NCBI RefSeq assembly: GCF_031455295.1
Contig: NZ_JAVDSL010000001.1
Span: 1,550,001-1,614,000, forward strand
Direction: 5' to 3'
Source of the DNA: Leifsonia sp. 1010
GTDB lineage: Bacteria > Actinomycetota > Actinomycetes > Actinomycetales > Microbacteriaceae
DNA: 64,000 bases
The translations under genes were made by a program, and so were the position numbers. Under the pieces are notes generated by a model. It was not told the origin of the DNA and did no database searches. It saw only the letters and a program-made list of their open reading frames with translations. Shown here piece by piece: positions 1-64,000 of this stretch. Numbering within the stretch: the first letter of the stretch is position 1; every line of letters starts with the position of its first letter.

Positions 1-512
1 TCGTCGTCGAACGCGACCCCGGCGATCCCGGACACCATGCGGATCACATCCCCGATGGTCGCGTCGGAGCGCAACTCACCCGCCTGCTGCGCCCGGCGCA
101 CCAGCGGCTCGCCGGCGTCGTAGAGCGAGGTACGGCAGCTGAGCAGGACGGGGGAGTCCTTGTTGAGGCCCTCGATGAGCGCGCGCTTGGTGCCGACGTA
201 GGCGATGAAGCGGCGGAGCCACGCCTGGACGGCCTCCCACGGCTCGAGCGATCCCGCCTCCTCCGCTGCGCGGACGACGGCGGCCACCTCGTCGATGTAC
301 ACGGCCTCCACCAGCGAGTCGCGCGTGGGGAAGTTGCGGTACAGCGTCCCGATCCCGACCCCGGCGCGGCGGGCGATGTCCTCGAGCGAGGCATTCGGTC
401 CCTGCTCGGCGAACGCCTCTCGCGCGGCGGCGAGCAGCGCGTCGAAGTTGCGTCGGGCATCCGCCCGCTGCGGTCGGGCGACGCTCGGTGCGGTGGTCTC
501 GGTGCCGGTCAC
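1..512 (-). CDS. TetR-family regulator (3' end outside window)
   Basis: About 170 residues are visible from a GTG start at 512; the C-terminus lies beyond base 1. Residues 20-65 form a TetR helix-turn-helix (ARRNFDALLAAAREAFAEQG, then LEDIARRAGVGIGTLYRNFP); the rest resembles the ligand-binding half of TetR proteins with a SbtR-like C-terminal domain. The start is preceded by an AAAGGA ribosome site about 9 nt upstream. The gene is divergent from an MFS drug-efflux gene, and two identical-arm palindromes lie between them, so it is probably the local repressor of the pump. The family and pairing are clear; the ligand is unknown. Confidence 0.85.
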   Translation of the reverse strand, partial: MTGTETTAPSVARPQRADARRNFDALLAAAREAFAEQGPNASLEDIARRAGVGIGTLYRNFPTRDSLVEAVYIDEVAAVVRAAEEAGSLEPWEAVQAWLRRFIAYVGTKRALIEGLNKDSPVLLSCRTSLYDAGEPLVRRAQQAGELRSDATIGDVIRMVSGIAGVAFDD

Positions 513-566
513 GGCAGCTGTCCTTTCGGGTCGGACCTCGGGGGTCGAAAACTCGAGGTTGCGAAG

Positions 567-615
567 CGGAGGCACCCTCCGGTAATGTGATGACCGTAAC
601 CGGAGGAACCCTCCG
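567..615. promoter_or_regulatory. Twin operator palindromes, TetR/MFS divergent promoter
   Basis: Two copies of cggagg-N3-cctccg occur at 567-581 (spacer cac) and 601-615 (spacer aac), 34 bp apart start to start, about three helical turns. The inner arms also pair across 576-606 (cctccggt / accggagg). A possible plus-strand promoter is TTGCGA at 559-564 with TAATGT at 583-588, which the first palindrome would cover. That the TetR protein binds here is inference from position and symmetry. Confidence 0.7.
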
Positions 616-677
616 AACGGAGCCTCCCTCCAATTCTACGCCTTTCGGCACCTCTCGAGAAACGGAAACCCCGGACA

Positions 678-2258
678 ATGTCTCGATCCCATCCCGGACT
701 GACCTTCGCCATCCTGGCGCTCAGCGTCGGTTCCTTCGCGACGCTCCAGTCGCTCGTCGTCCCCGTCCTCCCCGTCATCCAGTCCGACCTGCACACCACG
801 ACCGCAGGCGTCACCTGGACCATGACCGCGTGGCTCATCGCCGCCGCGGTCGCGACGCCCCTGCTCGGTCGCGTCGGCGACCTCGTCGGCAAGCGTCGCA
901 TCCTCGTCCTCGCGCTCCTGGCCGTCGCTCTCGGAAGCGTCGTGGCCGCCGTCGCTCCGTCGATCGGCGTCGTCATCGCCGGTCGCGTCATCCAGGGCCT
1001 CGGCGGGGCGATGTTCCCGCTCGCCTTCGGCATCATCCGCGACGAGTTCCCCGCGCGCCGCCTCCCGTCCGCGATCGGCGCCATCGCCTCGATCATCGCC
1101 ATCGGCAGCGGGCTCGGGACGGTGCTCGCCGGACCCCTCGCCGACGCGCTCAGCTGGCGCGGCCTGTTCCTGCTCCCCGTCGCCCTGACGGTGACCGCCG
1201 CTGTTCTCGCGCTGATCTTCATCCCCGAGTCGCCCACCCGGGCGACCGGTGGCGTGAACCCGTGGGCCGCCGTGCTGCTCTCCAGCTGGCTCGTCGCCCT
1301 CCTCCTGCCGCTGAGCACCGGCGCGCAGTGGGGCTGGTCGTCGCCGGGCGTGATCGGGCTGTTCGTCGCGGCCGCGCTGCTCCTCGCCGGCTGGATCATC
1401 GTCGAGCTGCGCTCGCGGCATCCCCTCGTCGACATGCGGCTCATGCGCGAGCCGGGCGTCTGGTCCATGAACGCGGCGGCCGTCTTCATCGGCGCCTCGA
1501 TGTTCGCGATCTTCGCCTTCTTCCCGCGGTTCGTGCAGACGCCCACCTCGACCGGCTACGGTCTGGGCGCATCCGTGGCGGAGTCGGGGATGCTGATGCT
1601 CCCGATGCTGGTGACCATGGCCGTGACCGGCTTCCTGAGCGGCCCGCTCGCCCGCTGGGTCGGCTTCCGCGCGCAGATCGTGGTCTCGGCTGTGCTCATG
1701 GGGGCAGCGGCCCTCTCACTCGCCTACCTCCACGGATCGCTCGTGGCCGTCGCAGCCGCGTCCGGCGTGTTCGGCATCGGACTCGGCCTCATCTACGCGG
1801 CCATCACGAGCGTGGTGGTGCAGAGCGTTCCGGCCACGCAGACCGGAATCGCGAGTGGGATGAACGCCAACCTGCGCACGGTCGGGTCGGCGGTCGGGGC
1901 GGCCGTGATGACCGCCCTCGTCACCGGCGCGATCGCCCCGGACGGGCTCCCCGCGGAGTCCGGCTACACCGAAGGGTTCACGACGGCGGGCGTGCTGGCG
2001 CTCGCGGCGGGGGTGGTGACCGTCGTGGCCGCGTTCCTGATGCGGGCGGCGCGGCGCCGCGTCGAGGCCGAGGCTGAGGAGATCGTCGCGACCGCGGTCG
2101 TGGAGACGGTCGATCCCGCCGGCGCGGTGGTGGACATCGCCGCGCTGTCCTCCGCCGAGGCCGAAGCGGCCGAGATGGCTCGCCTCGCCGCGAAGGTCGA
2201 GGGGGAGCTGTCCGTCACCCCGCGCGACGGACGCCGCGAAAGCCTCGAGGTCGCCTGA
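678..2258 (+). CDS. MFS drug-efflux transporter (DHA2-like)
   Basis: A 526-residue inner-membrane transporter. The N-terminus runs straight into the first transmembrane helix; motif A appears as GRVGDLVGKRR (near residue 65) and motif C-like GSGLGTVLAGPLAD near residue 150. Hydrophobic segments continue to about residue 460, followed by a hydrophilic acidic tail of about 65 residues rich in Ala and Glu. It resembles 14-helix drug:proton antiporters. Divergent from the TetR gene and probably repressed by it. It ends just before a strong hairpin. The substrate cannot be read from the sequence. Confidence 0.88.
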   Translation: MSRSHPGLTFAILALSVGSFATLQSLVVPVLPVIQSDLHTTTAGVTWTMTAWLIAAAVATPLLGRVGDLVGKRRILVLALLAVALGSVVAAVAPSIGVVIAGRVIQGLGGAMFPLAFGIIRDEFPARRLPSAIGAIASIIAIGSGLGTVLAGPLADALSWRGLFLLPVALTVTAAVLALIFIPESPTRATGGVNPWAAVLLSSWLVALLLPLSTGAQWGWSSPGVIGLFVAAALLLAGWIIVELRSRHPLVDMRLMREPGVWSMNAAAVFIGASMFAIFAFFPRFVQTPTSTGYGLGASVAESGMLMLPMLVTMAVTGFLSGPLARWVGFRAQIVVSAVLMGAAALSLAYLHGSLVAVAAASGVFGIGLGLIYAAITSVVVQSVPATQTGIASGMNANLRTVGSAVGAAVMTALVTGAIAPDGLPAESGYTEGFTTAGVLALAAGVVTVVAAFLMRAARRRVEAEAEEIVATAVVETVDPAGAVVDIAALSSAEAEAAEMARLAAKVEGELSVTPRDGRRESLEVA

Positions 2259-2272
2259 CCCGTCGCGTCCCT

Positions 2273-2312
2273 GCACGGAGGCCCGGGCCCGAGTGGGTCC
2301 GGGCCTCCGTGC
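2273..2312 (+). terminator. Rho-independent-type hairpin after MFS gene
   Basis: A perfect 14-bp stem (gcacggaggcccgg / ccgggcctccgtgc) with a 12-nt loop starts 14 nt after the MFS stop codon. There is no U tract, as is common for actinobacterial terminators. Confidence 0.8.
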
Positions 2313-2317
2313 TGTCC

Positions 2318-2955
2318 GTACCGTCGGAGATCCGGCGCTCCCGCGCACGGATCTCCATCCGCGCCGCGGTGCGTCGGACTTTTGGGGCACTTTCTCCGAC
2401 GCTGTTCTTGGGTCGGAGTCCTGCCGGCCACGGTCGGAGACCTGCCGGTTGTGCGCTCGGGTCTCCATCCGTACCGCGGTGCGTCGGAGACTTGGGGCAC
2501 TTTCTCCGACGTTGGTCGCGGTCGGAGTTCTGGGGGCTGCGGTCGGTGGCCCGCCGGTCTTGTGCTCGATCTCCGTCCATACCGCGGTGCGTCGGGACTT
2601 GGGGCACTCTCTCCGACGTTGGTCGCGGTCGGAGTTCTGCCGGCTACGGTCGGAGACCTGCCGGTTGTGCGCTCGAATCTCCATCCGCGCCGCGGTGCGT
2701 CGGAGTTTTGGGGCCTTTTGTCCGACGCTGATCCCGGTCGGAGTTCTGGGGGCTGCGGTCGGAGACCTGCCGGTTGTGCGCTCGGATCTCCATCCGCGCC
2801 GCGGTGCGTCGGAGACTTGGGGCACTCTCTCCGACGCTGGGCGCGGTCGGAGTTCTGCCGGCTACCGTCGGAGACCTGCCGGTTGTGTGCTCGAATCTCC
2901 ATCGGTACCGCGGTGGGTCGGAGTATTGGGGCCTTTTGTCCGACGCTGGGCGCCG
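2318..2955. repeat. Tandem array of ~109-bp hairpin-bearing repeats
   Basis: Six units start with tctccatcc-like sequence at 2352, 2462, 2570, 2678, 2787 and 2896 (periods 110, 108, 108, 109, 109); a partial unit precedes them and the last is cut short. Each unit carries a hairpin, gtcgga(g) ... (c)tccgac, around a constant ggggc core, and most then carry two direct gtcgga(g) boxes. The divergence between units looks like point change and small indels, so no common frame is kept and the overlapping open frames are artefacts. It fills the whole gap between the MFS terminator and the GIY-YIG gene. Function unknown. Confidence 0.9.
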
Positions 2956-2982
2956 GAGGCGGCCGTCCGACGCGAGCGCCGG

Positions 2983-3525
2983 TCAGACGCGGAGGGCCGC
3001 GGCCTCGCTGCGCCAGCGCGCGAGCACCGCCCACGGGTCGTCGGCGCCGGCGCGGACGAGCTCCACGTGGGCGAGCAGCGCCGGGTCGGTCTCGAACCAC
3101 TCGGTGCCCGGGATGCGCAGGTGCGCGAACTGCTCGTGGCGGCGGTGCTCGACGGCCCGGTCCCCGCGCTCGAAGGCGAGCACCTCGTCGTGGGGGAGCG
3201 CCGAGAACCGCTGCGCCGGGTTCGCGGTCGTGCCGATCTTGATGCGGTCACGGAAGCGCAGGTAGTAGACCACATCCACCCGGGATGCGGCCGGCCCCTC
3301 CGGAGGCGGCTCGCCGACCCTCCACTCGCACACCGCGCACAGCCACCCCGACGGGTACCGGACGCCCAGCCGTGAACCGCAGAACGCGCACGGCGACGGC
3401 AGCACGTCCGTCACACCGAACTCGGCGTCGACAAGATCGTGCGCCTCCAGCAGGTGCGTGAGGCACAGCCGGAGGGTCGCGCCGGAATGCGCGCGATTAC
3501 CGCAGAGCGCGCAGACGGTGTCCAT
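2983..3525 (-). CDS. GIY-YIG (T5orf172/Mug113-type) nuclease-like protein with Cys pairs
   Basis: A 180-residue protein. The N-terminal half has three CxxC pairs (CALC, CAFC, CAVC) that look like zinc-binding knuckles. The second half matches the T5orf172/Mug113 branch of GIY-YIG proteins: VYYLRFRDRIKIGTT, then a basic helix, then EHRRHEQFAHLRIPGTEWFE. That family includes predicted DNA endonucleases, often phage or mobile-element linked. The ATG is preceded by TACTCT with a 6-nt gap, so it is probably leaderless. Its 3' end abuts the repeat array at 2318-2955. No partner operon. Nuclease activity is inferred from the family only. Confidence 0.75.
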   Translation of the reverse strand: MDTVCALCGNRAHSGATLRLCLTHLLEAHDLVDAEFGVTDVLPSPCAFCGSRLGVRYPSGWLCAVCEWRVGEPPPEGPAASRVDVVYYLRFRDRIKIGTTANPAQRFSALPHDEVLAFERGDRAVEHRRHEQFAHLRIPGTEWFETDPALLAHVELVRAGADDPWAVLARWRSEAAALRV

Positions 3526-3531
3526 GAGGTG

Positions 3532-3537
3532 AGAGTA
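3532..3537 (-). promoter_or_regulatory. Leaderless -10 (TACTCT) of the GIY-YIG gene
   Basis: TACTCT on the minus strand, 6 nt before the ATG at 3525, supports that start and a leaderless transcript. Confidence 0.6.
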
Positions 3538-3583
3538 GCCGCGCCCGCCGACAGTGGACCCACCCGGAAGAGCGCGCTGCGCC

Positions 3584-4579
3584 TCAGCGCGGCGGGCGGC
3601 ACCGGATCAGGTCCAGGTCCCCGCTCACCCCGATCGGCCCGTCGGCGAACGCGGTGAGCACCGTCGCACCACGACCGAGCGGCACGGCCGCTCCGCCCTT
3701 CGTCTCCAGCGTCCCCTCTCCGCCGAGCACGACGAGCACGGAGAACCCGGGCTCGAGTTCGCGCGAGCCGGAGACGTGGATGCGCTCCGCCGAGAAGAAC
3801 GGATCGGCATCGCCCGGGAACAGCGTCTCCGCACCGCGCCCCTGCCGCAGGTCGGCGATCCGCTCCTCGGGCGTGACCTCCCGGGTCAGTCCGTCGATCG
3901 CGGTCCGGAGGTCGAGGCCCAGCAGCGCGTCGTGCTCGGAGAGCATCCGTCGCTCCAGCAGGACCGAGAGGTCGGTGGGCTGCTGCAGCTCGACGAGGGT
4001 CACGCCGGGTCCGATCGCGTGCGCGAGCCCGGCCGGGACGAGCAGCGTGTCACCGGCGGCCAGCGGGACCGCGTTCATCGCATCGAGCATCGCGTCGGCG
4101 TCCTGGCCGTCCCACCAGCGGCGCACCTCGTCCGTCGACACGGGACGGCGGAATCCGAGGAACGCGGAGGCGCCCGTGTCGGCCTCGATGACCGCCCACG
4201 CCTCCGTCTTGCCGAGAGCGCTGTTCAGGTGGCGCGCGGCGAAGGCGTCGTCCGGGTGGTAGTGGACGAACAGCCGCTCTGCGGTGTAGAGCAGCTTCAC
4301 GAGCAGCATCGTGCGTGCGCCGTAGCGGGCGACGTGCTCCTCGCCGAGGAAGGCCACGGGGTCGGCGGCGACCGCGTCGCGCAGTGTACGGCCGTCGGGC
4401 AGCACGGTGAGACCCACGCCGCCGCCCGCGAAGACCTCGGTGGTCGAGGCGACGAAGTCCTCGGGCGTGAACGGGCTCGGCTGCGGTGTGCCGCGGAATC
4501 GGGCGATGCCTGCACCACCCCGGTACGGCCGGTCGAGAGGCTGGTTCGGGCCGAGCAGCAGCGGCGTCGCAGTGGTCAC
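3584..4579 (-). CDS. manA: Class I mannose-6-phosphate isomerase
   Basis: A 331-residue cupin-type phosphomannose isomerase that would interconvert fructose-6-phosphate and mannose-6-phosphate in the cytoplasm. Visible signatures are the metal-site region ending HYHPDD near residue 115, GKTEAW near 130, PAGLAHAIG near 185 and a C-terminal cupin half. The length fits the short Bacillus-like class. The GTG at 4579 is chosen because TACATT lies exactly 6 nt upstream; an in-frame GTG two codons earlier is the alternative. It is divergent from the large ABC operon, with the two promoters back to back in about 65 bp. Confidence 0.85.
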   Translation of the reverse strand: MTTATPLLLGPNQPLDRPYRGGAGIARFRGTPQPSPFTPEDFVASTTEVFAGGGVGLTVLPDGRTLRDAVAADPVAFLGEEHVARYGARTMLLVKLLYTAERLFVHYHPDDAFAARHLNSALGKTEAWAVIEADTGASAFLGFRRPVSTDEVRRWWDGQDADAMLDAMNAVPLAAGDTLLVPAGLAHAIGPGVTLVELQQPTDLSVLLERRMLSEHDALLGLDLRTAIDGLTREVTPEERIADLRQGRGAETLFPGDADPFFSAERIHVSGSRELEPGFSVLVVLGGEGTLETKGGAAVPLGRGATVLTAFADGPIGVSGDLDLIRCRPPR

Positions 4580-4585
4580 CGACAC

Positions 4586-4591
4586 AATGTA
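4586..4591 (-). promoter_or_regulatory. Leaderless -10 (TACATT) of manA
   Basis: TACATT on the minus strand with a 6-nt gap to GTG 4579; it decides the start codon. Confidence 0.6.
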
Positions 4592-4632
4592 GTACCGCGT
4601 GCGCGGTGCCGGGACGGGCGCCCCGCTCGCGC

Positions 4633-4638
4633 TACGTT
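4633..4638 (+). promoter_or_regulatory. Leaderless -10 (TACGTT) of the ABC permease operon
   Basis: TACGTT with a 6-nt gap to ATG 4645, mirroring the manA promoter on the other strand. Confidence 0.6.
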
Positions 4639-4644
4639 GGGACA

Positions 4645-7600
4645 ATGCGTGCAGAGGACGGGCGGCTCGGTCGAGTCCGCCCGTTCTGGCTGCTGCGGAG
4701 CCGAGCGCAGCGCGGGACGCTCGTGTCCACCGGTCTCGTCGTGGTGGTGATCGCGTTCCTAGCGTCGCTGATGACCGGGCTGGCGCTCCGTTCTCCGGAC
4801 ACAGCGGTACGGGCCACGCTGCAGCACGAGCCGCCGGCGGCGACCTCGCTCGCGCTGCAGGCGTCGCAGGGCTCCGATCCGGCGGTTCAGGATGCCGCGG
4901 TGCGGTCGGTCGTGGCGCGGCAGTTCCGGGGGGTGCCGCTGCGGATCGCGCAGACGGCGTTCGTGCCGTCGGTCGGTGCGGCGGGCGGCGGCAGCGCGAC
5001 CCTGCTGGTCGCCTCCGACGACCTGCGGGAGCGGGTGCGGCTGACGTCGGGACGCTGGCCCGCATCCACCTCCACGCCGTCGACGGGCGAGGCGGCGGTC
5101 GACGCCGAGTTCGCCCGCACGCACCGGCTGGCTCTCGGCGACACGGTCGTCTTCTCCGGCCCGGATGCCCCGGTCACCGTCACCGTGGTGGGCCTCTGGA
5201 GTCCGGTCGCCCCCGCGTCGCCGGCGTGGCTGGGCCTTGGGAGCGGTGCCGGCGGAACGGACGGCCGAGCGATCGTCCCGGACGCGGTGGCGGCCGAAGC
5301 GGGCGACGGCACGTCGGTGCAGTGGGTGCTCACCCCGGACGCCGACAGGGTCACCGCCGCACAACTCCCGAGGCTGCAGTCCGGGCTGGCCGCCGTCGCG
5401 GACGCCCTGAGCGAGGACTCGACCGCGGCCGCCAGCCCGTTCTCGTCGAACGGACGGGCGCTCGCGACGACGTCGGCCATGGAGCGTTCGGTCGTCGCCC
5501 TGCGCGCCGTCATCCCCATCCCGCTGAGCGTGCTCGCCGTGTGCGCGGTGATCGCGCTGGCGCTGCTCGGCCGTCTGCTGGCCGACGCGCGCCTCGTCGA
5601 GACGCGGCTCCTCCGGTCGCGCGGCGTGACCCTTCCATGGCTCGCCCGCGCGGCGGCTGTGGAGTCGGGCGCGGTCGCCCTCGTCGCGGTGATCGTGGGC
5701 ACCGCTGCCGCCCAGCTGACGCTCCTCGCACTCACCGGAGGGCCCTCCGCGGGGCTCCCGGGAGCGGTGGATGTGCTGCTCCCGCCGCTCGCCGCCCTCG
5801 TCGCCGCCCTGGCCGCCGCCACGCTGACGACCGTGCTGTCGGCGCGTTCCCTCACCGACGCTCCTGGAGCCGTCGAGGCCGGCCGAGGCAGGACCGCCGT
5901 CTCCGCCGGCCTCGCGGTGCTGGCGATCATCGTCGCGGGCGTCGCCCTGTGGCGCTTCGTGGTGTTCAGCTCGTCGGCCGCCTCGGGCGGCGGGGGAGGG
6001 ATCGACCCGGCCGGCGTCATCGCTCCGGCGGCGGTGCTCTGCGCCATCGCACTCCTCGGGCTGTCTCTGTTCGGTCCGGCGGCGGGTGCCGTCGAGCGGC
6101 TCGCGGGTCGCGGACGCGGCGTCGCCGGTGTGCTCCCCGCGCGCCAGGTCGGTCGCGGGATCGCGCTGTTCTCAGGACCCGTCGCCCTCATCGTCCTGAC
6201 GGTCGGCGCGTTGACGTTCGCGGCGGGATACGCGGGCACGTTCTCCGGCTTCCTCCGTGACTCCACCCTGCTGACCACCGGAGGAGCGGTCCGCGCCGAT
6301 CTCGGTGTCGGCGGCAGCCCGAATGACGGAAGCGACCTGTCCGGCGCCGAACGGCTCCAGAACACGGGTGTCACAGCGTCGCCCGCCATCGTCGAGGACG
6401 CCACCATCGGCGACACGGATGCCTCCGTGATCGTCATGGACACCGGTCGGCTCCCCGCTCTCGTTCCTGTGGGCGGATACCTGCTCGACACGGGGGCGCT
6501 CGCCGCATCCCTCCCCGACGGGGCCGGGCTGCCGGGAGCCGACCTGCCCGCCGACACCCGGTCGGTGGCGCTGCGCGTGACGGCGGTCTCGGGACAGGGC
6601 CCGAGCTCCGGCGCCGCGACGCCGACAGAGACGACGGTGTGGATGGCGACGGCAGCGGGCGAGGCCGTGCCGGTCACCGCGCGGCCGAGCGCCTCGGGCG
6701 ACGTCGTCGTCGAGCTGCCGGAGAACCTCGGGCGGCGGCTCGTCGCCGTGGACGTCACGACCGAGTCCGCGGGGGCGACCGACGTGACGGTCGCCGTGAC
6801 CGGCCTGCCCGTCGCGTCGAAGCCGGCCGGGGAGTGGTCGCTCGCGCCGGCGTCGTTCGGGTCGGAGACGCCGTTCCGAGCCGCCGGAGCCGGACGCGCG
6901 ACCGCCGCCCTGCTGGAGGGGAGAGCGACGGTCCGCTTCGTTCCGGATGCCGAGCCGACGCTGCGGGTCGCCGTCACGTCGGCTCTCGCCGCCGACGACT
7001 CCCTCCGGGTGGGTCAGCAGATCGACGTGAACAGCCCGATCGGTGGACTGACCGCGACCGTCGCCCGTATCGTCCCGGCTTTGCCCGGGACGACGGCGGA
7101 GCGCGCCGTGCTCGCCGACTACTCCGCGGTGACCGCGCAGTTGCTCCGCACGACGCCCTCGGTGTCGCGGGCGACGTCGATCTGGGCCACCGGTGGGGAC
7201 ACGGAGGCCCTCGAGCGCGCTGCCGCAGGGGTCGCCGGACGGGATGCGGTGGTCACCACCGCGGAGGGGGACTTCGTGTCGCGCTTCCTCAGCGGGGCGG
7301 TGCTGAGCACCTGGCTGGGTGCGGCGGGCTGTGCGCTTCTGGCCGTCGCCGCGGTGGCGGCCGCGATCTCGTCGGCGCTGCGCCGTCGCCGGGGCGAGGT
7401 CGTCGTGCTCCGCGCTGTCGGCCTGTCGGCGAAGCAGCAGGCATGGACGCGACGGGCCGAGGTCATCGGGGTCTCGGCGGCAGCGGCCCTGTTCGGCCTG
7501 GCCGGTGGAGTGGTCGTCGTGCTGCTCGTCGGCAACACCCTTGCACGGCTCTCGGTCGTGACAGCGCCGTCGACGCTGTCAGTGCAGGGGCGCGTGGATC

Positions 7601-7722
7601 CGCTCGGGATGGGGATCGGCCTCGTCGCCCTCGTCGCTGCTCTCGCCGTCGCCGTCTGGGCGTACGGGCGGTCCGTGCGCCGGCAGGTGCACGACACGGC
7701 CTACCGGGAGGAGACCCGGTGA
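4645..7722 (+). CDS. Large FtsX/MacB-type ABC transporter permease 1
   Basis: A 1025-residue membrane protein, first of four coupled genes. One transmembrane segment follows a short basic N-terminus (near residues 30-52), then about 230 extracytoplasmic residues, a cluster of membrane segments (about 285-530), a second large extracytoplasmic region, and a last FtsX block (about 880-1015). This is the duplicated-FtsX layout of LolE/MacB-like exporters and of bacteriocin or lipoprotein handling systems. The start is set by the leaderless -10; longer upstream reading is an artefact. Its stop overlaps the GTG of the next gene (GTGA). Substrate unknown. Confidence 0.85.
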   Translation: MRAEDGRLGRVRPFWLLRSRAQRGTLVSTGLVVVVIAFLASLMTGLALRSPDTAVRATLQHEPPAATSLALQASQGSDPAVQDAAVRSVVARQFRGVPLRIAQTAFVPSVGAAGGGSATLLVASDDLRERVRLTSGRWPASTSTPSTGEAAVDAEFARTHRLALGDTVVFSGPDAPVTVTVVGLWSPVAPASPAWLGLGSGAGGTDGRAIVPDAVAAEAGDGTSVQWVLTPDADRVTAAQLPRLQSGLAAVADALSEDSTAAASPFSSNGRALATTSAMERSVVALRAVIPIPLSVLAVCAVIALALLGRLLADARLVETRLLRSRGVTLPWLARAAAVESGAVALVAVIVGTAAAQLTLLALTGGPSAGLPGAVDVLLPPLAALVAALAAATLTTVLSARSLTDAPGAVEAGRGRTAVSAGLAVLAIIVAGVALWRFVVFSSSAASGGGGGIDPAGVIAPAAVLCAIALLGLSLFGPAAGAVERLAGRGRGVAGVLPARQVGRGIALFSGPVALIVLTVGALTFAAGYAGTFSGFLRDSTLLTTGGAVRADLGVGGSPNDGSDLSGAERLQNTGVTASPAIVEDATIGDTDASVIVMDTGRLPALVPVGGYLLDTGALAASLPDGAGLPGADLPADTRSVALRVTAVSGQGPSSGAATPTETTVWMATAAGEAVPVTARPSASGDVVVELPENLGRRLVAVDVTTESAGATDVTVAVTGLPVASKPAGEWSLAPASFGSETPFRAAGAGRATAALLEGRATVRFVPDAEPTLRVAVTSALAADDSLRVGQQIDVNSPIGGLTATVARIVPALPGTTAERAVLADYSAVTAQLLRTTPSVSRATSIWATGGDTEALERAAAGVAGRDAVVTTAEGDFVSRFLSGAVLSTWLGAAGCALLAVAAVAAAISSALRRRRGEVVVLRAVGLSAKQQAWTRRAEVIGVSAAAALFGLAGGVVVVLLVGNTLARLSVVTAPSTLSVQGRVDPLGMGIGLVALVAALAVAVWAYGRSVRRQVHDTAYREETR

Positions 7723-10418
7723 ACGCGCGTCCCGTGTCGGACTTCCGGCTGTTCCTCCGCTCGCTCCGCGCGTTCGGCGGCGGCCTCGCCCTGCTCGGTG
7801 TCGTCGCGCTCGTGACGGCGACCGCTCTGGCGGCATGGCCCCGCGTGAGCAGCGAGATCCTGGGCGGCGAGCTCCGCCACGAACTCCAGCAGGCGGGGGC
7901 GGGCGGGCGCGACCTCACCACCGCGATCCGCACCGGCCTGATCTCCAACGGCCCTGCTGTCGATCCGGTCCAGCTGTGGAACGGCCTGCCCGGCATCGCG
8001 GAGAACGTCCGCGACCGGATGGCGCCGACGCTCCGGGCCGTGACCGCAGCGGGTGACGCCGCGGCGCGGAGCGACGAGCTGCCGACGCCCGCTCCCGCGG
8101 GCGCCGAGAGCAACAGCCACTACGCGGTCACCGTCGAGGCCTACCGGGACCTGCGGAAGACGGCGCGGCTCGTGGACGGCACGTGGCCGACAGCGACCGG
8201 GGCACCGACGGCTGCGCCGATCCCGGTGGTGCTCGCAGCCGATGCCGCACGGCTGCTCGGCTGGCGCGTCGGCGAGGACCGGCAGTCCTCGACCGCGCCG
8301 GGAGAGGCGCTCACCTTCCGCTTGACGGGAACGATCGCGCCGCGGGATGCGTCCGCCGACTTCTGGGATCTCGACGTCAGCCGGGCGCGCGGTCACTTCG
8401 TCGACCGGGGCGACGCCGGCAAGGACTTCGGAGCGGTCGCATGGGTCGATCCCGGAACGTGGACCGCGCTCGCACCGCGCCTCGACGCGACCTTCGCCTC
8501 CGTCTGGTTCCCCGTCGAGCCGCAGCGGTTCAGCTCCGAGACCCTCCCCGCCGTGCGGAGCGCACTGGGCGGGTTCCTGGCATCGCCCCTGTCGGCCACG
8601 GTGGGCGGCGCGGCCGTCCCGCTGGCGATCGCCACCGCGGTGCAGGGGCCGCTCGACGAGTTCGTGGCCCGCGCGCAGCCGGCTCAGACCCTGTTCGCGA
8701 TCCTCGTCAGCGGCCCCCTGGTGGTCGCCCTGACCGTTCTCGCGCAGGGGGCTCGCCTGGTGCTGGACCGCCGGCGACCGGCGCTCGCCCTGATGACCGC
8801 GCGCGGCGCATCCCCGGTCCGCCTCCGCTCCGAGCTGGCGGCGCAGGGGTTGTTCGTGTCGCTCCCCGCCGCGGCGCTCGGACTGATCGCGGCGGTCGCG
8901 CTGACGCCCGGCGGCGTTCCGCTGGCACTCCCGGTCGCCCTCGCGGGCTTCTGCGCGGTGCTGCCCCCGATCGCGCTGGTGGTGGCTGCGGGGCCGCTGT
9001 CTCCGACGGTCGAGACGGGCGGGCGGTCGCGCTGGTCATGGGTGGCCGAGACCGTGGTGATCGGGCTGGCGGTGCTCAGCGTCGTACTGCTCACCCGACG
9101 CGGCCTCGCATCGCCGAGTGCCGGACTCGACGTCGACCCCCTCACCGCCGCCACCCCGGTGCTCGTGGCGCTCGCCGCCTGCGTGGTCGTCGTGCGGGTG
9201 ATCCGGTACCCGATCGGCTGGATCGCGGCCGTCTTCCGGCGGGGCCGGGGACCGGTGGCATTCCTAGGCGCTTCGGCGGCCCGCCGATCGCGGTCCGGAC
9301 TGCTCTGGCCGGTCTTCACCCTCGTCGCCGGTGTGAGCATCGCGCTCTTCTCCGTCAGCATGCTGGCCACGGCGACCGCCGGAGTGGCGGAGGGTGCGCG
9401 CATCCGGGTCGGGGCGGATCTGTCGCTCACCGCCGCATCCACTCTCAGCCAGCGGCAGGTGGATGCGGTCGCCGGCCTGTCGGGCGTCCAGCGCACCGCG
9501 ACGGTGGAGTGGGCCGGAGGCCTGCGTCTGACGGCGGGCGGAGTGTCGTCGGACGTCTCCGGCTACCTCGTGGACCCCCGACGGCTGGACGCGGTGCAGG
9601 CGGACCTGCCGCCCGAGGCGCGGCTCTCCACCGCCCTGAAGGGCGGCATCCCCGGGCGCACCGCGGCCGCACTGGGCGGCTGGTCGAGCCAGATCCCCAT
9701 CACCAGCGCGCTCGTCGTCACTGGCGGAACCAATGTGCACCTGGGGGTGAAGGAGCTCGACTTCGTTCCCGGTGTCTACGTACGCGATGCGGAATGGGTC
9801 TTCCTCGACTCCGCAGGGCTCCCGGCGTCGAGCGACATCTCGGGTCGTCCGCAGACCGTGCTGGTGAAGCTCGCTCCCGGCGCGGATGCGGCACGCATCC
9901 ACGCCGAGCTCGCCCGGATCGGCGGGGAGGGAGCCGTGGTCGGCGACGCGATCGCCGAGCGCGACGCCCTGCGGTCGTCCCCGTTGGTCGCGGGCACCGA
10001 GCTGCTGGCCATGCTGTCCATCGGGCTGACCGTCCTGCTCTGCGTGGCCGCGTTGCTTCTCACGCTGGTCATCAACACGTCGGCGCGGGTGCGGCTCGTC
10101 GCGACGCTGCGGACCATCGGATACACCTCGCGCCAGACCGCCGGGGTGCTCGCCTGGGAGCTGGGGCCGGTGCTCGTCGTGGGCATCCTCGCCGGAGCCG
10201 TCGTCGGGCTCGTGCTGCCCGCCGTCGTGCTGGAGCCGCTCGACCTGCGCGGCTTCACCGGCAGTCCCGTCCAGCCGCCCGTCGTGCAGGACCCTCTGCT
10301 GGTCGCTGCGGCGCTGGCCGGATTCGTCGTCGTCGCCGTCGTGGCGACGCTCGTCGCCCTCGCGGCGGCACGTCGCCGTTCGGCGGCGGCCGTGCTGCGC
10401 ATCGGAGGAGGAGAATGA
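7719..10418 (+). CDS. Large FtsX/MacB-type ABC transporter permease 2
   Basis: An 899-residue partner of the previous permease with the same plan: an N-terminal membrane segment (ALLGVVALVTATALAAW), a large extracytoplasmic domain, a central membrane cluster from about residue 315, a second soluble domain, and a C-terminal FtsX block ending AAARRRSAAAVLR. The GTG start overlaps the previous stop by 4 nt and its own stop overlaps the next ATG by 4 nt, so translation is probably coupled and the subunits made in equal amounts. The two permeases plus two ATPases suggest a heteromeric exporter or extracytoplasmic mechanotransducer rather than an importer. Substrate unknown. Confidence 0.85.
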   Translation: MNARPVSDFRLFLRSLRAFGGGLALLGVVALVTATALAAWPRVSSEILGGELRHELQQAGAGGRDLTTAIRTGLISNGPAVDPVQLWNGLPGIAENVRDRMAPTLRAVTAAGDAAARSDELPTPAPAGAESNSHYAVTVEAYRDLRKTARLVDGTWPTATGAPTAAPIPVVLAADAARLLGWRVGEDRQSSTAPGEALTFRLTGTIAPRDASADFWDLDVSRARGHFVDRGDAGKDFGAVAWVDPGTWTALAPRLDATFASVWFPVEPQRFSSETLPAVRSALGGFLASPLSATVGGAAVPLAIATAVQGPLDEFVARAQPAQTLFAILVSGPLVVALTVLAQGARLVLDRRRPALALMTARGASPVRLRSELAAQGLFVSLPAAALGLIAAVALTPGGVPLALPVALAGFCAVLPPIALVVAAGPLSPTVETGGRSRWSWVAETVVIGLAVLSVVLLTRRGLASPSAGLDVDPLTAATPVLVALAACVVVVRVIRYPIGWIAAVFRRGRGPVAFLGASAARRSRSGLLWPVFTLVAGVSIALFSVSMLATATAGVAEGARIRVGADLSLTAASTLSQRQVDAVAGLSGVQRTATVEWAGGLRLTAGGVSSDVSGYLVDPRRLDAVQADLPPEARLSTALKGGIPGRTAAALGGWSSQIPITSALVVTGGTNVHLGVKELDFVPGVYVRDAEWVFLDSAGLPASSDISGRPQTVLVKLAPGADAARIHAELARIGGEGAVVGDAIAERDALRSSPLVAGTELLAMLSIGLTVLLCVAALLLTLVINTSARVRLVATLRTIGYTSRQTAGVLAWELGPVLVVGILAGAVVGLVLPAVVLEPLDLRGFTGSPVQPPVVQDPLLVAAALAGFVVVAVVATLVALAAARRRSAAAVLRIGGGE

Positions 10419-11332
10419 CCACCGTGACCGCCCCTGCCGACGCAGCCATCGACTGCACCGACCTGGTGCGCATCTTCACGGCCGACGGCATCGAGGTGCA
10501 GGCACTGCAAGGGCTCACCCTGCGCGTCGAGAGCGGTGGCCTGGTCGCCATCGTCGGGGCGTCCGGCTCCGGCAAGTCGACGCTGCTCGGCATCCTCTCC
10601 GGACTCGACAAGCCGACGGCCGGGTCGGTGACCGTGGCCGGCCGCGACCTGCTCGCGCTGCGCAGCCGCGAGCGCGTGGACTACCGGCGACGGACGGTCG
10701 GATTCGTCTGGCAGCAGACCTCCCGCAACCTCCTCGGCTACCTGACCGCCCGCGAGAACCTGGCCCTCGCGATGTCCGTCGCCGGAACCGGCGACCGCGA
10801 CCGACGCGCCGCCGAACTGCTGGAGCTGCTCGAGGTCGGGCACTGCGCCGACCGCCGCCCGACCGAGATGTCCGGCGGGGAGCAGCAGCGCGTCGCGATC
10901 GCGGTCGCCCTGGCCAACGAGCCGCGGGTGCTGCTCGCCGACGAACCGACGGGCGAGCTGGATGAGGCCACCAGTGCCGAGGTGCTGGAGGCCATGCGCG
11001 GGGTCAACCGCGAACTCGGCGTCACCACGCTGATCGTCACGCACGACCCCACCGTCTCGGAGCATGTGGCGCGCACCGTCCAGATCCGCGACGGGCGCAC
11101 GGCGACTGAGGTGCTGCGGCGCACGGGCGTCAACGCGGAGGGCCACGAGCACACCGTCGCCGAGGAGTACGCCGTGCTCGACCGGGTGGGGCGGCTGCAG
11201 CTGCCGCAGGAGTACCTCACCACCCTCGGGATGCGCGACCGCGTCCGCCTGGCGCTGGAGCAGGACCATGTGGGCGTCTGGCCGCATGCCGCAGAGGAGC
11301 CGCACGCAGCAGAAGAGGAGGGCAGGCCGTGA
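10415..11332 (+). CDS. ABC transporter ATP-binding protein 1 with C-terminal extension
   Basis: A 305-residue ATPase of the LolD/MacB class. Walker A GASGSGKST (near 47), signature MSGGEQQR, Walker B VLLADEPTGE and switch THD are all intact. After the usual end of the domain (about residue 230) there is an extra tail of some 70 residues, rich in Glu and His at its end (HAAEEPHAAEEEG), that I cannot assign. The ATG overlaps the upstream stop (ATGA), and its stop overlaps the next GTG (GTGA). It would drive the FtsX-type permeases encoded just upstream. Confidence 0.9.
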   Translation: MTTVTAPADAAIDCTDLVRIFTADGIEVQALQGLTLRVESGGLVAIVGASGSGKSTLLGILSGLDKPTAGSVTVAGRDLLALRSRERVDYRRRTVGFVWQQTSRNLLGYLTARENLALAMSVAGTGDRDRRAAELLELLEVGHCADRRPTEMSGGEQQRVAIAVALANEPRVLLADEPTGELDEATSAEVLEAMRGVNRELGVTTLIVTHDPTVSEHVARTVQIRDGRTATEVLRRTGVNAEGHEHTVAEEYAVLDRVGRLQLPQEYLTTLGMRDRVRLALEQDHVGVWPHAAEEPHAAEEEGRP

Positions 11333-12150
11333 CGATCGCAGAGACCCGGCCGGGTCGGCCGGACAGCGAGCAGGACGTCCCGCTGCTCGTGGCCGACGGG
11401 GTGACCCGCACCTTCGAAACGGCGGCGGGGACCGTGACGGCGCTCGCCGAAGCGAGCCTGACCGTCCGTCCCGGTGAGCTCGTCGTGGTGAAGGGCCCGT
11501 CGGGTTCCGGCAAGACGACCCTCCTGAACGTGCTGAGCGGCCTCGACCGGGCGAGCAGCGGTCGCGTGGTGCTCGACGGCGTCGATCTGTCGACGGCGTC
11601 GGAGGCGCAGCTGGTCGAGCTGCGGCGCCGCAGCACCGGATTCGTCTTCCAGTCGTTCGGACTCGTGCCGGTGCTGTCCGCGGCGGAGAACGTCGAGCTG
11701 CCGCTCCGCCTCCTCGGCATCGCCCCCGCGGAGCGGGACGCCCGGGTGGAGGCGCTGCTCGACAGCGTCGGGCTCGGCGGCCACGCGCGGCAGCGGCCGA
11801 CCGAACTCTCCGGCGGTCAGCAGCAGCGCGTCGGCATCGCGCGTGCGCTGGCGGGTGAGCCGCGCATCCTGTTCGCCGACGAGCCGACCGGGCAGCTGGA
11901 CAGCGTGACCGGCCGGGCGATCATGGACCTGCTGGTCGACCTCGTCCACGGTGAGGGGATCGCCGCGGTCGTGACCACGCACGATCCGTTGCTGATGGCC
12001 CGGGCCGACCGTGTCCTCGAACTGCACGACGGGCGGCTGGGCGCCGGGACGTCACGCCCGCGCGGCCGCCACGCGGCGCCCCTCGTGGGCGGCGAAGTGG
12101 CCGACGACGGCGGCGGCCGCGGTCACCACCGTGGCGAGTCCGAGCGGTAG
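11329..12150 (+). CDS. ABC transporter ATP-binding protein 2
   Basis: A 273-residue LolD/MacB-class ATPase: Walker A GPSGSGKTT, signature LSGGQQQR, Walker B ILFADEPTGQ, switch TTHD. The GTG start overlaps the preceding stop. The last 34 residues (after HDGRLGAG) are Arg/Gly/His rich with no domain similarity; this stretch is exactly antisense to the end of the convergent YoaK-type gene (12052-12150), so the tail is probably a read-through product of the overlap. With two non-identical ATPases the exporter may work as a heterodimer. Confidence 0.88.
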   Translation: MTIAETRPGRPDSEQDVPLLVADGVTRTFETAAGTVTALAEASLTVRPGELVVVKGPSGSGKTTLLNVLSGLDRASSGRVVLDGVDLSTASEAQLVELRRRSTGFVFQSFGLVPVLSAAENVELPLRLLGIAPAERDARVEALLDSVGLGGHARQRPTELSGGQQQRVGIARALAGEPRILFADEPTGQLDSVTGRAIMDLLVDLVHGEGIAAVVTTHDPLLMARADRVLELHDGRLGAGTSRPRGRHAAPLVGGEVADDGGGRGHHRGESER

Positions 12151-12753
12151 GGCGATCCCGAATCGCAGCAGGAGCGCCCCGACCAGGGCGCCCAGCGCGA
12201 TGAGCACGACCGCGCCCGCGCGCCGGCGCCACGGCTGGCCGGAGCCCCCGGCGAGCACCGAGTCGGCGGCGAGGCCGGTGATGGTGGAGGTCACGACGAC
12301 CGTCGTCACGTCCTTCACCGCCAGGTGGCGGGCGACCGCGGCCTGGAACCCCATCGCCGCGGCGAGCAGGACGGTGATGCCGAGCTCCCACGGCTTCGGC
12401 GGGACGCCGCCGGTCGCGATCGTGACTCCGGTGAGTACCGCCAGAGCGGCGGCGACAGCGGTGAACGACCAGCTCGTCCGCGTGTTCCAGCCGATCGTCT
12501 CGCGCCGCAGCGTCCGCCCGCCGATCACGGCTCCTGCCATGAACGCGATCAGCGCGACCAGGGGCCCGACCCACGGCAGCCCTTCGGCGCCCACGATGGC
12601 CATTCCGAGGATCACCACGTTGCCGGTCATGTTGCCCGCGAACACCTTGTCGAGGCCCAGGTAACCGACCGCGTCGACGATCCCGGTCGAGAAGGTGAGC
12701 GCGAGCATCAGCACGAGGGTCATCTCGCTCTGCCGCTTGCTGTCGTCTGTCAT
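12052..12753 (-). CDS. YoaK/DUF1275-family membrane protein
   Basis: A 233-residue integral membrane protein with about six hydrophobic segments. The family signature is at the N-terminus: FSTGIVDAVGYLGL, then FAGNMTGNVVILG. DUF1275 proteins are widespread and of unknown function. The ATG at 12753 is preceded by AGGAAGG at a good distance; the longer open frame upstream has no such site. The last 99 nt overlap the convergent ATPase gene. No terminator is visible between the two. Confidence 0.85.
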   Translation of the reverse strand: MTDDSKRQSEMTLVLMLALTFSTGIVDAVGYLGLDKVFAGNMTGNVVILGMAIVGAEGLPWVGPLVALIAFMAGAVIGGRTLRRETIGWNTRTSWSFTAVAAALAVLTGVTIATGGVPPKPWELGITVLLAAAMGFQAAVARHLAVKDVTTVVVTSTITGLAADSVLAGGSGQPWRRRAGAVVLIALGALVGALLLRFGIALPLGLATVVTAAAAVVGHFAAHEGRRVAAARA

Positions 12754-12845
12754 CGGTCCGCCTTCCTGCCCCAGACAGGATCGCACGGGGGCGCGCGGAG
12801 GCCCGCATCGGGGTGCTCGATAACGACTTCGTAACGGCCGTTTGC

Positions 12846-12901
12846 GTCAACGCGTTTGACGCTCATAGCGTGACGTCAATCGATTGAAGTCAACCGATTG
12901 A
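12846..12901. promoter_or_regulatory. Three LacI-type operators upstream of the lacI/sugar operon
   Basis: Three dyads with TCAA...TTGA arms: gtcaa-N5-ttgac at 12846-12860, tcaatcgattga at 12876-12887 (perfect 12-bp palindrome) and tcaaccgattga at 12890-12901 (one pair off). The last two are 14 bp apart centre to centre. They lie 23-78 bp before the LacI start codon, which predicts autoregulation and control of the downstream transporter and GH172. Binding by this LacI is inferred. Confidence 0.75.
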
Positions 12902-12923
12902 CGTACAGAGCAAGGGAGCGCCG

Positions 12924-13961
12924 ATGCTGACGATGAAGGACATCGCCTCGCACGTCGGCGTCTCCGTGTCGAGCGTCAGCCTGGTGCTCAGCGGTCGTGG
13001 CGAGGGCCGCGTCAACGCGTCGGTCGCCCAGCGCATCAAGCAGGTCGCGGACGAGCTCGGGTACGTGCCCAATCAGCTGGCGCGGTCGCTCAAGACCAAG
13101 CAGAGCCGCACGATCGGGATGGTGTCCGACCAGGTCGCGACGGTGCCGTTCTCCGGTCACATGCTCGCGGGCGCGCAGCAGGCGGCGTGGGACAGCGGCT
13201 TCATGCTGATGCTCATCGACACCTACGGCAACGACGAGGTGCAGACGCCGGCGGTGCAGTCCCTCCTCCAGCGCAACATCGAGGGCCTGATCGTCGCGAC
13301 CAACTTCCACAAGCTGGTGGAGCTGCCGCTCGTCCCGCCGACGATGCCGGTCGTCATCCTCGACGGGCGTCCCTCCGTGGAGGATGCGCATCCCACGGTC
13401 GACTACGTCGTGCCCGACGAGGAACTGGGCGCGTACACCTCGACCCGTCTGCTCATCGAGGCCGGCCACACCCGGATCGGCTTCTGCGACGTCCGCGCCT
13501 ACCCGATCGCCTCGCGGCTGCGCGCCCGCGGCCACGAGCGCGCGCTGGCGGAGGCCGGCCTCCGCCGGGACGAGAGCCTCACCGTGGTCGCGGAGGACGC
13601 GGCCACGCGGTTCGCGGTCGAGCCTGCCCGGCAGCTGCTCGACCGGGAGGACAGGCCGACCGCCGTGTTCTGCTTCAGCGACCAGACCGCGATGGGCTTC
13701 TACCAGGTGGCGCGTCACCTCGGGCTCGACATCCCCGGTGACCTCTCGATCGCCGGCTTCGACAACCAGGAGTTCGTCGCGGAGGCGCTCGACCCGGGAC
13801 TCACGACCGTGCAGCTGCCGCACCGCGACATGGGTGAATGGGCGGTGCGCCGCGTGGTCGGACGCCTCGACGGATCCCTCGACGGCGCCGAGCGCGAAGG
13901 GTTCCTCATGCCCTGTGCGCCCGTCCTCCGGCACTCGATCGGGCCGCCTTCCGGCACCTGA
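12924..13961 (+). CDS. LacI-family transcriptional regulator
   Basis: A 345-residue LacI/GalR repressor. Residues 4-25 are the helix-turn-helix (MKDIASHVGVSVSSVSLVLS), followed by the hinge helix region (NQLARSLKTKQS) and a periplasmic-binding-protein-like effector domain (TIGMVSDQV ... SIAGFDNQEF). The start is the ATG at 12924 with AAGGGAG upstream; an in-frame ATG three codons later is possible. It precedes, on the same strand, a sugar-binding lipoprotein, two permeases and a GH172 enzyme, with dyad operators just before it. The effector is probably a sugar released by the GH172 pathway; identity not readable. Confidence 0.9.
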   Translation: MLTMKDIASHVGVSVSSVSLVLSGRGEGRVNASVAQRIKQVADELGYVPNQLARSLKTKQSRTIGMVSDQVATVPFSGHMLAGAQQAAWDSGFMLMLIDTYGNDEVQTPAVQSLLQRNIEGLIVATNFHKLVELPLVPPTMPVVILDGRPSVEDAHPTVDYVVPDEELGAYTSTRLLIEAGHTRIGFCDVRAYPIASRLRARGHERALAEAGLRRDESLTVVAEDAATRFAVEPARQLLDREDRPTAVFCFSDQTAMGFYQVARHLGLDIPGDLSIAGFDNQEFVAEALDPGLTTVQLPHRDMGEWAVRRVVGRLDGSLDGAEREGFLMPCAPVLRHSIGPPSGT

Positions 13962-14123
13962 CCGCGTCCCGGGCCACGCATCCGGCCCCCACATCCCGAA
14001 GCACCGACCGGAGACACCGGTGGCGGGAGCCTGCCCGCCCGCCCGCCGTCCTCCTCACCATGCCCACCATCCGCACCACCCGAACACCCGCACCCCGAAC
14101 ACCCGATGCAAAGGAGCAACGCA

Positions 14124-15458
14124 ATGACAACACCCCGGAAACCGGGCGGCCGCACCGTCGCCCGCCTCGCCGCCGCAGCAGCGGCGGTCGCCGTGGCCGC
14201 CGCCGGCCTCGTCGGCTGCAGCAGCGGCAACGGCGGAGACGCCGGCAAGACGTTCACGATCCTCCAGTACGAGGACCCGAAGACGGCGCAGGGCCAGGGC
14301 TGGCAGCTGGCCCTCGAGATGTTCAAGAAGAAGCATCCCGACGTGAAGGTCGACTTCCAGACCACCAGCTTCGACGCCGTCCGCAAGAACGCCAAGCTCA
14401 CCCTCGGCGGCAACAAGGTGCCCGACGTCGTCGAGTTCAACAAGGGCAACGCCGACGGCGGCCAGCTCGCCAGCCAGGGACTGCTCACGCCGCTGAACGA
14501 CCAGGTGGAGAAGTACGGCTGGGACAAGAAGGTCACCGGCGGCATGCAGTCCTTCGCCAAGTACGACGAGCAGGGCAAGGCCGGCTCCGGCGACTGGTAC
14601 GGCATCCCCAACATCGGCGAGTACGTCACCTTCTACTACAACAAGGACCTCTTCGCGAAGGCCGGCATCACCGCCGAGCCGAAGACCATGGACGAGTTCG
14701 TCGCGGCGATGCAGAAGCTGCAGGCCGCCGGGATCACGCCGGTGTCATCCTCGGCATCGACCAACCAGGGCTTCAACCAGATGTGGGTCTGGTACTCGCT
14801 CGTCTCCGCCTACGCCGACCGGAAGCAGATCGACGACTTCATGTTCCTGAAGGGCAAGGTCGACTTCTCCGCGGACCCGTGGAAGAAGGGCACCGAGCAG
14901 TTCCAGGACTGGATCGACAAGGGCTACCTCGGCACCGACCTCGCCGGCCTCACCTACGAGCAGGCGAACGTCAACTTCCTGAGCGGAAAGACCGGGATGC
15001 TCATCTGGAACAACGGCGTGTTCTCGCGGGTGAAGGACCAGAAGGACTTCGCCTGGGGCTACTTCACCCTGCCCGGCGCGAACATGTCGATGGGGTCGTC
15101 CGGCCACCTGTGGGGCGTGCCCGCCAAGGCGAAGAACAAGGACCTCGCCTACGACTGGATCGACACGACGCTGAGCCCGGAGGTCCAGAACAAGATCGGC
15201 GAACTCGGCGGCCTCCCGCTCGCGGGCGACTCCTCGAAGATCACCGACCCGGTGACCCGCGCGTACACCGAGCGCTTCGACGAGATCGTCAAGGCGGACA
15301 CCCTGACCTTCTACCCGGACTACCCGGTTCCGGGATTCCTGGACTTCATCCAGACCAACATGGCCGCGATGTCCAACAAGAACGAGACGGCGGACGAGTA
15401 CATCCAGAAGCTCCAGAAGTTCTACGACGACGGCAAGAAGGCGACCGACCAGGGCTGA
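14124..15458 (+). CDS. Sugar ABC transporter substrate-binding lipoprotein (GH172 cluster)
   Basis: A 444-residue extracellular solute-binding protein of the CUT1 (MalE/UgpB-like) class. It has an Arg-containing N-region, an Ala-rich hydrophobic core and a lipobox ending LVGC near residue 34, then an SSGNGG spacer, so it is a membrane-anchored lipoprotein. The ATG at 14124 is chosen for its AAGGAG site 8 nt upstream. The gap of 162 bp after lacI is C-rich with short cgaacacccg repeats and no clear operator. A hairpin follows the gene, before the permeases. The ligand is presumably an oligosaccharide used by the GH172 enzyme. Confidence 0.9.
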   Translation: MTTPRKPGGRTVARLAAAAAAVAVAAAGLVGCSSGNGGDAGKTFTILQYEDPKTAQGQGWQLALEMFKKKHPDVKVDFQTTSFDAVRKNAKLTLGGNKVPDVVEFNKGNADGGQLASQGLLTPLNDQVEKYGWDKKVTGGMQSFAKYDEQGKAGSGDWYGIPNIGEYVTFYYNKDLFAKAGITAEPKTMDEFVAAMQKLQAAGITPVSSSASTNQGFNQMWVWYSLVSAYADRKQIDDFMFLKGKVDFSADPWKKGTEQFQDWIDKGYLGTDLAGLTYEQANVNFLSGKTGMLIWNNGVFSRVKDQKDFAWGYFTLPGANMSMGSSGHLWGVPAKAKNKDLAYDWIDTTLSPEVQNKIGELGGLPLAGDSSKITDPVTRAYTERFDEIVKADTLTFYPDYPVPGFLDFIQTNMAAMSNKNETADEYIQKLQKFYDDGKKATDQG

Positions 15459-15464
15459 GTGGAT

Positions 15465-15494
15465 GGGCGGGGCCGCCGACGCGCGGCCCCGCCC
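15465..15494 (+). terminator. Intra-operon hairpin between binding protein and permeases
   Basis: An 11-bp perfect stem (gggcggggccg / cggccccgccc) with an 8-nt loop begins 6 nt after the stop of the binding-protein gene. In such operons a partial terminator or 3' stabiliser here usually keeps binding protein in excess over the permeases; that role is inferred. Confidence 0.6.
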
Positions 15495-15520
15495 CTCCCT
15501 CCGGACCCGGAGAGCATGAC

Positions 15521-16465
15521 ATGACGACAGCGACCTCCGCCGCGGCACCCCCGCTGCGGCGCCGACGCCCCGCACGACGCGCCGGCTACTGGATGTACCT
15601 CCTCCCGATGATCATCGGGACGGCGGTGATCGTCCTCCTCCCGTTCGCGATGAACGTGTTCATCAGCCTGTTCCGCTGGAAGGGCGGCATCGCGCCGATG
15701 CGGTGGAACGGCCTGCAGAACTACGTGGACCTGCTGCACGACTCGCAGTTCTGGCTGGCCTTCACCAACACGATCTTCATGATCGTCGGCATCGTGATCG
15801 TCCCCACCCTGCTCGGACTGCTGCTCGCAGCGATGCTCTTCGACTACATCGGCCGGGAGTTCGGCGGCAGGACCGCCGCGTTCCTCCGGGCCACCTACTA
15901 TCTGCCGCAGATCCTCCCGATCGCGGTGGCCGGCTTCATCTGGAGCTGGGTGCTCGCCACCCAGAACGGCCTGCTCAACAGCGTGATCGAAGCGCTGGGC
16001 GTGAAGAGTCCGCCGGACTGGCTCGGCGACCCGAGCATCGCGATCTACGCCGTCATGCTCATGCTGATCTGGCTCCAGCTCGGCTACCCGGTCGTGATCT
16101 TCATGGCCGCCCTCCAGCGCGTCGACCCGGAGCTGTACGAAGCAGCCTCCCTCGACGGCGCCGGCTGGTGGCGGCGGTTCCGCGCGATCACGGTCCCGCA
16201 GATCCGGCCGGAAGTGTTCGTCGTGGTGATCACCGCGACCGTCGGGGCGCTCAAGGTCTTCGCGCCCATCCTCATCCTCACCGGAGGCGGGCCGGAGGGC
16301 TCGACCGTCGTGCCGTCCTACTACTCGTACCGGAACTTCTTCGAGCTCTCCAAGGTCGGCTACGGCTCCGCCATCGCGACTGCCATGTCCATCGTCATCT
16401 TCCTCGTCGCCGGCGTCATGCTCTGGCTCCAGCGGCGGGGCGCTCGAGAGGAGGCCGCCGGATGA
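15521..16465 (+). CDS. Sugar ABC transporter permease, MalF-type (GH172 cluster)
   Basis: A 314-residue inner-membrane permease with six predicted segments. The EAA loop, which contacts the ATPase, reads EAASLDGAGWWRRFRAITVP near residue 210. ATG 15521 is used; an ATG 6 nt upstream runs into a stop after two codons. The stop overlaps the ATG of the next permease (ATGA). No ATP-binding subunit is encoded nearby, so a shared ATPase (MsiK type) is expected elsewhere in the genome. Confidence 0.9.
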   Translation: MTTATSAAAPPLRRRRPARRAGYWMYLLPMIIGTAVIVLLPFAMNVFISLFRWKGGIAPMRWNGLQNYVDLLHDSQFWLAFTNTIFMIVGIVIVPTLLGLLLAAMLFDYIGREFGGRTAAFLRATYYLPQILPIAVAGFIWSWVLATQNGLLNSVIEALGVKSPPDWLGDPSIAIYAVMLMLIWLQLGYPVVIFMAALQRVDPELYEAASLDGAGWWRRFRAITVPQIRPEVFVVVITATVGALKVFAPILILTGGGPEGSTVVPSYYSYRNFFELSKVGYGSAIATAMSIVIFLVAGVMLWLQRRGAREEAAG

Positions 16466-17373
16466 CCACGACGACCGCACCCACCGACTCCCGTCCGCGC
16501 CGGGTCGATGCGCCGCAGCGGACCGTCCGCGCGGGCACCCGTCGACGCCGCCCGCGCCGGCCGCTCCGGTGGCTCATCCTCGCCGCCGCCGTGCTGATCG
16601 CGCTGGTGATGCTCGCGCCGCTCGTCCTGCTCGTGCTCAATGCGTTCAAGACCGGCACCGACTACTCGGCGCACGGCCCGCTCGCGCTTCCGACCAGCTG
16701 GAGCCTGCAGTCGTTCCAGGACTACCTCGACCGCGTCGACTTCCTCCGCGCGCTGTGGAACTCGGTGGTCATCTCGACGCTGGTGGCCCTGCTGGGAACG
16801 CTCGTCTCGCTGCTCAGCGCCTACGCGATCGGCGTCGGCCGGGTGCGCGGGAGCACGGCGCTGCTCGCCGTCTTCCTGCTGGCGACGATGCTGCCGCAGG
16901 AGGCGCTGATCTACCCGCTGTTCTACGGGGCGCAGGCGACGGGCACCTTCAACACCGTGTGGAGCGTCATCATCGTCTTCACCGTGCTCCAGGCGGCCTT
17001 CGGCACCTACCTGCTGTCGAGCGTGATGTCGACGCTGCCGCCGTCGCTGCTGGAGGCCGCCGCGCTCGACGGCGCCGGACGCTGGCGCATCCTCTGGTCG
17101 GTGGTCTATCCGGTGATGCGGCCGACGCTCTCGGTGCTGATGGTGTTCTTCTTCGTCTGGACGTGGAACGAGTTCTACATCCCGCTCATCCTGCTCTCCG
17201 ACCAGTCGGTGCAGACCGTGCCGATCGCCCTGGCGACCCTGCAGGGTCAGAACTCCATCGACATCACCTCGCTGAACGCCGGGTCGCTGCTCTCGCTGCT
17301 GCCGACCCTCGTGTTCTTCATCATCTTCCAGCGCACCCTGAGCCGCGGCGTGACCGTCGGCTCGGTCAAGTAG
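16462..17373 (+). CDS. Sugar ABC transporter permease, MalG-type (GH172 cluster)
   Basis: A 303-residue permease partner. The first 35 residues are polar and Arg-rich, then six membrane segments; the EAA loop is EAAALDGAGRWRILWSVVYP near residue 200, and the C-terminus ends GVTVGSVK as is usual for the MalG class. Coupled to the upstream permease by a 4-nt overlap. The next gene starts 47 bp downstream. Confidence 0.9.
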   Translation: MTTTTAPTDSRPRRVDAPQRTVRAGTRRRRPRRPLRWLILAAAVLIALVMLAPLVLLVLNAFKTGTDYSAHGPLALPTSWSLQSFQDYLDRVDFLRALWNSVVISTLVALLGTLVSLLSAYAIGVGRVRGSTALLAVFLLATMLPQEALIYPLFYGAQATGTFNTVWSVIIVFTVLQAAFGTYLLSSVMSTLPPSLLEAAALDGAGRWRILWSVVYPVMRPTLSVLMVFFFVWTWNEFYIPLILLSDQSVQTVPIALATLQGQNSIDITSLNAGSLLSLLPTLVFFIIFQRTLSRGVTVGSVK

Positions 17374-17420
17374 CGGCCCGACCCATCCATCCGATCCACT
17401 CATCAGACCTGAGGAGAACC

Positions 17421-18518
17421 GTGCTTCCCACCCTGTCCGACCTGCTCGCCGCCGACGGCGTGCGCTCCCGCTCCATCAACGCGGAGAACCCCACCGGCGC
17501 ACCCGGCGCGGCTGCGGCGGCGAGCTCGCACCTCGGTCCCGGCCGGAAGGGCAGCGCGTACGCGGCGCTGCCCGCCGGCGGCAGCCTGACGCTCGCCGAC
17601 ATCGAGGGCCCCGGCGTCATCCGCCACATCTGGATCACGGTCCCCGACCGCACGGACGGCGGACCGTTCGTGCTGCGCGACCTGGTGCTGCGGATGTACT
17701 GGGACGACGAGGAGCAGCCCGCGGTCGAGGCGCCCCTCGGCGACTTCTTCTGCAACGGCTTCGCCGCGCGGGCGCTGGTCACGTCCGAGCCGATCGTGGT
17801 GGCGCCGACCGGTGGGATGAACTCCTACATCCCGATGCCGTTCCGGCGGCGCGCGCGCATCGTGCTCGACAGCGACCACGCGGCCTCCGTCGACCACGTC
17901 TTCTTCCAGGTCGACTACACCGTCGGCGACGACATCCCCGAAGGGACGCCGCTGTTCCACGCGCAGTGGCGGCGCTCCAACGCGACCACGGCACTGGGGG
18001 AGGACCACGTCATCCTCGACGGCGTCACCGGCCGCGGCCGCTACCTCGGCACCTACATCGGAGTGGCTTCGCTCTCGCGGTACTGGTGGGGCGAGGGCGA
18101 GGTGAAGTTCTTCGTCGATGGCGACACCGACCTCCCGACGCTGTGCAGCACCGGGCTCGAGGACTACGCGGGCGGCGCCTGGGCATTCCAGGACGAGTTG
18201 CGCCACGATCCCGAGCCCGTTCCGCTGACGTTCAGTGCGCCGTACTGCGGTTATCCGTTCTTCAGCACGCGTGACGAGACGCGCGGGGGTACGTTCATCA
18301 CCTCCACGGCGCCGATGCACGCGGTGTACCGCTGGCACCTGCCCGACCCGATCTTCTTCGAGAGCGACCTGCGCGTGACCGTGCAGCAGATCGGCGTCTG
18401 GGACAAGGGCCTCTTCGAGCGCACCGACGACGTCTTCTCCGTCGCCTACTGGTACCAGTCCGGCCCGCAGCCGGAGGCGCCGGCCTTCCCGGACGCCGCG
18501 GCCCGCGTCCCGCGCTGA
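17421..18518 (+). CDS. GH172-family (DUF2961) glycoside hydrolase
   Basis: A 365-residue protein matching the DUF2961 family, now GH172. Characterised members are alpha-D-fructofuranosidase / difructose dianhydride I synthase and exo-alpha-D-arabinofuranosidases. Family features here are the N-terminal SRSINAENPTGAPG, GPGVIRHIWIT, PLGDFF near residue 110, and TGLEDYAGGAWAFQD near 245; the conserved Glu residues in these stretches are the likely catalytic ones. GTG start with GAGGAG 6 nt upstream. No signal peptide, so it acts on imported oligosaccharide. Last gene of the LacI cluster; ends 6 bp from the convergent fuconate dehydratase, without a terminator between. Exact substrate unknown. 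Confidence 0.85.
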   Translation: MLPTLSDLLAADGVRSRSINAENPTGAPGAAAAASSHLGPGRKGSAYAALPAGGSLTLADIEGPGVIRHIWITVPDRTDGGPFVLRDLVLRMYWDDEEQPAVEAPLGDFFCNGFAARALVTSEPIVVAPTGGMNSYIPMPFRRRARIVLDSDHAASVDHVFFQVDYTVGDDIPEGTPLFHAQWRRSNATTALGEDHVILDGVTGRGRYLGTYIGVASLSRYWWGEGEVKFFVDGDTDLPTLCSTGLEDYAGGAWAFQDELRHDPEPVPLTFSAPYCGYPFFSTRDETRGGTFITSTAPMHAVYRWHLPDPIFFESDLRVTVQQIGVWDKGLFERTDDVFSVAYWYQSGPQPEAPAFPDAAARVPR

Positions 18519-18524
18519 TCGGCG

Positions 18525-19817
18525 TCAGTCGACGAGCAGGGGGCCGACCTCGTGCTCGTAGAGGGATGAGGCGAGCATCTCCATCCCGATGCCCGGCGCC
18601 AGCGGCGCGCGGTAGCGGCCGCCGGTCACCTCGGCCGGGGTGACGAAGTGCTCGTGCAGGTGCGTCGTGTACTCGATCATCCGGCCCTCCTGGCTGCCGG
18701 AGACGGCGACGAAGTCGAACATCGAGAAGTGCTGCACCGCCTCGCACAGGCCTACGCCGCCGGCATGCGGGCACACCGGGACGCCGAATTTCGCCGCGAG
18801 CAGCAGGATCGCGATGTTCTCGTTGACCCCGGCGACCCGGGTCGAGTCGATCTGGACGATGGAGGCGGCGCCCGCCTGCAGCAGCTGCTTGAACAGCACC
18901 CGGCTCATGCCGTGCTCGCCGGTCGCGATCGGGACGGGCGCCACGGCCTCGGCGATCGCCCCATGCGCGAGCACATCGTCCGGGCTGGTGGGCTCCTCGA
19001 CCCAGGCGAGGTCGAACGGCTGGAGGGCGCGGATCCACTCGATGGCCTGGTCGCGGTCCCAGCGCTGGTTGGCGTCGATGGCGATCCGGATGTCGGGGCC
19101 GACCGTGTCGCGGGCCACGCGAAGACGGCGGAGGTCGTCGTCGAGCCGGTCGCCGACCTTGAGCTTGATCTGCGTGAAGCCGTCGTCGACGGCCTCGCGC
19201 GCCAGGCGCCGCAGCTTCTCGTCGGAGTAGCCGAGCCAGCCAGGCGTGGTCGTGTATCCGGGATACCCGTCGGCGAGCAGTTCGGCTTCGCGCGCGGCGC
19301 GGCCCGGCTCCGCCGCGCGAAGCAGCTCGAGCGCCTGCTCCGGGGTCAGGGCGTCGGTGAGGTACCGGAAGTCGACGAGCGAGACGAGCTCCTCCGGCGA
19401 CATGCGGGAGAGCAGCTGCCACAACGGGAGGCCGGCGCGCTTGGCCTTGAGGTCCCAGAACGCATTGACGACGGCGCCGATGGCCATGTGCATGACGCCC
19501 TTCTCGGGGCCGAGCCAGCGCAGCTGCGAGTCGTGGACGAACTCGCGCCAGAACCCGCCGAGGTCGTCCAGGATCGCTTCGACGTTCCTGCCCTCCACGC
19601 GGTGGGCGATGGCCTCGATGGCGGCGACCTGGACGTCGTTGCCGCGTCCGATGGTGAACACGAAGGCGTGGCCCTCGTGGCCGTCCGGGGCGTCGGTCGT
19701 AACGCGCAGGTAGGCGGCGGAGTAGTCCGGGTCCGGGTTCATCGCGTCCGACCCGTCCAGCAGGGCGGATGTCTCGAACCGCACATCCAGGGTCTCGAAG
19801 CCCGTGACGATGCTCAC
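18525..19817 (-). CDS. L-fuconate dehydratase
   Basis: A 430-residue enolase-superfamily enzyme converting L-fuconate to 2-keto-3-deoxy-L-fuconate. The length and the extended N-terminal lid domain fit the FucD family. Active-site signatures: IKLKVG (catalytic Lys) near residue 215, DANQRW and EEP (metal ligands), GEHG, and [11 protein letters not shown] with the catalytic His near 345. The GTG at 19817 is preferred because GAGAGGA sits 8 nt upstream; a TTG ten codons earlier would overlap the operator. It is transcribed alone under a GntR-type palindrome. Confidence 0.9.
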
Positions 19818-19846
19818 GCCGTTGTCCTCTCGCTCGCCGTTGCTCA

Positions 19847-19862
19847 ATATCCTATTGGATAT
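19847..19862. promoter_or_regulatory. GntR-type operator, fucose regulon site A
   Basis: atatcc-tatt-ggatat, 6-bp perfect arms, 30 bp before the fuconate dehydratase start. It shares the CCTAT(A/T)GG core with sites at 26041, 27532 and 33385. Confidence 0.75.
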
Positions 19863-19910
19863 AGCCCTACGAGCGCCAGCAGAAAGGGAAGCGACGGAGG
19901 GGGAGGGGCG

Positions 19911-20618
19911 CTAGCCGGCCTTCTCGGCCTCGGCGAGGCTGGCGGAGATGCGCGCGTACGACTTGGTGATGTGGTCGAGCATCGCCTTCTCGGCCGAAGC
20001 CGGCTTGCCGCTGCGCAGCGCTTCCAGGACGGCCTCGTGCTCGCCCGACGTCTCATCCACGACGCCGTGCTTGAAGTAGATGCGGTACTGGTGCATGTGC
20101 GAGCGGAGGCGCCCGATCGCGTCGGCCAACAGCGCGTTGCCCGAGTGCTCGGCGATGATGCGGTGGAACTCGGCGTCCTGGTTGGCGAAGTCCTTGTAGT
20201 CCTTGAAGCGGTCGCCGCCGGTCTGCGCCGCCTGGCCGCTGCGGTGCATGGCGTCGCAGAGGTCCTCCAGCTGCTTCAGGGTCTCCGCATCCAGCTCGCC
20301 CGCTGCGTTGCGGGTCGCGTACGGCTCCAGCAGCCGGCGCATCTCGAACAGCTGGCGCAGCCCGTCGCTGTCGAGCAGGGGCGCGGCTGTGTAGCCCTTC
20401 AGAGCCTTCTTGACGACGAGACCCTCCGACTCGAGACGCGCCAGCGCCTCGCGGACCGGCGTGGGGGAGACGTTGAGCTGACGCGCGATGCCGTCGATGC
20501 TGGCGCGGCTGCCCGGCTCGATCACCTGGTCCATCAGCAGGCCGAGGACGGCGTCGTACACATCGTCGGCCAGCGCCCGCCGCGCCGGAAGGAAGTGTTC
20601 CCCCGATTGGATCGTCAT
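19911..20618 (-). CDS. GntR-family (FCD domain) regulator, probable fucose repressor
   Basis: A 235-residue FadR-subfamily regulator. The N-terminal winged helix includes ARQLNVSPTPVREALARLE near residue 45. The all-helical FCD effector domain follows, with metal-site-like Asp/His residues (DAEFHRIIAEHSGN near 150, then SGEHEAVLEAL with a second His near 200). FCD proteins typically sense organic or sugar acids; here a fuconate or ketodeoxyfuconate intermediate is a reasonable guess. ATG 20618 is supported by TAGGAT with a 6-nt gap. It sits between the fuconate dehydratase and the transporter operon; four matching palindromes mark its likely targets. Confidence 0.88.
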   Translation of the reverse strand: MTIQSGEHFLPARRALADDVYDAVLGLLMDQVIEPGSRASIDGIARQLNVSPTPVREALARLESEGLVVKKALKGYTAAPLLDSDGLRQLFEMRRLLEPYATRNAAGELDAETLKQLEDLCDAMHRSGQAAQTGGDRFKDYKDFANQDAEFHRIIAEHSGNALLADAIGRLRSHMHQYRIYFKHGVVDETSGEHEAVLEALRSGKPASAEKAMLDHITKSYARISASLAEAEKAG

Positions 20619-20624
20619 GTGCAC

Positions 20625-20630
20625 ATCCTA
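20625..20630 (-). promoter_or_regulatory. Leaderless -10 (TAGGAT) of the GntR gene
   Basis: TAGGAT with a 6-nt gap to ATG 20618. The gap and flanks form a 10-bp palindrome (atgtgcacat, 20617-20626), which differs from the regulon operator. Confidence 0.6.
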
Positions 20631-20673
20631 GGTCTGCGTCCGCGGAACCGAGAGGATAGAGGATGCAGGATCG

Positions 20674-21651
20674 TCACGGCAAGAGACCGTCCTCCCGCAG
20701 CTCCTCCCACACCGCATCGGGCACCGGGGGAGTGGACAGCCGGGCGTTGCGCTCGATCTGCGCCGGGGTGTCCGCGCCGAGCACCACGGTCGAGACGGCG
20801 GGATGCCGCAGCGGGAACTGCACCGCGAGCTGCGGCACCGTGGCGCCGTGCCGCTCCGCGACATCGGCGATGCGGTTCACCCGCCCGATGAGCTCCGGCG
20901 ACGCCGCGCCGTAGACGAAGGTGGCATCGGCTGCCGGCCGGACGGTGGCGAGGATGCCGGAGTTGAAGACCGCCGCGACGGCGACCGACACCCCGCGTTC
21001 CTGCGCGGCCGGGAGCAGCTCCTGCTCGGCGGACGGGTCGAGCAACGTGTACCGGTTCGCGCACATCACGATGTCGAGGTCCGTCTCGCGGACGAATCGG
21101 GTGAGCATGGCGGTCTGATTCATCCCGGCCCCGTACGAGCGGATGACGCCCTGCGACCGCAGTTCGTCGAGCGCCGGGAAGGCGCCCTCCAGGGCCTCGC
21201 GCTCGTGCTCGTCCGGGTCGTGGACGAACAGGACGTCGATGCGGTCGACACCGAGGCGCCGCAGCGAGTCCTCCACCGAGCGGAGCACGCCGTCCCGCGA
21301 GTAGTCGAAGCGACGCCGCAGAGTCGCGGGCACGTCGAACAGGTTCGCGATGTCGGTGTCGCCCGGCCGGTATTCCGGGTTGGGATCGAGGACCCGGCCC
21401 ACCTTGGTCGAGAGCACGTACTCGTCGCGCGGGAAGGCGCGCAGGCTCTCGCCCAGGCGCTCCTCGGCGAGCCCCAGGCCGTAGTGCGGCGCCGTGTCGA
21501 AGTAGCGGACACCGGCCTCCCAGGCGGCGGGGACGATGCCCGGCCACTCGTCTTCCGGCCGCGGCCGATAGAGGTTGCCGAGAGCGGCGGAGCCGTAGCC
21601 GATCGGGCCGACGGTCAGCCCGCCCCGCCCGAACGTACGCTGCGGTCCCAT
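20674..21651 (-). CDS. Aldo/keto reductase, probable L-fucose dehydrogenase
   Basis: A 325-residue NAD(P)-dependent aldo/keto reductase resembling D-threo-aldose 1-dehydrogenases, which oxidise L-fucose (also L-galactose and D-arabinose) to the 1,5-lactone. The tetrad is visible: Asp and Tyr in DTAPHYGLG near residue 50, Lys in LSTKVGR near 80, His in LFVHDPDEHE near 125. Last gene of the five-gene transporter operon, its ATG overlapping the upstream stop by one base (TGATG). This would be the first oxidation step of the fucose route. Confidence 0.85.
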   Translation of the reverse strand: MGPQRTFGRGGLTVGPIGYGSAALGNLYRPRPEDEWPGIVPAAWEAGVRYFDTAPHYGLGLAEERLGESLRAFPRDEYVLSTKVGRVLDPNPEYRPGDTDIANLFDVPATLRRRFDYSRDGVLRSVEDSLRRLGVDRIDVLFVHDPDEHEREALEGAFPALDELRSQGVIRSYGAGMNQTAMLTRFVRETDLDIVMCANRYTLLDPSAEQELLPAAQERGVSVAVAAVFNSGILATVRPAADATFVYGAASPELIGRVNRIADVAERHGATVPQLAVQFPLRHPAVSTVVLGADTPAQIERNARLSTPPVPDAVWEELREDGLLP

Positions 21652-22775
21652 CAGGCGACCCGCAGATCGTCGACGGCGTCCAGGTCCCACTCGATGCCGA
21701 GCCCCGGTTCCGACGGCGCCAGGCCGTGGCCGTCGCGGATCGTCATCTCCGAGCGGGTCACCGCGCGCAACTGCGGGATGTGCTCCAGGTAGAGCGCGTT
21801 GGGCACCGCACAGCACAGCGACACGTGCAGCTCCATCAGGAAGTGCGGTGCGACAGCGACGTTGAACGCCTCGGCGAGGTGCGCGACCTTCAGCCACGGC
21901 GTGATGCCGCCCACCCGGGCGACATCGACCTGGACGATGGAGGCGGCCCCCGACTGCAGGTACTCGCGGAAGTGGCCGACCGAGTAGATCGATTCGCCGA
22001 CCGCGACCGGGACGCTGGTCGACTCGGCGAGCCGGCGGTGCCCGGCGACGTCCTCGGCGGGGAGGGGCTCCTCGAACCAGAAGATGTCGAGCTTCTCGAA
22101 CAGGGCTGCGCGGCGGATCGCCTCGGCAGCGGTCAGGGATTGGTTCGCATCCACCATGATGTCCATCCTGTCCCCGACGGCCTCGCGGACGGCGCTCAAC
22201 CGCTCGAAGTCCTCGTGCGCGCGCGGCTTGCCGACCTTGATCTTCACGCCGCCGAGCCCGCGCCGCTGCGACTCGACCGCCTGCGCGACCAGCTCGTCCG
22301 TGCTGAAGTGCAGCCAGCCTCCCTCGGTGTCGTACAGCGGGATGCGCGGCTGCGCACCTCCCGCCGCCACCCAGAGCGGCAGGCCGGCCGCCTTGCAGCG
22401 CGCATCCCACACCGCGGTGTCGACGGCGGCGAGCGCGAGCGAGGTGATGAGGCCGACGGTCGTCGCGCGTGTGGAGGAGAACAGAGCGCGCCAGACGTCC
22501 TCCGGGCGGTTCACGTCCATCCCGACCACGACGTCGAGCAGGGTCTCGCGTAGGAGGCTGAGGACGGCCGCGCCGCCGGTCCCGATCGTGTAGCTGTAGC
22601 CGATGCCCTCGACCCCGCCGACCGTGCGCAGCCGGACGAAGATGGTCTCCTGCTTCAGGAACGACTGCACCGCGTCCGTGCGGACCGTCTCCACCTCCAG
22701 GTCGCTCAGCCACGCCTCGGCGCTGACGATCGTGCCGTCGACGGCGGTGAGGGCGGCGGGCGGGGCGAGGCTCAT
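21651..22775 (-). CDS. Second enolase-superfamily sugar-acid dehydratase/racemase-like
   Basis: A 374-residue mandelate racemase/muconate lactonizing-type enzyme, distinct from and shorter than the fuconate dehydratase at 18525. Signatures are KIKVGK (catalytic Lys) near residue 165, DANQSL and FEEP metal ligands, GESIYS, and APHF with the His near 300. The substrate is not evident. Because it is co-transcribed with the aldose dehydrogenase, a plausible role is dehydration of another aldonate made by that enzyme, such as L-galactonate or D-arabinonate. The ATG is weakly supported by a purine-rich stretch upstream. Confidence 0.8.
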   Translation of the reverse strand: MSLAPPAALTAVDGTIVSAEAWLSDLEVETVRTDAVQSFLKQETIFVRLRTVGGVEGIGYSYTIGTGGAAVLSLLRETLLDVVVGMDVNRPEDVWRALFSSTRATTVGLITSLALAAVDTAVWDARCKAAGLPLWVAAGGAQPRIPLYDTEGGWLHFSTDELVAQAVESQRRGLGGVKIKVGKPRAHEDFERLSAVREAVGDRMDIMVDANQSLTAAEAIRRAALFEKLDIFWFEEPLPAEDVAGHRRLAESTSVPVAVGESIYSVGHFREYLQSGAASIVQVDVARVGGITPWLKVAHLAEAFNVAVAPHFLMELHVSLCCAVPNALYLEHIPQLRAVTRSEMTIRDGHGLAPSEPGLGIEWDLDAVDDLRVA

Positions 22776-22807
22776 GGTGTTCTGCTTTCTGGTGAGGGAC
22801 GGGGAGG

Positions 22808-23698
22808 TCAGCGGCCGCCGAAGCCGCCGAGGGCGACGCCCTTGATCAGCTGGCGCTGCAGCAGCGCGACGATGATCAGCGACGGGATGATCGCGATCGT
22901 GGATGCGGCCATCATCAGGCTCCACTGGGTGCCGTGCTCGCCCGTGAACATGGAGAGGCCGAGGGGCACGGTCGCCAGCTCCTGGCTGTTGATGATGATC
23001 AGCGGCCACAGGTAGGAGTTGTAGTAGCCGACGAACGAGAACACGCCCAGCACCGACAGCGGCGCGGTGAGCTGCGGGAGGAGCACCGACCACAGGGTGC
23101 GGAAGCGCGAGGCGCCGTCGATCAGCGCCGCCTCCTCGAACTCGATCGGGATCGTCAGGAAGAACTGACGGAGCAGGAACGTGCCGAACGCGGTGAACGC
23201 GAACGGGATGATCAGGGCCGTATACGTGTCGACGAGGCCGAGCTGATTCATCATGATGAACAGCGGGACGACCAGCACCTCCTGCGGAAGCACCAGCGTC
23301 AGCACGTAGAGCAGGAAGATGCGGTCGCGGTACTTGAAGCGCAGGCGCGAGAACGCGTACGCCGAGAGCACCGCGACGATGACCGAGAGCAGGGCGCCGC
23401 AGATCGAGACGAAGAAGCCGTTGAAGATGAACCGGCCGAACGGCACCAGGGTCCAGGCGTCCACGAAGTTCGACCACTTCACCTCGGACCCGATGAATGT
23501 CGGGTTGGGCGAGAACACCTCGGACTCCGGCTTGAGGGCCGAGAAGAACATCCAGATGAAGGGGAAGGTGAACAGCAGCGCGACGATGGCCATCAGGAGC
23601 GTGTTGAGCCAGGTCTTCGTCACGACGACGCGCTGGGCCGGGCGGAGCCGGTGACGGCGGCCGCTCGTGCGGCTCCGTTCGAGCGTGTCACTTGTCAT
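22808..23698 (-). CDS. Sugar ABC transporter permease, MalG-type (fucose cluster)
   Basis: A 296-residue inner-membrane permease with six segments; the EAA loop is EEAALIDGASRFRTLWSVLLP near residue 195. The first 25 residues are basic and cytoplasmic. It overlaps the MalF-type gene by 11 bp and is followed, after 32 bp, by the enolase gene in the same operon. Probably carries fucosylated oligosaccharides; ligand inferred from neighbours. Confidence 0.9.
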   Translation of the reverse strand: MTSDTLERSRTSGRRHRLRPAQRVVVTKTWLNTLLMAIVALLFTFPFIWMFFSALKPESEVFSPNPTFIGSEVKWSNFVDAWTLVPFGRFIFNGFFVSICGALLSVIVAVLSAYAFSRLRFKYRDRIFLLYVLTLVLPQEVLVVPLFIMMNQLGLVDTYTALIIPFAFTAFGTFLLRQFFLTIPIEFEEAALIDGASRFRTLWSVLLPQLTAPLSVLGVFSFVGYYNSYLWPLIIINSQELATVPLGLSMFTGEHGTQWSLMMAASTIAIIPSLIIVALLQRQLIKGVALGGFGGR

Positions 23699-24674
23699 AG
23701 TTGACCCACCTCTTCTGGCCCGCGAACTGCAGCGCGGTGATGATCATGACGACGATGAAGAGCATCCACGCCAGTGCCGACGCGTAGCCGAGCCGATCGA
23801 AGACGAATCCGTTGCGGTAGAGGTAGAGCACGAACGTGTTCGTCGACTCGCCCGGTCCGCCCTGGGTCAGGATCTGCGGCTGCACGAAGACCTGGAACGC
23901 GCCGATCATCGTCATCGTCATGGTGAAGAACAGTGACGGCGAGATCATCGGCAGGATGATCGACCGCAGCCGCTGCCACGCGTTCGTGCCGTCCATCCGG
24001 GAGGCCTCGAGGATCTCCTTCGGGATGCCGCCGAGGCCGGCCGAGAGCACGATCACGTTGTAGCCGAACGACTGCCACACCGACATCGCGATGACGGACG
24101 CCAGGGCGAAGCGGGAGTCGGACAGCCAGCTGGGCCCGTCGATGCCGATGCCGGCGAGGGCCGAGTTCACCAGGCCGTTGTCGCTGAGCAGCAGACGCCA
24201 GACCAGCGCGTTCGCGACCATCGGGGTGATGGCCGGGAGGAAGAAGATGACGCGCCAGAAGCCGGCGAACTTGATACGCGTGTTGAGCCACAGCGACACC
24301 GCCAGGGCAACGGCCAGATTCAGGGCCGTGTAGACGAAGGCGAAGATGATCGTGTTGATCAGGACGGTGTAGAACGTGGGGTCGCTGAACAGCTTCTGGT
24401 AGTTCGCCAGCCCGATGAAGGTGGGGGCGCCGAACAGCGGCCACTCGAACAGGCTGATGACGAGCGACCCGATCAGCGGGACGACGATGAAGAAGGTGAA
24501 GCCGGCGAGTCCCGGCCAGAGGTAGGCGAGGGCGACGAGGCCGTCCCCGCGGCGCTTGCGGCCGCCCCGGCGCGGAGGGGTGGGATGCGGCACGCCGAAC
24601 GGGCGAGTGGGGGGCGCGGCGGGTGCCGCCGTCTCCTCGGAGACGACGGCACCCGTGACCAGGGGGGAGGTCAT
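23688..24674 (-). CDS. Sugar ABC transporter permease, MalF-type (fucose cluster)
   Basis: A 328-residue permease with a Pro/Ala-rich cytoplasmic N-terminus of about 45 residues and six membrane segments; the EAA loop is EASRMDGTNAWQRLRSIILP near residue 230. Its ATG is 3 bp past the stop of the binding-protein gene and its 3' end overlaps the next permease, so all three are co-translated. Like the other importers in this window it has no dedicated ATPase nearby. Confidence 0.9.
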   Translation of the reverse strand: MTSPLVTGAVVSEETAAPAAPPTRPFGVPHPTPPRRGGRKRRGDGLVALAYLWPGLAGFTFFIVVPLIGSLVISLFEWPLFGAPTFIGLANYQKLFSDPTFYTVLINTIIFAFVYTALNLAVALAVSLWLNTRIKFAGFWRVIFFLPAITPMVANALVWRLLLSDNGLVNSALAGIGIDGPSWLSDSRFALASVIAMSVWQSFGYNVIVLSAGLGGIPKEILEASRMDGTNAWQRLRSIILPMISPSLFFTMTMTMIGAFQVFVQPQILTQGGPGESTNTFVLYLYRNGFVFDRLGYASALAWMLFIVVMIITALQFAGQKRWVNYDK

Positions 24675-24677
24675 GCG

Positions 24678-25925
24678 CTACTGCCCGACCGACTTCTGGA
24701 TCGTGCTCAGCACGTCCTTGGCCGTCTTGTCACCCCGGTACCCCTCGACGCCGTACTGGGTGAACAGGGTCTCCACCTGGTTCCAGGTGGGGGTGGTGAT
24801 CTGCGCCGTCGCGTTCTTCAGCAGAGCCTGCACCGCGGCGTACGCCTCCGGCGACTTGCCCTCGGCCCAGGCCGACTGGGCGTCAGCACGGGAGGGCACG
24901 ATGCCGCGCTTCTCCGCCTGACCCTTCAGGACGCTGGTGTCGGTCATCGCGACGATCGCCTTGAAGGCCGCGTCCGGGTTCTTGCAGTTCTTCGCGATGC
25001 CGAAGCCGGAGCCGGCCGTCATGCCGTGCGCCTCACCGGAGGTGCTCGGGACGATCGTCACGCCCATCGTGAACTTGGCGGCGTCGGCGAAGGTGCCGTA
25101 CATCCACGGGCCCTCGATCAGCATGTCGACGGCGCCGCTGGTGAACGCCGACTGGGAGACGTCGGAGCCGTCCGCGGCCTCGGGGGCCTTCGCGATGCCC
25201 TCCTTGCCGACGAGGTCGAAGTAGGACTGCACCTGGTCCACCAGCTTGGAGTTGGTGAGGTCGAGCTTGGAGTCCTTCACGGCCTCCGCGCCGTCGGCGA
25301 TGGCCCAGGCGTTCGGGATGAAGAAGCCGGGGGAGATCGCGAGCGCCTTGTGGTCGCCCGTCGTCAGCTTCTTCGCGTCGGCCAGGAACTGCTCCCGCGT
25401 GTAGGTGGTGCTCGGGAGCTGCAGGCCCGCCTTCGCGAAGGAGTCCGCGTTGTAGTAGAGGACGATCGGCTCGGCGTCGTAGGGGATCGCGCGGATCGTG
25501 CCGTCCACGGTCATGCCCTTCAGCATCGACTCGTCGAACTTCGAGGTGTCGAGCTTGTTCTTCTTGATCAGGTCGTTCAGCGGCATGAGCAGTCCCGAGA
25601 GCTCCTGGGCCCGCGCGGCCTGGGTGGTGAGCAGGCAGGGCGGGTTGGAGCCGCTGAGGCGGGTCTTGACCTTGGTCCAGTAGTCGTTGAAGCTCGGGCC
25701 CTCGATCGTGACGTCGAGGTCGGGGTCGACCTTCTTGCCGAGATCGATGAAGCCTTCCCACTGGTCGCGGTCGCTCTGACTGCTGACCCAGGTGTACATG
25801 CTGATCGGGCCGCCCTTGGCGTCGCCCCCGCTGCCGCCGGCGCAGCCGGCCAGTGCGGTGAGTGCTCCGGTCAGCAGGACGGCGGTTCCGATCCTGGCCG
25901 CCCTGCGCTTGCTTCGTGGTGTCAC
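24678..25925 (-). CDS. Sugar ABC transporter substrate-binding lipoprotein (fucose cluster)
   Basis: A 415-residue CUT1-type binding protein. A basic N-terminus (RSKRRAAR), hydrophobic core and lipobox ending LAGC near residue 27 show a lipoprotein. The GTG at 25925 is chosen over longer frames because a strong GGAGGAGG site lies 9 nt upstream. First gene of the operon running leftward through two permeases, an enolase and the aldose dehydrogenase, preceded by a GntR-type palindrome. The ligand is inferred to be a fucose-containing oligosaccharide. Confidence 0.9.
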   Translation of the reverse strand: MTPRSKRRAARIGTAVLLTGALTALAGCAGGSGGDAKGGPISMYTWVSSQSDRDQWEGFIDLGKKVDPDLDVTIEGPSFNDYWTKVKTRLSGSNPPCLLTTQAARAQELSGLLMPLNDLIKKNKLDTSKFDESMLKGMTVDGTIRAIPYDAEPIVLYYNADSFAKAGLQLPSTTYTREQFLADAKKLTTGDHKALAISPGFFIPNAWAIADGAEAVKDSKLDLTNSKLVDQVQSYFDLVGKEGIAKAPEAADGSDVSQSAFTSGAVDMLIEGPWMYGTFADAAKFTMGVTIVPSTSGEAHGMTAGSGFGIAKNCKNPDAAFKAIVAMTDTSVLKGQAEKRGIVPSRADAQSAWAEGKSPEAYAAVQALLKNATAQITTPTWNQVETLFTQYGVEGYRGDKTAKDVLSTIQKSVGQ

Positions 25926-26040
25926 GTGCTGTGCCTCCTCCATTGGATTCATCCAGGTGATCGCCTTGCGTTGGTGGTGCCTGTCGTGCTGTCTTCGTGA
26001 GGATCGTCCGGGGCGTTCTCGCCCGGTCGGGTGGTTCACA

Positions 26041-26052
26041 ATCCTATAGGGT
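26041..26052. promoter_or_regulatory. GntR-type operator, fucose regulon site B
   Basis: atcctatagggt, a 12-bp dyad with one mismatched pair, in the 193-bp gap upstream of the fucose-cluster importer operon. A second CTATAT-like half lies about 12 bp to the right. Confidence 0.7.
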
Positions 26053-26118
26053 CTACGATATAGGCCTCATGCGGAGCTTAGAGCCGGGCCCGGGCGCGGG
26101 TCAAGAGGTCGGCCCGGT

Positions 26119-27483
26119 CTACGCGAAATCGATCGCGATGACATCGACGACCGCGTCCGATGCTGCCGGCGCGGGGATGTGGAGCTCGCCCAGCGGGTCG
26201 ACTCCGGGCGCCGGCTGCTCGTGCACCTCCAGGTTCACTTCGTAGGGGAGCTCCTCGCCGGTCGCCAGCAGGCGGACCCCGGTGACCCGGCCGACCGGGA
26301 TGCCGCGCACGACGACCTCCTCGATCGGACGCATCACCAGGTGCAGGTACAGCGTCCCCGGCCGGGCGGTGGACGGACCGTAGAAATCGACTCCGACGGT
26401 GGGGGCGACGTCGACGACGCTCTCGGCGTGCACGTCCATCCACTCGCCGATCTCCCCCAGGGTGCGCACCTGCGACTCGTTGAGGCTGCCGTCGCCCTTC
26501 GGGCCGATGTTCAGCAGGAGGTTGCCGCCGCGCGACGCCACTTCGATCAGCGTCGTGATCAGGGAGGTGGTGCTCTTGCTCTTGGTGTCGCCGGGTCGCC
26601 ACGCCCACATCTGCCCGATGGTCATGCACAGCTCCCACGGCCCGTCGGGCGCCGTGACAGGGAAGCCCTGCTCGGGCGTCTTGTAGTCCCCCTGGCCGAG
26701 CAGGCGGTCGTTGATGACGACATCCGGCTGCAGGGACTTGATGAGGGCGCGCAGGCCCGCGCTGTCCCACTCCTGCTCGGACCGCTCCCACTCGCCGTCG
26801 AACCAGAGCAGGTCGATGGTGCCGTAGCGGGTGAGCAGCTCGGTGAGCTGGCCGCGCAGATACGCCTGGTACCGCTGCCACTGCTCGGGCGTCGCGCGGC
26901 GGTGGCGGTCGTCGGCGACCGGCGTGCCGGCGTTGGCGGGGTCGCCGGCGGCCGGCCAGTGCTCGAGCGCGTACGGGCGGTCCTCCATGCGGAAGGCGGG
27001 GTAGTCCGGGTGGTTCCAGTCCGGGAGGCTGTAGTAGATGCCGACACGGATGCCCTCCGCGCGGATCGCCTCGACGAACTCGCGCGTGATGTCGCGACCG
27101 AAGGGCGAGTGCTCGATACCGAAGTCGGACTGCTCGGTGTGGAACATCGCGTAGCCCGCGTGGTGGCGGGCGGTGAAGACGACGTAGCGGGCGCCCGCGC
27201 GCTTCGCGAGACGGGCCAGAGCGACCGCATCCCACTCGACCGGGTTGAAGGTCGCCGCGGTGGACTGGTACTCGTCGACGGACACGGTGTCCTCGACGCC
27301 GTCGGAACCGGGGATGATGGAACGACCGACCAGCGGCCAGGAGATCTCGATCCCCTGCTGGCTGGCGTGGTCCCAGTGCACGAACAGGCCGAAGCCCGCT
27401 CCGATGAACCACTCGCCTCCGGGCAAACGGAAGTCGGTGGGCCGGACGAACGAGGCGGGGGGTGCGTCGAGCGCGGTGGTCAC
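26119..27483 (-). CDS. GH29 alpha-L-fucosidase 1
   Basis: A 454-residue GH29 enzyme releasing L-fucose with retention. The N-terminus has FGLFVHWDHA near residue 35; TARHHAGYAMF near 108 is the usual substrate-binding His pair; the nucleophile is Asp229 in DLLWFDGEW. RGGNLLLNIGPKGDG follows near 335, and a C-terminal beta domain ends the protein. No signal peptide. The GTG at 27483 has AAGGAGA 6 nt upstream; longer reading through 30276 is spurious. Divergent from a second, different GH29, with a GntR-type site between them. Confidence 0.9.
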   Translation of the reverse strand: MTTALDAPPASFVRPTDFRLPGGEWFIGAGFGLFVHWDHASQQGIEISWPLVGRSIIPGSDGVEDTVSVDEYQSTAATFNPVEWDAVALARLAKRAGARYVVFTARHHAGYAMFHTEQSDFGIEHSPFGRDITREFVEAIRAEGIRVGIYYSLPDWNHPDYPAFRMEDRPYALEHWPAAGDPANAGTPVADDRHRRATPEQWQRYQAYLRGQLTELLTRYGTIDLLWFDGEWERSEQEWDSAGLRALIKSLQPDVVINDRLLGQGDYKTPEQGFPVTAPDGPWELCMTIGQMWAWRPGDTKSKSTTSLITTLIEVASRGGNLLLNIGPKGDGSLNESQVRTLGEIGEWMDVHAESVVDVAPTVGVDFYGPSTARPGTLYLHLVMRPIEEVVVRGIPVGRVTGVRLLATGEELPYEVNLEVHEQPAPGVDPLGELHIPAPAASDAVVDVIAIDFA

Positions 27484-27531
27484 GGGAACTCTCCTTCGAG
27501 TGGGGGAATCGCATCGTTGAAGACGGATGCT

Positions 27532-27547
27532 ATTGCCTATAGGATAT
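27532..27547. promoter_or_regulatory. GntR-type operator, fucose regulon site C
   Basis: attgcctataggatat, between the two divergent fucosidase genes. The TAGGAT at 27540-27545 could be the -10 of the rightward operon, so a bound repressor would block it directly. Confidence 0.75.
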
Positions 27548-27609
27548 GGATTCCGGACGCATCCCACAATCGCTCCGGCGCATCCATTCGACGACGAAGG
27601 AGACCACCC

Positions 27610-28974
27610 GTGGCCATGTTCACAGACGATCCCGTCCGCCCGGAGAACTACCGCCGGTTCGAGCGCGAGGTGCCGCAGTGGTTCACCGACGCCAAGCTCG
27701 GGATCTTCGTGCACTGGGGGCCGTACTCGGTGCCAGCGTGGGCCGAGCCGATCGGCGAGCTGGGCACGATCGAGAAGGGGTACTGGTTCGCGCACAACCC
27801 GTACGCCGAGTGGTACTACAACACCATCCGCATCCCCGGCAGCCCGGCCGCCGAGCACCAGCGGGAGGTCTACGGCGGGGCGCCCTACGACGACTTCATC
27901 GACCAGTGGGACCCGGTCGACTTCGACCCCGAGGCGTTCATCGCGCTCGTGAAGAGCACCGGCGCCCGCTACTTCGTGCCCACCACGAAGCATCACGACG
28001 GTGTGACCCTGTGGGACGCGCCCGGCACCGACGGCCGCAACACCGTCGCCCGCGGACCGCACCGCGACCTCGTCGGCGCTTTCGAGCAGGCGACCCGTGC
28101 GGCCGGCCTGCGATTCGGCGTCTACTACTCCGGCGGGCTCGACTGGCACTACTCCGAGCTGGAGCCGATCACCGACGACGGCCAGGCCTTCCGCCGTCCC
28201 GTCGACGCCGGCTACGCCGAGTACGCGTACGAGCACGTCGCCGACCTCATCGACCGCTACCGTCCGGATGTGCTCTGGGGCGACATCGAGTGGCCGGATG
28301 CGGGCAAGCCCAGCGGTCCGCACAGCATGGAGCGGCTGTTCGAGAAGTTCTACGCGGCCGCCCCCGACGGCGTCTCGAACGACCGCTGGGGCGAGACGCA
28401 CTGGGACTTCCGCACCAGCGAGTACCAGAACGGCACCAACGTCGAGGGCGCCGGCGCGTGGGAGAACTGCCGCGGGATCGGGTACTCCTTCGGGTACAAC
28501 ACGCTCGAGGACGAGCGCCACATGCTGAGCGGCCCGGATGCGGTGAAGACGTTCGTCGACATCGTCTCGCGCGGCGGCAACCTGCTGCTCAACGTCGGGC
28601 TGACCGCGCGCGGGACCGTACCCGATCTGCAGCGGCGGACGCTGGAGCACCTGGCCGCGTGGAACGCGGTGAACGGGGATGCCGTGTTCGGCTCGCAGGT
28701 GTTGGACGCATCCGTCGCCCGTCCGTCGGACGAGCCGTGGGTGCGCTGGACGCGCGGCGGCGAGGGCGACTCGACCGACTCGATCGCGAACGCGTTCGTC
28801 GACGCGACCGGTTCGGTGCGCCTCGAGGGCGTGTCGGCTGCGGTGGATGCGGACAGCGCGCGGCTCGCGGACGGCACGCCGGTCGCCGCGACGCGGGACG
28901 GTGACGCGATCGCCCTGACCCTCCCGGAGCCGGCGGTCGCCGGGCCTTCCCTCGTCCGGTTCGACCTGGTCTGA
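27610..28974 (+). CDS. GH29 alpha-L-fucosidase 2
   Basis: A 454-residue GH29 enzyme, clearly different in sequence from its divergent neighbour. Landmarks are LGIFVHWGPYSVPAW near residue 33, TTKHHDGVTLWDA near 128, the nucleophile Asp225 in DVLWGDIEW, and RGGNLLLNVGLTARG near 325. It has the shorter catalytic loops and a small C-terminal beta domain, and no signal peptide. The GTG at 27610 has GAAGGAGA 6 nt upstream; ATG two codons later is possible. The lactonase gene follows after 3 bp in the same operon. Two different GH29s suggest attack on different fucosyl linkages. Confidence 0.9.
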   Translation: MAMFTDDPVRPENYRRFEREVPQWFTDAKLGIFVHWGPYSVPAWAEPIGELGTIEKGYWFAHNPYAEWYYNTIRIPGSPAAEHQREVYGGAPYDDFIDQWDPVDFDPEAFIALVKSTGARYFVPTTKHHDGVTLWDAPGTDGRNTVARGPHRDLVGAFEQATRAAGLRFGVYYSGGLDWHYSELEPITDDGQAFRRPVDAGYAEYAYEHVADLIDRYRPDVLWGDIEWPDAGKPSGPHSMERLFEKFYAAAPDGVSNDRWGETHWDFRTSEYQNGTNVEGAGAWENCRGIGYSFGYNTLEDERHMLSGPDAVKTFVDIVSRGGNLLLNVGLTARGTVPDLQRRTLEHLAAWNAVNGDAVFGSQVLDASVARPSDEPWVRWTRGGEGDSTDSIANAFVDATGSVRLEGVSAAVDADSARLADGTPVAATRDGDAIALTLPEPAVAGPSLVRFDLV

Positions 28975-28977
28975 GCC

Positions 28978-29811
28978 ATGGCGATCGACGCGCACCTTCA
29001 CCTGTGGGACCTCGAGCACGGGACCTACTCGTGGCTGTCCGACGCGGTCGCCCCGATCAACCGCACGTTCACGCTCGCCGAGGCGGAACCGCAGCTGCGG
29101 GAGGCCGGGGTGGACGGGGTCGTGCTCGTCCAGGCGGCGAGCACGACCGAGGACTCCGCGGCGATGTTCGCCGTCGCTGCGGAGTCGCCGCTGGTCGTCG
29201 GCGTGGTTGCGTGGGTCGACCTGCTCGACCCCGACCGGGTCGGAGAGCAGCTGGACCGGTGGGCTGGGGCGGGGCCGCTTGTCGGAATCCGGCACCTCAT
29301 CCACGACGAACCCGACCCGGACTGGCTGGCGCAGGAGCCGGTGCGCCGGTCGCTCGGTGTGCTCGCCTCCCGCGGGCTGACGTTCGACGTGATCGGGGTT
29401 CTCCCGCGGCACCTGGAGCACGCGGTCGCGCTCGCCGACGAGCTGCCGGAGCTGCGGCTCGTCATCGACCACCTCGGAACGCCGCCGGTCGGCGCGGAAC
29501 CCGGTGACTGGGGGAGGCTGATGGATTCGCTTGCGCGCCGCCCGAACGTCTTCGCGAAGCTGTCCGGCCTGACGACCCTCGGGCCGGCCGGGCGCGCGTC
29601 GGCCGCGGACCTGCGTCCGTACGTCGATCGTGCGCTCGCCGCATTCGGCCCGTCGCGCCTCCTCTACGGCGGCGACTGGCCGGTCTCGACCCTCGCGACG
29701 CCCTACGCAGAAACCATGGCGACCACGCGCGCCCTCCTGGAGCCGCTGACCCCCGCCGAGCGCGACGAGGTGCTCGCCGGCACCGCGGCTCGCGCCTACC
29801 GCCTCCCCTGA
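28978..29811 (+). CDS. L-fucono-1,5-lactonase (amidohydrolase family)
   Basis: A 277-residue amidohydrolase-2 (COG3618-type) protein. The metal motif HLHLWD starts at residue 6, IDHLGTPP is near 163, and LYGGDWPV near 225 carries the C-terminal metal Asp. Members of this group hydrolyse L-fuconolactone to L-fuconate, which is what the pathway requires between the aldose dehydrogenase and the dehydratase. It is translationally close to fucosidase 2 (3-bp gap), so it shares operator C. Confidence 0.88.
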   Translation: MAIDAHLHLWDLEHGTYSWLSDAVAPINRTFTLAEAEPQLREAGVDGVVLVQAASTTEDSAAMFAVAAESPLVVGVVAWVDLLDPDRVGEQLDRWAGAGPLVGIRHLIHDEPDPDWLAQEPVRRSLGVLASRGLTFDVIGVLPRHLEHAVALADELPELRLVIDHLGTPPVGAEPGDWGRLMDSLARRPNVFAKLSGLTTLGPAGRASAADLRPYVDRALAAFGPSRLLYGGDWPVSTLATPYAETMATTRALLEPLTPAERDEVLAGTAARAYRLP

Positions 29812-29819
29812 CCCGCGAG

Positions 29820-29872
29820 ATTCGTGCCGAATGTGCGGAATGCGGCGCGCAAAGCGCACATTCGGCACGAAT
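29820..29872. repeat. Family-A hairpin, copy 1
   Basis: Perfect 18-bp arms (29820-29837 / 29855-29872) around a 17-nt loop (gaatgcggcgcgcaaag). It starts 8 bp after the lactonase stop and may double as its terminator. Confidence 0.9.
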
Positions 29873-29943
29873 GTGCGCGCCCTCTCCCCACCGCGGCGTG
29901 AGATTTGCGCCAAGTCGCGGTCCCGCGCCTCACGTCCCGGCGA

Positions 29944-29998
29944 GATTTGCGCCAAATCGCGGTTCTGGGCGCCGCATTCCCGCGATTTGGCGCAAGTC
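29944..29998. repeat. Family-B hairpin, copy 1
   Basis: Arms gatttgcgccaaatcgcgg (29944-29962) and its complement with one mismatch (29980-29998) around a 17-nt loop. Confidence 0.9.
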
Positions 29999-30051
29999 GT
30001 GGGGTGATCCGCCGTCTCCTTCGAGTGCACCCTCTCGCGGCTCCCCGCGAG

Positions 30052-30104
30052 ATTCCTGCCGAATGTGCGGAATGCGCGCCGCAAAGCGCACATTCGGCAC
30101 GAAT
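30052..30104. repeat. Family-A hairpin, copy 2
   Basis: Arms at 30052-30069 and 30087-30104 with one mismatch in the left arm (cctgcc for cgtgcc); loop again 17 nt. Confidence 0.9.
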
Positions 30105-30190
30105 CTGCGCAGGCTCTCACGGCGTTCGCCCGATCTCTGCGGCGCGAGATTTGCGCCAAATCGCGGTTCCGCCCATCGGGTTCCCGTGGA

Positions 30191-30244
30191 GACTTGCGCC
30201 AAATCGTGGTTTTGGGGGCCGCTTCCCGCGATTTGGCGCAAATC
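30191..30244. repeat. Family-B hairpin, copy 2
   Basis: Arms 30191-30209 and 30226-30244 with two mismatches and a 16-nt loop. Confidence 0.88.
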
Positions 30245-30298
30245 GCGGGGTGATCCGCCGTCGCCTCCGAGTACACACCTCTCGCTGCTCCCCGCGAG

Positions 30299-30351
30299 AT
30301 TCGTGCCGAATGTGCGGTATGCGGCGCGCTAAGCGCACATTCGGCACGAAT
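30299..30351. repeat. Family-A hairpin, copy 3
   Basis: Perfect 18-bp arms (30299-30316 / 30334-30351), loop 17 nt. Copies are 232 and 247 bp apart. Confidence 0.9.
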
Positions 30352-30436
30352 GTCGGCGCCCTCACGGCGTTCGCCCCGATCTCGCGGGGGGGCGGGGCCG
30401 CATTGCCGTGATTTGGCGCAAATCGTGCGCGGAGGG

Positions 30437-31699
30437 TTAGGCGTCGGCGTCCTCGCGCGCCGGGGCGGGGCGGAGGGGGTGGAGGCGGGTGAGTTGGGTG
30501 ACGTGGTGGGGGGCGAGTTCGGCGAGCGACCGTACTTGGAGGAGTTTCATGGTGCGGGTGAGTTGGTCGGTGAGGATCTGGATGGTGCGGTCGACCCCGG
30601 CACGCCCGCCGGCCATGAGCCCGTAGAGGTATGCCCGTCCGATCAGGGTGAACTTGGCGCCGAGGGCGTACGCGGCGATGATGTCGGCGCCGTTCATGAT
30701 GCCGGTGTCGATCGCGACCTCGGTGTGCTGCCCCACCTCGCGCACGACGGACGGGAGCAGGTGGAACGGGATGGGGGCGCGGTCGAGTTGGCGTCCGCCG
30801 TGGTTGGAGAGCACGATCCCATCCACCCCGTGATCGACCAGGGTGCGCGCGTCCTCGAGGGTTTGCACGCCTTTGATGACGAGTTTCCCGGGCCACATGT
30901 CGCGGATGATCTTCAGGTCGTCGTAGTTGATCGACGGATCCATCGCCGCGTTCAGCAGGTCCCCGACCGTCCCACCGGTTGAGGACAGGGACGCGAACTC
31001 GAGTTTCGGGGTGGTCAGGAAGTCATACCACCACCACGGGCGCGGGATCGCGTTCACGATGGTGCCGAGGGTGAGCTGGGGTGGGATGGAGAACCCGTTG
31101 CGCTTATCCCGCAACCTGGCCCCCGCGATCGGAGTGTCCACGGTGAAGAACAACGTGTCGAACCCCGCCGCCGCCGCCCGCTCCACCAGGCCATAACTGA
31201 TCTCGCGTTGCCGCATCACATACAACTGGAACCAGTTCCGCCCGTGCGGGTTCGCCGCCTTCACATGCTCGATCGACGTCGTCCCCAGCGTGGACAGGGT
31301 GAACGGGATCCCCGCCGCCCCCGCAGCACCCGCCCCCGCGGTCTCACCCTCGGTCTGCATCAACCTCGTGAACCCGGTCGGCGCGATCCCGAACGGCAAC
31401 GCCGACGGCCCACCCCAAATCTGGCACGACGTGTTCACCTGCGACACGTCCCGCAGGATCGACGGGTGGAACTCCACATCCTGAAACGCCTGCCGCGCCC
31501 TGGCCAACGACAGCTCCCCCTCGGCCGCGCCCTCGGTGTAATCGAACGCGGCCTTCGGGGTGCGGCGGCGGGCGATCCTGGCCAGATCCTCGATCGTCAA
31601 CGCCGACTCCAGCCGCCGCTTCTTCAGATTCAGCTCCGGCCGCTTGAACCGCATCAACTCCAGCAACTCCGCCGGACGCGGCAACTGACGCTCGACCAT
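30437..31699 (-). CDS. FMN-dependent L-lactate dehydrogenase / alpha-hydroxy-acid oxidase
   Basis: A 420-residue member of the LldD family, oxidising L-lactate to pyruvate at the inner membrane face. FMN and substrate motifs: [11 protein letters not shown] near residue 55, [13 protein letters not shown] near 112, and the catalytic His/Arg in SNHGGRQLD near 305. The ATG has GAGGTAAC 4-8 nt upstream. Third gene of the FAH-SDR-lldD operon, 4 bp after the SDR stop. In this setting it consumes the L-lactate produced by the 2,4-diketo-3-deoxy-L-fuconate hydrolase. Lactate 2-monooxygenase or a related oxidase is the alternative. Confidence 0.85.
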
Positions 31700-31703
31700 C
31701 GGG

Positions 31704-32450
31704 TTACCTCCGCGGCCGCAGCGAGTACATCCCGCCGTCGACCGGCAGGATGACGCCGTTGCTCGACCCGGACGTCGGCGACGCGAGGTAGGCGACCGCC
31801 TCTGCGACCTCCTGCGGCTGCACCAGGCGTCCGCTCGGCTGGCGCGCTTCGAGCGCCGCGCGCTCCGCGTCCGGGTCGGCGGCGGAGTCAAGCAGGCGGC
31901 CGACCCAGGGCGTGTCGGCGGTGCCGGGGGCGACGGCGTTGACGCGGATGCCCAAAGGCAGGCAGTCGGCGGCGATCGCGAGGGTCATGGCCGAGATGGC
32001 GCCCTTGGATGCGGCGTACAGCACTCGCTGCGGGAGTCCGGCCCAGGCGACGATGGAGCTGGTGAGCACGACCGCGGGCGACGGCGACTCCTTGAGGTGC
32101 GGCATCGCGTGCCGGATGGTCCGGGCCGAGCCGATCACGTTGACGTTGAGCACGCGCATCCACTCGTCGTCGTCGTTCGCCTCGATGTCGCCCTGCGCGC
32201 CGATCCCGGCGTTCGCGATGACGATGTCGAGGCGCCCGGCGTCGGCAACGACCGCGGCGATGGCGTCCCGCACGCTGGCGTCGTCGCCGATGTCGCAGCG
32301 GATGCCGGTGTGCGGGGCGCTCACGGCGTCCGGGTCGAGGTCGAGCGCGAACACGCGCGCTCCCTGGGCGGCCAGCTCGTCGGCGATCGCCCGGCCGAGC
32401 CCGGACGCACCGCCGGTGACGGCGGCCACCAGGCCATCGAAGTGCGACAT
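31704..32450 (-). CDS. SDR, probable 2-keto-3-deoxy-L-fuconate dehydrogenase
   Basis: A 248-residue short-chain dehydrogenase. NAD site TGGASGLGR at residues 13-21, NAGIG near 85, catalytic Ser in LTSSIVAW and YxxxK as YAASK near 155, C-terminal VDGGMYS. The acidic residue after the second strand (ALDLD) points to NAD. It fits the dehydrogenation of 2-keto-3-deoxy-L-fuconate to the 2,4-diketo acid, the step before the FAH hydrolase encoded just upstream (38-bp gap). Function from pathway context; SDR class is certain. Confidence 0.85.
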
Positions 32451-32488
32451 CCTTGTCTCCTTGCAGTGAGGGTGGGTGATGGATGCGG

Positions 32489-33340
32489 TCAGAGCGCCGG
32501 CCGCACGGTCGAACGCTGCGCGCCCAGGCCGTCGACTTCGACCTCGACCTCGTCGCCGACGGTGAGGTACGGGAAGCGACCGGAGAGGCCGACCCCCTCG
32601 GGGGTGCCCGTGTTGATGAGGTCGCCCGGTTCGAGCACGGTGAACCGGCTGAGCCGGTAGACGATCTCGGCGACGTTGAAGATGAGGTCGCTGGTGTTCG
32701 AGTCCTGGCGCGATTCGCCGTTGACGCGCGAACGGATGCCGAGCCCGCTCCCGTCGCCGACCTCGGCGGCGGGGACAAGCCACGGTCCCAGCGGGTTGAA
32801 GGTCTCGAAGCTCTTGCCCTTGCTCCACTGACCGAGGGAGCGCTGCAGCTGGTACTCGCGCTCGGACACATCGTTGGCGACCGCGAAGCCGGCGATGTGG
32901 TCGATGGCCTGCTCGGGGGAGTCGAGGTAGCGGGCGCGCTTGCCGATGACCACGGCGAGTTCGACCTCCCAGTCGGTGGTCGTGGACCCGGGCGGGAGCA
33001 GGATGTCGTCGTTCGGCCCGACGACGGTGTTGGGGTGCTTGTAGAAGACGACGATGTCGGTGGGCGGCTCGGAGCCTGACTCGCGGGCGTGCGCCGCGTA
33101 GTTCATCCCGATGCAGATGACCGCTTGCGGGCGGGCGATGGGGGCGCCGATGCGGAGCCCGGGCGGGTCGAGCTCGGGGAGGTCGCCGGCAGCCGCGGCG
33201 GCCTCAGCGCGCGCGAGGCCGTCGTCGGCGAGGAAGGCGCCGTCGATGTCGGCGGTGAGGGGGCGCAGGTCCCACGTGGTGGTTCCGTCGGTGACGACGG
33301 GGATCTCCGCTCCCGGCTCGCCGAGTCGCATGAATCGCAT
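32489..33340 (-). CDS. FAH-family hydrolase, probable 2,4-diketo-3-deoxy-L-fuconate hydrolase
   Basis: A 283-residue fumarylacetoacetate-hydrolase-fold enzyme. Landmarks are IGMNYAAHARE near residue 77, FYKHPNTVVGPNDDI near 98, and DWEVELAVVIG near 122, whose Glu residues with a later Asp (NDVSER region) bind the divalent metal. The fucose-pathway enzyme cleaves 2,4-diketo-3-deoxy-L-fuconate to pyruvate and L-lactate. First gene of the operon with the SDR and lactate dehydrogenase, under GntR-type site D, divergent from the mutarotase. Confidence 0.87.
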   Translation of the reverse strand: MRFMRLGEPGAEIPVVTDGTTTWDLRPLTADIDGAFLADDGLARAEAAAAAGDLPELDPPGLRIGAPIARPQAVICIGMNYAAHARESGSEPPTDIVVFYKHPNTVVGPNDDILLPPGSTTTDWEVELAVVIGKRARYLDSPEQAIDHIAGFAVANDVSEREYQLQRSLGQWSKGKSFETFNPLGPWLVPAAEVGDGSGLGIRSRVNGESRQDSNTSDLIFNVAEIVYRLSRFTVLEPGDLINTGTPEGVGLSGRFPYLTVGDEVEVEVDGLGAQRSTVRPAL

Positions 33341-33384
33341 CGAGGGTCCTTTCGCTCGCCTTCCGGCATCGAGACTATTACTAT

Positions 33385-33396
33385 TTCCTATAGGAA
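33385..33396. promoter_or_regulatory. GntR-type operator, fucose regulon site D
   Basis: ttcctataggaa, a perfect 12-bp palindrome between the divergent FAH operon and the mutarotase gene, overlapping AT-rich promoter sequence. Confidence 0.8.
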
Positions 33397-33440
33397 TTCA
33401 AACCACGGAATGCAAACCACGGACGCAAAGGAGCACCCGG

Positions 33441-33773
33441 ATGCGCGTCGCGCTTCACTCCATCATCCGCGACGGCCACGAGGCCGCCTACGACGCCGCG
33501 CACGCCGCCATCCCGGAAGACCTGGTCGCGTCGTTCGAACGCCTCGGCATCCACGACTGGCAGATCTGGCGCAGCGGGCGCGACCTGTTCCATCTGGTCG
33601 ACTGCGACGACTTCGCCGCGGCGATGCGTGCGCTGGACGACGACCCCGCCAACCAGCGGTGGCAGGAGTCGATCAACCGCCATGTCGACCATTTCGCCGC
33701 GTCGGGCCCCGGCGCCGAGGGGATGGTGCTGCCGCAGGTCTGGAGCCTCGCGGCCCAGCGCGACGGCGCCTGA
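33441..33773 (+). CDS. L-rhamnose/L-fucose mutarotase family protein
   Basis: A 110-residue protein of the RhaM-like (DUF718, COG3254) fold, which interconverts alpha and beta anomers of 6-deoxyhexoses. Typical features are an N-terminal strand and His (LHSIIRDGHEAAYDAAH), GIHDWQIWRSGRDLFHLVDC near residue 45, and NRHVDHF near 82. ATG with AAAGGAG 6 nt upstream. It shares operator D with the FAH operon, so L-fucose is the likely substrate rather than L-rhamnose. Confidence 0.85.
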   Translation: MRVALHSIIRDGHEAAYDAAHAAIPEDLVASFERLGIHDWQIWRSGRDLFHLVDCDDFAAAMRALDDDPANQRWQESINRHVDHFAASGPGAEGMVLPQVWSLAAQRDGA

Positions 33774-33791
33774 GACGGTCCGCCGTCAGGC
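33768..33791. terminator. Imperfect hairpin between convergent genes
   Basis: gcctgagacgg / ccgtcaggc pairs with a 2-nt bulge across the stops of the mutarotase and the CE7-like esterase. Weak; may serve both. Confidence 0.35.
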
Positions 33792-34703
33792 ACCCGCGAG
33801 CCCCAGGCGATCACGGAGCACAGCGAGCGCGCCTCGCCGGTCGGCCGTCGCCCCGGCCTCGTGCCCGGCGCCCGGCCACTCCCGCAGGGTCACCGGGGCC
33901 GCGTAGGCCTCCGCTGCCGCGCGCGCGGTCTCCGGCGGACAGATGTCGTCCTCGAGACCGTCGCTGATCCATCCCGGCGCCGACGCGTGCCGGGCAGACG
34001 TGACCCCGTCCACGTACGCCAGCGTCCGCGCCACCGCATCGGCCCGGTCGGGATGCTCGCTCAGGTAGGCGCGCAGCTCCAGCCAGGGCCCGTTGCGGGC
34101 CAGCCGGATGCCCTGCGGTGCGTCCGTGAGGAAGGGCGCCTGCGCCAGCACGGCGGAGAGGTCTGGCCGCAGGGCTCCGACACCGAGGGCGATCCCGCCG
34201 CCCTGGCTGTTCCCGATCGCCGCGATCCGGTCGCCGTCCACCTCGTCCAGCGAGCGCAGCGCGTCAACGGCGCGAGCCGCATCCACGAACACCCCACGGT
34301 AATAGGAGCGGTGCGGATCCTCGATCCCATCGAGCAGGTGCCCGGTGCTGCCGCCGCCCTGGCCGTGGGTGTTCATGACCAGCTGGGCGAAGCCCGCGAC
34401 CGGCCAGGTGAGGTCGTCGATCGGGTCGAGCCGTCCGGCGCCGTAGCCGTTGAAGTGCACGACGCCCGGGAGCCGTCCCTCGCGGTGCCGCGGCAACCGG
34501 AGCCATCCGCTCACCCGCCGCCCGTCGGCCCCCGCGAACGAGATGTCGAACACCTCGATCGCGGCGAGGCCCGCATCCACCGGCTCCACGCGAACGGCGA
34601 GCGGATGCCGCGCGGCGTCATCGAGAGCGCTCGCCCAGTAGGCGTCGTAGTCGTCGGGAGTGGGGAGGGGTGCCGAGTCCAGGAGGGCGTCGGAGTCGGA
34701 CAT
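33786..34703 (-). CDS. CE7-type acetyl esterase (cephalosporin-C deacetylase-like)
   Basis: A 305-residue alpha/beta hydrolase of the acetyl xylan esterase (CE7) family. GRRVSGWLRLPR near residue 60, the oxyanion region FNGYGAGRL near 86, the nucleophile Ser in GNSQGG near 165, an Asp in GLEDDICPP near 250 and the His in GAGHEAG near 282 complete the triad. No signal peptide, so it removes acetyl groups from imported sugars. It lies downstream of the GH27 but a strong hairpin separates them, so it probably has its own promoter. Confidence 0.85.
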   Translation of the reverse strand: MSDSDALLDSAPLPTPDDYDAYWASALDDAARHPLAVRVEPVDAGLAAIEVFDISFAGADGRRVSGWLRLPRHREGRLPGVVHFNGYGAGRLDPIDDLTWPVAGFAQLVMNTHGQGGGSTGHLLDGIEDPHRSYYRGVFVDAARAVDALRSLDEVDGDRIAAIGNSQGGGIALGVGALRPDLSAVLAQAPFLTDAPQGIRLARNGPWLELRAYLSEHPDRADAVARTLAYVDGVTSARHASAPGWISDGLEDDICPPETARAAAEAYAAPVTLREWPGAGHEAGATADRRGALAVLRDRLGLAGA

Positions 34704-34720
34704 GCGGGGCCTTTCGGAGA

Positions 34721-34751
34721 GGGTGGGCCGGGAGGTGCTCCCGGCCCACCC
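34721..34751 (-). terminator. Terminator of the GH27 gene
   Basis: Perfect 14-bp stem (gggtgggccgggag / ctcccggcccaccc) with a 3-nt loop, 6 bp beyond the GH27 stop in its reading direction. Confidence 0.8.
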
Positions 34752-34757
34752 GACGGA

Positions 34758-37328
34758 TCAGCGGACGGAGTAGCGGACGGCGTCGGCGCGCATCACGGCA
34801 CCCGACTCCTTCACGGCCATGATGGTGTGCTTCCCGTTGCGGAGGCCCGAGACGCTGAACACCTTCTGCTGGGTGCGGCGGGTGTCGCTGTGGGTGTCGA
34901 GCTGCTTCACCAGCTTGCCGTCCAGATAGATGTCGACCACGCCCTGGTCGGGGCCCGTCGGCGCGAGCCAGTCGACTCCCGTGCCGGTGAACGTGTACGA
35001 CACCGAAGCGCCGGTCGCCGTCGTGGCGTGGACGTCGTCGAGGTAGTCGCCGCGGAAGGCCACGTTGAGGGTCGTCGTCCCGACGGGCAGCGTCGCGACG
35101 TACGACGGCTGCAGTGTGACGGTCGACCCGGAGACGGTGTAATCGGACCCCTTCTTCAGCGCCGTGCCGTTGGCGGTGATCCCGGTGAACTCGTCCGGGT
35201 CGCGCAGCACCGAGAAGGTCGCCGGGGCCGGCGCCTTCGTGTCGAACGACACGCTGGACGGGTCGATCAGGCTCGGCTGGATGACGTCGAGCCGGTCGAG
35301 CAGCATGAACTGCCCCGACTTCATCACCACCCGGAGCGTGTGCTTCCCGTCGGTGAGGTCGTTCGTCGTGAACACCGTCTGCTGCGGCGTGTGGGAGGCG
35401 GTCGGGATGTTGGCGCTGATCGTCTTCACGAACTGCCCGTCGATGTACACGTCCGCTTCGCCCTCCGAGGAGTCGAGTTCGGTCAGGTACGAGATCCCGG
35501 TACCGGTGAAGGTGTACGAGAACGAGTCGCTGCCAGGATGCTCCGCATAGTGCACGTCGTCCTGGTAGTCACCGAAGTTGCGCCCGTTGCTGTACCCCCA
35601 CTGACCGGAGTACGCGATGCCCGGATCGGTGTCGTTGATGCTCGTGGTGCGGGTCGGCCCGGTCGACGTCGGCGGTGCCGGCGTGCCCGTGTCGGTGACG
35701 TTCACGGTCAGCGGCTGCGAGGTGGCGGCGACTTCGGCACCGCCGTTGCGCGTCCAGGTGCCTCCGTACGAGAAGCCCTGGGCGTCGTCGTTGACCGTGA
35801 CCGTCGCGCCCTTGTCGGGCGTGACCTTGAGCAGCCGGACGCCGTGGATGGGCACATCGGTCGCCGTGAACGAGCCGTCCGCGCGACCCACGTTCTTGCG
35901 TGCCCACAGGTCGCGGACGGTCGCCGATCCGGTCAGCCCGATGTCCGACCACTTCGCGGTGATGTCGGACTCCGCCCGGCCCAGGTTGAACAGCGCGACC
36001 GTGTAGCTGCCGTCCTTGTTCAGCGCGTACCAGACCTGCTGCTTGGTGGTCGTCGAGACCGGACGTGCCGGCACGCCCGCCTGGTCGACGCCGACGACCT
36101 CCGGGTTGGTGAGCAGATCCACGCCCAGCTGGTCGAGCTTCGTGAGGTCGTTGCCGGTGTACATCGGTGCGGCGGAGATCGCCCACAGCGTGGTGGCGGT
36201 GCGGCGCTCGTCCGGCGTCAGGCCGTCCATCTTCCCGTTGCCCACGTTGAGCGAGTCGAAGTCGTTCCAGCCGCCCGGCCCGGCGTGACGCCACCAGTCC
36301 GCGGCGCGGGGGAAGAGCCGCGCGATGTTGTCCCACTGGGTGAGGGCCTCGCTGCCGCAGTAGCACTCGACGTCCCACTCCACGCGCCAGCCGTTCGCGT
36401 ACTGCTTCCAGTAGTCGGCGTAGTTGATGTCGAGCGCCCAGGAGAGCTCGAACCAGATGCTGTGCTTCTTGAGGGCCTTCGACCAGGCGGCGACGTCGTC
36501 GCGCGCATCCACCGAGCCGTCGCTGATGCCGGAGCCGGGGGTGACGCTGTCGAACTTGACGAAGTTCACGCCCCACGCGGCGAGCTGGTCCGCGATCGAG
36601 TCGACGTACTTCTGCGAGCACGGGTTCGAGAAGTCGATGGCGTAGCCGATCTTCCAGTAGTCAGCCTGCGTCAGCGGCTGCTTCGCGATGTCGTGCGTGG
36701 TGCATCCGGGTGCGCCGGCGATCGGGTACGCCTTGTTGTAGACGTCGGGTCCGATGCCCGGGATGAGGTAGACGCCGAACTTCTGGCCGTTGGCGTGCAC
36801 GTGGTCGATAACCTTCTTCAACCCCTGCGGGTAGAGAGTCCCGCTCGGAGTGGGGCGCCCGTTGGCGTCGACGCCATCGCTCCAGCCGGCGTCGACGTTG
36901 ATGTGGTCGTAGCCGGCCTTCTGCAGCTTGGCGTGCATGGCGTCCGACTGGGCGATGAGCTGGTCGGCGGTGATCCACTTCCCGTTGCCCGAGTAGACCT
37001 GCATGCTGTAGCTGCTCCACCCCATGTAGGGCGTGACGGCCCACGGGTCCACGGCCGGGGCCGCAGGCGGGATGGGCGTCGGCACCGCGGCCGGCTTCGA
37101 CTCGCTCTTCGGAGTCGCACTGGGAGCCGCTGTCGGCGTGCCCGTCGCGGTCGGCGTGGCGGTGGGCGTCGGTGTCCCGGTCGGGGTCGCGGATGGTGTC
37201 GATGTGGCCGTCGGTTCGGGCGTCGGCGTCGCGCCGGCAGGGACGGCGGCGGCGGCCACGATCCCCAGGGCCGCGACCGTCACGACCAGAGCACGCAGGC
37301 TCCGTCGTGCACGCGTCATGCGTGTCAT
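34758..37328 (-). CDS. Secreted GH27 alpha-galactosidase-like enzyme with duplicated C-terminal modules
   Basis: An 856-residue exported glycosidase. Residues 1-33 form a signal peptide (Arg-rich, hydrophobic, cut after AGA). Residues 34-92 are a Thr/Pro-rich linker, unusually placed before the catalytic domain. The GH27 barrel spans about 95-410: YMGWSSYS, NVDAGWSDG, nucleophile Asp260 in FVKFDS, acid/base candidate Asp319 in RVEWDV. A beta domain follows to about 500. Then come a binding-like module (565-686), an X2/Ig-like module (690-760) and a second copy of the binding-like module (762-856). GH27 also contains beta-L-arabinopyranosidases. Start supported by GAGGAAG. Confidence 0.88.
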   Translation of the reverse strand: MTRMTRARRSLRALVVTVAALGIVAAAAVPAGATPTPEPTATSTPSATPTGTPTPTATPTATGTPTAAPSATPKSESKPAAVPTPIPPAAPAVDPWAVTPYMGWSSYSMQVYSGNGKWITADQLIAQSDAMHAKLQKAGYDHINVDAGWSDGVDANGRPTPSGTLYPQGLKKVIDHVHANGQKFGVYLIPGIGPDVYNKAYPIAGAPGCTTHDIAKQPLTQADYWKIGYAIDFSNPCSQKYVDSIADQLAAWGVNFVKFDSVTPGSGISDGSVDARDDVAAWSKALKKHSIWFELSWALDINYADYWKQYANGWRVEWDVECYCGSEALTQWDNIARLFPRAADWWRHAGPGGWNDFDSLNVGNGKMDGLTPDERRTATTLWAISAAPMYTGNDLTKLDQLGVDLLTNPEVVGVDQAGVPARPVSTTTKQQVWYALNKDGSYTVALFNLGRAESDITAKWSDIGLTGSATVRDLWARKNVGRADGSFTATDVPIHGVRLLKVTPDKGATVTVNDDAQGFSYGGTWTRNGGAEVAATSQPLTVNVTDTGTPAPPTSTGPTRTTSINDTDPGIAYSGQWGYSNGRNFGDYQDDVHYAEHPGSDSFSYTFTGTGISYLTELDSSEGEADVYIDGQFVKTISANIPTASHTPQQTVFTTNDLTDGKHTLRVVMKSGQFMLLDRLDVIQPSLIDPSSVSFDTKAPAPATFSVLRDPDEFTGITANGTALKKGSDYTVSGSTVTLQPSYVATLPVGTTTLNVAFRGDYLDDVHATTATGASVSYTFTGTGVDWLAPTGPDQGVVDIYLDGKLVKQLDTHSDTRRTQQKVFSVSGLRNGKHTIMAVKESGAVMRADAVRYSVR

Positions 37329-37420
37329 GCGTTCTTCCTCTCTGAAGAGCCCTGCGCGCGTCGGTGCGCGAGGGGTGTTCGGTGCGGTGGGCCGTCTGGG
37401 TCAGACCCGCGTCCGGTGGC

Positions 37421-39619
37421 TCAGGCCAGCCGGACGAGGTCGAAGAGCATCGCCTGTTGCGGATTGAGGGTGGGCAGGGGGACGCCGGCGACGCCGAGCA
37501 CCGAGCCGGGGAGGTCGACCCCGCTCGGCTCGAGGGCGGCGGTGATCCAGGACGGATCGGCGCCCTGGTGCCGGCTGGCCGGACCGAACTCGTCGCGGAC
37601 GCGCACGGTGTACCGGGCATCGGGGTCGAGCCCGGGGAACCGGACCCGGCCGGACTGCCCGGGCGCTGAGGTCACGAGCCGCGCCCAGGTGTAGACGGCA
37701 CGCGAGCCGTCCTGCGCGACGATGCCGGTGAGTGCGGTCGCGTCGTCCGCCAGATCGGCGTTGACGATCCGGCCGGAGTGGATCAGCCCCCGGAGCTCGC
37801 GGTAGACGTCCGCCCAGCGGGCGATCCGCTCCAGCTCGTCGTCGTCCGCCTCCTGGAGGTCCCATTCGATGCCCGCGTGGGCGGTGAGGGCGACGATCAG
37901 CCGGAACGACAGGTCCGTCCGGCGGGAGGTGGTGTGCGAGCGCTCGGCGCCGAGGTGCGAGCCGATGAGTTCCGGCGGGAGGAGCATGCGCGTCCAGCGC
38001 TCGATCTGCAGGCGCTCGACGGGGTCGTTGCAGTCGGAGGCCCAGACGCGGTCGGTCCGTTCCAGGATGCCGAGATCGACGCGGCCGCCGCCTCCCGAGC
38101 AGGTCTCGATCTCGAGGTGCGGGTGGCGGGCACGGAGGGTGTCGAGCATCCGGTAGAGCGCGAGCGTCTGCTCGTGGACGGCCGGCCGGTCGACACCGGG
38201 CGAACCGCTGACGGCTTCGGACAGATCGCGGTTGTGGTCCCACTTGATGTAGTCGACGGCGTACTCCTCGACGATCGCGCTGATCTGCTCGAGGACGTGG
38301 GAGTACGCGTCAGGGCGGGTCAGATCGAGCACGTACTGCGCGCGGGAGGTCGCTCCGAGCCCCTGGCGCGGGCCGAGCACCCAGTCGGGGTGCTCCCGGG
38401 CGAGGTCGGAGTCGAGGTTGACCATCTCGGGCTCGAACCAGAGCCCGAACTGCATCCCGCGCGACCGGACCAGGTCGACGAGCGGCCCGAGGCCGTCCGG
38501 CCACACGGTGCGGTCGACGAACCAGTCGCCGAGTCCGGCGTCGGCGGCGCGGCGGCCGTGGAACCAGCCGTCGTCGAGCACCACGCGCTCGACGCCGACC
38601 CGGGCGGCTCGCTCCACCAGGGCGGTCAGGCGAGGCAGGTCGTGATCGAAGTAAACCGCCTCCCACGAGTTCAGGGTGAGCGGACGCGGGGACCCTGGAT
38701 GCGACGGCCGAGCGCGTAGGCGCCGGTGGAGTCGCTCCGCCAGCCCGTCCAGGCCGTTCGCCGACCACACGAAGAGAGCGGTGGGGGCGGTGTACCGGTC
38801 GCCGTCGGCGAGCACGATCTCGCCGGGCCGCAGCCCCTCCCCGACGCCCAGCACCGACGAGAACGCACCGGCGCCTTCCGTCAGCCGCTCGACGACGTAC
38901 TCGCCGTCGCCGCTCCATGCGAGATGCGCAGCCCAGGCCTCACCTCGGCCGAAGCCGAGATCCTCGGTGCCGGCGACGACTAGGAACGGGGCATCGTGGC
39001 CGGGCTTGCCGCGGCGCGCACGGCGCACGTGGCTCCCGTAGAAGAGAGGACCCCGCTGCGGAGCACGCTCGCGGCACCACTTGCCGGTGAAGTCGAGGAT
39101 GTCGACCGCGCGCTCCGGGACGGGCAGCATCACGCGCAGGGCGTCGAGGGTGTACGGGATGCCCGCATCGCCCAGGGCGGCCTCCCGGACGACGGTCGTG
39201 TCCACCGAGAGCACGCCGAAACGGTCGAGGGCCAGGGTCATCGTCGTCCGCAGAGCGGTGATCTGGTCGACGAGCTCGATCTCGATCGTCCCGCCCTGGT
39301 CGGCGTCGATGCGGTGCCGGACGGCCTCCGTCCGTGGCCGCGGGGTCGTGGCGGTGCCGGAGGCGTGGCCCTCTTGCGCCGGCGTCCCCGCCCATCCTTC
39401 GAACTCGGTCGGCCACAGACTGAAGGTGCGCGGCACATCGGGCGAATTGTTGAGCAGCGCCGGTCCGGCGGTCGTCCGTAGGGTCTCGGCGGCGGCCTCG
39501 TCGATGGGCCCGAGATCCGCGCCCCAATGCAGCACGCGAGGCACTCGACCCGCCGTATCGATGACGAGTGAGGTGCCTGCGGCTCGCAGGCTCAGAACGG
39601 CGCCATAGCCGTCGAGCAT
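37421..39619 (-). CDS. GH36 alpha-galactosidase
   Basis: A 732-residue cytoplasmic GH36 enzyme. It has the large N-terminal beta-sandwich, a barrel with LDDGWFHGRR near residue 345, GLWFEPEMVN near 390, the nucleophile Asp in IKWDHNRD near 460, CSGGGGR near 505 and the acid/base Asp in ASDCND near 525, then a C-terminal beta domain. Alpha-galactosides such as raffinose-type or galactosylated oligosaccharides are the usual substrates. ATG preceded by GAGGAG. Divergent from the GH95 gene across an operator-like TTGACA palindrome; the gap to the GH27 is 92 bp. Confidence 0.9.
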   Translation of the reverse strand: MLDGYGAVLSLRAAGTSLVIDTAGRVPRVLHWGADLGPIDEAAAETLRTTAGPALLNNSPDVPRTFSLWPTEFEGWAGTPAQEGHASGTATTPRPRTEAVRHRIDADQGGTIEIELVDQITALRTTMTLALDRFGVLSVDTTVVREAALGDAGIPYTLDALRVMLPVPERAVDILDFTGKWCRERAPQRGPLFYGSHVRRARRGKPGHDAPFLVVAGTEDLGFGRGEAWAAHLAWSGDGEYVVERLTEGAGAFSSVLGVGEGLRPGEIVLADGDRYTAPTALFVWSANGLDGLAERLHRRLRARPSHPGSPRPLTLNSWEAVYFDHDLPRLTALVERAARVGVERVVLDDGWFHGRRAADAGLGDWFVDRTVWPDGLGPLVDLVRSRGMQFGLWFEPEMVNLDSDLAREHPDWVLGPRQGLGATSRAQYVLDLTRPDAYSHVLEQISAIVEEYAVDYIKWDHNRDLSEAVSGSPGVDRPAVHEQTLALYRMLDTLRARHPHLEIETCSGGGGRVDLGILERTDRVWASDCNDPVERLQIERWTRMLLPPELIGSHLGAERSHTTSRRTDLSFRLIVALTAHAGIEWDLQEADDDELERIARWADVYRELRGLIHSGRIVNADLADDATALTGIVAQDGSRAVYTWARLVTSAPGQSGRVRFPGLDPDARYTVRVRDEFGPASRHQGADPSWITAALEPSGVDLPGSVLGVAGVPLPTLNPQQAMLFDLVRLA

Positions 39620-39647
39620 GAAGGACTCCTCGGGGGTTTCCGGTTAC

Positions 39648-39660
39648 TTGACAGTGTCAA
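39648..39660. promoter_or_regulatory. Operator/promoter between GH36 and GH95
   Basis: ttgaca-g-tgtcaa, a 13-bp palindrome whose left arm is a consensus -35 for the GH95 gene, with TAGTGT at 39672-39677 as -10 (18-bp spacing). The right arm is a -35-like box for the GH36 side. A ROK protein encoded nearby is the likely ligand; this is inferred. Confidence 0.65.
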
Positions 39661-39706
39661 TTAACCATGCCTAGTGTGTCGAGTGCAACCCCGAGAAGGA
39701 AGACCG

Positions 39707-42109
39707 ATGACGATCTCCACCGATACTCTGCAGCTCGCCTGGAGCCGACCCGCGACCCAGTGGGAGGAGGCCGTCCCGATCGGCGACGGCTCTCTCGGTG
39801 CGATGGTCTTCGGCGGTTCCGAGGGCCGCTATCACGTCAACGATGCGACCGTGTGGTCCGGCACTCCGGAGACCGCCGCGGACGAGCTGCGTCGCGTGAT
39901 CGCCGGAGGCGCGGGCCCGGAGCGCCTGCATGAGGTGCGTGAGGCGCTCGCCGCCGGGGACCTCGATGGCGCGGAGGAGTTGCTGCTCACTTTCGAGGGG
40001 CGGTACAGCCAGGAGTTCCTCCCGTTCGTGGACCTCTCGGTCGGCCTCCCAGGCGCAACGCCGGTCGACGGCGAGCCCGCGCGCGTCCTCGATCTCGACC
40101 GCCGGATCGTCGAGGAGGCACTGCAGGTCGGGGGAGCGCGCATCGAGCGGGTGTCGCGCGTCTCCGACGGCGCACTCCTCGTCTCGATCCGCTCGACGGA
40201 GCCGCTTGCCGAGGTGCGCATCTCCCTCAGCACGCCGCTCCGCGAACGGGGGCGCTCGTGGAGCGACGGGATGCTGACCCTCGACCTCGCCGTCCCGATC
40301 GACGGGGCGCCTCTGCACGAACAGTCCGTCGTCCCGCCGCTGCGCTACGCGGAAAGGGACGACGCACCCTACGACGGCTTCGCTACCGCGGCTCTCGCGG
40401 TGCGGAGCGACGGCACGACGGAGACCGCCGATGGCGACCTCGTCGTGCGTCATGCCCGTCGGCTGTCGATCGCCCTCTCGTCGTCGACCCGCGCTGAGTC
40501 GTGGTGGGCCGGCGCGGACGACGAGTGGCGGACCGTCTCCCGTGAGACGATCCGGGACCGCGCCGCTTCCCGTGTCCTCGGCGCCATCGCCGAGGACCCG
40601 GGTGCGCAGGATGACGCCGTGCGTCGCCCTGCGCCGGCGCGGTTCGCGATCGGCGGGCGGCGCGAGGGCCGGTGGGATGTCGAGACCGACATCCTGCGGG
40701 GCACCGACGATGGACTGCGGGCGACCGTTGCGGCCGAGTACGGACGCTACCTCCTCACGTCGTCGTCGCGCCCGGGCGGCCCTGCGGCGAACCTCCAAGG
40801 CATCTGGAACGGCGAGCTCCGCCCGGCGTGGTCGTCGAACTACACGATCAACATCAACACGGAGATGAACTACTGGGCGGCCGGACCGCTCGGCGTGATC
40901 GATCACGCCGAACCGCTGATCTCGCTCGTCGAGCGTCTGGCTTCCAACGGTCGTGACGTCGCGCGGGAGCTCTACGGCTGCCGCGGTTGGGTCGCCCACC
41001 ACAACACCGACCTCTGGGGCTGGGCGCTCCCCGTCGGCATGGGTCATGGCGCGCCGAGCTGGGCGATCTGGATGATGGGCGGCGTGTGGTTGACCCACTC
41101 GCTCTGGGATCACTACGAGTTCAGCGCCGACGAGGCCCTCCTGCGCGACCGGATCTGGCCGCTGCTCCGTGGCGCGGCGGAGTTCTGCCTCGACTGGCTT
41201 CAGGTCGGGCCGGACGGCCGTGCCTACCTCGCTCCGTCGACATCGCCCGAGAACTCCTACCGGGACGCCGACGGCGATCCGCGCTCCCTGGGCCTTACGG
41301 CGACGATGGACCTCGAGCTCATCCGCTCGCTCTTCGAGCGCTGCCTGGACGCACTCGACATGCTCGGCGGGAGCGACCCCGTCCGGCGCGAGCTGGAGGC
41401 GGCGCTCGCCGTCATCCCAGACCCGCCGATCGGCCGCGACGGACGGCTGCAGGAATGGTCGGAGGAGGTGACCGAGCACGAGCCAGCCCACCGGCACCTG
41501 TCCGCGCTGGTCGGCCTCTACCCGCTCGACCTCATCACGCCGGAGGGCACCCCGGAGCTCGCGGACGCGGCTCGCCGGTTCCTCGACGCGAGGGGGCCGG
41601 GTGCGATGGGGTGGTCCTGGGCGTGGAAGATCGCGCTCCGTGCGCGGCTCGGAGACGGCGAGGCGGCGCACGACCTGCTGCAGCAGGCCCTCACGCCGTA
41701 CGACGGCGACGCCCGCCGGCACGGGCCGGTCGACGGCTCGGAGTGGGGCGGCCTCCTGCCGAACCTGTTCAGCACGCATCCTCCGTTCCAGATCGACGGC
41801 AACCTCGGGTTCCCGGCGGGAATCGCCGAGCTGCTCCTGCAGAGCCACGGGGGAGTCATCCAGCTGCTGCCCGCGCTGCCCGCCGCCTGGCCCGACGGTC
41901 GGGTCCACGGGCTCAGGGCCCGCGGCGCGCTCAGCGTCGACCTGGAGTGGGCGGAAGGAAGGCTGACGACGGCCGTCATCCGCAACCTCCACAGTGAGCC
42001 GCGCACCGTCCGCATCCGCTCGGGAAGCACCGACGCCGTCGTCCGTCTCCAGCCGGGAGACGAGCATGTGCTGCAGGGGGAGCCCCGGCTCCCCGTCTCC
42101 ACTCCGTAA
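39707..42109 (+). CDS. GH95 alpha-L-fucosidase (alpha-1,2 type)
   Basis: An 800-residue GH95 enzyme, usually an inverting alpha-1,2-L-fucosidase; some members are alpha-L-galactosidases. The N-terminal beta domain opens with WEEAVPIGDGSLGAMVFGG and YHVNDATVWSGTP. The (alpha/alpha)6 region has NLQGIWNGELRPAW near residue 360, the motif NTEMNYWAAGPLG near 385, HHNTDLWGWA near 440 and STSPENSY near 517. FSTHPPFQIDGNLGFPAGIAE is near 685. No signal peptide. ATG with GAGAAGGA 6 nt upstream. ROK regulator 1 follows after 32 bp in the same direction. Confidence 0.9.
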   Translation: MTISTDTLQLAWSRPATQWEEAVPIGDGSLGAMVFGGSEGRYHVNDATVWSGTPETAADELRRVIAGGAGPERLHEVREALAAGDLDGAEELLLTFEGRYSQEFLPFVDLSVGLPGATPVDGEPARVLDLDRRIVEEALQVGGARIERVSRVSDGALLVSIRSTEPLAEVRISLSTPLRERGRSWSDGMLTLDLAVPIDGAPLHEQSVVPPLRYAERDDAPYDGFATAALAVRSDGTTETADGDLVVRHARRLSIALSSSTRAESWWAGADDEWRTVSRETIRDRAASRVLGAIAEDPGAQDDAVRRPAPARFAIGGRREGRWDVETDILRGTDDGLRATVAAEYGRYLLTSSSRPGGPAANLQGIWNGELRPAWSSNYTININTEMNYWAAGPLGVIDHAEPLISLVERLASNGRDVARELYGCRGWVAHHNTDLWGWALPVGMGHGAPSWAIWMMGGVWLTHSLWDHYEFSADEALLRDRIWPLLRGAAEFCLDWLQVGPDGRAYLAPSTSPENSYRDADGDPRSLGLTATMDLELIRSLFERCLDALDMLGGSDPVRRELEAALAVIPDPPIGRDGRLQEWSEEVTEHEPAHRHLSALVGLYPLDLITPEGTPELADAARRFLDARGPGAMGWSWAWKIALRARLGDGEAAHDLLQQALTPYDGDARRHGPVDGSEWGGLLPNLFSTHPPFQIDGNLGFPAGIAELLLQSHGGVIQLLPALPAAWPDGRVHGLRARGALSVDLEWAEGRLTTAVIRNLHSEPRTVRIRSGSTDAVVRLQPGDEHVLQGEPRLPVSTP

Positions 42110-42141
42110 GGTGGAAGCACCCCGACCGGAGAGGGCACCGC

Positions 42142-43308
42142 ATGAACGACGAGCTGCGAGCACGCACAGCGCTGCTCGGGTCGTCATCGGAGGCGGCGAC
42201 CCGGGTCTTCACCACCATCCTCACCCGGAGCCCGATCAGCCGCATCGAGGTGGCCCGGCTCACCGGGCTGTCGCAGGCCGCCGTCACCAAGGCCGTGACG
42301 CCGCTGGTCGCCGCCGGCCTCGTCGACGATTCGCTCGGTGTCACCCCCACCGGTCTGCCCGGCCGGCCCGCGAACCCGGTCGCGGTGGTCCCGGACGCGG
42401 TGATCGCGCTCGGGATCAAGGTCAACGTCGACGAGCTGATCGGCGTGGCGACCGATCTGACCACGCGGATCATCGCCTCCGATCGCGTCGAGCTGGTGTC
42501 TCACGATCCGGTCGCGGTGGTGGACGCCATCGTCGCGATGTGCGCGCGCCTGCAGGAGCCGCTCGGCGACCTCCGGTCGAGCGTCGCCTCCATCGGCGTC
42601 TCGGTCTCGGGCGACGTGGACACCGCGACCGGCGTCGTCCGCGACTCGGCCATCATGGGCTGGCACGGTGTGGAGCTCGCCGCCGCGCTGCGTGAGCACC
42701 TCGACGCCGAGATCGTGGTGGACAACGACGTGCGGGCGCTGACGATCGGCGAGCACTGGTTCGGCGTCGGGCTCGGTACGAGCTCGTTCGCCATCGTGAC
42801 GATCGGCCGCGGCATAGGCAGCGGCCTGCACCTGAACGGCGAGGTCGTGGAGGGCGCCTACGGGGTCGCGGGCGAGATCGGCCACCTGCCGCTGACGTCG
42901 CCCGACCGGGTCTGCGGGTGCGGGCGCCGCGGTTGCGTCGAGGCGGTCGCCGCGACCAGCGCGATCGTCGCGACGGTCTCCGCGGCCCACGGCCGGCCCG
43001 TCACAGTCGAGGAGGCCGTCGCGCTGGCGCACGCGGGGGATCGGGCGGCCGTCGAAGCGTTCGGCGAGGCCGGTGCCGTCATCGGACTGGCGATCGCCAG
43101 CCTGGTCAACATGGTCGGACCGGAGCTCGTCATCATCGGCGGCGAGGGCGTCGTCGAGTTCGGGCTCTTCGAGGAGCGTCTTCGCGCTGCCTATGCCGAG
43201 CACGTGTTCGAGTCCGCCGGCCGCTGCCGCATCGTCGTGCGGCCGCACACCTTCGAGGACTGGGCGCGTGGAGCGGCCGCCTCGGCCATCCGCTCCCTCG
43301 TCCTCTGA
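42142..43308 (+). CDS. ROK-family transcriptional regulator 1
   Basis: A 388-residue ROK repressor. N-terminal winged helix with IEVARLTGLSQAAVTKAV near residue 45; the kinase-like sugar-binding domain has VGVSVSGD-type phosphate loop and the ROK zinc motif as CGCGRRGCVEAVA near residue 255. GAYGVAGEIGHLPL precedes it. Downstream of GH95 in probable operon, so it is the best candidate to bind the TTGACA palindrome at 39648. It is closely similar to the convergent ROK gene next door. Confidence 0.88.
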   Translation: MNDELRARTALLGSSSEAATRVFTTILTRSPISRIEVARLTGLSQAAVTKAVTPLVAAGLVDDSLGVTPTGLPGRPANPVAVVPDAVIALGIKVNVDELIGVATDLTTRIIASDRVELVSHDPVAVVDAIVAMCARLQEPLGDLRSSVASIGVSVSGDVDTATGVVRDSAIMGWHGVELAAALREHLDAEIVVDNDVRALTIGEHWFGVGLGTSSFAIVTIGRGIGSGLHLNGEVVEGAYGVAGEIGHLPLTSPDRVCGCGRRGCVEAVAATSAIVATVSAAHGRPVTVEEAVALAHAGDRAAVEAFGEAGAVIGLAIASLVNMVGPELVIIGGEGVVEFGLFEERLRAAYAEHVFESAGRCRIVVRPHTFEDWARGAAASAIRSLVL

Positions 43309-43330
43309 CTGAGCCTCCGCTGCCAGAGCC

Positions 43331-44539
43331 TCAGTCCGCGGCCTGCTGGGGCGAGACGGTGATGGATTCGCGCAGCGCGGCCACCGCGGCGCCGCGCGCC
43401 CAATCGGTGAAGGTGTGGCGGCGGACGACCAGGCGGCAGTTGGCCGCGGCGCCGAACGCGTGCGCAAGGAACTCCTCGCGGAACCGGCGCTCGTAGAGGT
43501 CGTAGTCCATGACCCCCTCCCCGGCGATCACGACCACCTCGGGCCCGAACAGGTTCACGGTGGCGGCCACCGCGGCACCGATGGCCGTGCCCGCCCGCTC
43601 GAAGGCGTCGACGGCTGCAGGATCGCCGTCGTGCGCAAGGCGGATGACGTCCGTCAGGGTGAGGTCAGGCTCCCCTCTCTCCAGGCTCACCGCGTCGCGG
43701 ATGGCCCGGGAGGAGGCGACAGCCTCGACGCAGCCGCGACGGCCGCATACGCACAGGGCATCGGACGACGCGAGCGGGAGGTGCCCGATCTCGCCCGCGA
43801 CGCCGTGGGCGCCGACGACGACGTCGTCGTTCACGTAGATGCCGCACCCGATGCCCGCACCGATCGTGATGATCGCGAACGACTCCGCGTCCCTGCCCGC
43901 GCCGAACCACTGCTCGGACTTCGCGAGTGCCCTCACGTCGTTCTCGACGGTGATGGGCAGGTCAAGTTCTTCCGCCAGGCGCGCGCCCAGGGGAAAGTGA
44001 GTCCAGCCGAGCAGGGGGGAGTCGCGGACAAGTCCGGTCGTGCTGTCGATGTCGCCGGAGACCGAGACGCCGACGCCGGTGAGATTCGCGGCCGTGTCGC
44101 CGAGCTGCGCGATGAGCGACGTCACCGAGGTCACGATGGCGGCGATCGTGCTCTCCGGGTCGTGGCTCTTGAGCCGTCGACGGGTGGAGCCGAGCACCTC
44201 GTTGCCCAGGCTGACGGTCACGGCGAAGATCTCGTCCGCATTCACCTTGACCCCGATCGCGATCATCGACCGCGAGACGACGCTGAGGGGGCGAACAGGG
44301 CGGCCGGGGAAGGAGTGCTCGGCGTGCTCGCCCACGGTCACGTAGCCGCCCTCGATGAGCGGATTGACCGTCTTGGTCACCTTCGCCTGCGACAGGCCGG
44401 TGAGACGGCCGATGTCGAGCCGGCTGACCGGTCCGTGCGTGATGATGCGCGTGAAGATCTCGGCCGACCGGGGAGTGCCCAGTTCCGGCCGCCGACGGGT
44501 GCCCACGTCATCGAGTGGCATGTCGAGAGAGTACCCCAT
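43331..44539 (-). CDS. ROK-family transcriptional regulator 2
   Basis: A 402-residue ROK repressor: winged helix around LDIGRLTGLSQAKVTKTV near residue 45, sugar domain GVSVSGDIDSTTGLVRDS near 170, zinc motif CVCGRRGCVEAVA near 275. ATG 44539 is used; ATG six codons later is possible and neither has a strong ribosome site. It is divergent from the LplB/YtcP importer, which it probably controls, and tail to tail with its paralogue ROK 1, 22 bp apart. Confidence 0.87.
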   Translation of the reverse strand: MGYSLDMPLDDVGTRRRPELGTPRSAEIFTRIITHGPVSRLDIGRLTGLSQAKVTKTVNPLIEGGYVTVGEHAEHSFPGRPVRPLSVVSRSMIAIGVKVNADEIFAVTVSLGNEVLGSTRRRLKSHDPESTIAAIVTSVTSLIAQLGDTAANLTGVGVSVSGDIDSTTGLVRDSPLLGWTHFPLGARLAEELDLPITVENDVRALAKSEQWFGAGRDAESFAIITIGAGIGCGIYVNDDVVVGAHGVAGEIGHLPLASSDALCVCGRRGCVEAVASSRAIRDAVSLERGEPDLTLTDVIRLAHDGDPAAVDAFERAGTAIGAAVAATVNLFGPEVVVIAGEGVMDYDLYERRFREEFLAHAFGAAANCRLVVRRHTFTDWARGAAVAALRESITVSPQQAAD

Positions 44540-44650
44540 TGCCCCCGCTTTCTTTCTTTCGTGTTCGAATGCGCGGCGCCCATGATTCGCACGAATCCCG
44601 GCGGGCAGCGGATGCGTACGACGGAGGGCGCCTGGCATCAGGATAGATTA

Positions 44651-44679
44651 TTGACAACGGTAAGGAAATAGGTTTTGCT
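44651..44679 (+). promoter_or_regulatory. Possible promoter of the LplB-type importer operon
   Basis: TTGACA at 44651-44656, then TTTGCT at 44674-44679 (17-bp spacing); the -35 is consensus, the -10 weak. It lies in the 238-bp gap between ROK 2 and the permease. TTGACA also matches one arm of the 39648 palindrome, so it may be a regulator half-site. Confidence 0.4.
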
Positions 44680-44777
44680 GTATCCAGTCCGGGCGGACCG
44701 AGCGTCCATCCGGCTCGATCTGTTCAGGAGTCTTCGATGACGAAGCGGCAACACCGTTGGCACGCGGCGGTGCGCGG

Positions 44778-45782
44778 ATGACCAGCGCCCCGCCCATGAC
44801 GACCACCACCACCCGGCAACCGGCTCGGACCACTCCGCCGCCGAAGGCACGCGTGACGACCCGGCGCAGGACCCTCGGTCAGCGCTGGCGCATCGCGCTC
44901 CGACGGCACTGGCAGCTGTACCTGCTGACGATCCTGCCGCTCGCCTACTTCGCGATCTTCAAGTACGTGCCGATCTCCAACGCGATCATCGCGTTCAAGG
45001 ACTACAGCCCGGTGCTGGGCGTGTGGGGGAGCCCGTGGAACGACTTCGCGAACTTCCAGGCGATGCTGCAGAACCCGCAGTTCCCCACGCTCGTCTCCAA
45101 CACCCTGATCCTCTCCGGATACGCGGTGCTGGCGAGCTTCCCCATCCCGATCATCCTGGCCCTCGCCCTCAACGAGGTGCGTCACCGCTGGTTCCAGAAG
45201 ACCGTGCAGATGGTCACGTACGCCCCGTACTTCATCTCCACGGTGGTCGTCGTGTCGATGCTCATCCTGATCATGGCCCCACGTCTGGGCGTCATCAGCC
45301 AGGTGTTCGGGTTCTTCGGCGTCCCGTCTCCCGACCTCCTGGGCGACCCCGACTACTTCCGCAACATCTACGTCTGGTCGGACGTGTGGCAGACCGCGGG
45401 CTACTCCGCCGTCATCTACATGGCGGCGCTCTCCGGAATCGACCCGTCGCTGTATGAGGCGGCGCGGATGGACGGCGCCTCCCGGCTCCGGAAGATCTGG
45501 CACGTCGACATCCCCGGCATCATGCCGACCGCGATGATCGTGCTCATCCTGAGCGTCGGCAACATCATGGCGATCGGTTTCGAGAAGGTCTACCTGCTGC
45601 AGAACCCGCTGAACCTGGGGCAGTCCGAGATCATCGCCACCTACGTCTACAAGCTGGGCATCCTCAACGCCGACTTCGGGACGGCGACCGCCGTCGGCCT
45701 CTTCAATTCCGTCGTGAACCTCGTGCTCCTGCTGGTCGTCAACTGGGTGGCACGTCGAGTGAGTGGGAGCGGACTGTGGTGA
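44778..45782 (+). CDS. ABC transporter permease, LplB type
   Basis: A 334-residue inner-membrane permease of the LplB (polysaccharide/oligosaccharide importer) branch. The first 45 residues are polar; FKYVPISNAIIAFKDYSP near residue 62 is characteristic of the branch; the EAA loop is EAARMDGASRLRKIWHVDIP near 230. ATG 44778 is chosen, but a TTG seven codons upstream and an ATG six codons downstream are possible because no clear ribosome site is seen. Overlaps the next permease gene. Confidence 0.88.
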   Translation: MTSAPPMTTTTTRQPARTTPPPKARVTTRRRTLGQRWRIALRRHWQLYLLTILPLAYFAIFKYVPISNAIIAFKDYSPVLGVWGSPWNDFANFQAMLQNPQFPTLVSNTLILSGYAVLASFPIPIILALALNEVRHRWFQKTVQMVTYAPYFISTVVVVSMLILIMAPRLGVISQVFGFFGVPSPDLLGDPDYFRNIYVWSDVWQTAGYSAVIYMAALSGIDPSLYEAARMDGASRLRKIWHVDIPGIMPTAMIVLILSVGNIMAIGFEKVYLLQNPLNLGQSEIIATYVYKLGILNADFGTATAVGLFNSVVNLVLLLVVNWVARRVSGSGLW

Positions 45783-46729
45783 CCATCGATCTTCCGGCCG
45801 AGCGCGCGCGGCAGAAGGCGCGTGCGAAGCGCATCAAGAAGCCCCGTCGCATCAAGGAGTCGCCGGGAGACCGCGCGCTCCTCGTCGTCATCTATCTCGG
45901 GCTCACCCTGGCGGTCCTCGTCGTCCTCCTGCCCCTGCTGTTCATCCTCGCCAGCTCCTTCTCCTCACCGCATGCGGTGACGGCGGGCCAGGTCTTCCTC
46001 TGGCCGGTGGACTTCACGCTCAAGGGCTACCAGACGGTGCTCGCGGACCCGCAGGTGCTGATGGGCTACGCCAACTCGCTGTTCTACATGATCGCGGGCA
46101 CCCTGATCAGCACCACCCTGACGGTCTGCATCGCGTGGCCGCTGTCGCGCCCGTCGTTCATGGGCCGCAACGTGATCATGTCGCTGCTGCTGTTCACCAT
46201 GCTGTTCAGCGGTGGACTCATCCCGACCTACATGGTCGTGCAGAACCTCGGCCTCCTCGACACGCGCTGGGCACTCCTGCTGCCGCAGGCGGTCGCGGTG
46301 TGGCAGGTCATCATCGCCCGGACGTTCTTCCGCTCGGCGATCCCAGAAGAGCTCGTCGAGGCCGCGTCCCTCGACGGCGCGAGCGACTTCCGGTTCCTGT
46401 GGACCGTCGTGCTCCCGCTCTCGAAGCCGCTGATCGCCGTCATCGCGCTCATGTATGCGATCGGCCAGTGGAACGGCTACTTCGACGCGCTCCTCTATCT
46501 GAAGAGCTCCGACCTGTTCCCGCTCCAACTCGTCCTGCGCAACATCCTGGTCCTCAACGCGACCAACGGAGGCGTGAGCGACCTGGCGGCCCAGGCGCAG
46601 AACCAGGAGCTCGTGAACCTCCTCAAGTACGCGCTCATCGTGATCACGAGCGTCCCGGTGCTGATCATCTATCCGTTCGTCGCCCGGTACTTCAACAAAG
46701 GCGTGCTCATCGGTTCGGTCAAAGGCTGA
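45776..46729 (+). CDS. ABC transporter permease, YtcP/LplC type
   Basis: A 317-residue permease partner of the LplB-type protein. About 45 basic residues precede the first of six membrane segments; EAA loop EAASLDGASDFRFLWTVVLP near residue 200; the insertion with DLAAQAQNQ near 265 and the end YFNKGVLIGSVKG are typical of this branch. Two adjacent GTG codons (45776, 45779) can serve; the first has GGGAG at 6 nt, the second gives a GTGA overlap with the previous stop. No ATPase gene is present. Confidence 0.88.
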   Translation: MVTIDLPAERARQKARAKRIKKPRRIKESPGDRALLVVIYLGLTLAVLVVLLPLLFILASSFSSPHAVTAGQVFLWPVDFTLKGYQTVLADPQVLMGYANSLFYMIAGTLISTTLTVCIAWPLSRPSFMGRNVIMSLLLFTMLFSGGLIPTYMVVQNLGLLDTRWALLLPQAVAVWQVIIARTFFRSAIPEELVEAASLDGASDFRFLWTVVLPLSKPLIAVIALMYAIGQWNGYFDALLYLKSSDLFPLQLVLRNILVLNATNGGVSDLAAQAQNQELVNLLKYALIVITSVPVLIIYPFVARYFNKGVLIGSVKG

Positions 46730-46814
46730 GCCGGCCGATCGAGCGTCATCTCCCACCACACAGTGCACCATCCACATCCCTGACACACCCGAAGTTCCAA
46801 AGGAGGAACGCACC

Positions 46815-48497
46815 ATGTTCTCGAAGACTGATCGACGACCCCGCCGGGTCCGGTCGCGGGCGCTCGTCGCCGCGGTGGGCGGCACCGCCGCGCTGCTCGC
46901 CCTCTCCGCCTGCACCCCCGCGAGCGGGTCGGCCGCTGACGACAAGATCGGCGGAACGGCCGCACTGAGCGTCTTCGCCCAGCAGGGCACCGGACAGGAT
47001 CTCGCCACCAACGCCTTCACCAAGGAGGTGGAGAAGAAGTTCAACATCAAGTTCTCCTGGCAGACGACGACGCAGGATTCGTCGGTGGCGCCCGAGAAGC
47101 GGCAGATCCTGATGGCGAGCGGCGACTATCCCGACGCGTTCCTCCTCATCCCGTGGGTGGACCAGTTCAACCAGGTCGACGTCGAGAAGCTGGCCAAGCA
47201 GGGCGTCGCTCTGCCGCTCAACGACCTCATCAAGCAGTACGCGCCCGACATCCAGAAGGCGCTCGACAGCAACCCGGACTACAAGGCGATGGCGACCTCG
47301 CCCGACGGCAAGATCTACGGCCTGCCGCAGCTGGCCGAGACGCTGCACATCCAGTACCCGTCGAAGCTCTGGATGAACACGGAGTGGCTGAAGAAGCTCG
47401 GCCTCCAGATGCCGAAGACCACCGACGAGATGACGAAGGTGCTCGAGGCGTTCAAGAACGGCGACCCGAACGGCAACGGTCAGAAGGACGAGATCCCGCT
47501 CAGCGGCGACTCCCACGACACGCTGATCCCGTTCTTCATGAACGCGTTCATCTACGATCCGCAGAACCCGGACAAGGGCAACCAGTCGACGACGGTCCTC
47601 AACAAGGGCAAGGTCGACATCCAGGCGAACAAGGACGGCTGGCGCGAGGGTCTGAAGTACATCAAGTCGCTGTGGGATGCCGGCCTCATCGACAAGGGCG
47701 CCTTCACGCAGAACCCCGCGGCGCTCGCCCAGGAAGGCAACAACGCGGGACCCGTGCTGCTCGGCAGCGCGAGCGGGCTGCACCCGTACATCTTCGTCAG
47801 CCCCGGCGCGAAGGACGGCCGTGACAAGCAGTACGACGCCGTCCCGCCGCTGACCGGTCCGGACGGAGCCGACTACGCCACGTACGCCTTCGGCAGCACC
47901 CCGGGCGCGACGTTCATGCTGACGAACAAGGCGTCGAAGAACGACCAGGTCGCCGCGATCAAGCTGGTGAACTACCTGTTCACAGAGAAGGGCCAGCTCG
48001 ACGGCAACTTCGGCCCGGAGGGCAAGGGATGGGACAAGGCGCCCGCGGGCTCCGAAGCGCTCAACCCCGACGTGAAGGCGCAGTTCGTCAACCTGCAGCT
48101 CTCTCAGGATGAGGCCAACGCCGTCCAGTGGGGCGCGCTGTCCACCTACAACCAGAACGCTGCGTTCCGTGAGTCGCAGGCCGTGCCGACGGACATCTAC
48201 GACACATCCGGGTACGAGCGCCGGCTGTTCCAGGCGACGCAGCTCTACCAGGGCCACGAGGACAAGAGCCAGATCTACCCGAGCTGGAAGGTGTGGCCGG
48301 ATCCCGCGAAGGCGACGCAGGTGGCCACGCAGCAGACGAACATCGACAACTACGTCACGCAGAACGCCCTGGCCTTCATCACGGGTTCCAAGAGCCTCGA
48401 CAGCGACTGGGATTCCTACGTGAAGGGCTTCGACGGCCTCGGGCTGAAGGACTACCTCAGCACGCTGCAGAAGGCGTACGACGCGTCGAAGAAGTAG
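46815..48497 (+). CDS. Extracellular oligosaccharide-binding lipoprotein, LplA type
   Basis: A 560-residue solute-binding protein, the longer LplA/YtcQ class. Basic N-terminus, hydrophobic core and lipobox ending LSAC near residue 33. The calcium-loop-like DPNGNGQKDEIPL near residue 217 is typical of the family. ATG follows an excellent AAAGGAGG site. Encoded after its two permeases (85-bp gap) and before a strong bidirectional terminator. The ligand is not evident; adjacency to the GH36/GH95/ROK block suggests a galactosylated or fucosylated oligosaccharide. Confidence 0.9.
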   Translation: MFSKTDRRPRRVRSRALVAAVGGTAALLALSACTPASGSAADDKIGGTAALSVFAQQGTGQDLATNAFTKEVEKKFNIKFSWQTTTQDSSVAPEKRQILMASGDYPDAFLLIPWVDQFNQVDVEKLAKQGVALPLNDLIKQYAPDIQKALDSNPDYKAMATSPDGKIYGLPQLAETLHIQYPSKLWMNTEWLKKLGLQMPKTTDEMTKVLEAFKNGDPNGNGQKDEIPLSGDSHDTLIPFFMNAFIYDPQNPDKGNQSTTVLNKGKVDIQANKDGWREGLKYIKSLWDAGLIDKGAFTQNPAALAQEGNNAGPVLLGSASGLHPYIFVSPGAKDGRDKQYDAVPPLTGPDGADYATYAFGSTPGATFMLTNKASKNDQVAAIKLVNYLFTEKGQLDGNFGPEGKGWDKAPAGSEALNPDVKAQFVNLQLSQDEANAVQWGALSTYNQNAAFRESQAVPTDIYDTSGYERRLFQATQLYQGHEDKSQIYPSWKVWPDPAKATQVATQQTNIDNYVTQNALAFITGSKSLDSDWDSYVKGFDGLGLKDYLSTLQKAYDASKK

Positions 48498-48502
48498 TGC
48501 CG

Positions 48503-48536
48503 CGGACGCCGGCGGGGACCTCCCCGCCGGCGTCCG
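48503..48536. terminator. Bidirectional terminator
   Basis: Perfect 15-bp stem (cggacgccggcgggg / ccccgccggcgtccg), 4-nt loop, in the 39-bp gap between the convergent LplA-type and SDR genes. Confidence 0.85.
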
Positions 48537-49418
48537 TCATGCGCCGAGCAGGCGTTCCGTCTCGGCCCACAGCCGCTGCTGCCACTCCGGGTCTCCACCC
48601 GGATGCGCCGGCGTCAGCGGCTTCGCGCTGCGCACGGAGAAGTACTCGCCGGTCCTCCCTGCGAACGCGGGATCGGTGGCCAGCCGGACGATCAAGCCTG
48701 CGCCTCTGGCGGGGTCGCCGATGCGCAGCAGCCGCAACACGCGCTCGAGCGGCGCGGCGAAGCGCAGCTCCCGGCCCAGGCCCGTCACGTTGAACCCCGG
48801 GTCCAGGCAGTTCGCGGTGACGCCGGTGTCTTCGATCCGCCGGGCGAGCTCTCGGGTGAACATGATGTCGAGCAGTTTCGTCTTTCCGTAGACGGTGGAG
48901 GATCCCCGCGCGGTGAACGGCGTCGTGTCGGTCAGATCCTCGGGCAGCGCGAGCGTGCCGTGCCGACGGGAGGCTTCGGAGGCGACGTTCACGATCCGCG
49001 CTCCCGGCGTCTGCGTGAGCACGGGGAGCAGCTCCCGCGTGAGCAGCCAAGGAGCGAGGTAGTTCACGGCGACCATCTCGGGGAAGCCGTCGGCCGTCAC
49101 CCGCTGCTCGAACGCGTGGATGCCGGCGTTGTTGACGAGGACATCGATGTGCTCGTAGGCGGCGGCGATCTCCTGTCCCACCCGGCGGACATCGTCGAGG
49201 CGGGTGAGGTCGGCCGAGAACACGCGGACCTCCGCGCCGGGCTTGACTTCTTCGATCGCGGCGCGCGTGGCATCGGCGCGGCCGGCATCCCGAGCGGTGA
49301 TGGCCAGTCGGGCGCCCTGGCGTGCCAGCTCGATGGCGGCGAGCCGCCCGAGGCCGCTGGTGGCGCCGGTGATGACGATGGTCGGTGGATGCGCGGACGG
49401 GCCGGATAAAGTGGGCAT
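48537..49418 (-). CDS. Short-chain dehydrogenase/reductase (retinol-dehydrogenase-like)
   Basis: A 293-residue SDR. Cofactor motif TGATSGLGR near residue 18, NNAGIHAF near 95, YxxxK as YGKTK near 178, with the C-terminal part resembling the RDH/WWOX-like bacterial reductases that act on small hydrophobic carbonyls. ATG at 49418 follows TATGGT with a 6-nt gap, so it is probably leaderless. Divergent from a MarR gene across 28 bp; the MarR protein probably represses it. Substrate unknown. Confidence 0.83.
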   Translation of the reverse strand: MPTLSGPSAHPPTIVITGATSGLGRLAAIELARQGARLAITARDAGRADATRAAIEEVKPGAEVRVFSADLTRLDDVRRVGQEIAAAYEHIDVLVNNAGIHAFEQRVTADGFPEMVAVNYLAPWLLTRELLPVLTQTPGARIVNVASEASRRHGTLALPEDLTDTTPFTARGSSTVYGKTKLLDIMFTRELARRIEDTGVTANCLDPGFNVTGLGRELRFAAPLERVLRLLRIGDPARGAGLIVRLATDPAFAGRTGEYFSVRSAKPLTPAHPGGDPEWQQRLWAETERLLGA

Positions 49419-49424
49419 TTCCAC

Positions 49425-49430
49425 ACCATA
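49425..49430 (-). promoter_or_regulatory. Leaderless -10 (TATGGT) of the SDR gene
   Basis: TATGGT, 6 nt before ATG 49418. The 28-bp divergent gap also has an imperfect dyad (catttcc ... ggaaatg) spanning both start codons, a possible MarR site. Confidence 0.55.
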
Positions 49431-49446
49431 AGGAATTGATGGGGAA

Positions 49447-49932
49447 ATGTCCACTAAATCCGGAGCGGACGCGGACCGCCGCGCAGCCGAACTCGCCCTC
49501 GGCGTCGAGCTCAACGCCCTGCTGAGCGCATCCCGTGCCCTCACCGAGCGCAGCGCCGCCGTCTTCCACCGGGGCGTCCAGCCGGCCGCCTTCCACGTCG
49601 CGCGCTGGCTGTACGCCTACGGCCCGGCGAACCCGAGCGCCGTGGCCGACGCGGTCGCAATGGACCGCAGCTCCACCAGCGCCCTCATCCGCCAGCTGAA
49701 GGCCGCCGGCCTCGTCGATAGCACCCCCGACCCGACCGACGGCCGCGCGGTCCGGGTCTCGCTGACGCCCACCGGCGCCGAGCGGGTGCGCGAGGCGCTC
49801 GACCTGCGCGGAACCGCCTTCTTCGAGCGCACCGCCGACTGGTCGGTCGCCGACCTCCGCACGCTCGCGCGCCTCCTGCGCGAGCTGACGGGGCCGCGCG
49901 GCGGCGGGAGCGCATCCACTCCGCAGGAATAG
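49447..49932 (+). CDS. MarR-family transcriptional regulator
   Basis: A 161-residue winged-helix regulator. The recognition region is NPSAVADAVAMDRSSTSALIRQLKAAG near residues 58-84 and the wing is DPTDGRAVRVSLTPTG near 98. Flanking helices would form the dimer. The gene is divergent from the SDR, a common MarR arrangement, and is followed by an AraC-type regulator after 28 bp. Ligand not evident. Confidence 0.85.
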   Translation: MSTKSGADADRRAAELALGVELNALLSASRALTERSAAVFHRGVQPAAFHVARWLYAYGPANPSAVADAVAMDRSSTSALIRQLKAAGLVDSTPDPTDGRAVRVSLTPTGAERVREALDLRGTAFFERTADWSVADLRTLARLLRELTGPRGGGSASTPQE

Positions 49933-49960
49933 CACGCCCCGCCCGACGGTTTCGCCGAGC

Positions 49961-50803
49961 GTGACGATCACCGGGATGCGCGCCCCCGCCACACTGGACG
50001 AGCTGCTCTCCACGCTCGAGTGGCACGTGGATGCGTCGCGCCGCGAAGCGTTCGATCGCGGGATCCGGATCCGGTTGGAGGGCCCGACCTTCGTCTACGT
50101 CGTCGACGGATCCGTGCGCGTGCGCTCCACCGGCCCCCAGGCGGTGTCGTTCGCCTACGGCGCGGGCGACGTGGTCTTCCTGCCCGGCCGGAACGACGCC
50201 GAACTGACCGCCGACGGCCCCGGCGAGGTCGTTGTCACAGCACTTCGGCCGACAGCCGGATTCCACGCCATCGACCTGCTGCCCGACCATCTCGGCGTCC
50301 ATCGGCTCGCCGACCTCGACCCCGGTGTCGCGCTGCTCGCCTCCCGGATGGGCTGCCAGACCGCGGTCCGTCGCGCGGGCGACCGCGTGATCTGCGGACG
50401 GATGGCGACCACGATCATCTCCGTCGCGATCCGCGCCTGGGCCGAGGGGGAGTGCGCGCCCGACAACTGGCCGGCCGCCGTCGAGGACCCCTTTCTCAGC
50501 CGTGTGCTCGACGCCATGCACACGAACCCGGGGCACCCGTGGACGCTTCGCGACCTCGCCGCCGTCGGCGCGATGTCGCGGACCACGTTCGCCGAGCGCT
50601 TCCGCGAGCAGGTCGGTCAGTCGCCGGCGAGCTACCTCGCGCAGGTGCGCATGGAGGCGGCCATGACCTACCTCTCGCAGGACGGCCTCAGCGTGAGCGA
50701 GACCGCCCGCCTCCTCGGCTACGAGTCGGATGCGGGCTTCAGCCGCGCGTTCCGCCGCCACACGGGGGCGGTCCCGTCCGTCTGGCGGCAGCGCGCGAGC
50801 TGA
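49961..50803 (+). CDS. AraC-family regulator with cupin-type N-terminal domain
   Basis: A 280-residue protein. Residues 30-180 form a cupin-like sensor domain of the kind seen in AraC_binding/Cupin_6 regulators. Residues 195-280 carry the two AraC helix-turn-helix motifs (LRDLAAVGAMSRTTFAERF and VSETARLLGYESDAGFSRAF). A GTG at 49961 or ATG five codons later may start it; neither has a strong ribosome site. Targets are not obvious; the neighbouring SDR and MFS genes are candidates. Confidence 0.83.
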   Translation: MTITGMRAPATLDELLSTLEWHVDASRREAFDRGIRIRLEGPTFVYVVDGSVRVRSTGPQAVSFAYGAGDVVFLPGRNDAELTADGPGEVVVTALRPTAGFHAIDLLPDHLGVHRLADLDPGVALLASRMGCQTAVRRAGDRVICGRMATTIISVAIRAWAEGECAPDNWPAAVEDPFLSRVLDAMHTNPGHPWTLRDLAAVGAMSRTTFAERFREQVGQSPASYLAQVRMEAAMTYLSQDGLSVSETARLLGYESDAGFSRAFRRHTGAVPSVWRQRAS

Positions 50804-50836
50804 ACGAAGCCGATGGCGGTGGATGGACTGCCGCGC

Positions 50837-50842
50837 TAGTGT
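50837..50842 (+). promoter_or_regulatory. Leaderless -10 (TAGTGT) of a small membrane protein gene
   Basis: TAGTGT, 6 nt before ATG 50849; supports reality of the small gene. Confidence 0.6.
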
Positions 50843-50848
50843 CGCCTC

Positions 50849-51157
50849 ATGCAGACGCCCCGATCGGGTCCACCTCGGCGCCTCCACGTTCCGCTCGTCG
50901 TCCTCCTCATCGTCGGCGTGCTCGTGACGGTCGCTGGCGAGGGGTGGTTCCTGACCGCGAAGGACACGGTCGCGAGCAGTGCGCAGCGGTCGAATTCCCT
51001 GCCGACTCTTCCGGTGCACGTCTACGCGCAGTACACCCAGCACCTGCCCGCGATCGACACCTCGGGTCTCTGGACCGGCCTGCTGATTGCCGGGTCGGGT
51101 ATCGCAGTGCTCCTGGCGGCCGCGGCCGTCGCGATCAGGCGGTCATACGTCCGCTGA
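50849..51157 (+). CDS. Small two-helix membrane protein, unknown function
   Basis: A 102-residue protein not recognised by family. A basic N-terminus (PRSGPPRR) leads into a membrane segment (LVVLLIVGVLVTVAGEGWFL, about 17-36); about 38 extracytoplasmic residues follow, then a second segment (TGLLIAGSGIAVLLAAAAVA, about 75-94) and a basic end RRSYVR. Monocistronic, with its own leaderless promoter and a hairpin behind it, so it is probably expressed. No functional clue from neighbours. Confidence 0.65.
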   Translation: MQTPRSGPPRRLHVPLVVLLIVGVLVTVAGEGWFLTAKDTVASSAQRSNSLPTLPVHVYAQYTQHLPAIDTSGLWTGLLIAGSGIAVLLAAAAVAIRRSYVR

Positions 51158-51167
51158 TCGGGCGTGG

Positions 51168-51198
51168 GCCGAGTGGATGCGGCCCGCAGCCACTCGGC
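51168..51198. terminator. Bidirectional hairpin between small membrane gene and MFS gene
   Basis: gccgagtgg / ccactcggc, 9-bp stem extended by an inner gc-rich helix (tgc / gca), in the 45-bp convergent gap. Confidence 0.65.
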
Positions 51199-51202
51199 TC
51201 GC

Positions 51203-52411
51203 TCAGCGCAGAACCGCGCCGCGTCGCCCGGCGCTGCCGAACAGCACGACCCCGACCGCGACGACGGCCACGGCGACGAAGTAGGTGAACCGCACGTCGA
51301 CCGTGTCGACGAGGAGGCCTCCCACGCCTGCGCCGAGCGTGATCGCCAGCTGGAACCCGGCGACGACCAGGCCGCCGGCCGCCTCCAGCCGATCCGGGAT
51401 GTAGCGGCCGGCCCACGTGTTGATGACCGCGGGCCAAGCACCGAAGCCGAAGCCCCACACCACGACCGCCGCCGCCACGACGATGACCGACCCCTGCCCG
51501 ACGATCGCGAGCAGGATGGCGCCGGCGATCAGCGACGGCTGCAGATAGCGCAGCAGCGCCAGGTGCCGATCGGCGAGCGCCCCGACGACCAGGTTGCCGA
51601 TCACTCCGCCGACGCCGAAGGCCACGAGCAGCGCGGCCGCGAACGCCGTGTCCAGCCCGGGCACCTGGTCGAGGGCGAGACGGATGAACGTGTACGCCAT
51701 GAAGTGGCCGAGGACGATCAGGATGTGACCGGCCAGCCCCTGGCGCACTCCCGGTCGCCGCAGGGTGTCGCCGAGGATGCGCAGGCTCGACGCTTCGGCC
51801 GGGGCGACCGGAGGCAGCGCCAGACGCAGCGCGACCGCGACCAGGGCCGTGAGGATCGCCGCTCCGACGAAGACGCCACGCCAATCCACGAGCGCGGTGA
51901 GATACACGCCGACCGGGACGCCGGCGACGACGGCGAGCGTCATGCCGGCGCTCACCGTGGTCAGCGCGCGGCCGAGCCGGTCGGGGGTCGCGAGCGATGC
52001 GGCCACGGTCAGTGACATCGACCAGAAGCCGCTGATGGCGACCCCGATGAGCAGCCGCGCGATCAGCAGGACCCACAGCGAGGGCGCCAGCGCCACGGCG
52101 AGGTTGGAGACGGCCGCGAGTGCCGCGACCAGCACCAGCAGAGTCCGGCGATCCATCCGCGGGATCAGGATGCCGATGGTCGGCGCCGCGAGGAACCCGA
52201 CGAACGCGGTCACGGTCACCGTCTGTCCGGCCTGCCCCGGTGTCACCCCGAGTTCGGCGGCCATCGCGGTCAGCACACCGGAGGGCAGGAACTCGGCGGT
52301 CACCAGCACGAAGCTGGTCAGGAACATGACGATGAGGCCGGCCCAACGCGTGCGCGTGAGCGGCTGGGCGGCGGGAGAGGTGGCCCGGACGGGCGAGGTG
52401 TCTGTCGTCAC
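51203..52411 (-). CDS. MFS transporter (AraJ/DHA1-like)
   Basis: A 402-residue twelve-helix transporter. EFLPSGVLTAMAAELGVTPGQAGQTVT near residue 40 and IPRMDRRTLL near 85 match the sugar-efflux/AraJ group of DHA1; GVPVGVYL near 160 is motif C. The GTG at 52411 begins just before the first helix; a longer frame from 52495 overlaps the neighbouring gene and lacks a ribosome site. It lies 80 bp downstream of the epimerase gene on the same strand and could be co-transcribed. Confidence 0.83.
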   Translation of the reverse strand: MTTDTSPVRATSPAAQPLTRTRWAGLIVMFLTSFVLVTAEFLPSGVLTAMAAELGVTPGQAGQTVTVTAFVGFLAAPTIGILIPRMDRRTLLVLVAALAAVSNLAVALAPSLWVLLIARLLIGVAISGFWSMSLTVAASLATPDRLGRALTTVSAGMTLAVVAGVPVGVYLTALVDWRGVFVGAAILTALVAVALRLALPPVAPAEASSLRILGDTLRRPGVRQGLAGHILIVLGHFMAYTFIRLALDQVPGLDTAFAAALLVAFGVGGVIGNLVVGALADRHLALLRYLQPSLIAGAILLAIVGQGSVIVVAAAVVVWGFGFGAWPAVINTWAGRYIPDRLEAAGGLVVAGFQLAITLGAGVGGLLVDTVDVRFTYFVAVAVVAVGVVLFGSAGRRGAVLR

Positions 52412-52491
52412 CCTTCGACTCTGCCGGATCGCGGACGCCGGCACCTGACTCTGCGTCCGGCGTCGGGCGACCGGGCGTCCCGTGCCGGCGG

Positions 52492-53409
52492 TCACCGGTG
52501 CGCCGCCCGGAGCGCGGCGATCGCGACCTCATGCGAGACGACCGGCGCGTATCCCAGCTCCTCGACCGCCTTCGCCGTGCTCAGCGTGCAGGGCTGCCCC
52601 AGAAACCAGAGCACGGGGACGGGAACGACCTGATCGGCGGTGGCCGCGTCGATCTCCTGGTCGGGAACCGGCGCGCCGACGAGCTCCAGCTGGAGGCTGA
52701 CGAAATCGCGCAGGTCGACCCGCTCCTGATCGGTCACGAAGTAGGCCTGGCCGCCTCGGCCGCGCGTCCAGCCGAGCAGGAGCCCCTCGACGGCGTTGTC
52801 GACGTGGGTCACATCGGTGAGGTGGTGGCCGCCCTCGATCCAGGGCAGTTGCCCGGCGCGAGCCGCATCGGCGAAGCTCGCGATCAGGCTGCTCTCCGGT
52901 CCCCAGACGAAGCGGGGCCGGACGACGACCGCGGTGAAATCGGGGCCGTCGGCGTCGAGCACGATCTGCTCTGCCATCGCCTTCGACGCGCTGTACGCGG
53001 CGGGCGAGTCGGGTCGCAGCGGTGCGCTCTCGTCCACATCCAGCAGCGGGTCGCCGGCCATCAGCGCCGCTTCGGTCCCGCAGTGCACGAAGCGAGGGAC
53101 TCCGGCCGCTCGTGCGGCCTCGACGATCGAGCGCGTCCCGCCGACGGTCACCTGCTCGTGTCGTTCCCAGGGGGCGAGGATGTCGGTCTCCGCGGCGAGG
53201 TGGAAGACGACATCCATGCCGGCCAGGGCGCGGGTCAGGCCGGCCGTATCGTCCAGTTCGGCCAGCACGGCGCGGGCGCCGAGCCGGGTCACCGCCTCGG
53301 CCGACCGCTCGCTGCGGACGAGGGCCGTCACCTCATGACCCTCGTCGACGAGCCGGCCGACCAGCCGCCGTCCGATGAAACCCGATCCACCTGTCACGAA
53401 TACCTTCAT
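52492..53409 (-). CDS. NAD-dependent epimerase/dehydratase family protein
   Basis: A 305-residue extended SDR. The N-terminal glycine motif TGGSGFIGRR at residues 6-15, HLAAETD near 71, then a Tyr-x3-Lys as YSASK near 142, as in 3-beta-HSD/epimerase-like proteins. ATG follows AAGGAG by 7 nt. Divergent from a LysR gene across 95 bp and probably its target. Substrate unknown. Confidence 0.84.
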   Translation of the reverse strand: MKVFVTGGSGFIGRRLVGRLVDEGHEVTALVRSERSAEAVTRLGARAVLAELDDTAGLTRALAGMDVVFHLAAETDILAPWERHEQVTVGGTRSIVEAARAAGVPRFVHCGTEAALMAGDPLLDVDESAPLRPDSPAAYSASKAMAEQIVLDADGPDFTAVVVRPRFVWGPESSLIASFADAARAGQLPWIEGGHHLTDVTHVDNAVEGLLLGWTRGRGGQAYFVTDQERVDLRDFVSLQLELVGAPVPDQEIDAATADQVVPVPVLWFLGQPCTLSTAKAVEELGYAPVVSHEVAIAALRAAHR

Positions 53410-53465
53410 GGCAACTCCTTCTCTCGCTGGGTCCAGCAGTCTGGAGCGGGGATGTGTTCCCTCGG

Positions 53466-53498
53466 ATACATCGAGGTATTGAGGTTCTGGCATAGATT
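53466..53498 (+). promoter_or_regulatory. LysR-type box and leaderless -10 of the LysR gene
   Basis: ATAC-N6-GTAT dyad at 53466-53479 fits a LysR T-N11-A site; TAGATT at 53493-53498 lies 6 nt before ATG 53505. The box sits between the divergent epimerase and LysR genes. Confidence 0.55.
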
Positions 53499-53504
53499 TC
53501 TTCT

Positions 53505-54413
53505 ATGCCGTCTCTCCGCGCCCTCGCCTGCCTCGTCGCGGTGGCGGATGCCGGTTCCATCACCGAAGCGGCGCGTTCGCTCTACCTGTCGCAGCCGGCC
53601 GTCTCGCATCATCTGCTCCAGCTCGAGCAGGAGGCCGGCGTCGCGCTCATCGTGCGGGAGACGCGGGGCGTGCGGCTCACTCCGGCGGGCCGCGCCGCGC
53701 TCGTGGAGGCCCGGCGTGCCGTCGACGCCGCTGACGCAGCGCTGCCGGCGGCAGCCGCGGCGGCGAGGGCGACGGGTGGCGCCATCCGGATCGGATGCGC
53801 CCAGAGCCTCGTGACGGTCCTCGCACCCGTGCTCGTCGACTGGCATCGGCGGAGGCCCGATGTCCTCCTCACGGTGCGCGAGTTCACCACGGTGGAAGAG
53901 GTGACCGCGCGCCTGGATGGCGACGAGGTCGACGTCGTCGTGATGCCCGGACCGGCACCGGCCCGCTTCGTGGGCACCGCCCTCGGGAACGAGGAGATCG
54001 TGCTTGTCACCTCCGCCGACCATTCCCTGGCGGGGACGGGCGCCGTCGAACGGCACGCGCTCGACGGCGCCTCGCTGGTGCACTACGCCCCCGAGAACAG
54101 CTTGAGCGGCTGGCTGGATCAGGCGTTCGCGCGATCGGGGGTGCGTCCGGTGGTGATCATGCGGACCGCGGTGACCGCCGCCGCTCCCCAGCTCGCGGCG
54201 GCCGGTCTGGGCGTCGCGGTCTGCCCCGCGAGCGCGGTGCCCGCGGGACTCCCCGGCGCGGTGCTCCCGTTCTCTCCGATCTGGACCCGCGAGCTCGTCG
54301 CCACGACACGCACAACGCCGCACGGTCTCGTCGCGCACCTCCTCGCGGACCTCCGCCACAGGTTAGCCACCTCGACCGCACACAGTGCCGCATCCCCGGC
54401 TGACGCGCCGTGA
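53505..54413 (+). CDS. LysR-family transcriptional regulator
   Basis: A 302-residue LysR protein. The N-terminal helix-turn-helix spans SITEAARSLYLSQPAVSHHL (residues 18-37), followed by the linker helix, then the two-lobe effector domain (IRIGCAQSL near residue 92 to LGVAVCPASAV near 240). Probable leaderless start. It would control the divergent epimerase gene and perhaps the MFS gene beyond it. Confidence 0.88.
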   Translation: MPSLRALACLVAVADAGSITEAARSLYLSQPAVSHHLLQLEQEAGVALIVRETRGVRLTPAGRAALVEARRAVDAADAALPAAAAAARATGGAIRIGCAQSLVTVLAPVLVDWHRRRPDVLLTVREFTTVEEVTARLDGDEVDVVVMPGPAPARFVGTALGNEEIVLVTSADHSLAGTGAVERHALDGASLVHYAPENSLSGWLDQAFARSGVRPVVIMRTAVTAAAPQLAAAGLGVAVCPASAVPAGLPGAVLPFSPIWTRELVATTRTTPHGLVAHLLADLRHRLATSTAHSAASPADAP

Positions 54414-54451
54414 TAGCGTGCTCTCGCTCGGCCGGCTGAGGGGAGGCGAGG

Positions 54452-55270
54452 ATGGCGAGAAGCGCGACGGCCCGGAGAACGATCGACCCGCTGACCCGCC
54501 CGATCATGCTCGGCCGCGACATCGAGCCGCGCGTCGCGGCGGTGCTGCTTCGCCCGTTCGGCTATCTGCTGGTATCCATCGTCTGGGTGGTGCTGTTCCT
54601 CGCGGCCGTCGCCACTGCCGTCGTCGCCCTTCCGGCCGCACTGTCGGGCACCGTGGGCGACGCCGGGCTGGGGGCATCGCCGGCATTCCATCGCTACGAC
54701 ACATGGATGGCGTTCATCGTGATCCCGCTCGTCATGGCGGTCCTGGGCTGCGTCGGGTACCTCCTGATCCTGGCATCGCTCGGGAACATGCTGGCCGCCC
54801 TCACCCTGTTCGCCCGGAGCCTGCGGCCGTCGTTCCGGCACGAGCGGCTCTCGGCCAGCATCCGCGCGGCCGGCGGTGAGGCCGTCGGACCCTCGACCAC
54901 CGCCGTGACGGGGGTCTCGCTCTCCCTTCTCCCGATGCGCCTCACCCGCTGGACCAAGCTCGTGATGATGGTCCAGTTCAACGGGTGGGTCGTCAACGGC
55001 CCGATGCTCAGCATCGGATCGGTGTGGGGAGCCCTCTACATCTTCACCGTCGGATGGATCCTGTGGCCCGCCACCGGCGTCGGTCTCGTCGTATGCGGCG
55101 TCGTCAGCGCGGCCCTCGCGGGCGTCCTGCTGTGGATGATCTGGCAGCGCCGGTCCGTGTTCCCCACCGTGATGCCCGGAGCGCTCGAGAACAGTCCGTA
55201 CCGCTGGTCCTGGCCCAACAAGCCGCCGGTCGCGAAGAAGCGCGACCGGCGGACGATGCCGTCTTCCTGA
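54452..55270 (+). CDS. Multi-pass membrane protein of unknown function
   Basis: A 272-residue protein with about four membrane segments (near 37-60, 87-110, 190-208, 210-232), a polar loop after the second and a basic C-terminus (PPVAKKRDRR). It contains WPNKPP near the end and GALENSPYRWSW before it, but I recognise no family. ATG has GGGGAGGCGAGG just upstream. It converges on the DHFR-like gene. Confidence 0.65.
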   Translation: MARSATARRTIDPLTRPIMLGRDIEPRVAAVLLRPFGYLLVSIVWVVLFLAAVATAVVALPAALSGTVGDAGLGASPAFHRYDTWMAFIVIPLVMAVLGCVGYLLILASLGNMLAALTLFARSLRPSFRHERLSASIRAAGGEAVGPSTTAVTGVSLSLLPMRLTRWTKLVMMVQFNGWVVNGPMLSIGSVWGALYIFTVGWILWPATGVGLVVCGVVSAALAGVLLWMIWQRRSVFPTVMPGALENSPYRWSWPNKPPVAKKRDRRTMPSS

Positions 55271-55295
55271 CCCGCCGCAGCGGCTGCCGGTCAGG
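55266..55295. terminator. Hairpin at convergent gene ends
   Basis: cctgacc / ggtcagg, with a GC-rich interior, overlapping both stops (55270 and 55291). Confidence 0.5.
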
Positions 55296-55887
55296 CGTAC
55301 TCGGGCCGACCGCCGACGCGGTATGTCAGGCCGACGATGCCGGTCGGGAACACGCGCGTGTCGGTGAGGTCGAGGGCGAAGTCGAGGCCGCGTTCGGGCA
55401 GCCAGCGCTCGCCCTCGCCCACGATCACCGGGAACTGGACGAGGTTCAGCTCGTCGACCAGCTCGTTCTCGAGAAGCCATCGTGCGAGCGCCGCGCTTCC
55501 CACCACCAGCAGCTCGCCGTCGCCCTCGGACTTCAGTTCGCGGACGCGGGCCGCGACATCCCCGGGGATGACCGTCGTGCCCTGCCAGGTCGGGTGGGTC
55601 AAAGTGCGCGAGACGACATACTTCGGCCGGGAGCTGATCGCCTCACCGAAACCGCCGTCATCGCTGCGCGCACCCCAGTAGGTCTCGAACAGCCCGTACG
55701 TCTTGCGGCCGAGCAGGAACGCGTCGGGACGCCGCCAGGTGTCGAGGATGTACTGCACGGCCTCGCCGTCGTTCAGCGGAAGCGCCCAGCCGCCGCGGGT
55801 GAAACCGGGGTCCATCTCCTCGTTATTGCCGCCGTTCGCCTGGGCGACGCCGTCGAGGGTGACCTGGAGACTGATCGTGAGCTTCAT
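55291..55887 (-). CDS. DHFR/RibD-fold reductase
   Basis: A 198-residue dihydrofolate-reductase-like protein of the RibD C-terminal/YyaP group. Residues 1-15 match KLTISLQVTLDGVAQ; LLGRKTYGLFETYW near 58, then VVGSAALARWLLENELVDEL near 125 and FPVIVGEGERW near 153 are the family landmarks. Such proteins bind NADPH; the physiological substrate of this stand-alone type is mostly unknown. ATG preceded by GAGAGGAA. Confidence 0.85.
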   Translation of the reverse strand: MKLTISLQVTLDGVAQANGGNNEEMDPGFTRGGWALPLNDGEAVQYILDTWRRPDAFLLGRKTYGLFETYWGARSDDGGFGEAISSRPKYVVSRTLTHPTWQGTTVIPGDVAARVRELKSEGDGELLVVGSAALARWLLENELVDELNLVQFPVIVGEGERWLPERGLDFALDLTDTRVFPTGIVGLTYRVGGRPEYA

Positions 55888-56219
55888 CGTGTGTGTTCCT
55901 CTCTCTCACCCCTGCAACGAAGGGCCTCCACCCATTTCGACAGCGTCGCGCGATTCGGCTTCGATTTCCACCGTGTGGATGTGTCGCGACACGCCGACAC
56001 GCCGACACGCTCGACCGACGGGATGCGCCCGGGCGGTGACGGGGCGGCTCTCGGATCGCAGGTCGGTCGCCGGCCGCGCGCGTCAAAACTCGCGTCAATC
56101 TGCGGGAAAATCCGTCTCGGCGGAGCGCGGCCCTCGACGCGATCCAGCCTTCGAATGTCGGTGGTAGCCCCTACTCTGGGGGCAGCGAGAAAAAATCCCC
56201 AAAACACAACATGTAGTGG
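55888..56219. other. Intergenic region with no supported gene
   Basis: About 330 bp between the DHFR-like gene and the small-peptide promoter. It contains a short gacacgcc tandem (near 55988-56010) and an A-rich stretch (56190-56210). The base composition near its right end is unusually A/T-rich for the window. I see no convincing coding frame or RNA gene. Confidence 0.6.
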
Positions 56220-56250
56220 AATGACAATCGTGTCATTCGGGTTATATAGT
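56220..56250 (+). promoter_or_regulatory. Promoter with overlapping operator for the 27-residue peptide gene
   Basis: aatgaca-atcg-tgtcatt (56220-56237) is an 18-bp dyad with perfect 7-bp arms. Its left arm supplies the -35 (ATGACA, 56221-56226) and TATAGT at 56245-56250 the -10 (18-bp spacing). This is one of the most consensus-like promoters in the window. Confidence 0.75.
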
Positions 56251-56301
56251 GGGTGAACACCGCGGGAACGCGGATCACCAAGACTTCTAGGGGAGGCCAT
56301 C

Positions 56302-56385
56302 ATGGATTACGAAAACGACAGCGTTGGCGGCTACTCGGTTCCCGTCGACCCCATGGACCTGCTGCAGTGCGACAGCTGCCAGTAA
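56302..56385 (+). CDS. 27-residue peptide ending in a CxxC motif, unknown function
   Basis: A 27-codon open frame too short for usual callers. It starts MDYENDSVGGYSVPV and ends MDLLQCDSCQ. The peptide is acidic, with no signal sequence and no membrane segment; the two Cys form a CxxC pair next to the C-terminus. GGGGAGG lies 5 nt before the ATG. It is framed by a strong regulated promoter and a perfect 16-bp terminator, giving a transcript of about 180 nt. The downstream gene has its own promoter, which argues against a simple leader peptide. A peptide-modification precursor, metal- or thiol-reactive peptide, or small RNA with a coding part are all possible. Confidence 0.7.
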   Translation: MDYENDSVGGYSVPVDPMDLLQCDSCQ

Positions 56386-56403
56386 GGCGCTAGCACCGAG
56401 CAC

Positions 56404-56438
56404 GAAGACCCCGGAGGCCCACGGCCTCCGGGGTCTTC
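56404..56438 (+). terminator. Terminator of the small-peptide gene
   Basis: Perfect 16-bp stem (gaagaccccggaggcc / ggcctccggggtcttc), 3-nt loop, 18 nt after the stop codon. Confidence 0.9.
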
Positions 56439-56479
56439 TGTCGTTCACGGCTGCCAGGGACCGGCGAGGAACGCGCCGG

Positions 56480-56485
56480 TAGAAT
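56480..56485 (+). promoter_or_regulatory. Leaderless -10 (TAGAAT) of the HadA-like gene
   Basis: TAGAAT with a 6-nt gap to GTG 56492; an independent promoter after the small-peptide terminator. Confidence 0.65.
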
Positions 56486-56491
56486 CGTCGG

Positions 56492-56938
56492 GTGCCAGTG
56501 AATCCAGAGCTGCAGGGGCGTGAGTTCCCGCCCACCCGGCCGTACCTCGTCGGGCGAGAGAAAGTGCGCGAGTTCGCTCGGGCAGTCTTCGCGACCTCGC
56601 CGGTCTGTTTCGACGTCGACGCGGCGCGCGCGCAGGGATACCGCGACCTCGTGGCCCCGCCGACGTTCCCGGTCGTGGTTCAGGAGGCGACGCTCGCACA
56701 GCTGCTCTCCGAGCCCGATGCCGGAATCGACTTCAGCCGCGTGGTTCACGGCGACCAGCGCTTCTCGTTCTCCCGCCCGGTGTTCGCCGGCGACGAGCTG
56801 ACCGCGACCCTCCGGGTGACCTCCGTGAAGTCGCTGGGCGCGCACTCGATGGTGACGGCCGAGTCGACCATCGTCGACGCCGACGGCGCGCACGTGGTGA
56901 CCGCCACATCCACCCTGGTCGTGCGAGGAGACGAGTGA
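56492..56938 (+). CDS. MaoC-like N-terminal (HadA/UPF0336-type) dehydratase subunit
   Basis: A 148-residue hot-dog-fold protein of the FAS1-like dehydratase group. PPTFPVVVQEA near residue 56 and RVVHGDQRFSFSRPVFAGDEL near 85 are typical. It has the DQRF/Y-type cap strand but not the catalytic Asp-His pair, which is supplied by the next gene product. GTG start with a leaderless -10. In actinobacteria this pair forms a 3-hydroxyacyl-thioester dehydratase; whether it serves fatty-acid synthesis here is inferred. Confidence 0.82.
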   Translation: MPVNPELQGREFPPTRPYLVGREKVREFARAVFATSPVCFDVDAARAQGYRDLVAPPTFPVVVQEATLAQLLSEPDAGIDFSRVVHGDQRFSFSRPVFAGDELTATLRVTSVKSLGAHSMVTAESTIVDADGAHVVTATSTLVVRGDE

Positions 56939-57363
56939 TGGCCACCCCCGACTTCGACACCCTCACCGTCGGCGACGTGGTCGCCGAGCGCACGGTCGAA
57001 CTGACCCGCGACTCCCTCGTGCGGTACGCGGGCGCCTCCGGCGACTTCAACCCCATCCACTACCGCGACGACATCGCCAACTCGGTCGGTCTGCCCGGCG
57101 TCATCGCGCACGGGATGCTCACCATGGGACTCTCCGTGCAACCGGTGGTCGACTGGGTCGGCGACCCCGCCCTCGTCGCGGACTACCAGGTGCGGTTCAC
57201 CCGCCCGGTCGTGGTCGACCCCGCGGACGGGGCCACTGTGACCGTGACCGCCAAGGTCGGCCAACTGGATGCGGAAGCGCGAATCGCGCGCATCGACCTG
57301 ACCACGACGTTCGGCGGCGAGACCGTGCTCGGCAAGGCGCAGGTCCGCGTCCGGTTGGCATGA
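56938..57363 (+). CDS. MaoC-like (HadB-type) dehydratase, catalytic subunit
   Basis: A 141-residue hot-dog-fold enzyme carrying the hydratase-2 motif: YAGASGDFNPIHYRDDIA with the catalytic Asp and His near residues 40-46, then GLPGVIAHGMLTMG near 55. The ATG overlaps the previous stop by one base; a GTG one codon earlier is possible. It likely pairs with the upstream HadA-like subunit. murB follows with an ATGA overlap, so the three genes are co-translated. Confidence 0.87.
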   Translation: MATPDFDTLTVGDVVAERTVELTRDSLVRYAGASGDFNPIHYRDDIANSVGLPGVIAHGMLTMGLSVQPVVDWVGDPALVADYQVRFTRPVVVDPADGATVTVTAKVGQLDAEARIARIDLTTTFGGETVLGKAQVRVRLA

Positions 57364-58529
57364 CCGACTCGACCATGACCGACTCGCCGATGGCCGACTC
57401 GACGCCGGCGCTCGCCGAGCTCACGACAATCCGCGTCGGCGGCGTGCCGCACCGCCTTGTAGCGGCCGACGACCGCGACGCCGTCGTGGATGCAGTCCGG
57501 GAAGCCCGTGACACCGCCGAGGACTGGCTGCTGATCGGCGGCGGCTCGAACACGGTGGCGAGCGATGAGGGCTTCGACGGGACCGTCATCCACATCCGCA
57601 GCCGCGGTGTCGAGCGTCTGCCCGCGCCCGAAGGCCGGATCCGGCTCCGCGTGCAGGCCGGCGAGCCGTGGGACGACCTCGTCGCCCTCACGGTGCGCAA
57701 CGGCTGGTCCGGGATCGAGGCGCTGAGCGGCATCCCGGGGTCGACGGGCGCCGCGCCCGTGCAGAACATCGGCGCGTATGGCCAGGAGCTCGAGTCCGCG
57801 CTCGTCGGCGTGGAGTTCTTCGACGACGCCTCGGACGAGGTCGTGTACCTCACTCGGCACGAGTTGGGTCTCGGATATCGCACCTCCGTGCTGAAGCGGG
57901 GACGCATCGGTGTCGTGCTCTCGGTCGACCTGGAGCTTGCGGACGGCGCCGTTCCCGGTGCCGTCGGCGCGCCGCTGAGCGCACCCGTGGCGTACGCCCA
58001 GCTCGCGGACGCCCTGGGCGTGCCTCTCGGCGCCCGGGTTCCCGTGGCGGAACTGCGTCGCGCGGTGCTCGCCCTGCGGTCGTCGAAGGGCATGGTGCTG
58101 GACCCGGCCGACCCCGACTCGGTCAGCTCCGGATCGTTCTTCACCAACCCGATCGTGTCGGAGGGGTTCGCCCGCACCCTTCCCGCCAACGCCCCCCGCT
58201 GGCCGCAGGCGCCGCTGGAGGCCGACACGGTGATGGACATCCCGCTCGGCGGAGTGCACCCACTCGATGTCCCGCCTCTCGCGACAGCCGAGTACACGGT
58301 GAAGCTCAGCGCGGCGTGGTTGATCGAGAACGCGGGCATCCGTCGGGGATTCGCGTTGCCCGGCTCGGGTGCCGCCATCTCGTCCAAGCACACGCTCGCG
58401 ATCGTCAACCGCGGGGGTGCGACGGCGGCGGACGTCGCCCAGCTGGCGTCGTTCATCCAGTCGCGGGTGCAGTCCGAGTTCGGCGTGGTGCTGCAGCCGG
58501 AGCCGATCATGGTCGGCCTCAGCCTCTGA
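57360..58529 (+). CDS. murB: UDP-N-acetylenolpyruvoylglucosamine reductase
   Basis: A 389-residue FAD enzyme making UDP-N-acetylmuramate for peptidoglycan. FAD site LIGGGSNTVASDEGFDG near residue 58, IPGSTGAAPVQNIGAYGQE near 122, YRTS near 175, SSGSFFTNPIV with the catalytic Ser near 257, and a C-terminal Glu in QSEFGV near 377. The first 14 residues contain three MTDS/MADS-like repeats, so a shorter start is possible. Located after the dehydratase pair, an arrangement conserved in many actinobacteria. Confidence 0.93.
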   Translation: MTDSTMTDSPMADSTPALAELTTIRVGGVPHRLVAADDRDAVVDAVREARDTAEDWLLIGGGSNTVASDEGFDGTVIHIRSRGVERLPAPEGRIRLRVQAGEPWDDLVALTVRNGWSGIEALSGIPGSTGAAPVQNIGAYGQELESALVGVEFFDDASDEVVYLTRHELGLGYRTSVLKRGRIGVVLSVDLELADGAVPGAVGAPLSAPVAYAQLADALGVPLGARVPVAELRRAVLALRSSKGMVLDPADPDSVSSGSFFTNPIVSEGFARTLPANAPRWPQAPLEADTVMDIPLGGVHPLDVPPLATAEYTVKLSAAWLIENAGIRRGFALPGSGAAISSKHTLAIVNRGGATAADVAQLASFIQSRVQSEFGVVLQPEPIMVGLSL

Positions 58530-58681
58530 CGACGTTCGTGAGTCCGGCGGTCTCGCACCCGGTGGCCTCGCATGCGGCGCAGTGCTGACACCCATCCAAC
58601 TCTGAGAGTTTTCTCACGCCGCGCTCCGTAGGCTGAACCCCAGACGGCGCGTTCGCGCCGGGAAGGACCGGAGGGGACGAC

Positions 58682-59527
58682 ATGGGATTCCTGGACCGCC
58701 TGCTCGGACGCGAGGAACCGCGCCCGAACGGCCAGCAGACGCAGAACACCGCCTACCAGCCGTACGGCGGAGGCCAGGGCCAGCCGCAGGGCCAGGCTCC
58801 CGGCCAGCCTGCCGGTCAGCCGCAGGGCCGCAGTGAGGACGAGATCGCCGTGGAGCGGTACCGGTATCTGCTCCGCACCGCTCCGCCGGAGACGATCGAG
58901 CAGGTGCACGAGGAGGCGTTCGCAAAGCTGACGCCCGACCAGCGGCGCCTGCTGTTCCAGCAGCTGAGCGAGAACGCTCCGGCGGGGGAGCAGCCGCGCG
59001 GCGACGACCCGCGGTCGCTCGCTCAGGCGGCGACCCGCTCCGAGCTCCGTCAGCCGGGCACCCTGGAGCGCGCTCTGGGCGGCAATGGCGCCGGCGGCGC
59101 CGGACGCCCCGGTTTCGGCGGAGCGGGTTTCGGCAGCATGTTCGCCAGTTCTCTGCTCGGAAGCGTGGCCGGTTACGTGATCGGCTCCGCTCTGGTCAGT
59201 GCGTTCCTTCCGGCGCCCGGCGCCGACCAGGCGGACGGCGGCGCCGGCGACCAGAACGGCGACAACCAGAACGGCGACAACCAGGACGGAAACGACCAGG
59301 GCAGCGACCAGAACGGCGGCGACCAGAACGGCGGCGACCAGGGCGGTGACGGGGGCGCCGGCGACGCCGGTTCGGTCGACGCGGCCGGCTGGGACGGGGG
59401 CGGCGACGCCTCCGGAGGCGGCGACTTCGGCGGCGGTGGCGACTGGGGCGGTGGCGGCGACTGGGGTGGCTTCGGCGGAGGCGACTTCGGTGGCGGCGAC
59501 TTCGGTGGTGGCGGCGACTTCATCTGA
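58682..59527 (+). CDS. Low-complexity Gly/Asn/Asp-rich protein with one membrane-like segment
   Basis: A 281-residue protein of unknown function. The N-terminus MGFLDRLLGR is amphipathic; residues 15-50 are Gln/Gly/Pro rich; about 52-100 is a helical region (IAVERYRYLL ... LTPDQRRLLFQQLSE). A Gly-rich hydrophobic stretch near 150-175 (SSLLGSVAGYVIGSALVSAFL) could cross or dock to the membrane. The last 100 residues are GDQNG-type and then GGGDF-type repeats. ATG follows GGAGGGGACGAC. A promoter-like TAGGCT lies near 58629. Ends at a strong hairpin. Confidence 0.8.
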   Translation: MGFLDRLLGREEPRPNGQQTQNTAYQPYGGGQGQPQGQAPGQPAGQPQGRSEDEIAVERYRYLLRTAPPETIEQVHEEAFAKLTPDQRRLLFQQLSENAPAGEQPRGDDPRSLAQAATRSELRQPGTLERALGGNGAGGAGRPGFGGAGFGSMFASSLLGSVAGYVIGSALVSAFLPAPGADQADGGAGDQNGDNQNGDNQDGNDQGSDQNGGDQNGGDQGGDGGAGDAGSVDAAGWDGGGDASGGGDFGGGGDWGGGGDWGGFGGGDFGGGDFGGGGDFI

Positions 59528-59535
59528 CCGGCTGG

Positions 59536-59568
59536 GGGAGGCGAGCGCCTGTTCGGCGCTCGCCTCCC
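59536..59568 (+). terminator. Terminator after the Gly-rich protein gene
   Basis: Perfect 14-bp stem (gggaggcgagcgcc / ggcgctcgcctccc) with a 5-nt loop, 9 bp after the stop; it may also serve the convergent helicase gene. Confidence 0.85.
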
Positions 59569-59607
59569 GCAGCCGCGCTGGCAGCATCACGGGCGGCGTG
59601 GTGGAGC

Positions 59608-61698
59608 TCAGCTGCGCACAGCGGCCGCGAACGGCAGAACCGCCCCTGCTCCCGCGCGGAGGAGCTCCTGACCGGCGACCGTGATCGTCCAGCGACTATC
59701 GACCAGGTCGTCCACAAGGAGCACCGGAATGCCGAACGGCAGGTCGAGCCCGTCGGCGGAGAAGTGATTCCACACCGACGCCAGCCGAAAAGCGCTGTTG
59801 CCGCCGGGTGACCCGGCCGGCGGTCCGCCGCGCCACGCGAGCGTCCCCGCGAAGGGGAGACGCCCGATGCCTGCGAGCCCGCGAGCGAGGGACTCGATGA
59901 GCACCGGTCGCCGACGTGAGGGCATCGCGACGACGGCTCCCGGACGCGCATCCCAATCCCAGTCGGCGAGGACTCGCACGCACGCGTCGAGGACCGCAGT
60001 CGGCACCGGCTGGTCGGCCGCATCGTCCGCCAGCAGCTCGCGCAGTCGCCCGCCCCAGCCGAGGTCGGTCAGTCGGGCGAGCGCCCTCCCCGGCCGGAGC
60101 TGCTGGTCCGGCGCCAGCTTGCCCTTCACCGGCACCCCGAGGCGGTCTGCGCCTGTCGGCCAGAGTTTGCGCGGCTCGACCTCGACGCCGACCCGGTCGA
60201 GGATCGTGCCCACTTCGCCGGACGTGCTGCTGTCCACCTCCGTCGGGTACCAGACGCCCGCACAGTTGTCGCAGCGGCCGCAGGGGCCGGCATCCGGATC
60301 GTCGAGCGCACGCTGCAGGAACTCCATCCGGCACCCGGTCGTGGACTCGTAGTCGAGCATCGACTGCTGCTCGGCCTCGCGCGCGGCCGCGATGCGGGCG
60401 TACCGCTCCTCGTCGTACTCCCAGGGGGCGCCGGTCGAGACCCAGCCGCCGCTCACCCGCCGGACGGCGCCGTCGACATCCAGTACCTTCAGCAGCAGCT
60501 CCAGCGTGGACGCACGGAGGTCGACGCGGCTCTCCAGCACGCGCGTCGACAGGGGTTCCGACCCGAGCGCGTCGAGCACCGCGGCGGCCTTCTCGCGCGA
60601 CGGCATCGAGGCGGTCGCGAAGTACTGCCAGATGGCGCGGTCCTCCGGACCCGGCAGCAGCAGCACGTCGGCGTTCTCCGTCGCCCTGCCGGCGCGACCC
60701 ACCTGCTGGTAGTAGGCGACGGGAGACGACGGCGCCCCCAGGTGAACGACGAATCCGAGGTCCGGCTTGTCGAAGCCCATGCCCAGAGCACTCGTCGCCA
60801 CGAGCACCTTGACCTCGTTGCGCTTGAGCCGACCCTCCAAGTCTTCGCGCTCAGCGGTGTCCGTCTGCCCGGTGTAGGCGTGCGCCTCGTGGCCGGCGCG
60901 GCGGAGCACCCGCGCGGTGTCCTCCGCAGCCGACACCGTCAGGGTGTACACGATGCCGCTGCCGGGCAGGTCGCCGAGGTGGCCGGCGAGCCACGCGAGC
61001 CGGGCGGTGGCGTCGGGCAGAGGGAGCACTCCCAATCGCAGCGATCGCCGGGCGAGTGGCCCGCGGATCGTCACGACCTCGGCTTCCCGGCCGACGCCGA
61101 GCTGCTCCACCACGTCGGCCACGACGCGCTCGTTGGCCGTCGCCGTGGTCGCGAGCACGGGCACGCCGTCGGGAAGCTGCCCGATCAGGTCGCGGAGCCG
61201 GCGATAGTCGGGCCGGAAGTCGTGGCCCCAGTCGGAGATACAGTGCGCTTCATCCACCACCAGCAGTCCGCTGCGCTCGACCAGGGCCGGCAGCTGCGTG
61301 TCGCGGAAGTCGGGATTGTTGAGCCGCTCCGGTGAGACGAGCAGCACGTCGACCGAGTCTTCCCGGAGCCTCGCCGCCACATCATCCCACTCGTGCCGAT
61401 TGGACGAGTTGATGGTCACGGCGCGCACGCCCGCCCGCTCGGCTGCCGCCACCTGGTCGCGCATGAGCGCCAGCAGCGGCGAGACCAGGATGGTCGGCCC
61501 CGCTCCGCGGGCGCGCAGCAGCATGGTCGCCACGAAGTAGACGGCGGACTTGCCCCATCCCGTGCGCTGCACGACCAGGGCTCGTCGATGATCGTCGACC
61601 AGAGCGCTGATGGCCTCGAACTGCCCGTCGTGGAACTCGGCTTCCGGGCGCCCGACGAGGGCCCGGAGGCTGGAGAGGGCATCTGTTGCGGTGGTCAT
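59608..61698 (-). CDS. RecQ-like DNA helicase with C-terminal phosphoribosyltransferase-like domain
   Basis: A 696-residue superfamily 2 helicase. Motif I RTGWGKSA near residue 47, motif II DEAH near 153, ATTATA near 188, motif VI QVGRAGRA near 330. A RecQ-type zinc cluster (GCRME ... CGRCDNC) lies near 460-485. After about 500 the sequence no longer matches RecQ: residues 650-690 read PVLLVDDLVDSRWTITVAGQELL, a typical phosphoribosyltransferase PRPP loop. No HRDC domain. ATG 61698. Such helicase-PRTase fusions occur in actinobacteria; the role of the tail is unknown. Confidence 0.85.
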   Translation of the reverse strand: MTTATDALSSLRALVGRPEAEFHDGQFEAISALVDDHRRALVVQRTGWGKSAVYFVATMLLRARGAGPTILVSPLLALMRDQVAAAERAGVRAVTINSSNRHEWDDVAARLREDSVDVLLVSPERLNNPDFRDTQLPALVERSGLLVVDEAHCISDWGHDFRPDYRRLRDLIGQLPDGVPVLATTATANERVVADVVEQLGVGREAEVVTIRGPLARRSLRLGVLPLPDATARLAWLAGHLGDLPGSGIVYTLTVSAAEDTARVLRRAGHEAHAYTGQTDTAEREDLEGRLKRNEVKVLVATSALGMGFDKPDLGFVVHLGAPSSPVAYYQQVGRAGRATENADVLLLPGPEDRAIWQYFATASMPSREKAAAVLDALGSEPLSTRVLESRVDLRASTLELLLKVLDVDGAVRRVSGGWVSTGAPWEYDEERYARIAAAREAEQQSMLDYESTTGCRMEFLQRALDDPDAGPCGRCDNCAGVWYPTEVDSSTSGEVGTILDRVGVEVEPRKLWPTGADRLGVPVKGKLAPDQQLRPGRALARLTDLGWGGRLRELLADDAADQPVPTAVLDACVRVLADWDWDARPGAVVAMPSRRRPVLIESLARGLAGIGRLPFAGTLAWRGGPPAGSPGGNSAFRLASVWNHFSADGLDLPFGIPVLLVDDLVDSRWTITVAGQELLRAGAGAVLPFAAAVRS

Positions 61699-61790
61699 GA
61701 AGCCATCGTGTCAGGGACGCCTGACGCCCGCTCCCCTCCGAGGACATCGGTGGAGAACGGGCGTCGAAGCTGTTCTGTGGACGGAACCGG

Positions 61791-62126
61791 TCAGATCCGC
61801 ACGCGCTCACGTCTGCGCTGGGAGGCTCGGATGCCGCCGAGCAAGGCGGAGACGACGATGACGAGTCCGATGACAGCGGCTCCGAGCGCCCAGGCGGAAC
61901 CGGGGGTGAGTGCCGCGAGCCAGTCGCCGACCTCACGGACGCGTCCCGACGACGCCAGCACGTAGAGGGTGGCGCCGGCGAACAGTGTCAGCAGCAGCCC
62001 CCAGATCACGCCGCCCCAGCGCACCGGTGCTTCGCCGGTCGGCGCGGTGAACGGTGGTCCCGTGAGGGGCGCCGTCTCGGAGATCGAGCCCTCGTGCGGT
62101 GCGTTCTGCGGCTTCTGGTCGGTCAT
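61791..62126 (-). CDS. Small two-helix membrane protein
   Basis: A 111-residue protein: a polar 35-residue N-terminus, a membrane segment near 39-58 (VIWGLLLTLFAGATLYVLAS), a short loop, a second segment near 75-97, and a basic tail RASQRRRERVRI. ATG follows GGGAGAGACGACC. It lies 37 bp after the PspC-domain gene on the same strand and is probably co-transcribed with it, so it may act in the same envelope-stress context. Family not recognised. Confidence 0.72.
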   Translation of the reverse strand: MTDQKPQNAPHEGSISETAPLTGPPFTAPTGEAPVRWGGVIWGLLLTLFAGATLYVLASSGRVREVGDWLAALTPGSAWALGAAVIGLVIVVSALLGGIRASQRRRERVRI

Positions 62127-62163
62127 GGTCGTCTCTCCCGGTCGATTCTCGGCCAGCACGGGA

Positions 62164-63459
62164 TCAGTGCTGGAGGAGCGCGGGCAGCCCGACGCTCGTC
62201 AGGTGGATGCCGGCGACGTTGTCGCCCGCGAGGAACAGTGCGGCCGTCGTGAGCACGGCCAGCAGGATCCCGAGGAAGATCAGGAATCCGCTGCGACGCC
62301 GCGCCAGCCCGGCGATGAGCACGACGACACCGACGACGAGCGTGGCGGCGGCGAGCCCGGCAGCCGTCGTGAAGCGCGTGACGTCCGCCAGTTGCGGCCA
62401 CACGATGGCTACCAGGGATCCGGCGACCAGAGCGAGCCCGACGGTCAGCCAGCCGATCGCCGCGCCGACGCGCGGATTCGCCGCCCGGTAGGCCTCTCGG
62501 CGCGCAGCCGCCTCGGCTGTCGCGGTGGCGACCTGGGTCCGGAGCTCGGCCGCGCGTTGCGCCTTCACTGCGCGCATATCCGCGGCGAGACGCTGCTTCC
62601 ACGCTGCATGCTCCGCGCGCCACTGCGCCTGACGCTGCTGCCAGTCGGCGACCTCGTCGGCGGAGGCGCCCAGTCGCGGTGCGGGTGGGGCCGTCGGCTC
62701 GGCAGCGGTGTCCAGCTGCGGTGCGGGGATGGATGCGGCGCTCGCCGCCGGCACGGTCGAGGATGACGCCGCCGCAGAATCGCTTGCCGAGGGAGGGGTA
62801 CCGGCGTCCGCGGACTCGTTAGTCGAGCCGGCGGCACTCGTGTCCGCCGTGAAGGCGCTCGCCGCAGCCGTGTCGGCGCCGGTAGGGCCGGTCGTCCCGG
62901 ACGCACCGGAACCGGCAGCGGGCGCCGCCCGCGTCGCCGCCCGGGCATCCGAGTTCCGCACGGCGATGACGATGAGCGCGACCACCGCGCCGATGACCAC
63001 CAGCGTCCAGATGACGCGGCCGATCACATCGCCCCAGTCCGGAACGTTCCAGAACGGCCCGTCGGCCCACCAGACGCCGCTCGTCCACGGCAGCAGTGAG
63101 AGCAGCGCCATGACGCCGATCGCGACGATCGGCGGCTGGAAGTCGCCCTCGAAGAGCTGCTGGAGGTGGATGCGGCCGTCACGGTCCGGCAGGAGCGCCC
63201 ACGCCGCCGCGTACAGCAGCAGCACGGGTGCGCCGAGGATGCCGGCCACGACGATGATGCCGCGCACGATGAGCGGGTCGATGCCCAGGCGGTACGCGAC
63301 GCCGGCGCTCACTCCGCCGAGCCAGCCGTCGGCCCGGACGATGCCGAGACCGCGCATCCAATCGAAGAAGCGCGTTCCGCGGCCGGAGAATCCGGTCTGC
63401 GGACCGCCGTAGGGGTTCGCGGGCGTCCCCACCGGGGGAGTCGAGTCGTTCTGTGACAT
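62164..63459 (-). CDS. PspC-domain membrane protein
   Basis: A 431-residue protein. Residues 25-95 form a PspC domain (GWLGGVSAGVAYRLGIDPLIVRGIIVV, then AAAWALLPDRDGRIHL). A second membrane pair follows near 110-160, then an Ala/Ser/Thr-rich low-complexity region (about 170-260), a charged helical stretch (EVADWQQRQAQWRAEHAAWKQ near 270) and three more membrane segments to the end. ATG 63459 gives MSQND; an ATG three codons earlier is possible. Divergent from another PspC gene, the usual actinobacterial arrangement for envelope-stress sensing. Confidence 0.85.
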   Translation of the reverse strand: MSQNDSTPPVGTPANPYGGPQTGFSGRGTRFFDWMRGLGIVRADGWLGGVSAGVAYRLGIDPLIVRGIIVVAGILGAPVLLLYAAAWALLPDRDGRIHLQQLFEGDFQPPIVAIGVMALLSLLPWTSGVWWADGPFWNVPDWGDVIGRVIWTLVVIGAVVALIVIAVRNSDARAATRAAPAAGSGASGTTGPTGADTAAASAFTADTSAAGSTNESADAGTPPSASDSAAASSSTVPAASAASIPAPQLDTAAEPTAPPAPRLGASADEVADWQQRQAQWRAEHAAWKQRLAADMRAVKAQRAAELRTQVATATAEAAARREAYRAANPRVGAAIGWLTVGLALVAGSLVAIVWPQLADVTRFTTAAGLAAATLVVGVVVLIAGLARRRSGFLIFLGILLAVLTTAALFLAGDNVAGIHLTSVGLPALLQH

Positions 63460-63574
63460 GTTCCCCATCCTGGCGTCGGGCTTCGCGCCCGGGTATCGGG
63501 TGAACCCCTGAGCGGACCCTGATTAGGGCGGCCATCGGGTGCGGGTCCCCTCGGGGTCTGCTTGGATTCTGACT

Positions 63575-64000
63575 ATGTCCTCCACAGCGCCCGCCGGTTC
63601 GCGCGCCGGCCTGCCGCGGCCCCCGTTGGCCCGGCCGCGCACGTGCGCCGTGAGCGGGGTGAGCGTCGCGCTCGCCGACCACCTCGGCTGGCCGGTCGCG
63701 GCCGTGCGCTGGGCGTTCGTGGGCGCCACGTTCCTGGGCGGCGCCGGCATCCTGCTGTACCTCTGGCTGTGGGCGTTCACGCCGTTGCGTGCCCCGTCGG
63801 GAGTCGACCCCGCGGACGGCGTGCGCCGCCGGGTGAACCTGCCCTGGCTGCTCGCCGGCGCCGGTGCGGCGGCGGGCATCACGGCCGTGGTCCTCGCTGC
63901 AGGTGGAGCACTCGGCCCCGGCTTCGGGGCGCTGGTCGCCTGCGCCGCCCTGCTGGTGCTCGCCGTGGCCTGGGAGCAGTTGGCGGACGAGGAGCCGGTC
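63575..64000 (+). CDS. PspC-domain sensor kinase-like protein (3' end outside window)
   Basis: 142 residues are visible, open to the window edge. After a Pro/Ala-rich start comes a PspC-like domain (CAVSGVSVALADHLGWPVAAVRWAFV, about residues 24-49; then LYLWLWAFTPL) and two further membrane segments (about 94-112 and 115-133). In actinobacteria a PspC protein divergent from another PspC gene is usually a histidine kinase followed by a LuxR-type response regulator; the kinase part would lie beyond base 64000 and is not seen. Start ATG is preceded by TGGATT with a 6-nt gap. Confidence 0.78.
   Translation, partial: MSSTAPAGSRAGLPRPPLARPRTCAVSGVSVALADHLGWPVAAVRWAFVGATFLGGAGILLYLWLWAFTPLRAPSGVDPADGVRRRVNLPWLLAGAGAAAGITAVVLAAGGALGPGFGALVACAALLVLAVAWEQLADEEPV

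Follow-up and report, generated by a model that had tools for sequence, protein, structure and literature searches.

What is the purpose of a 27-codon gene that has its own promoter, ribosome-binding site and terminator, and whose acidic product ends in a CxxC pair? The gene lies in the window (the whole 64,000-nucleotide stretch of Leifsonia sp. 1010 DNA that was analysed), and all of its features are on the + strand. The reading frame runs from the ATG at 56302 to the TAA at 56385 (56302..56385, stop included) and encodes the 27-aa product MDYENDSVGGYSVPVDPMDLLQCDSCQ. The parts described in an initial annotation made from the sequence alone were all read where they had been placed. The dyad AATGACA-ATCG-TGTCATT, two arms around an N4 centre, covers 56220..56237 and is a possible site of a second regulator. 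Its left arm contains the -35-like hexamer ATGACA (56221-56226), separated by 18 bp from the -10 element TATAGT at 56245-56250. A ribosome-binding site, GGGGAGG, is located at 56290..56296, and most relatives compared have (G)GGGAGG or AGGAGG. An intrinsic-terminator-like hairpin with a perfect 16-bp stem and a 3-nt loop follows the gene at 56404..56438.

The stand-alone peptide gene is real and conserved. It was found in 28/28 same-genus genomes, with 82-99% identity in the 27 others (DNA search), and the reading frame is kept in every copy; the relatives without the frame against which the initial annotation had cautioned did not appear. Across the last 21 codons of the 28 copies, the DNA varies in 11 codons and the amino acid in only three (S/T, A/S, L/M). 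The variable sites are mostly at third positions (2, 1 and 10 at codon positions 1, 2 and 3). The 5' leader sequence varies between relatives, and the DNA alignment stops near the ORF end, before the terminator, in 14 of the 28 genomes. The terminator is perfect in the window as claimed, but only in 21/28 copies is the ORF followed, inside 130 nt, by a perfect stem of 9 bp or more.

Looking for the C-terminus in relatives, as had been proposed, proved productive. The DNA search matched further sites that cover only the later part of the ORF. These belong to different small ORFs with one common extreme C-terminus, roughly YxVPVDPMDxLQC[DE]SCQ, and they led to the C-terminal redox tail of the class I ribonucleotide reductase (RNR) alpha subunit, NrdA, to which the peptide end (VPVDPMDxLQC(D/E)SCQ) is homologous by alignment. 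In the window the homologous segment is VPVDPMDLLQCDSCQ (56338..56382), with C23 and C26 of the CxxC pair and the terminal Q27. All three residues are invariant in an alignment of 20 rows of fused and free tails. The initial annotation is supported where it sees a conserved CxxC peptide gene under regulation, with thiol chemistry as the likely activity.

RNR is an essential enzyme that produces DNA precursors. Outside Microbacteriaceae the tail is part of this enzyme. A fused CxxC tail was found in 35/36 NrdA proteins, and the remaining one runs off its contig; the set comprises the 35 other genomes with an NrdA match in an order search (198 genomes) and one class-level genome. The nearest outside NrdA proteins end in ..VDGVACPVDPMERLQCESCQ, of the type (C)PVDPM(E/D)xLQC(E/D)SCQ, and more distant ones in ..ACSIEDPECEACQ or similar. 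One fused NrdA (L198) reads ..ARRGFGGLQPHVDVIDGEECPVDPMERLQCESCQ, which puts the split point directly after an RRGFGG-type motif, near which Microbacteriaceae NrdA proteins end. No free tail was seen outside the family in a phylum-wide profile search (396 genomes, E 0.001), an insensitive search because it also missed fused CEACQ-type tails (for example in G191). Beyond the own genome it matched only G577, where the 909-aa frame is a fused NrdA, and G639, with a partial, weak match in a 357-aa frame.

Within Microbacteriaceae NrdA ends before the tail. NrdA C-termini were obtained at 70 loci out of 75 (69 genes, because L102 and L164 are the same one), and 69/70 have no cysteine beyond the YYL motif. 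The exception is L126, where NrdA looks frameshifted and a tail ORF is present too; its genome has 86% completeness and 5% contamination. In 65/70 loci a tail ORF ends at most 450 nt after nrdA, L126 also has one, and four loci have none. The usual place of the tail gene in NrdA-bearing members of the family is between nrdA and nrdB. For example, contig C4 of the own genome carries nrdA (832 aa), a 25-aa tail ORF and nrdB, with the GTG start of the tail overlapping the nrdA stop. Among named sequences, the nearest NrdA relatives come from Leifsonia. The partner NrdA retains its catalytic core (a PF02867 match, and NF005101 above cut-off), and the core cysteines and the YY pair align with those of a solved large subunit, whose roles we take them to share. 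It is of class I type, with nrdB following, and not of the B12-dependent class II type of NrdJa/NrdJb.

In a FastTree phylogeny of a 150-residue core segment, which left out L155 (short) and 16 further loci, 68 split NrdA sequences fell in one clade (local support 0.83) with 0/20 fused sequences inside. The tail apparently became detached from nrdA in NrdA-bearing Microbacteriaceae in one event. The detached tail would have become its own gene, usually in the order nrdA-tail-nrdB, with a separate gene under an nrdA-like promoter in addition. As a side observation, the nearest match of the own-genome NrdB (L031:3322-4311, - strand, contig C4) is the chlamydial-type beta subunit 1syy, with which it shares a Phe that is Tyr in the 1syy variant 2ani. 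The own-genome enzyme may accordingly belong to class Ic and lack a tyrosyl radical.

The position of the linked tails raises an alternative, namely that programmed frameshifting or readthrough adds them to NrdA in cis, and that the stand-alone gene, as a paralogue, does something else. When the start closest to the nrdA stop is used, tail ORFs overlap or abut that stop in most of the 64 linked loci (offset -4 in 21, -1 in 25, 0 in two, +2 in five, +3 in four, other in seven). This overlap would allow cis fusion of linked tails and counts against a tail working in trans. The 64 linked tails do not keep to one frame relative to nrdA (51, 8 and 5), and one conserved programmed frameshift as the general route to the tail is therefore disfavoured; most of the offset variation looks like ordinary translational coupling. 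The linked tail is also absent from four genomes. Joining in cis is consequently improbable.

These four genomes are best seen against the distribution of the peptide in the family. A strong NrdA match was found in 70/150 family genomes; the other 80 had a weak match (28-32% identity among the matches listed), probably the class Ib NrdE, or none (five genomes). The tail peptide occurs in 70/70 NrdA genomes and in 1/80 of the others. The single non-NrdA genome with a tail, G139, is 77% complete, and weak peptide matches in four more non-NrdA genomes (G038, G086, G134, G166; E 0.007-1.41) had been set aside as chance before the count. The co-occurrence represents largely one event and not 70, because the split clade is one lineage. 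In G149, G080, G163 and G042 there is no tail between nrdA and nrdB, and nrdB starts 5, 58, 3 and 95 nt after nrdA, respectively (the 58-nt gap of G080 was read by eye). The same genomes have 3, 1, 1 and 1 unlinked peptide matches. G149, G080 and G042 encode a single PF02867 protein (RNR large subunit) and G163 two. With no linked tail, the tail in these genomes must act in trans, if their RNR needs one; the second RNR of G163 is a point against this reading.

The peptide is thus very probably a stand-alone copy of the class I NrdA redox tail, the dithiol arm of a split class I reductase that would act in trans. The case is built from sequence: tail homology, the loss of the tail cysteines from NrdA, co-occurrence, the genomes with unlinked copies only, and a shared promoter layout.

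The promoter evidence was absent from the initial annotation, as were the paralogues beside nrdA, on plasmids and in phages. Around the dyad lie two NrdR-box-like sequences. Sequence 1, ACACAACATGTAGTGG (56204..56219), scores 10.5 against an assumed 16-mer NrdR consensus (threshold 9). Sequence 2, TCGGGTTATATAGTGG (56237..56252), is weaker, lies over the -10 element and scores below the threshold in the window, so that only box 1 passes here, a point against the proposed explanation. Both fit a tandem pattern of two boxes, CACNANATNTNGNG and TATATAGTG, 20-26 nt apart. This pattern has exactly two sites in 26/28 genus genomes and three in G007 and G009, and the backward control of the pattern gave no sites in the 28 genomes. 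One site per genome contains the dyad of the stand-alone gene. In the three genomes whose positions were checked (G000, G015, G022), the other lay some 100-130 nt upstream of nrdA. Judged by the pattern, the promoter layout of the stand-alone gene is common to nrdA. Scored with the assumed consensus, nine nrdA promoters had both boxes passing in six, one in two and none in the own nrdA (L031), which fits the tandem pattern despite this; among 12 stand-alone relatives both boxes passed in five and box 1 only in seven, and a further two loci gave no result.

The start-to-start distance of the boxes is 31-33, which leaves 15-17 bp between them. NrdR repression is reported at 15-17 bp between boxes in the available text of PMC12051234, and that of PMC9110341 describes the boxes as about three helix turns apart. 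NrdR is encoded in 5/5 genomes tested, above the TIGR00244 cut-off. From the tandem layout, the spacing and the presence of NrdR, the predicted NrdR control of the stand-alone gene is likely. The dyad between the boxes is exact in 47/58 upstream stretches (three of them duplicates), with conserved arms and a variable centre. Its exact arms occur once per genome, at the stand-alone gene, in 27/28 genus genomes, and G027 has a second site. The dyad is therefore apparently a putative operator for a single gene, and a dyad regulon was rejected on the same count. No RNR connection was seen among the neighbouring genes in 55291-57363. On the - strand there is a reductase-like ORF with a weak TIGR01508 match below cut-off. 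On the + strand there is a HadA-like ORF, below model cut-offs, and then an ORF that we take to be HadB-like.

Free tails are also carried by mobile elements. TBLASTN searches with the peptide found it in the phages phiPsal1 (Pontimonas), CMP1 and CN1A (both Clavibacter, each in two records) and in 19 plasmid records (Clavibacter 15, Leifsonia 3, Gryllotalpicola 1); a match in a Staphylococcus phage with an E of 10 was taken as chance. No RNR large subunit was found in 5/5 records searched whole (two phages, three plasmids). Among viral contigs, a pattern scan gave matches in at least 120 stretches. The 80 that were examined all carry the tail, ended by a real stop codon. A rough start rule assigns 69 of these 80 (of at least 120) a length of 60 aa or less, and 11 are longer or unclear. 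Within the fetched stretches alone, NrdA was seen in 1/80 and NrdB in 3/80 (80 of at least 120). One viral contig (L271:9828-13977) encodes a 1120-aa tailless NrdA with an intein-like insertion, with the tail gene before it and nrdB after it. Upstream of the viral tails, TATATAGTG was found within 250 nt in 0/80 (80 of at least 120), which also weighs against the proposed explanation. Some tails sit on longer proteins. A 93-aa protein ending in the RNR tail, for example, was observed in L040, L043, L045, L047 and L048, on small or large contigs, and three longer tail-bearing proteins including the L040 copy had no Pfam match above cut-off.

It could be supposed that the free tails, or at any rate the stand-alone and mobile ones, compete by docking on NrdA, so that RNR is damped or redirected instead of driven. 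Carriage by phages and plasmids that lack an RNR large subunit (all five records searched whole) would suit such a role, as would the tails sitting on other proteins. Stand-alone and phage tails, however, retain the two cysteines and the final Gln, three NrdA genomes have no detected tail other than the stand-alone copy, and the stand-alone gene has the same promoter layout as nrdA. Competition is accordingly as improbable as joining in cis. The functions first proposed for the peptide (natural-product precursor, metal- or thiol-responsive peptide, cysteine-sensing leader or dual-function RNA) agree with a short, acidic product with strong expression signals and a CxxC end, but nothing was seen for them, the tail homology, nrd linkage and nrdA-like promoter point to RNR instead, the leader sequence is not conserved, no Rfam family was found in 50000-64000 at gathering thresholds, and no modification enzyme was recognised by eye among the ORFs of 52000-62000 (profiles were run on two neighbours only), so they can be regarded as extremely improbable.

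The class I RNR alpha subunit normally carries its own swinging dithiol tail; here the tail is a free peptide of 20-40 aa. It remains like the fused tail in sequence (VDGVACPVDPMERLQCESCQ vs VGGYSVPVDPMDLLQCDSCQ), in its CxxC pair and terminal Gln, and in its nrd operon or promoter, but it has its own gene (about 20-40 codons) and lies outside the NrdA polypeptide, an additional copy is unlinked, and host free tails have Val in place of the extra Cys of CPVDP. NrdH-redoxin and thioredoxin, small folded CxxC proteins that serve RNR and reduce the tail, have the CxxC in common with the peptide, whereas the peptide is homologous to the tail itself. According to the available text of PMC4520616, C-terminal cysteines of class I and class II RNRs take part in disulfide exchange at the active site; the split class II RNR of Pseudomonas aeruginosa has a separate protein, NrdJb, that supplies this dithiol exchange. 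By analogy with that enzyme, the free peptide most likely supplies the dithiol to NrdA, again as C-terminal cysteines on a separate polypeptide. The same text describes NrdJb as a class II component of 229 residues in the same operon, unlike the class I tail of 20-40 aa, which is partly unlinked and found on mobile elements.

After each turnover, the CxxC of the free peptide would reduce the NrdA active-site disulfide by thiol-disulfide exchange, and the oxidised peptide would presumably be reduced by a thioredoxin-type protein. The stand-alone copy would set tail supply apart from the enzyme core, through NrdR and a second regulator at the dyad. Phage and plasmid tails would act on the host RNR, presumably to the benefit of the phages. 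The chances seem even that the redox arm has become a diffusible, exchangeable peptide in a wider sense, with hosts tuning RNR by tail supply from a stand-alone gene that has an operator of its own, and RNR-less phages and plasmids driving or redirecting host dNTP synthesis with tails of 20-30 aa that they carry themselves, in some cases as part of other proteins. Copies in elements without an RNR suggest a very small means of acting on host nucleotide metabolism. A natural free tail makes trans action, docking, and whether reductive turnover limits cellular dNTP supply testable. No detached class I tail was found in the literature searched, which included the accessible portions of PMC9531940 and PMC9669993 and had most subscription papers outside its scope. 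What appears new here is that an RNR of another class is split, and that its detached part is no more than a peptide, which is in part unlinked and also mobile.

Of the 80 viral tails examined, eight (L226, L238, L242, L243, L253, L258, L261, L299) retain the additional Cys found in fused tails (CPxDPM), and these may be older or separately derived. Tail peptides are easily overlooked, because neither of two host peptides scanned matched an NCBIfam model and no annotated feature covers several of the copies in public records; a PDB sequence search with the 25-aa tail also gave no match. A 33-aa plasmid tail peptide (L081:3962-4063, NZ_CP065038.1) is annotated as 'ribonucleotide-diphosphate reductase subunit beta', a name that may have come from the gene beside a linked copy.
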